DNA of 22,003 nt. It comes from Candidatus Eiseniibacteriota bacterium. GTDB taxonomy: Bacteria; Arandabacterota; Arandabacteria; Arandabacterales; Arandabacteraceae. Location of the stretch: NCBI GenBank assembly GCA_030622265.1, contig JAUXGG010000002.1, positions 1 to 22,003 of the forward strand. The letters are read 5' to 3'. Positions 1 through 22,003 of the stretch are shown here, piece by piece; the first letter of the stretch is position 1, and each line of letters starts with the position of its first letter. Below the pieces are notes generated by a model, which had not been told where the DNA came from, ran no database searches, and was given only the letters and a program-made list of their open reading frames with translations. The translations under genes and the position numbers were made by a program.

Positions 1-639
1 GCTGACGAGACCATGCTCAGGGAGGGTTCCCGTATCTTTGTGCTTGCGCTGGGGCGTGACAACCCGGCAGCGGAGGATCACCTCTTCGCAATGTCAAAGC
101 TCCTCGCCGATGGAGGATGCGGCCATTTCATCGGGGCCGAGCTCGGCGGCCGAATGGTGGGCTAGGGCGCACTTGTGACCTACGAGCATCTTGGCTGGAT
201 CGCATTCATGGGAACAGAACCCGGCCAGCCGGTCCCGGAAGTCACCCTGGCCGCGGATTTACCGGATTGGTATCTTGTGATGGACAGGCGGGCTTTCGGG
301 GAAGACCGGAGCAAGCTTTTGAAGCTCATACTAAAGGATGGCGGGAAACTGCTCCTTGCAGGAGAAGACGGGTTCGGGGTCCTGCACGGAAGAAAGCTGG
401 GCCCCCTGGTGGCGAACGGGATCGAGCCGGCCCTCCGGATATTGTGGCGGGCCGGAGACCTGGGTGCGAGGGTCATATATGTCCCGCTTCATCCCGGGAT
501 GCCCCGGGCCTTTGTCGAGGAGCTCCGGGACCCGGAACCGGAGGGCAAAGCCGTCTGTTGCGTGCGCATGGTCTTCGGTGAACCCGTGGATGATGAGTAT
601 GATCTCGTATTTGCCGCGCACAGCGCCGCAACCGGTTAG
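1..639 (+). pseudogene. GNAT N-acetyltransferase with C-terminal Acetyltransf_18-like domain, decayed, 5' end outside window
   Basis: Frame 1 is open from the window edge to a TAG at 163-165, then open again in the same frame to the stop at 637-639. The two halves read as one protein. Before the TAG comes a GNAT strand (FIGAELGGRMVG); after it come GALVTYEHLGWIAFMG and the typical second-domain start DRRAFGEDRSKLL, then KLGPLVA and a closing RMVFGEP. In the two-domain YitH-like family, the acetyl-CoA binding motif (R/Q-x-x-G-x-G/A) and the LYExxGF strand lie between the 'WIGMV'-like strand and the 'DRxAFGxDRS' segment. Here about 50-60 residues are missing without a change of frame. An internal stop plus loss of the cofactor site argues for a pseudogene. 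The GTG at 175 could start a 154-aa product, but I see no convincing ribosome binding site. The family is recognised from motifs only. Confidence 0.65.
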
Positions 640-1055
640 ATTGCCTGCCTCACGAAACGGGCACCTTTACCGTGACGCTTGAGTTTTTGAACGCCAATGG
701 CTGCCAGTCAGGCAAGAACGTGGTCTACGCGATCGCGCAGGGGGTGACTCCCGCTCGACGCAGCGAGTGGTCCTCGGCAGGTAGCACTGCGGGCCATACA
801 CCGGATTGAGCGAATCATATGTCCATATGCAGACTATCTGCGCGTCCCCCGGGATGCGGAGTACACATAATGCTAATTTCGAAGGGCGGGGTGAGATAAC
901 CCGGCCACATTCCCGGCGCCTTCCCGACGGCAGTGGTATCTCCTTTCATACCAGACAGATACGCCTTCACCGATTCCATCAAGGTTCGTGGACTATCGGC
1001 TAATCCTGCTCAGATTCAGCTCACGTTGGGCCACAAGCCCGCCGATATCTTATAA
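640..1055 (+). other. Intergenic stretch with possible remnants of degraded coding sequence
   Basis: No intact gene is visible. Frame 0 is open at 603-809 without a start; its peptide includes TGTFTVTLEFLNANG and GKNVVYAIAQGV, which resemble strands of a secreted beta-sandwich domain. The same frame is open again at 900-1055 (for example IPDRYAFTDSIKV), after stops at 807-809 and 897-899. This fits a dead gene next to the dead acetyltransferase, but composition alone could also explain it. A CATATG-TC-CATATG doublet lies near 816-830. No promoter, terminator or RNA gene was recognised. Confidence 0.2.
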
Positions 1056-1120
1056 CTGGAAGTCATGGCCATTATGAATCAAACAAACTCAGTCTATGCA
1101 GGCAGTATTTGTGGAACACC

Positions 1121-1156
1121 GCCGGCTTTGCGCGGATTGCGCGCACAAAGGCCGGC
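1121..1156 (+). other. Long imperfect hairpin in the leader upstream of the DUF11 operon
   Basis: GCCGGCTTTG (1121-1130) pairs with CAAAGGCCGGC (1146-1156), with one bulged G. CGCG (1131-1134) pairs with CGCG (1140-1143) around a five-base loop, and CA at 1144-1145 is bulged. The hairpin ends about 100 bp before the first DUF11 gene. No T-run follows, so it is not a canonical terminator. It may be an mRNA leader structure, but no known riboswitch core was recognised. Confidence 0.35.
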
Positions 1157-1246
1157 CTGTCAGTGCGCTATCCCCCCGGCAGACCAATACACCGCAGGAC
1201 ACAGAGAATGCCAATATAGCGTCCTTGCTCGGGCTGTAAGTGAGGC

Positions 1247-1253
1247 AAGGAGG
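1247..1253 (+). promoter_or_regulatory. Ribosome binding site deciding the GTG start at 1260
   Basis: AAGGAGG lies six bases before GTG 1260, which opens directly into a typical signal peptide. The upstream ATG at 1065 would add about 65 residues without a signal-peptide character, so 1260 is preferred. Confidence 0.75.
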
Positions 1254-1259
1254 TTCGAG

Positions 1260-2243
1260 GTGAAGTGGTCAGCCGTTTTAGGGATTACGATTACCATGAT
1301 CTGGATTGCTGCAGCGTCGCTCATGGCGCAGAGCACACCCGCATGCACCGACATAGTCAATCAGGCAACGGCGACCTTTACGATTGGCACAGAGGAATTC
1401 ACGAGAAATAGCAACGCTACATCAACGCTGGTCGCCCAGTTGCTGGATGTCAGCGTCGTGTGGCAGGATGTTGCCAGCATCACGGTGAGTCCGGGCGACG
1501 CCGGCCAGGTGCTTACATTTCTGGTGACCAACACGGGCAATGCGACGGACTCGTTCCTGCTTGAGGGCTTGAGCATCCTGCCTGATGATGACTTCAATCC
1601 AATCCTTCGAGACCTTTATCTCGACTCAAATGGCAACGGCACCTATGACCCCGGCGCGGATGATCTCTATATCGCCGGTGGCCATGATCCCGTGCTTGAT
1701 GCCGGCGAGTCCGTTGCCGTATTCCTGCTGAACGGCATCCCGCCGGATCTGGATGACGGTGACGAGGGAGAGAGCCGCCTGACGGCGACATCCAATACCG
1801 GCAGTGGGGACCCGGGCACCGTGATCCTTGAGGCCACCGAGTGTGACGCCGACGCAGTTGTCGGGACATCAGGCGGAAGCAGCAGTGACACAGGTACCTA
1901 CATAGTCTCCAATGTGGTTGTCAATGTGGTCAAGTTGGCGGCGGTCGGCGATCCGTTCGGGGGCACGGAGCCGATTCCCGGAGCGACCATCGCCTACACG
2001 ATAACAGTATCGTTCTCAGGTTCCGGAACGGCCGAGGGCGTGGTCATCACGGATCTCATCCCGGCAAATACGACCTACAGCGCCGGCACGCTTGCCCTGA
2101 ATGGGGCATCGCTCACCGATCCCGTGGACGGCGATGCCGGCGATGTCGGCGGCACGACGCCCGGAGTGGTGACTGTGAGCCTCGGCGACATGCCGGCCGG
2201 GTCGGCTGATCAGGTAATAATATTCAGTGTTGTCATCAACTAA
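1260..2243 (+). CDS. Secreted DUF11 (conserved-repeat) protein, first gene of the envelope locus
   Basis: A 327-aa exported protein. Residues 1-23 (MKWSAVLGITITMIWIAAAS) form a signal peptide. Next comes a module with the T-x-I-x-N-x-A-x-x-x-F pattern (TDIVNQATATF) that recurs in two other genes of the locus. A central Ig-like module starts at about residue 90 (VTNTGNATDSF). It carries an EF-hand-like loop, D122-S-N-G-N-G-T-Y-D130, that could bind calcium. The last 110 residues are a DUF11 module with the family signature IPGATIAYTI...VVITDLIPANTTY. Function is not known; the fold suggests a structural subunit of a surface layer, fibre or adhesin. The start is GTG at 1260, set by AAGGAGG. The next gene follows after 19 bp, so they are probably co-transcribed. 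Domain assignment is confident; the role is inferred. Confidence 0.85.
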   Translation: MKWSAVLGITITMIWIAAASLMAQSTPACTDIVNQATATFTIGTEEFTRNSNATSTLVAQLLDVSVVWQDVASITVSPGDAGQVLTFLVTNTGNATDSFLLEGLSILPDDDFNPILRDLYLDSNGNGTYDPGADDLYIAGGHDPVLDAGESVAVFLLNGIPPDLDDGDEGESRLTATSNTGSGDPGTVILEATECDADAVVGTSGGSSSDTGTYIVSNVVVNVVKLAAVGDPFGGTEPIPGATIAYTITVSFSGSGTAEGVVITDLIPANTTYSAGTLALNGASLTDPVDGDAGDVGGTTPGVVTVSLGDMPAGSADQVIIFSVVIN

Positions 2244-2262
2244 AGGAAAGGAGAGAAGGGTA

Positions 2263-2760
2263 ATGTCGTCTTTTAAGGCTATCGCGCTTCTGGCAGTGCT
2301 TATGGTTCTTACCTTTTCATCCGCCGTCGTGGCGGAGAAGGACGCAGTGGTTGAGCTCAAGACATTGGCGGAGATCGAGGTGGAAGTGGTCACCGAGGAT
2401 GGCGAGAGAGAGATCCAGCGGATCGAAGCCGCCAAGGTGATTCCCGGTGATGAAGTCATCTACACCATCCATTATGCCAATGTCGGACCTGAGCCTGCCG
2501 AGAACATCGTCATCACGGACCCCGTCCCGGAGCACATGCTTTACCAGGATGGGAGCGCATCCGGTGAAGGAGCTTCTGTGACCTTCTCGGTGAATGACGG
2601 CAAGACATTTGATGTGGCGAAGAACCTGATGGTTCCGGCCGAAGATGGCAGTGAGCGTCCGGCGGCGCCTTCAGACTATACCCATGTCAAATGGACGCTC
2701 GAAGGTGAGCTAGAGCCCGATGAGGCCGGCTTCGTCACTTTTCGAGCGCAGTTGCAGTAA
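2263..2760 (+). CDS. Small secreted single-domain DUF11 protein
   Basis: A 165-aa protein with a clear signal peptide (MSSFKAIALLAVLMVLTFSS, cleavage near VVA at 23-24), followed by one DUF11 module. Family hallmarks are KVIPGDEVIYTIHYANVG, IVITDPVPEHMLYQDGSA, FSVNDGKTF and YTHVKWTLEGEL. Small one-domain relatives with this 'DPVPEHM...DGSA...YTHVRWTL' pattern are familiar in Gram-negative envelope clusters, but I know of no assigned function. ATG 2263 is preferred over the upstream in-frame TTG at 2227 because the purine-rich stretch AAAGGAGAGAAGGG precedes it and the signal peptide begins there. It lies 19 bp after the first DUF11 gene and 216 bp before the next. As a single free module it could be a minor subunit, a cap or a regulator of assembly (inference). 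Confidence 0.85.
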   Translation: MSSFKAIALLAVLMVLTFSSAVVAEKDAVVELKTLAEIEVEVVTEDGEREIQRIEAAKVIPGDEVIYTIHYANVGPEPAENIVITDPVPEHMLYQDGSASGEGASVTFSVNDGKTFDVAKNLMVPAEDGSERPAAPSDYTHVKWTLEGELEPDEAGFVTFRAQLQ

Positions 2761-2773
2761 GCAGTAGTCAAGG

Positions 2774-2792
2774 CCGGACACGGACGTGCCGG
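2774..2792 (+). other. Hairpin after the small DUF11 gene
   Basis: CCGG-A-CAC (2774-2781) pairs with GTG-CCGG (2786-2792) around the loop GGAC, starting 14 bp after the stop at 2760. There is no T-run. It could slow or stabilise the transcript in the 216-bp gap that separates the first two genes from the third; no promoter was recognised in this gap. Confidence 0.3.
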
Positions 2793-2976
2793 AAACGGGG
2801 GGGACATCACAAGCGAACCGGAGAGGGATATCCCGTTTGCCTGTCAATAAGAAGATCGAAGGGCAGGAGACAATTGAATGAAGCAGGCACGGGCTTCTTG
2901 TTTGGAAGGCAACGGAAACGGTAAAAGCGCACATCGCATGCTCAGACAAAAACACGTGGAAGGAGGGAGGCGCATT

Positions 2977-4098
2977 ATGGCAGGAGGAAGACTGGCACTG
3001 GCCGGGCTCTTCTGTGCGGTGGTACTGGCACTTGCGGTGCCCCACACGGCATTGGCTGCTGGTACCGCTTCGGGTACCGATATCGACAACACCGCGACCC
3101 TGGATTACCAGGTGAGCGGTATTGACCAGACCCAGTTGTCGAGCTTTGTCACCTTCACGGTGGACAACAAGGTGGACCTTACGGTCGTGGCCCAGGATGG
3201 TAGTGAGGTTGCGGTCATTCCGGGTTCGCTTTTTGGTGACGGCGTATACAATGTCCTGACCTTCAGGGTCACCAATGTTGGAAACACGGCTCAGGATTGC
3301 TCGTTGAACGTGGTCACCGTGACCACCGGAAGCGCTGCCAAGTTCGGCGGCACCGATGCGTTCGATATGAGCCCTGAACGGGCTCCGGTCACACGCAACT
3401 TTGTGAACTCCGTGATGGACGTTGCCGGCAGCTATGCTAATGGCACCGACACCGGCAACTATATCGACGAGCTGCCTTCGGACAGCTTCTTCGATGTCTT
3501 TGTGGTACTGGATGCTCCGCTGACTGCCGCGGATGGCGAGATAGCCTCATATCATCTGGTTGCCACGGTGCATGATGCCGGTACGGGCGGATCGCTGGGC
3601 GACCTGACAACGGCCGACACAGGGGCCTGGAACAGCGGAACCGTTCAGGTGGTCTTCGCAGACGCCGCCGGAACCGCTACGGGCGACGTCCAGCATGATG
3701 GTCAGCACTCCGATCAGGACGACTACGAGATCGCATCGGCGGACCTGTCCATCACCAAGTCGTCGGTGGTGGTCAGCGATCCGTTCAGTGCTTCGGATCC
3801 CAAGGCAATACCGGGTGCGACCATAAGGTACACCATTGATATCGCGAATAGTGGCGGCACCGATGCCCAGACCTTGATCACCGTGGATCAGATCCCGGCA
3901 AACACCATGTTCGTCAGCGGCTCGGTGACGACCTCGAATAGCAACGGCGGCGCCACCATAACCGTGGAGTACTCCGATGACGGAGTTGTCTGGGTGGGCG
4001 CTGAAACCTCACCGGTGGCATACATAAGAGTCACCAATTCGGTGGTGGATGCCAGCACCGGCACCGCCCAGATAACGTTCGATGTGACCGTCGACTAG
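2977..4098 (+). CDS. Secreted DUF11 protein, third subunit-like gene
   Basis: A 373-aa exported protein. Residues 1-27 are a signal peptide (hydrophobic LALAGLFCAVVLALAV, cleavage after TALA). The mature N-terminus has the shared module GTDIDNTATLDYQV; then comes a central Ig-like module starting VTNVGNTAQD; residues 255-373 are a C-terminal DUF11 module with AIPGATIRYTIDIANSG and VDQIPANTMFVSGSV. The order of modules is the same as in the 327-aa protein upstream, so they look like paralogous structural subunits. ATG 2977 follows AAGGAGGGAGG. An in-frame ATG at 2878 also has an AGGAG eight bases upstream and would add 33 residues before the signal peptide; I consider it less likely but cannot exclude it. 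The stop TAG lies within the RBS of the next gene (TAGGAGG), which suggests coupled translation. Confidence 0.85.
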   Translation: MAGGRLALAGLFCAVVLALAVPHTALAAGTASGTDIDNTATLDYQVSGIDQTQLSSFVTFTVDNKVDLTVVAQDGSEVAVIPGSLFGDGVYNVLTFRVTNVGNTAQDCSLNVVTVTTGSAAKFGGTDAFDMSPERAPVTRNFVNSVMDVAGSYANGTDTGNYIDELPSDSFFDVFVVLDAPLTAADGEIASYHLVATVHDAGTGGSLGDLTTADTGAWNSGTVQVVFADAAGTATGDVQHDGQHSDQDDYEIASADLSITKSSVVVSDPFSASDPKAIPGATIRYTIDIANSGGTDAQTLITVDQIPANTMFVSGSVTTSNSNGGATITVEYSDDGVVWVGAETSPVAYIRVTNSVVDASTGTAQITFDVTVD

Positions 4099-4112
4099 GA
4101 GGCCGCGTAAGC

Positions 4113-7100
4113 ATGAAGTCTGTGCTCTGGCCTCTGCTGAAGGCTGGGCTGTCCCGGATAGGTCACCTTGCCCGGAGTGACGGGCTGGGCCCGGTCCAGG
4201 ACACCGCCGAGGCAGGAAACAGATTGATAGACAGGTTGGCCGGTTCCTTCAGGGACCGGCCAATCGGACTTTTCTTAAAGGGGGTTCGACCGGTCATCTC
4301 GAATTGCGGGCGACGCGTGGCGCAACCCATTGCTATCACAGTGGTTACGCTGTTCACCGGCCTCATGCTGATGTGCGGAGGTGCGCTCGCGGTACCACCG
4401 GGTACGGAGATACCCAACACTGCGCTTGCGATTTATGATTTCGGAGGCATGGTCGAGATCGAGTCCCCGTCCAACATGGTAGTCATAATCACCACCGGCC
4501 CGAGGACTCCATCGACACTTGAGTTCATGCACTATGCTCCCGGTTGTCCTGATGCGGAGCTGGTCAAGGTTCCGATCACCTACTTTAGCACGACAGGAAC
4601 CGAAGCGGGTCCATTTGTGCCGATCCCGCCGCCTGGCCTGATGAGCGACCCGGTGCCGCCGGTTCCTGGAGCCGCAGTAGCCCTTAAATCTACAGATTGC
4701 TTTCGGCCCGGTGAACCCATCTTCCTTCGGCTCACCGATCTCGACCAGAATAGTGACCCCCATACTGCCGAGACCGTGCTGGTAGGCGTGACGGTCTGTC
4801 ACACCGTTGAAAGTGAGCTCCTTCGTCTTACCGAGACAGGCACCGGCACCGGGGTTTTCGCAGGGTACATCGAGTTCATCAGCGACCAGCCCGCAACTGC
4901 AAACAACGGCACGGTGACGGTTCACTACGAGCACAAGATCCTGGCCGAGTACACCGACGGCAGTGACGGGAGCGACATCTCCCGGTCCGCGTCATGGACA
5001 AACACCACCGGGATCGCTTTCGACACCTCTACCGGCCTGCCGGTGAACGGAGTCGCAATCACACTTATCGATGTGGATACCGGGCTTCCAGTCACAGTCC
5101 ATGGGATAGACGGCCACAGTCTGTATCCCTCGACCGTGGTAACCGGTGAACGCGTAATCGACAGCAGCGGCAGGGAGTATGGGCCCCAGGCGGGTGCCTT
5201 CCGCTTCCCATTCCCCGAGCCCGGCACCCAGCGGCTCAAGGTTGTGCCGCCCGAGGGCTATTCCGCACCATCTACCGTCCCAACAGAAGTTATTCAGACC
5301 CTGCCCGGGGCGCCGTTCTCCATCGTGGAGCCGGCCTCGCGGGGAGGATCCTTTGTCGTCAAGTGCAGGTTTTCAACACGGATAGATATCCCCATCGATC
5401 CGGCGGGGACCGAGCTTTTTCTCACCAAGGCGGCCGACCGGGAGTGGGTCACGGTCGGCGACTTCGTCGGGTTCTCCCTCAAGGTGGAGAACACCTCGCC
5501 CGGGCCATTTGGCAAGGTTATGCTTCGCGACAGGTTGCCGCCGGGTTTCGCATACCAGGCAGGATCAACGACTATCGATGGCACAGGTGCGCCGGATCCC
5601 GAGATCGCCTCGGACGGAAGGATGCTTGAGTTTCTTGTCGGGAGCCTGAGTTCGAACTCTACCTCACGCGTTCGCTACGTGACCGAGGCCGCTGCAGGTG
5701 TGGTGCCTGGTCCCGCGGTCAATACCGCTGTTGCCGCCGATACCTCGGGTATAATCTCCAACACCGCGCGGGCAAGGGTGCGGGTGATAGAAGATCCCCT
5801 GACGGCGAGAAGCCTGATCGTGGGGAGTGTCACGGCGTGTGATTCCTGCGCTACTTGTGACAGCGCCGAAGCCGGCCTCGCGGGCGTGAGGATCATGCTG
5901 GAGGATGGGACGTACACTCTCACCGACCGGCGCGGCATGTTCCACTTCCAGGCAGTGAGGCCCGGAGTGCATGTTGTTCAGCTGGACCCGGCCAGTCTTC
6001 CGCCTGCCTACACGGTGGTTTCCTGCGAGCGCAACAGCCGCTTCGCGGGCAGGCCCTATTCCCGCTTCGTCGATCTTGAGGCAGGAACCATGTGGCGCGC
6101 GGATTTTCATATTGCTCCAAAGCCTCGCCTCGCCGGTGAGGTCGGGCTCGAGCTCGCAAGCATCGTCAGGGGCGACGTCACGGATTATCTGATAAGGCTC
6201 TCAGGAAGCGCCGTGCCGGTTGGGAACCTCAGGGTACAGGTCATGCTTCCGGATGGCGTGACCTATGTGGATGGCAGCAGCGACCTGGATGGTTTGCCGA
6301 TCGATGACCCATCGGTGGTATCCAATGTGCTGACGTACAGGCTTGGCGACGCAGGAGCCGGATGGGAGCAGGACTTGAGCTTCAGCGGCGGGGTAAGCAG
6401 GTATTCCGAACCGGGTGAGCTTACGACTCGGGCGCTCCTTACCTTCGACAGCCCGACCCAGACCGACCAGCGGACACCGGTGGCTGAAAACGTGATACGG
6501 ATAGAGGACACCCGGAGCTCCGCGGAGCACAGTTTCACCATGCGCCCTCACTTTGCGACCTTGAGCGCAGAGCTCGGTCAGGAGGACAGGCAGGAACTTG
6601 ACGAGGTAATAGACCGGCTGGAGACTTCCGAGGTCACGCTCGTCGAGGCGGACGGCCATACGGACAGCCGCCGCATACGGGAAAGGAGCCAGCACCTCTT
6701 TGCAGACAACTATGCGCTTTCCTTAGCGCGGGCCCGGAGCGTGGGCGACTACCTTGCCAGGGGTTTCGGTCTTGATCCATCACGGGTCGAGGCCGAGGGG
6801 AAGGGTCCCGATGAACCCGTGGCAGGCAATGAGACAGTCGAGGGGCGTGCCCTGAACCGAAGAGTCGAGGCCCTGGTGACAGCCAAGGAGGCAAATGGGG
6901 AGAGGATACTCGAGCCCACCAGGGCGCGCGACCGGGTCGTGGCGAATACCCTTGGAACCAGGGGCGGAGAGGAACCCGATTCCCCTGAGGAGGAAACTCA
7001 GGCCACTGCGGTCATGCCCGATTATAGCGAGACCTGGCTTGCGTCCGCCGAGCCCGGACTCGAGTGGCTCTGGCCCGAGACCGGATTCTATCCGTCGATA

Positions 7101-10100
7101 CCGAGTCTTAAGATCGTGATCAAGCACAGGCCAGGAAACCGGCTGGTCCTTTTCCTCAACGGCGGAGAAGTGGATCCCCTCAACTTCGACAAGACCCTCG
7201 AAGGTGAAAGCGGCGAGGTGGCACTCAGCCGCTGGTCGGGTATCGATCTCGAGGAAGGGGACAATCACTTCAGGCTGGCAGTCCGGGACGATGGCGGCAA
7301 GACACGTACGATCGAGCGTACGATACACTACTCAGGGCCCCCGGTTCGCGCCGAGCTCGTCCGGGAGGTTTCCAGGCTTTCAGCCAATGGCATGGACTCA
7401 CCCGTGATCGCCGTTCGCCTGGTGGACAGCTATGACTGTCCGGCCCGAACGGGTGTGGTGGGAGCCTACTCGGTCGACCCTCCGCACCTCTCGCTCGAGG
7501 AATTCGATACTTACCAGAGATTCCCCCTCTCGGGAATGGACAAGCGAAAGCCCCAGTACACCGTGGGCAGTGATGGAATCGCACTCATCGAGCTGCAGCC
7601 TACGGCCATGTCTGGAGAGGCGACGGTCCGGTTCAACTTTGTCGATGGTGAACAGGAAATGCGGGTCTGGCTTGAACCCGAAGCGCGTGACTGGATACTG
7701 GTAGGACTCGCCGAAGGCACCCTCGGATACAATACCGTCTCCACCAACATGGAAGACATTGAGCCCGGGGATGTCGAGGATGAGTTCCATGAGGATGGGC
7801 GCGTCGCCTTCTATGCAAAGGGCAGGATCAAAGGAAGCTGGCTCCTGACCATGGCATATGATACCGAGCGATACGGCACCGGGGCAGGCCGGGGGTTCTT
7901 CCAGACTGTCGACCCCGCTGCCTACTACACGCTCTATGGTGATGCAACCCAGCAATACTATGACAGCCCGAGCGGAGAGCATCTCTATCTCAGGCTCGAG
8001 CGCCGCGAGTTCTATGCCCTGTTCGGGGATTACAGTACCGGGCTCACGATTACCGAGCTATCAAGATACAGCCGTACCTTCACCGGGATTAAGTCCGAGC
8101 TCCGGACCGGCCCCTACGCTTTCAACCTGTACGCGGCCGAGACCGGTCAGGCCTTCATCAGGGATGAGATCCGCGGTGACGGCACGTCGGGCCTTTACAG
8201 ATTGTCGCACCGGGGCGTCATATTCAATTCCGAGAAAGTCATGCTCGAGACGCGTGACCGCTTCCGCAGCGAACTTATTGTCTCATCCCGCCGCCTGATG
8301 CGTCACCTCGACTACGATATCGATCTTGAAGCCGGGACCCTCTTTTTCAGGGAGCCGGTGCCGAGCAAGGACGAGGACCTCAACCACATCTTCATAGTGA
8401 TCGACTACGAGTCCGAAGAGGAATCCGCCGAGGCCCACACCTATGGCGGCAGGGGGGCTGTGCTCCTGGGCGGACAGGCGGTTGAACTGGGTGCCACCTA
8501 TGTCCACGAGGGTGAAGCCGGAGGCGAAGGTGATCTGGCGGGTGTCGACGCACGCCTCCGGGTTGGCGCTGCCGGGGAACTCAGGGTCGAATTCGCCGCC
8601 ACCAGAGTGGAAACCGGCGAGGACGAGGTCGATGGTACGGCCTACCTGGGCGAATACCGGCACCGTTGGGGTGGGGGTGACTACAGGTTCTATGTGCGCG
8701 AGCTGGACCGGCGCTTCGGGCTCGGCCAGCAGAATGCCGGGGAGATCGGAACCCGGAAATTCGGCATCGATGCCATGCACAGGTTCAACCATCTCTTCTG
8801 GGTGGACGGGCTTGCGTACCGGCACTACAACCTGGTCACCGACGCAGTGCGCGATGTCGGAGAGGCAAGGCTCAACTTCTCGAGCGACCGCTACGCACTG
8901 CGCGCCGGTTTCCGCTACGCTAGTGATGAGCTCGACGGTGGAACAAAGACCCGCTCCGACCAATTGACGATTGGTGCGACCTGCAAGTTGTTCAGTTCAA
9001 GCCTCAGGTTGCGGCTTGATCACCATCAGTCGGTGGGAGGCCGCAACGCCAATCCGGATTACCCTACCTGCACGATTGTGGGTAGCGACTATGACATAGG
9101 CAGAAACGTCATGGCCTTTGCCGAATATGAGGTTACCCAGGGAGATCACGCCGATACCCAGGCAAGCCGCTTCGGACTCAAGGCAACGCCTTGGACCGGG
9201 GCGCGCGTCAACTCGTCTCTTAAGCGGCGGTTCAATGAGGCGGGCACACGCGTTTTTGCCAATCTGGGGCTTCGCCAGACCTGGTGCTTCCATGACAGGT
9301 GGTGCGTCGATGCATCCATTGACCATTCGCGCATGGTCAAGTACCCAGACAGCCCCGCATTCAACGAGAATGTCCCGCCGGCCTCAGGCGCCGACAATGA
9401 CTTCGTGGCGGTCTCTACCGGTCTGGCCTACAGGGAACCGACCTGGTCGGCAACTTCCAGGCTTGAATGGCGGCGTGCCGATCAAGAAGAGAAGTGGACC
9501 CTGATTGCCAATACCTTCGGTGAGCCCCGCGAGGACCTGGGGTTCTCGGTAGGAGGCCGGCTCCTGAGGGCCAGCCGCGACGACGGTTTGGACAGGATAG
9601 CGGGGGACATACGGCTCGGTCTTGCCGTCCGTCCATCAGGTTCCCGCTGGACCGTGCTCGACCGTCTTGACTTGAGGACCGAGCGATGCCGGGGCAACGG
9701 CTCCTATTCCGACAGGCGCCAGATCGTCAACAATCTGAACACGAACTACCGCGTTACCGGACAGGACCAGGTCGCTTTCCAGTATGGTTCCAAGTACACG
9801 GGCCAGGATATCGGGGCGAGCCACTTCACCGGCTACACCGACATCATCGGCCTCGAACTGCGTCACGACCTGAGTGAGAGATGGGATGTGGGCTTAAGGG
9901 GAAGCAGGCTGCATTCCTGGAATTCCAGCACGTCGGACTATGGCGCGGGCCTGTCAGTCGGTTATAATGTCGTCACCAACACATGGATAAGTCTCGGGTA
10001 CAACATCATTGGCTTCAGGGATAAGGACTTCTCTGATGGAAACTACACGGCTCAAGGACCTTTCTTGAGGCTACGCCTTAAGGTGGATCAGGAGACATTG

Positions 10101-10133
10101 AGTGATGGCCTTGGGATATTCAGCACGGAATAG
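4113..10133 (+). CDS. Giant outer-membrane protein: DUF11, Cna-B-like, OmpA-like domain and C-terminal beta-barrel
   Basis: A 2006-aa protein. A very long n-region (residues 1-70) precedes the hydrophobic signal segment (73-90; cleavage near ALA, residue 93). Then come the shared TEIPNTALAIYDF module (97-125), further beta-rich sequence, a DUF11 module (about 432-560), a Cna-B / carboxypeptidase-regulatory-like domain (567-671) with the triplet C576-x2-C579-x2-C582, another DUF11-like module (675-796), and an OmpA-like peptidoglycan-binding domain (806-923). That domain has GHTD at 848-851, the LARARSV helix with R873, and NRRVE. From about 1229 to the end the sequence shows alternating aromatic and polar strands (for example FYALFGDYSTG, GPFLRLRLKV) typical of an outer-membrane barrel. 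Having the OmpA-like domain before the barrel is the reverse of classical OmpA. It probably sits in the outer membrane, tied to peptidoglycan, as anchor or export partner of the neighbouring DUF11 proteins (inference). AGGAGG at the upstream stop serves the ATG. Confidence 0.85.
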   Translation: MKSVLWPLLKAGLSRIGHLARSDGLGPVQDTAEAGNRLIDRLAGSFRDRPIGLFLKGVRPVISNCGRRVAQPIAITVVTLFTGLMLMCGGALAVPPGTEIPNTALAIYDFGGMVEIESPSNMVVIITTGPRTPSTLEFMHYAPGCPDAELVKVPITYFSTTGTEAGPFVPIPPPGLMSDPVPPVPGAAVALKSTDCFRPGEPIFLRLTDLDQNSDPHTAETVLVGVTVCHTVESELLRLTETGTGTGVFAGYIEFISDQPATANNGTVTVHYEHKILAEYTDGSDGSDISRSASWTNTTGIAFDTSTGLPVNGVAITLIDVDTGLPVTVHGIDGHSLYPSTVVTGERVIDSSGREYGPQAGAFRFPFPEPGTQRLKVVPPEGYSAPSTVPTEVIQTLPGAPFSIVEPASRGGSFVVKCRFSTRIDIPIDPAGTELFLTKAADREWVTVGDFVGFSLKVENTSPGPFGKVMLRDRLPPGFAYQAGSTTIDGTGAPDPEIASDGRMLEFLVGSLSSNSTSRVRYVTEAAAGVVPGPAVNTAVAADTSGIISNTARARVRVIEDPLTARSLIVGSVTACDSCATCDSAEAGLAGVRIMLEDGTYTLTDRRGMFHFQAVRPGVHVVQLDPASLPPAYTVVSCERNSRFAGRPYSRFVDLEAGTMWRADFHIAPKPRLAGEVGLELASIVRGDVTDYLIRLSGSAVPVGNLRVQVMLPDGVTYVDGSSDLDGLPIDDPSVVSNVLTYRLGDAGAGWEQDLSFSGGVSRYSEPGELTTRALLTFDSPTQTDQRTPVAENVIRIEDTRSSAEHSFTMRPHFATLSAELGQEDRQELDEVIDRLETSEVTLVEADGHTDSRRIRERSQHLFADNYALSLARARSVGDYLARGFGLDPSRVEAEGKGPDEPVAGNETVEGRALNRRVEALVTAKEANGERILEPTRARDRVVANTLGTRGGEEPDSPEEETQATAVMPDYSETWLASAEPGLEWLWPETGFYPSIPSLKIVIKHRPGNRLVLFLNGGEVDPLNFDKTLEGESGEVALSRWSGIDLEEGDNHFRLAVRDDGGKTRTIERTIHYSGPPVRAELVREVSRLSANGMDSPVIAVRLVDSYDCPARTGVVGAYSVDPPHLSLEEFDTYQRFPLSGMDKRKPQYTVGSDGIALIELQPTAMSGEATVRFNFVDGEQEMRVWLEPEARDWILVGLAEGTLGYNTVSTNMEDIEPGDVEDEFHEDGRVAFYAKGRIKGSWLLTMAYDTERYGTGAGRGFFQTVDPAAYYTLYGDATQQYYDSPSGEHLYLRLERREFYALFGDYSTGLTITELSRYSRTFTGIKSELRTGPYAFNLYAAETGQAFIRDEIRGDGTSGLYRLSHRGVIFNSEKVMLETRDRFRSELIVSSRRLMRHLDYDIDLEAGTLFFREPVPSKDEDLNHIFIVIDYESEEESAEAHTYGGRGAVLLGGQAVELGATYVHEGEAGGEGDLAGVDARLRVGAAGELRVEFAATRVETGEDEVDGTAYLGEYRHRWGGGDYRFYVRELDRRFGLGQQNAGEIGTRKFGIDAMHRFNHLFWVDGLAYRHYNLVTDAVRDVGEARLNFSSDRYALRAGFRYASDELDGGTKTRSDQLTIGATCKLFSSSLRLRLDHHQSVGGRNANPDYPTCTIVGSDYDIGRNVMAFAEYEVTQGDHADTQASRFGLKATPWTGARVNSSLKRRFNEAGTRVFANLGLRQTWCFHDRWCVDASIDHSRMVKYPDSPAFNENVPPASGADNDFVAVSTGLAYREPTWSATSRLEWRRADQEEKWTLIANTFGEPREDLGFSVGGRLLRASRDDGLDRIAGDIRLGLAVRPSGSRWTVLDRLDLRTERCRGNGSYSDRRQIVNNLNTNYRVTGQDQVAFQYGSKYTGQDIGASHFTGYTDIIGLELRHDLSERWDVGLRGSRLHSWNSSTSDYGAGLSVGYNVVTNTWISLGYNIIGFRDKDFSDGNYTAQGPFLRLRLKVDQETLSDGLGIFSTE

Positions 10134-12858
10134 GGGAATGGCAGGTGTAATGGGCATGCTTAACTTGATGAGACGGAAGGCGCCTATCCTCCCATTGAGC
10201 CATCTGGTCCTGGGCCTCTCGCTGCTGGCATCGGTATCTGTTACAAGCATCACCTATGGGGCACCTGACCCTGCCTGGTCTGTACAATCTGAGCAGGCGG
10301 ACTGCTACGGGCCGGCTGAACAGGGAAGTGCAGGCTGTGACGATTACGCAAACGACATTTACGAGACCATCGACTATGTAAACCCTCCGTCGGAGTATGC
10401 GGCAACCTCCGATATACAGTACGTCCGCGGGGGCTTTGACGCCGACTACTTCTACGTCGAATACGAATTCATGGGAGACTACGATCCTGATGCGTCACCC
10501 ACTCACGAGATTGTAATCGAGATTGAGGTCGATCCAACCGCTGAGAGTCACCGCGGCGACTACTATGTCGGGGTGTATCAGAAAGTCGAATTCAATTCGG
10601 CTAATTGGGTCGATGCATACCTCGATGGGGGATACGAGATATACCGGGATTCCAACAACGATGTCGGAGGCGCCAGTCCTCTGACCTCTGATTATGGAGG
10701 AGCTCAGGGCGACGGTTATGAAACATCTGTCACCCAGGGAACTGATGACGTGTGGTGCCGAGTGGTGAGCGGCAACTTCCAGTTGGCAGTCAATAAAGGC
10801 GCTATCGGCAATCCCACCAATATTCACGTTAGAGCGTGGTCCAGGCAGTCTGCCGGCCTATCCAGAGATAGTTTATACTTCCACGATCAGAACGATACGT
10901 CGGATGTCCTCCAGATCGACAACGCGTGTGGGCTGGGAACGTATGAATGGCTGGGTATCGGTGAAGTTGTAACGGTTTCCGGCACAGTCTACCACGACAT
11001 CAACGCCAATGGCGTGTTTGACCCAGGCGAACTGGGTATAGGGAGAGGGTGGGTCAAGTTGATCTCCGGCGGTTACGCGTTCGCGGTGACCGAACCCGAT
11101 CCCGATAGCGGAATCTACAGCTTCCCCTCCGTATCTAACGGAAGTTACTTCCTTATACTCGACGATAACGATCTGCTTTCCGACACGACACCGACGGAAC
11201 CGGCCTACTGGCTATTCTGGAATCCTGCGGGTGGATCTCTGAATGTTACTGTTGCCGGGTCTGACGTCAGCGCTCAGGACTTAGGCCTGGTCTTTGACTA
11301 CGACCCGTCCACCGACTGCCTGTGCGGATACGACAATGGCAGGTACACCGAGAGAACCATAACCGTGGACGGGGACATGTCCGACTGGGGTCCCGTGGTG
11401 ACCGACATGGACAACAATGCGTGCGACGGAGCAAGCACAGACGATCTGGATTATCCGGTCCAGTCCACCGGGCGTAACCTGATACACGCCGCCGCTTGCT
11501 ACGACGACACCTATTTCTCCATGTATACCAGGCGCGTGGGCAGCAGCAAGAACACCCAGACGTTCGTGTACTATGCCGATACCAACAACGATGGATTCAT
11601 GGAATACGGTGAAACCGCAATCGTGGCCCAGTGGAAAGGAAACAAGGGGACGGTAACGCTTGGCCTCTATGGTTATGACGACCTCGGAACCGGGCCCCAC
11701 GCGCTTCTCGATGAGAACGGCTATTCTGATGGCTATAGCATGCCCGGCAACCTCTTCTTGATCCAAACACTGCCTGACGAGTCGGGCATGGGTGCCACGG
11801 AAGGTGATGGCGCGGGGGTTGAAATGGAGTGGAGCATTCTATGGTCTGACATGGGGCTTTCAGCAGGTAGCGCCATGAGGTGGCACATCTCGAGCACAAA
11901 CGCGAATCCCGGGAGTGCGGGCCTGGGCGCCCAGATCGACGACAACCTGGGTGGTTGCGGTGGTGCCTGTGCTGGATCGAACCAGTTTGGTGATGTGGAG
12001 CCTGGGCCGAAATCGATCACGCCTGGCTCGTTCTCATATCTTTTCCATCAGATCAAAAACACGGGCAACGGGGTCGATGCCTTTGATCTGGAATCCACAA
12101 ATACGGGGGACTTCGGGGTTGTGTCCTATGCGTACCATATTGATTTGGGTGTGGTGGGGGTCTATGAGGATGGCACAGATACGCTGCTCACTGATACCAG
12201 TGGGTCGGGGGTTCGTGATACGGGGGATATGGGAAGCGGGGACACAATCCATGTCATCATCGTAGTCGAGTTGCCGCCACCTCCCTTAAGCGGGACGGTC
12301 TACGTGACAACAACGGCGACATCCAACTTCATGCCGGGCTGTGGAGGTACAACTGAACCGGCCTCCGGCTATATCACTGATATCCTGACTTTCATTCCTC
12401 CCGATATTGCAGTGGTGAAGACGGTGGATGTGGTTGCCGATCCTGTTAACGGGACCACCAATCCCAAGGCCATTCCCGGTGCCAGTTTAGACTACCTCAT
12501 CCAGGCGGCCAACACGGGTGAGGGTGTGGTGGATAGTAACACTGTCGCTATTGGCGACTCAATCCCCCAGGACGCGAAGCTCTACGTAGGCGATCTCGGA
12601 GTGGCCGGCTCAGGCCCGATCGAGTTTGTGGACGGGCCTACACCGAGCGGGCTGGCATACGCGTTCATCAGCCTGGACAGTGTGATCGATGACGTGACCT
12701 TCTTCGATTCGCTCGGCGAGTATGTTCCTTCACCCGATGGTGATGGCTACGACAGTGCAGTTGTTGCCATCGAAGTCAACCCCAAAGGCCAGTTCGATGC
12801 CGCAGGTGGTGGCAGCAACCCGAGCTTCTCCGTCCGTTTCCGTATCCGGGTGAAATGA
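10102..12858 (+). CDS. Large secreted multidomain protein: CBM9-like, SdrD/Cna-B-like and DUF11 modules
   Basis: A 918-aa exported protein. The signal peptide follows a charged LMRRK segment (LVLGLSLLASVSV, cleavage near TYG-APD). Residues about 97-265 form a first beta-sandwich with aromatic- and Asp-rich strands. Residues 292-355 are an SdrD/Cna-B-like module (SGTVYHDINANGVFDPGE). About 420-555 is CBM9-like (TVDGDMSDWG). An NTGN-type module starts at about 653, and a C-terminal DUF11 module covers about 768-918 (KAIPGASLDYLIQAANTG). EF-hand-like loops at D299-x-N-x-N-G-x-x-D307 and D493-x-N-x-D-G-x-x-E501 suggest calcium binding. The GTG at 10102, or ATG 10105, lies behind AGGAG (10090-10094) and overlaps the barrel gene by 32 bp, so translation is probably coupled. 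Later ATGs at 10138 and 10150 are possible starts. It is probably the largest surface-exposed or carbohydrate-binding component of the locus (inference). Confidence 0.82.
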   Translation: MMALGYSARNRGMAGVMGMLNLMRRKAPILPLSHLVLGLSLLASVSVTSITYGAPDPAWSVQSEQADCYGPAEQGSAGCDDYANDIYETIDYVNPPSEYAATSDIQYVRGGFDADYFYVEYEFMGDYDPDASPTHEIVIEIEVDPTAESHRGDYYVGVYQKVEFNSANWVDAYLDGGYEIYRDSNNDVGGASPLTSDYGGAQGDGYETSVTQGTDDVWCRVVSGNFQLAVNKGAIGNPTNIHVRAWSRQSAGLSRDSLYFHDQNDTSDVLQIDNACGLGTYEWLGIGEVVTVSGTVYHDINANGVFDPGELGIGRGWVKLISGGYAFAVTEPDPDSGIYSFPSVSNGSYFLILDDNDLLSDTTPTEPAYWLFWNPAGGSLNVTVAGSDVSAQDLGLVFDYDPSTDCLCGYDNGRYTERTITVDGDMSDWGPVVTDMDNNACDGASTDDLDYPVQSTGRNLIHAAACYDDTYFSMYTRRVGSSKNTQTFVYYADTNNDGFMEYGETAIVAQWKGNKGTVTLGLYGYDDLGTGPHALLDENGYSDGYSMPGNLFLIQTLPDESGMGATEGDGAGVEMEWSILWSDMGLSAGSAMRWHISSTNANPGSAGLGAQIDDNLGGCGGACAGSNQFGDVEPGPKSITPGSFSYLFHQIKNTGNGVDAFDLESTNTGDFGVVSYAYHIDLGVVGVYEDGTDTLLTDTSGSGVRDTGDMGSGDTIHVIIVVELPPPPLSGTVYVTTTATSNFMPGCGGTTEPASGYITDILTFIPPDIAVVKTVDVVADPVNGTTNPKAIPGASLDYLIQAANTGEGVVDSNTVAIGDSIPQDAKLYVGDLGVAGSGPIEFVDGPTPSGLAYAFISLDSVIDDVTFFDSLGEYVPSPDGDGYDSAVVAIEVNPKGQFDAAGGGSNPSFSVRFRIRVK

Positions 12859-12890
12859 CAAAGCACGGCCATTTCTGTTCGAGTCCGGAC

Positions 12891-12920
12891 TTGACGGATT
12901 TCCCCCTCTTCGTGTAGCAT
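12891..12920 (+). promoter_or_regulatory. Candidate sigma-70 promoter of the histone-fold gene
   Basis: TTGACG (12891-12896) is followed after 18 bases by TAGCAT (12915-12920), giving 5/6 and 4/6 matches to the -35 and -10 consensus. It lies in the gap after the DUF11 locus and about 45 bp before the histone gene start, which suggests independent transcription of that gene. Confidence 0.5.
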
Positions 12921-12950
12921 GGTCGCGTGACAGCCAAGCGGGTTTCAACA

Positions 12951-12957
12951 AAGGAGG
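12951..12957 (+). promoter_or_regulatory. Strong ribosome binding site of the histone-fold gene
   Basis: AAGGAGG lies seven bases before ATG 12965: a full consensus at optimal spacing, suggesting high expression as expected of an abundant chromatin protein. Confidence 0.75.
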
Positions 12958-12964
12958 AGTAAAC

Positions 12965-13150
12965 ATGGCTGAAGACGCTCTGGTGGTTGTGTCCAAGCTC
13001 AAGGCATATGTCCGTTGGGCCGCCGGCATGAACACGTCGGGCAATGTTGCCCCCAAGCTTTCAGCGATTGTCCGGACCCTCTGCGACCGGGCGATTGAAA
13101 ATGCCAAGGCCGATGGTCGCAAGACCATCATGGACAGGGATTTCGAATAA
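12965..13150 (+). CDS. Bacterial histone-fold protein, single domain (Bd0055/HMf type)
   Basis: A 61-aa protein that is one histone fold with no tails. It starts with a helix (LVVVSKLKAYVRWA), then the loop GMNTSGNVAPKL, a long central helix (LSAIVRTLCDRAIENAKAD), and the diagnostic GRKTI...RD motif at residues 51-59. In archaeal HMf histones and in the bacterial histone Bd0055 of Bdellovibrio, the Arg and the following Asp (here R52 and D59) form the clamp that orders the last loop and helix, and Lys/Thr of the motif lie near the DNA. Length and motif order match the one-domain bacterial histones. It should dimerise and bind DNA as a nucleoid protein; whether it bends, coats or wraps DNA cannot be read from the sequence. 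It appears to have its own promoter and a consensus RBS, and stands between the envelope locus and a truncated secreted gene, with no obvious functional link to either. Confidence 0.85.
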   Translation: MAEDALVVVSKLKAYVRWAAGMNTSGNVAPKLSAIVRTLCDRAIENAKADGRKTIMDRDFE

Positions 13151-13265
13151 ACCAGGCTTTTCTTGGAACAGGAGGGGCGGGTGCACCGACTGGGAGATGT
13201 GCTTGTCTCTTTCTGTTCTAGGTTATGCAAGTCTCACCCGGAGCCGGGTAATCTGTTACGGATTT

Positions 13266-13280
13266 GTGTCGCCTCGACAC
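13266..13280 (+). other. Short hairpin in the gap after the histone gene
   Basis: GTGTCG (13266-13271) pairs exactly with CGACAC (13275-13280) around a three-base loop. An ACCCGG/CCGGGT dyad lies just upstream, near 13239-13252. Neither is followed by a T-run, so termination is only a possibility. Confidence 0.25.
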
Positions 13281-13328
13281 ACCTGTGAGCATTCCGCTCC
13301 AGGTCTACCCCTGCAATTGGAGAACGTG

Positions 13329-13568
13329 ATGCGTGAGAGCAGAAGCATTTCCGTGGCCTTGCTTGCCCTGGCGTTTGCCCTGTTTGCTTTGCACTCTCCG
13401 GCGCAAGCCCGGGAGGAAGCTCTTGATGATACCGTCAAGTGCATAGCGGCCATCAAGTGCAATTGCGGGATCAAGATCGACGGTATCATCGATGAGTCCA
13501 TATGGGACAGCGCCCCGCTGAAGAGTCATCTTGATACTGCCAATCATCCGGTGTATAATAATGGGTAA
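13329..13568 (+). pseudogene. Truncated secreted CBM9-like protein (signal peptide plus start of domain)
   Basis: A 79-codon reading frame. ATG 13329 lies shortly after a GGAG, and residues 1-26 form a good signal peptide (VALLALAFALFALHSPAQA). The remainder starts the CBM9-like pattern of secreted carbohydrate-binding or DUF5916-type proteins: IKIDGIIDESIWDSAPL, where family members have 'IDGxIDExxWxxA'. The frame then stops at TAA 13566-13568, after about 50 mature residues, while the domain normally needs 150 or more. I found no continuation in the other two frames, because the next gene begins within 20 bp. It is best read as a 5' remnant left by a deletion that fused it to the phosphoesterase gene. 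A functional small secreted peptide is possible but less likely. Confidence 0.55.
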
Positions 13569-13587
13569 GCTGATCTGGAGTTTCACA

Positions 13588-14772
13588 ATGAGCGATGTTG
13601 CGGAAGACCTTGCCCGGATCTATAAAGATCTACTGCGCCCGACTGCTGCCGCACGTATCAGGGTTGCAGTCTTGGTCCTTTTCCTGTCTATCCTTTGCAA
13701 CTCCGGATGCGCCTTCTTCAACGATGAGGGCGAATCTGACATCATCATCGCTGTAAATCTCTCGGACCGGATTGATCCAATATTCGTATTTGCGGTGATT
13801 GCCGATCCCCACATACCGGACTCAAGGATGTTCCCGCCTCAGGACGATTACCGCTATCTGAAGGCCATGTCTGTGGCCGAAGACCTGCTGGAAGTCCACG
13901 TGCAGGATATCAACTCTCACTCACAGGACGTGGATTTCACTCTGGTACTGGGTGATATCTCTGACAAGGGCAAGGCCTGGGAGCTTAACAGGGCGGCTGC
14001 AATACTGAACGAACTCGATGCGCCTTACTATCCCGTGGTGGGCAACCACGATAATTTCCAGGACGACAACAAGCAGGCCTGGAAGGACGCCTTCGGGCGT
14101 GACAGCACCAGCTATATCTTCATCTGGGAGGGATTCAAGTTCATTGTGATTGATCCTACTCTTGACCCCTATGATCCCCCGGATCACACGGTCAGGTTCG
14201 ATGAGGATTTGCGGGATTGGGTGAGAAGCGAATTGGAGGATGACCCCGAAATGCCTACCTTCCTGGTGGGACACTATCCTCTGCTCAACAGGTGCTGGAG
14301 CGCCGAATTCCGAGTATTTGAGCGTGTCGGGCAGACATGCCTGGCAGCTGAAGATGACCATATCACCGAGGATCCCCCTGTTTCCGAAAGGGGCTACCCC
14401 GATCCCGAGCACCTCAACTACTACAGGGTCTATCAGGGTGGGAGAGAGCTGAGGGAGGTTCTCGAGGACTATGGCAATGTGATAGCGTCTCTGAACGGCC
14501 ATGTTCATGCCAACCGTGCGGAGGAGCATAACGGCATAACCTATATCGATGTCGCGGCCACTCTGGTCGGTTCACCCTGCATAAGGTACTTCTATGTATA
14601 CTCGAACAGGGTTGAGGTTGATTTCGAATACATATCCGACGGCAGCCTCTTAAGCCATGTACGCAGCCTGTGCCCCAACTGCCTGAGGTGCTCCTATCCG
14701 GATAGGGTGTGTGGCTTCATAGGCGGTCGGCTGGAGGACAGGAGATTCACCGTTTGGGTTGGTCAGCGGTGA
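13588..14772 (+). CDS. Calcineurin-like metallophosphoesterase, probable lipoprotein
   Basis: A 394-aa protein with all the metal-binding motifs of the calcineurin-like phosphoesterase superfamily: D73-x-H75 (IADPHIPDS), G122-D-I-S-D (LGDISDKG), G152-N-H-D (VVGNHDN), G228-H (LVGHYP) and G304-H-V-H307 (NGHVHANR). It should use a two-metal centre to hydrolyse a phosphomonoester or diester; the substrate cannot be told. The N-terminus has about 24 residues, then a hydrophobic segment ending LCNSGC with Cys41, an imperfect lipobox, so an envelope lipoprotein is likely. The C-terminus carries an unusual Cys cluster (CPNCLRC, then C375). ATG 13588 is chosen because GGAG precedes it by seven bases; in-frame upstream starts at 13531 and 13561 lie inside or beside the truncated gene. 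No terminator was recognised; the 268-bp gap to the convergent cyclase gene holds nothing recognisable. Confidence 0.88.
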   Translation: MSDVAEDLARIYKDLLRPTAAARIRVAVLVLFLSILCNSGCAFFNDEGESDIIIAVNLSDRIDPIFVFAVIADPHIPDSRMFPPQDDYRYLKAMSVAEDLLEVHVQDINSHSQDVDFTLVLGDISDKGKAWELNRAAAILNELDAPYYPVVGNHDNFQDDNKQAWKDAFGRDSTSYIFIWEGFKFIVIDPTLDPYDPPDHTVRFDEDLRDWVRSELEDDPEMPTFLVGHYPLLNRCWSAEFRVFERVGQTCLAAEDDHITEDPPVSERGYPDPEHLNYYRVYQGGRELREVLEDYGNVIASLNGHVHANRAEEHNGITYIDVAATLVGSPCIRYFYVYSNRVEVDFEYISDGSLLSHVRSLCPNCLRCSYPDRVCGFIGGRLEDRRFTVWVGQR

Positions 14773-15040
14773 TGGCGGAAGGCGATCGTTAGTCATCGCA
14801 TTCCTGGCGGGGGAGTAAAGAGCCGAAGCCTTTCCGGTGGGCCATCTCAATCGGAGAACTGGGTCCGATCGTGAAGCGTACCGTCGAGTGCACCGGTGTA
14901 GACAGCTCGGTCCAATGCGACTCGTGGAGAGTTGAAGAGACCATTATGTGGCTTCCCTGTGCCTCAGGAAGATGCTTTCCGGGGAATCATTGTCGGCTCC
15001 GCAGTCTATCAGATGGATGCAAAGCTAATGATCCTCTTGT

Positions 15041-16384
15041 TCAGTCCAGCAAGGTCATCTTGCGTGAGAGGCTCTTGTCCCCGGCCTTGAGGACCGAGAA
15101 GAAGATCCCGGGGGATACGGGATTGCCGCCATCATCGATTCCGTCCCAGACGACTTCATGATCTCCCGGTGCGACCCTGGAGTCGATCAAGGTCCTCACC
15201 AGCCTTCCTTGGACATCATGGATGGTCAGGCTGACACTGCGGCTCTCCTGTCCTCCGGGGATTGTGAAGCGGATCGTGGTTGCCGGTCGGAAGGGGTTGG
15301 GCTGATTCTGGTGCAGCATGGCCGCCGGGGCTTCCCGGCCGTCCTGGATTCCTGCAATCTCGACATACATGATCCAGGCAGTCGAGTCCGAGAGTATTCC
15401 GTCGGTTACCTTGACTTCCACTGTATCTATCGTTGAAACCGTGCCGGTGTATTCAAACGAAGTATCCTGGGCGGAACCATCGACGACGCCATTCACGCTC
15501 CAGATGTATTCGAGCGAGTCGGTCGGGTCCTGGTCAGTGGCGCTCACTGCCAGAGTGACAGGGGTATCGATATATGCGCAGACCGGGGACCTCGGACTGC
15601 TGGCCACGATCTCAGGCCGATAGTCGAGCGGATCCACCCAGATCTCATAAAGATCGGGCCAATACTTCCCGGTCACGTAAAGGTGAACGCTGTCGGGCTC
15701 AAAAGCTATGCCGTTAAGCGGCCCCGGGGGTGACGCGCCTCCAATGCCCGTAAGGTCCAGCCAGGCAACTACCTCGCCCGAGGCGGGCTCGATCACGGCG
15801 ATCAGGTCGGAGTAAAGGATGTTGGCGTATATGAATCCCCTGACCAACTCCATCTCATTGATCCGGGTGACGGGGACGCCGTCGGCCGTCACATTGACAC
15901 TGCCGATCTGCTCGAAAGTCACCGGATCCAGGTGATAGAGCATGTCCGAGCCGTCACTCATGATAAGGCTGGTGTCATCGTGGGTCAGGCCCCAACCGTC
16001 GGTCGGGTAATTGAAAGTGTCGATCAGGTCGAATTCCTCGTGTTCGACATAGACGAATCCCACATAGTTTTTCCAGGTAATCTGATAGATGAGAGTGTCG
16101 CGAATGGTCACGCCTTCGCCGAAGTAGGAGCTGTTAAGGTGATGAATCTTTACCACCGAGCCTGTCTCGGGCACCACTTTCCGGAGCGAGGAGCTACCGT
16201 AAAGGCCGGTACCCTCATACAGGTAGCCGTCCTTATAGTAGAGTCCCTGGGTAAAAGCCCCGGCATCATGCGGGTAGGTGTTTATGAGATCGTAGCCATA
16301 GACCGGGACATCCGCCGACGCCTTTGTGGGAAGTGTAAGGCACACCGCCGTCGACAGGACCAGCACAATAGCCATCTTTCGCAC
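15041..16384 (-). CDS. Secreted glutaminyl-peptide cyclotransferase with FlgD/type IX-like C-terminal sorting domain
   Basis: A 447-aa protein. It catalyses cyclisation of N-terminal glutamine to pyroglutamate with release of ammonia. The signal peptide is residues 1-24 (AIVLVLSTAVCLTLP, cleavage after KASA). Residues about 27-251 form the plant/bacterial-type cyclase beta-propeller (Glu_cyclase_2): FTQGLYYKDG, YFGEGVT, DGWGLTHD, INEMELVRGFIYAN, LNGIAF and VTGKYWPDLYEIW are all present. An Ig/PKD-like domain follows (258-343). The end (358-447) is a FlgD-like / type IX-like sorting domain with LHQNQPNPFRP, a pattern of FCB-group bacteria that directs outer-membrane translocation or surface attachment. 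The start is GTG 16384, with AGGAGG five bases upstream; the frame extends upstream to 16495, but the extension lacks signal character. It is transcribed alone, convergent to the phosphoesterase gene. Confidence 0.9.
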   Translation of the reverse strand: MRKMAIVLVLSTAVCLTLPTKASADVPVYGYDLINTYPHDAGAFTQGLYYKDGYLYEGTGLYGSSSLRKVVPETGSVVKIHHLNSSYFGEGVTIRDTLIYQITWKNYVGFVYVEHEEFDLIDTFNYPTDGWGLTHDDTSLIMSDGSDMLYHLDPVTFEQIGSVNVTADGVPVTRINEMELVRGFIYANILYSDLIAVIEPASGEVVAWLDLTGIGGASPPGPLNGIAFEPDSVHLYVTGKYWPDLYEIWVDPLDYRPEIVASSPRSPVCAYIDTPVTLAVSATDQDPTDSLEYIWSVNGVVDGSAQDTSFEYTGTVSTIDTVEVKVTDGILSDSTAWIMYVEIAGIQDGREAPAAMLHQNQPNPFRPATTIRFTIPGGQESRSVSLTIHDVQGRLVRTLIDSRVAPGDHEVVWDGIDDGGNPVSPGIFFSVLKAGDKSLSRKMTLLD

Positions 16385-16389
16385 TGCCG

Positions 16390-16395
16390 CCTCCT
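16390..16395 (-). promoter_or_regulatory. Ribosome binding site deciding the GTG start of the cyclase
   Basis: AGGAGG on the minus strand lies five bases before GTG 16384, which leads straight into the signal peptide. It excludes the longer upstream frame starting at 16495. Confidence 0.7.
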
Positions 16396-16448
16396 GACAG
16401 GGATGTACCAGGCCGAACATGGCCCCCTCGTACAGAGGACTTATCTTC

Positions 16449-16457
16449 ATTATACCA
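16449..16457 (-). promoter_or_regulatory. Extended -10 promoter of the glutaminyl cyclase gene
   Basis: The minus strand reads TGGTATAAT: a perfect TATAAT with the TGn extension. No convincing -35 box is seen 17 bases upstream, as usual for extended -10 promoters. The predicted transcript would begin near 16442, giving a leader of about 58 bases. Confidence 0.6.
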
Positions 16458-16495
16458 CATGTCGCGGAGTTCCGCACCATGCTACGTGATCGCAA

Positions 16496-16744
16496 GTGGT
16501 TGACCGACTCTTCACTCTTAGGCCCGATCTCAGGACCCCCTTGACCAGCGGCTACATGGATGACAAGTCACAGTGGTCTGTCATAAGTGACAGAGGTCTG
16601 CCATTTTTACATAAGCCCTTCACACTGGTTGACCTGCTTCGAATGGTCAAAGCGGCCGTCGAGTCAGGCACGCTTTCAATCTTAGTCCTAAAGCAGCGGG
16701 TGTTGTCTGCCGACTACCACGTCGGAGGTCGTCATGAAGGATGA
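16496..16744 (+). pseudogene. Orphan C-terminal piece of a response-regulator receiver domain
   Basis: An 82-codon frame from GTG 16496. Its first 55 or so residues match only the second half of a receiver domain: LRPDLRTPLTSGYMDD contains the conserved Thr/Ser position (LTSGY) and PFLHKPF contains the invariant Lys-Pro. The acidic pocket and the phosphoacceptor Asp that should lie upstream are absent, and an in-frame TGA at 16487-16489 blocks extension. It resembles the end of the adjacent hybrid kinase (LKPKLEVLLTSGYINE, FLRKPY), so it is probably the tail of a lost paralogue. Its stop overlaps the start of that kinase by 11 bp, an arrangement that would couple translation if the frame is still translated. 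The promoter of the divergent cyclase gene lies just upstream of the break. Confidence 0.6.
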
Positions 16745-19715
16745 GCATAAGGCAGCTTTCTATGCCACGGTTGCCAGCGTTTCTGTATACACCCTGAATG
16801 TTGTATTCCGCCCGCTAACGTTCTTTGACGGATCACTGCCTGAATGGTTGGCATCGCGAATAGTTGGGCTTGCGATTGTGATGCTGTTTGGGGTTCTTGC
16901 CTATAGGATCTTCGCCAGCCTCATACGAGCAAGGAAGGTGCCAAGCGACGGCAGAGATGATGACAGCGCCAGCCAGGTGCTGTCACCCGAAGCGTTTCAT
17001 CTCTCCAGTCGCCTAGTTGGAGTTGCCAACCGCCACACGGAGATGATTCCTCTTCTCCGTCAGGTTGTTGCGGAGATCAAGGACTGCACCGGTTGTGCCT
17101 CGGTAGGGATACGCATATTGGATCAGGAAGGCAACATGCCATACCTTGCTTACGAGGACTTCGGTCTGAAGTTCTACGAAGTGGAAAGCCCCCTTTCAGT
17201 GAGAAGGGATCGATGCATGTGCAGCAATGTAATGACCGGCGTGACTGATCCAACTCTCCCCTTCTACACCAAAGGCGGCTCATTTCACACAAACGAGACA
17301 AGCCGCGTTCTCTCCACCGTCAAGGAGACTGAAAAGGGGCAGATGTGTGATCTGTGTAGCCAGTATGGATACGAGTCGGTCGCACTGATTCCAATTCGCG
17401 CAGGAGACCGCATACTAGGCCTGGTACATGTGGCCGATCCAGGGGAGAAGATGATTCGACCGGGGATGGTCCAGGTGCTGGAGAGGACGTCTATACAACT
17501 GGGTCTCGCCATCCAGCGCACCTTGGCGGAGGAGGCTGTGAAGAACGCTTGCCTGGGGTGGCGGGTGACCCTGGATGCCATTGAAGATGCGGTCTGTCTG
17601 CTTGACACGGACGGAAGGATCATGAGGTGCAACAGGGCCATGGCCAATCTTGTTAGGAAGCCCTTCACTGACATCATCGGCCATACCTGTTGTGAGTTTG
17701 TGCATGGTACCTCAGAACATATAGAAGGCTGTCCTCTCGTGCATATGCGACAGACCTGCCAGACCGCACACATTGCGATGCCTATAGATGACCGGTGGTT
17801 TAACGTTGTGGCATATCCGGTGGTCGATGGTACCGGTAGCCTTTCGGGAGCCGTTCACATCATGTCCGATATCACTGTCCGCAGGCAGGCCGAGGAGGCG
17901 CTGCGCAGCACGCAAGGAGCACTGCATCGTTCTGAGGAAGAGATCACTGTCAGAAACTGTATTGCCCATACATTTTTGACCGCCGCCGAGGACGAGATAT
18001 ATGATGAGATGCTTAAGATCATTCTCACGGCAACCAGGAGCAGCTATGGGGTGTTTGGATTCACCGATACGGATGGTACCCTGATCACCGCATCTGTTTG
18101 CGGGGAGTCATCGGACAAGCAGTACATCCCCCATAGAGGCTCCGTGGTCCTCACCGAGAACTGGCCCGAGATCTGGACACAGGTGTTGTCCGAGAAGAAG
18201 GTGATTTATTCCAATGACTCACCTCAGATGCCCGAGGGGTACGCTGATGTGTCCAGGGCTATGACAGCGCCGATTGTGCATAAGGAAGATCTCATTGGAG
18301 TAATCAGCATAGCTGATAAGTCTACTGACTATGACGAATGTGACCGGCGTCTCATTCAGGCCATTGTCGAGGAGATTACGCCAATCCTAAACGCCAGGCT
18401 CGAGAGAGACAGAAAGGAGGAGGTCGGCCGACAGTCTGAAGCAGAAAGAGAGAAGATCCAGACCCAGCTGGCACAGGCACAGAAGATGGAAGCCATTGGG
18501 GTTTTCGCGGGTACCATTTCAGAGGATTTCCACGCCTTACTATCCTCAATCCAGGACCACGCCAGTCAAGCCATGATAGATGTTGGCCAAGACTCCGCTG
18601 CATATGAGAATTTAAAGCAAATCCGTGGTGCTTGTATACCGGCTGCTAACCTGACTCGGCAGCTGCTTTTGTTGAGCGGCAAGAATGAGATGAAGACAGC
18701 CCGGGTCGATCTCAATACCATCGTACACAAGGTATTGCAGATGCTTGGCCAGCTCCTAGGTCGGGACATCACGGTCACAGCCAGTCTCAAACCGGATTTA
18801 TGGGACGTACGGGTCGATGGAGCCACTATCGAGCAAGTGCTCATGAACCTGGTTGAAAACACCAGAGACGTCATGCCACAGGGTGGGTGCATCAGCATCA
18901 GGACAGAGAATGTGGCCATCAGCGAAGGATACTGCAAGATTAACCCGGAGGCACGACCGGGGGAATTCGTCTGCCTTTCTATTACCGATGAAGGTGTGGG
19001 TATGAGCAAAGAAGCCAGGAAACACATCTTCGAGCCTTTTTACAGCACCAAGGAATCTGGCGAGACTAGGGGGCTTGGCCTTTCCGTCGTCCACGGGACC
19101 ATTGAACAGTATGACGGGTGGATTACGATCTACAGTGAACCTGGACACGGCACGACGTTCAGAATCTATCTGCCAGCTGCCTCAGAAACGGTTGAGGAGC
19201 ACAGGAAGGATCAGCGGCTAACTGCAGAGTGTCAGGGTAGAGGCGAACGGATTCTTGTTGTGGAGGACGAAGAGGTGATACGTGAGCTGGTCACATTGGC
19301 ACTCACTGACAACGGTTATGTCGTATATGATGCTGGCGGTTTCAAGGAAGCTCTGAACATTTTCAAAAGGGAAGACGGGGAATTCGATCTCTTGTTCAGC
19401 GATGTTGTGCTAACCGATGGAAACGGGCTTCGATTAGCCGAGCGGCTCGTCGTCCTCAAACCCAAACTCGAGGTGCTCCTAACGAGTGGCTACATCAATG
19501 AGGCGGTACAGTGGGTGATAACCTGCGAGAAGGGGTATCAGTTTCTACGTAAGCCCTATGCAATGGCTCGCCTACTTCAAGCCGTCAGAAGAAGGATAGA
19601 CTCACAGCAAGTCAAGCCACAAACGGAGACTGCTGAAGCACAAGCATGGGCGGAGCCCATAGCCTACTTCAAGTCATCCGGAAAAACCGATGTGCTCTCA
19701 GCCAACTCCTCGTAA
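16734..19715 (+). CDS. Membrane hybrid sensor histidine kinase with GAF-PAS-GAF input and C-terminal receiver; H-box His replaced
   Basis: A 993-aa protein. Two membrane segments (about 8-25 and 43-63) are followed by a first GAF domain (about 95-265), a PAS domain (275-385) and a second GAF domain (405-555). The first GAF has C161-x-C163 and C205-x2-C208, a Cys pattern found in related GAF sensors. A coiled linker (556-582) leads to the dimerisation helix. That helix reads MEAIGVFAGTISEDFHALL, where relatives have 'LAGGIAHDFNNLL'; the phosphoacceptor His is Glu597, and the nearest His is H600, one turn later. The ATPase domain looks intact: N-box N705/N709, DEGVGM (D752), EPFYSTK and RGLGLS. 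The receiver (838-950) is complete, with D890, T917 and K940. Either H600 has taken over, or the protein acts without classical autophosphorylation. GGAGG lies five bases before ATG 16734. Domain calls are confident; the signal is unknown. Confidence 0.9.
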   Translation: MKDEHKAAFYATVASVSVYTLNVVFRPLTFFDGSLPEWLASRIVGLAIVMLFGVLAYRIFASLIRARKVPSDGRDDDSASQVLSPEAFHLSSRLVGVANRHTEMIPLLRQVVAEIKDCTGCASVGIRILDQEGNMPYLAYEDFGLKFYEVESPLSVRRDRCMCSNVMTGVTDPTLPFYTKGGSFHTNETSRVLSTVKETEKGQMCDLCSQYGYESVALIPIRAGDRILGLVHVADPGEKMIRPGMVQVLERTSIQLGLAIQRTLAEEAVKNACLGWRVTLDAIEDAVCLLDTDGRIMRCNRAMANLVRKPFTDIIGHTCCEFVHGTSEHIEGCPLVHMRQTCQTAHIAMPIDDRWFNVVAYPVVDGTGSLSGAVHIMSDITVRRQAEEALRSTQGALHRSEEEITVRNCIAHTFLTAAEDEIYDEMLKIILTATRSSYGVFGFTDTDGTLITASVCGESSDKQYIPHRGSVVLTENWPEIWTQVLSEKKVIYSNDSPQMPEGYADVSRAMTAPIVHKEDLIGVISIADKSTDYDECDRRLIQAIVEEITPILNARLERDRKEEVGRQSEAEREKIQTQLAQAQKMEAIGVFAGTISEDFHALLSSIQDHASQAMIDVGQDSAAYENLKQIRGACIPAANLTRQLLLLSGKNEMKTARVDLNTIVHKVLQMLGQLLGRDITVTASLKPDLWDVRVDGATIEQVLMNLVENTRDVMPQGGCISIRTENVAISEGYCKINPEARPGEFVCLSITDEGVGMSKEARKHIFEPFYSTKESGETRGLGLSVVHGTIEQYDGWITIYSEPGHGTTFRIYLPAASETVEEHRKDQRLTAECQGRGERILVVEDEEVIRELVTLALTDNGYVVYDAGGFKEALNIFKREDGEFDLLFSDVVLTDGNGLRLAERLVVLKPKLEVLLTSGYINEAVQWVITCEKGYQFLRKPYAMARLLQAVRRRIDSQQVKPQTETAEAQAWAEPIAYFKSSGKTDVLSANSS

Positions 19716-19729
19716 TGACACGATAATCT

Positions 19730-19746
19730 GGGTCTTGCGAAGACCC
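19730..19746 (+). terminator. Terminator-like hairpin after the hybrid kinase gene
   Basis: GGGTCTT (19730-19736) pairs perfectly with AAGACCC (19740-19746) around a GCG loop, 15 bases after the stop codon. No T-run follows, so it may be only a weak or factor-assisted terminator or an mRNA 3'-end stabiliser. Confidence 0.4.
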
Positions 19747-20081
19747 TGAGAGTCATGGAATACCTGTACCTCCTCCCGGGAATGCTGCCGGAAAACTTGC
19801 ATTTGCGCTGGATCAGTTCCAAGGGTGAAGGTCCCGCCAGTCCCCTACCCTGATGCCAAGACAGCCTCACCCTTCAAGCAAGAAGCCGTCGCGAATCGCC
19901 CCCACTGTCTGAATCACAGCAATCTGAAAATGGGATTGACTCGCTTTCATTACTCCGATATTGTGGCATGGTCGAGTGCGTTGTATGTTTCATCTATATC
20001 TGCTGTTTGCTAGCTAGGCAAGAATAGCAACCACTCGGGGCAATGACTTGCAAGCCGGCCGATGAGGAGGAATCCTCGGCA
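19747..20081 (+). other. Intergenic region between the two kinase loci
   Basis: About 335 bp with no recognisable gene. It contains the candidate promoter at 19936-19964 and an untranslated leader. Short open frames here (for example at 19825-20013) show no protein-like pattern. Confidence 0.5.
19936..19964 (+). promoter_or_regulatory. Candidate sigma-70 promoter of the second kinase locus
   Basis: TTGACT (19936-19941) and TATTGT (19959-19964) are separated by 17 bases, with 5/6 and 4/6 matches to the consensus. It lies about 115 bp before the probable start at 20082. Confidence 0.45.
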
Positions 20082-21840
20082 ATGTTGGCCACGGCCCTAT
20101 CGATCGAATTGCCCGGGTTGTTTGTGAGTGTACTGGCCCTCCTGGTCGTGGTCTTCTGGGAACATCTCATTCGGCAGGGGACGGAGGCGGGGGACGCATT
20201 GAGAGAGAACGATACTATCGAGATGTCTTTGATAGTCTGTTTGTCTTGGCCGGTCTCATGACACGCGAGGGCACATTGATTGAAGCAAACGGGAAGGCTC
20301 GTGGATATCTTGAGGTAGCCGGATTGAAGCCCGAAGACGCGCTTGGCAAACCCTTTGAGGAAGCATACTGGTGGTCCTATTCGGAGTCTATCAGGCAGCA
20401 GTTACGTGAAGCGATCGAACGGGCCGCAAAGGGAGGGACTTCACGCTATGACGTGGTTGTGCGGACTGGTCAAGACAGTTTCGCCACAACCGATTTTTGC
20501 GTCCAACCCTTGTTTGATCATATAGGCAGAGTGACCTACTTGGTTGCCTGTGCGACGGATATCACCCACCGTGTCCGCCTTGAGGCAGAGGCCGGCGAAC
20601 ACATGAAACTCGAGAAAGTCATCGGCATGGTTTTGCACGATGGTTTGAGGTGCGCGGATCTGTCTGTTGTGTGCCGGACCTGCCTTGAAATGGCTGTGGA
20701 GATTACCTCAAGCGCATTCGGTTTTGTAGGTGAACTGAATGATCGGGGCAAATTCGACACCACGTTCATGGCTGACGCCCGGCGGGAAGCCTACCCGGCA
20801 CCGAAGGATCAAGCTGTGCCACGGCTTCGCGACATGGAGGTAAGAGGCCTCTGGGGCGAGGTGATCAAGCACAACAATCCCCTGATCACTAATGACCCCT
20901 CTTCGCATCCGGCCGGAGTTGGCACACCTCAGGGGCACCCTCCGGTCCAGTGCTTTCTAGGTGTTCCGCTCGTGAGAAGTGTGCAGGCCTTTGGTGTCTT
21001 CTCGGTGGCGAACAAACCGGGCGGTTACGAGGAGAGAGATTGCGAATTCCTTGAGCGTCTCTCGGCAGCCTTCGTGCTGGCCCAGGACCGCAGCCGGGCA
21101 GAGAAGGCTCTCCGGGACGCGCGTGACGAATTGAACGCCAGACTGGCGGAACGAAGCGGTGAATTAGCTCAACCGGATATCGGACTTGGACGGCCAGACT
21201 CCTTAGAATCGGAATCCCTTGCCATTATGGGTCATGAGTCAAGGAATCTGCTCAACCACATCATCGGCTTTACCGGCATGTTATTGCAGGGGATAGCCGG
21301 GGAGACAAATGAAGCGCAGAGGAAACATCTTTCCATCGTCTACGGCTCTGCAAAACGTCTCTTGAACCTAATAAATGATATCCTTGATCTTTGGTCGATT
21401 GAATCCGGGAAGATGGGGGTCTCGACGGAGACATTCGCGATTCGGGACATTGCTGCCGAGGTCTCGCGAAGCCTATCTCCTGTGATTTCTCAAGAGGGTT
21501 TGAGGCTGATCACAGAGATACCGGATGACACTCCAAGAATCCACAGCGATAAAAAGAAAGTCTTGCGGATTCTTCTGAACCTGGTCGGCAACGCAGTCAA
21601 ACTCACTAAGACCGGCGAGATAAGAATTGGATGTAGGTTCGATAGTGAGAACCTCGAGGTAAGTGTTTGCTTCACAGGGATGGGGATCAGGAGGGAGAAT
21701 ATCGACCATGTGTTCGAAGCTTTCAGGCAGGTCGGTGGTACGGCACAATCCGGATATGAGGGATCTGGGCGGAAACCGAATATGGCGACGGCTCCAAGTT
21801 TGCGTTTACGCTACCTGTCAGACTTGATGAAACAGAATAG
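20082..21840 (+). pseudogene. Second membrane PAS-GAF sensor histidine kinase, disrupted
   Basis: ATG 20082 (AGGAGG at 20065-20070) opens a frame with a membrane helix (LFVSVLALLVVVFW) that runs into GDALRE and then leaves the kinase frame. Removing one GA from the GAGAGAGA tract at 20201-20208 joins it exactly to YYRDVFDSLFVLAG, the start of a PAS domain. A GAF domain follows (about 20640-21100; AFGFVGELN, DMEVRGLWG, GTPQGHPPVQCFLGVPL). The HisKA domain keeps its His (MGHESRNLLNHIIGF, codon 21233-21235), and the N-box is present (LLNLVGNAVKLT). The G1 box is FTGMGI, with Phe instead of the catalytic Asp (codon 21671-21673). After AFRQVGG and YEGSG the G2 box is gone: at about 21769 the sequence jumps to a different frame that supplies the family ending (ETEYGDGSKFAFTLPV, stop TAG 21838-21840). 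The frameshift and internal deletion mark it as a pseudogene, unless the assembly is wrong. Confidence 0.7.
20201..20208 (+). repeat. GA dinucleotide tract at the kinase frameshift
   Basis: The tract is (GA)4. With (GA)3 the membrane-helix frame and the PAS frame become one continuous gene. Such tracts change length by slippage, so this is either a fixed mutation, a phase-variable switch or a sequencing error. Confidence 0.7.
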
Positions 21841-21841
21841 C

Positions 21842-21960
21842 ATGAAAACCCCGACGTGGTACTCACGGATATGCAACTCCGCCGGATGGAAGGTTATGAG
21901 CGCGGCAGAAAGATAAAGAGTGGGCCGGAGTCCTTCGTCTCGGCAGTCGAGCAGTATGTC
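21842..21960 (+). pseudogene. Remnant of a single-domain response regulator
   Basis: Starting at an ATG that follows the kinase stop by one base, only scraps of a receiver domain are left. ENPDVVLTDMQLRRMEGYE contains the phosphoacceptor Asp (codon 21868-21870) and RKIKS follows. The frame then jumps to GPESFVSAVEQYV, which matches the very end of receivers of the 'KPIDPExFVxQVEQYL' type. Both the N-terminal acidic pocket (about 45 residues) and the middle segment with the Thr and Lys (about 40 residues) are missing. The gene order kinase-then-receiver is what one expects for a two-component pair, so it was probably the partner of the disrupted kinase. It cannot fold as a receiver as it stands. 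Confidence 0.55.
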
Positions 21961-21990
21961 TGTTGGCCAGCAGTGTTCAGGGGGTGCGTG

Positions 21991-22003
21991 ATGAGAATCT
22001 TGA
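21991..22003 (+). CDS. Possible start of a further gene, cut by the window end
   Basis: ATG 21991 opens with Met-Arg-Ile-Leu, a common beginning of response regulators, seven bases after a GGGGG run and overlapping a TGA. Only four codons are visible, so this is a weak suggestion. Confidence 0.2.

Follow-up and report, generated by a model that had tools for sequence, protein, structure and literature searches.

Among described histones, the closest counterpart of the protein analysed here is HBb (Bd0055) of Bdellovibrio bacteriovorus (PDB 8CMP, 8FVX, 8FW7, 9EZZ, 9F0E), which is reported to be the most abundant protein of the Bdellovibrio nucleoid fraction. Bdellovibrio encodes both HBb and HU, and HBb is reported to outnumber HU in attack-phase nucleoids, although in one paper HBb transcripts come close in level to those of IHF, HU and SMC. 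According to the papers that supplied the residue data for HBb, HLp and the archaeal histones (PMC10627809, PMC11317129, PMC12701072, PMC11390915), HBb touches DNA through K12, T23, S24, A25, K52, T53 and R57, together with T8, S9 and K10, and the changes A48H, S45F and I61L cause the DNA ends to be brought together as by archaeal histones. In HLp of Leptospira perolatii (PDB 9QT0-9QT2), a bacterial face-to-face (FtF) histone, the tetramer interface is described as containing the conserved residues R49, N53 and R55. In the grouping of Schwab et al. (2024), alpha-3 histones have a third helix cut to 3 to 4 residues, and the HBb group is given lysines conserved in helix 1 at positions 11, 13 and 17 and a motif printed as RKTxxxD, with three residues between T and D.

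We analysed a stretch of 22,003 nucleotides (the window) from the draft genome of an uncultured Candidatus Eiseniibacteriota bacterium (2.29 Mb, 431 contigs, 73.8% complete). The gene of interest lies on the forward strand at 12965..13150, from an ATG at 12965 to a TAA at 13150 (61 codons plus stop), and its translation carries GRKTIMDRD at residues 51-59. When the 61-aa protein was compared with PDB sequences, HBb was the best match (E 9e-11), followed by HLp (6e-5) and HTkC of Thermococcus (7e-4). The histone models Pfam PF00808 and NCBIfam NF043032 also matched, both below their curated cut-offs (16.6 vs 21.4 bits and 18 vs 50 bits, respectively). To compare the gene at close range, we used a contig from a second species of the same genus (JAUVJV010000236.1, referred to as L010, from a record titled Candidatus Eisenbacteria bacterium). 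The histone codons of the two species gave a pN of 0.089 and a pS of 0.266 (pN/pS 0.34; Nei-Gojobori-type counts from two genomes only), and since non-synonymous change was lower than synonymous change, a chance ORF can be discounted. Across a 64-row alignment that combined the window with 37 of the 120 listed proteins described below and 26 of 51 genome-contig loci, S10, K13, T24, A43, A47, R52, K53, T54, D57, R58 and D59 were invariant.

AlphaFold2 predicted helices at residues 9-20, 28-49 and 57-60, with a mean pLDDT of 95 for the best model and 87-91 for the other four. HBb was the top match in the structural search as it was by sequence (Foldseek TM 0.87-0.92), and structural alignments gave 43-48% identity. 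The two proteins share a single histone fold of about 60 residues with a one-turn helix 3, the RD clamp with an extra Asp, the KT loop and the helix-1 SK motif; they differ in that the window histone stops two residues past the clamp Asp and has V9 and G26 in place of HBb T8 and A25. These are the two exceptions among the ten DNA contacts, eight of which are identical (the equivalents are K13, T24, S25, G26, K53, T54 and R58, plus V9, S10 and K11). At the dimer interface, HBb L31, I35, L38, V11 and I59 correspond to L32, V36, L39, L12 and F60. The protein is closer in sequence to HBb than to other prokaryotic histones among solved structures. D59 follows R52-K53-T54 at the same distance as in HBb, four residues separating T from D, and of the helix-1 lysines K11 and K13 are present while R17 replaces the third.

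The truncated third helix, confined to residues 57-60 in the AlphaFold2 model, places the protein within the definition of the bacterial dimer histones, as does the lack of dimer-dimer contact residues (the HLp mapping was done by eye). None of A48H, S45F and I61L has a counterpart, the positions being A49 and N46 and the chain ending at the equivalent of HBb residue 60. In the PDB-search alignment, mapped by eye, HLp R49 and N53 correspond to N46 and D50, so that one of the three HLp interface residues is kept, R55 (R52 here), which falls outside the FtF definition. HLp resembles the window histone in its histone fold and truncated third helix, at 34-36% identity, and differs in the two residues that are missing here. 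HMfB of Methanothermus fervidus (archaeal nucleosomal, PDB 1A7W) shares the histone fold, the RKT loop and the RD clamp; the three-turn third helix of HMf-type histones is absent from our protein, and the archaeal His and Phe tetramer positions are A49 and N46. With helix 3 this short and the tetramer residues missing, the protein groups with the non-wrapping bacterial dimers. A preliminary description of this DNA had proposed a 61-aa histone-fold ORF with a GRKTIxxRD motif at 12965-13150, of the HBb/Bd0055 type; coordinates, motif, predicted fold and the top matches by sequence and structure all bear this out. The likeness to HMf that it also drew holds for the histone fold and only in part for an HMf-like way of working, given the short helix 3 and the lack of tetramer residues. 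Taken together, these results confirm the observation of a bacterial histone gene, and the 61-aa protein is a new member of the published, patchily distributed bacterial dimer histones.

Upstream of the gene we found a candidate sigma-70 promoter, TTGACG-18-TAGCAT (12891..12920, forward strand; 9/12 consensus matches), where one promoter-like site occurred in a 701-base region as compared with 0.2 expected from shuffles, and a Shine-Dalgarno sequence, AAGGAGG (12951..12957, forward strand), 7 nt before the ATG. Both hexamers are unchanged in L010, with a spacer of 17, and the last 43 nt upstream of the ATG, including the Shine-Dalgarno sequence, are identical. Between window and L010, identity amounted to 81/86 columns in the 5' stretch (12879-12964), 162/186 in the coding sequence, 138/147 in the 3' stretch (13151-13297) and 173/188 at the start of the next gene, for which pS was 0.185 and pN 0.048. 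Pooled synonymous change (19.5/86.3 sites) exceeded that of the 5' flank (4/85) and the 3' flank (9/147), with one-sided Fisher p values of 4e-4 and 2e-4, respectively, on rounded counts from two genomes. Because the hexamers and ribosome-binding site are unchanged and both flanks lie below synonymous change, the comparison points to a real transcription unit, probably of this single gene. Among relatives, 26 of the 51 loci were taken as single-fold and used for a motif count here and for the fold count below; most of the remaining 25 looked by eye like doublets or like chains with N-terminal extensions. In 20 of the 26, GGAGG or AGGAG lay no more than 20 nt from the start codon, for which the nearest ATG was picked as a guess. 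A strong ribosome-binding site is thus common in the family and is no measure of abundance.

Downstream of the stop codon, a long hairpin of 26 pairs with no U-tract after it was predicted at 13162..13222 (forward strand) in both the window and L010. The fold energy at 13161-13228 was -32.3 kcal/mol in the window and -35.2 kcal/mol in the corresponding part of L010, with a z of -2.2 for a wider fold; of three differences between the two species, two in the arms keep pairing and one falls in the loop part of the window's fold. Strong folds (z <= -2) in the 100 nt after the stop were present in 17 of 27 single-fold rows, window included. With folds of this kind so widespread in the family, the simplest reading of the hairpin is a transcript end, probably the 3' end of the histone transcript, even though the hairpin has no U-tract. 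A non-coding RNA family conserved downstream of the histone gene was also considered and dropped, there being no Rfam match and only a narrow spread of the DNA. Rfam gave no hit at gathering scores in the window and none up to E 10 in 12800-13450, and when 60 genomes were searched with the DNA of 13151-13330, two gave a match, namely the window's own, at a single place, and that of its closest relative among the genomes examined, which is of the same genus. At other histone loci (best 60 rows), DNA matches ended no farther than about 10 nt from the stop, bar two at a chance-level E of 0.67.

We then compared the histone with the HU/IHF family. PF00216 (Bac_DNA_binding) was above cut-off in all eight examined genomes of the phylum, in 3-5 places each; in a control it matched in 9 of 14 known genomes. 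There were four matches in the window's genome and four in the closest relative, one of the latter with an internal TAG. HU/IHF-family genes, whose presence the preliminary description had left to be checked, are therefore found beside the histone, indicating that the histone has not replaced HU. The histone itself, searched for with the window protein, was found in two of the eight genomes, both of the window's genus, and was absent by protein and profile search from all four other examined genomes of the family (85-96% complete). A profile built from the 64 rows recovered the same two genomes plus weak matches (E 0.0011 and 0.12) in one genome of the same class. With HU/IHF in eight of eight genomes and the histone in two, confined to one genus, there is no support for the suggested role as a main chromatin component of the lineage, whereas the promoter and Shine-Dalgarno sequence on which that suggestion drew were found and are kept in L010.

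A narrower form of the suggestion is that within the genus the histone serves as main chromatin protein and outnumbers HU, in the way reported for HBb in attack-phase Bdellovibrio cells. The coexistence of HU does not by itself make the histone minor, because Bdellovibrio has both proteins and HBb is reported as the more abundant, the top protein of the nucleoid fraction; in addition, the clean promoter-like site and ribosome-binding site are kept between two species whose flanks change less than synonymous sites. However, the genome carries as many HU-family matches as its histone-less relatives, the histone is missing from the rest of the examined family, and the transcript levels reported in one paper put HBb itself near IHF, HU and SMC. 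We consider this reading unlikely. Since one genus has the histone, the examined genomes of its sister genera lack it and all keep HU-family genes, an added rather than a replacing role is favoured.

We also compared the neighbourhood of the gene. Window and L010 are 91% identical over 12879-13297, with different genes upstream; L010 then has 214 additional nt before the match picks up again at 13298-13518, so that the shared block takes in the start of the next gene, which matched DUF5916 and, just under cut-off, a CBM9-like domain. The contig of the closest relative matches the window as L010 does. In the window this gene (13329-13568) is the start of a secreted-type DUF5916 protein that leaves the L010 match at 13518 and stops at 13568, while in L010 it is open for at least 449 codons; the break is either a rearrangement or an assembly join. 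Other DUF5916 matches in the window's genome were distant (25-41% identity). On the other side, 1065-12858 holds a run of large proteins, with DUF11 above cut-off in two and below it in one; an SdrD_B-like domain scores slightly under cut-off in one, and one ORF is 2006 aa long. The run looks like a cell-surface gene cluster. Two other genomes of the phylum have the DUF5916 orthologue and no histone, but they gave no usable empty site, as besides DUF5916 no ORF of at least 90 aa in the stretches compared matched the window or L010 at E 1e-4. A mobile cassette was considered and dropped, as the shared block extends into the next gene and no histone relative was found in viral contigs (peptide-word scan), plasmids (E 1e-5) or phage records (E 0.01).

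Relatives of the histone were scattered. At E<=0.001, 803 homologues came up in a protein search; among the 120 listed, some are named 'histone H3/H4' by JGI and one (74% identity) comes from another Candidatus Eisenbacteria record. The host of the window histone has a Candidatus Eisenbacteria record as its closest named relative, unlike HBb, whose host belongs to Bdellovibrionota. Matches were found in four of 60 sampled genomes, the window's own included, and a genome-contig scan gave at least 51 loci, a lower bound since the scan used exact peptide words, labelled Planctomycetota, Latescibacterota, Gemmatimonadota, Bdellovibrionota (Bdellovibrionales), Chlamydiota (Chlamydiae), Myxococcales and others. 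Some loci look different in architecture. The Bacteriovoracaceae locus L046 (1119-1358) and similar ones have, by eye, GRKTV in frame before the picked ATG and for this reason look like doublet histones with two folds per chain; L033 has a cysteine-rich N-terminal part that, by eye, recalls the published ZZ histones; and in the genome of the same class with the weak profile matches, the match at E 0.0011 is a 56-aa ORF (L064:1486-1653) of FtF-type look, closest to HTkC (E 9.6e-7), which by its sequence probably represents another histone subfamily within the phylum.

This scatter would fit a horizontally acquired passenger gene with little nucleoid role. A 30-row tree was built from 28 of the 51 loci together with the window and HBb. 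In it the window pairs with L010 (98/91), and at least one well-supported pair, L024 with L027, crosses phylum labels (100/97); the tree is poorly resolved, with 15 of 27 inner branches staying open, so that a route of transfer cannot be named. Restriction to a single genus of the family among the genomes examined, and an upstream neighbourhood that differs between the two species, with a downstream match ending at 13518, are in line with such an origin. On the other hand, the Chlamydiota rows cluster (97/89) with one such row outside, and labels of metagenome bins can err. Purifying selection on the protein, together with flanks conserved in both species, indicates that the histone has been kept, and we regard a mere passenger as quite improbable. 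An FtF tetramer that wraps DNA, like Leptospira HLp or Thermococcus HTkC, seems very improbable indeed, as HBb is the better match by sequence and by both structural scores, and N46 and D50 occupy the positions of HLp R49 and N53.

We therefore favour, with considerable confidence, an HBb-family homodimer that would bend DNA without wrapping it, probably expressed from a sigma-70-type promoter of its own and most likely acting, next to HU, as one more nucleoid protein in this genus. Small and mildly basic, the product belongs with HBb among the 'bacterial dimer' histones, and two of its 61-aa subunits, by analogy with HBb, may pair via their long central helices. Separate dimers would then bind and bend DNA much as HU does, a mechanism transferred from HBb, and since dimer-dimer contact residues are lacking no nucleosomes or tetramers would be built. 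The gene is probably transcribed alone, its presumed transcript running from the promoter to the hairpin, and the protein would serve as an auxiliary. A further proposal, which we hold only tentatively and think doubtful, is that an acquired HBb-type histone joined the nucleoid with the HU set unreduced, that it is kept with a conserved leader and an equally retained 147-nt 3' region whose 26-pair hairpin may control the mRNA, and that two bending proteins would share the chromosome under separate regulation.

We found no literature on histones or the nucleoid of Eisenbacteria, although supplementary tables may list the genus or its kin. The finding alters no principle, and the family itself had already been described; it extends the carriers of HBb-type histones by a genus near Candidatus Eisenbacteria. 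It also offers a close-range natural comparison, in which one genus has the histone, the examined genomes of sister genera are without it, and HU-family genes are present in all.
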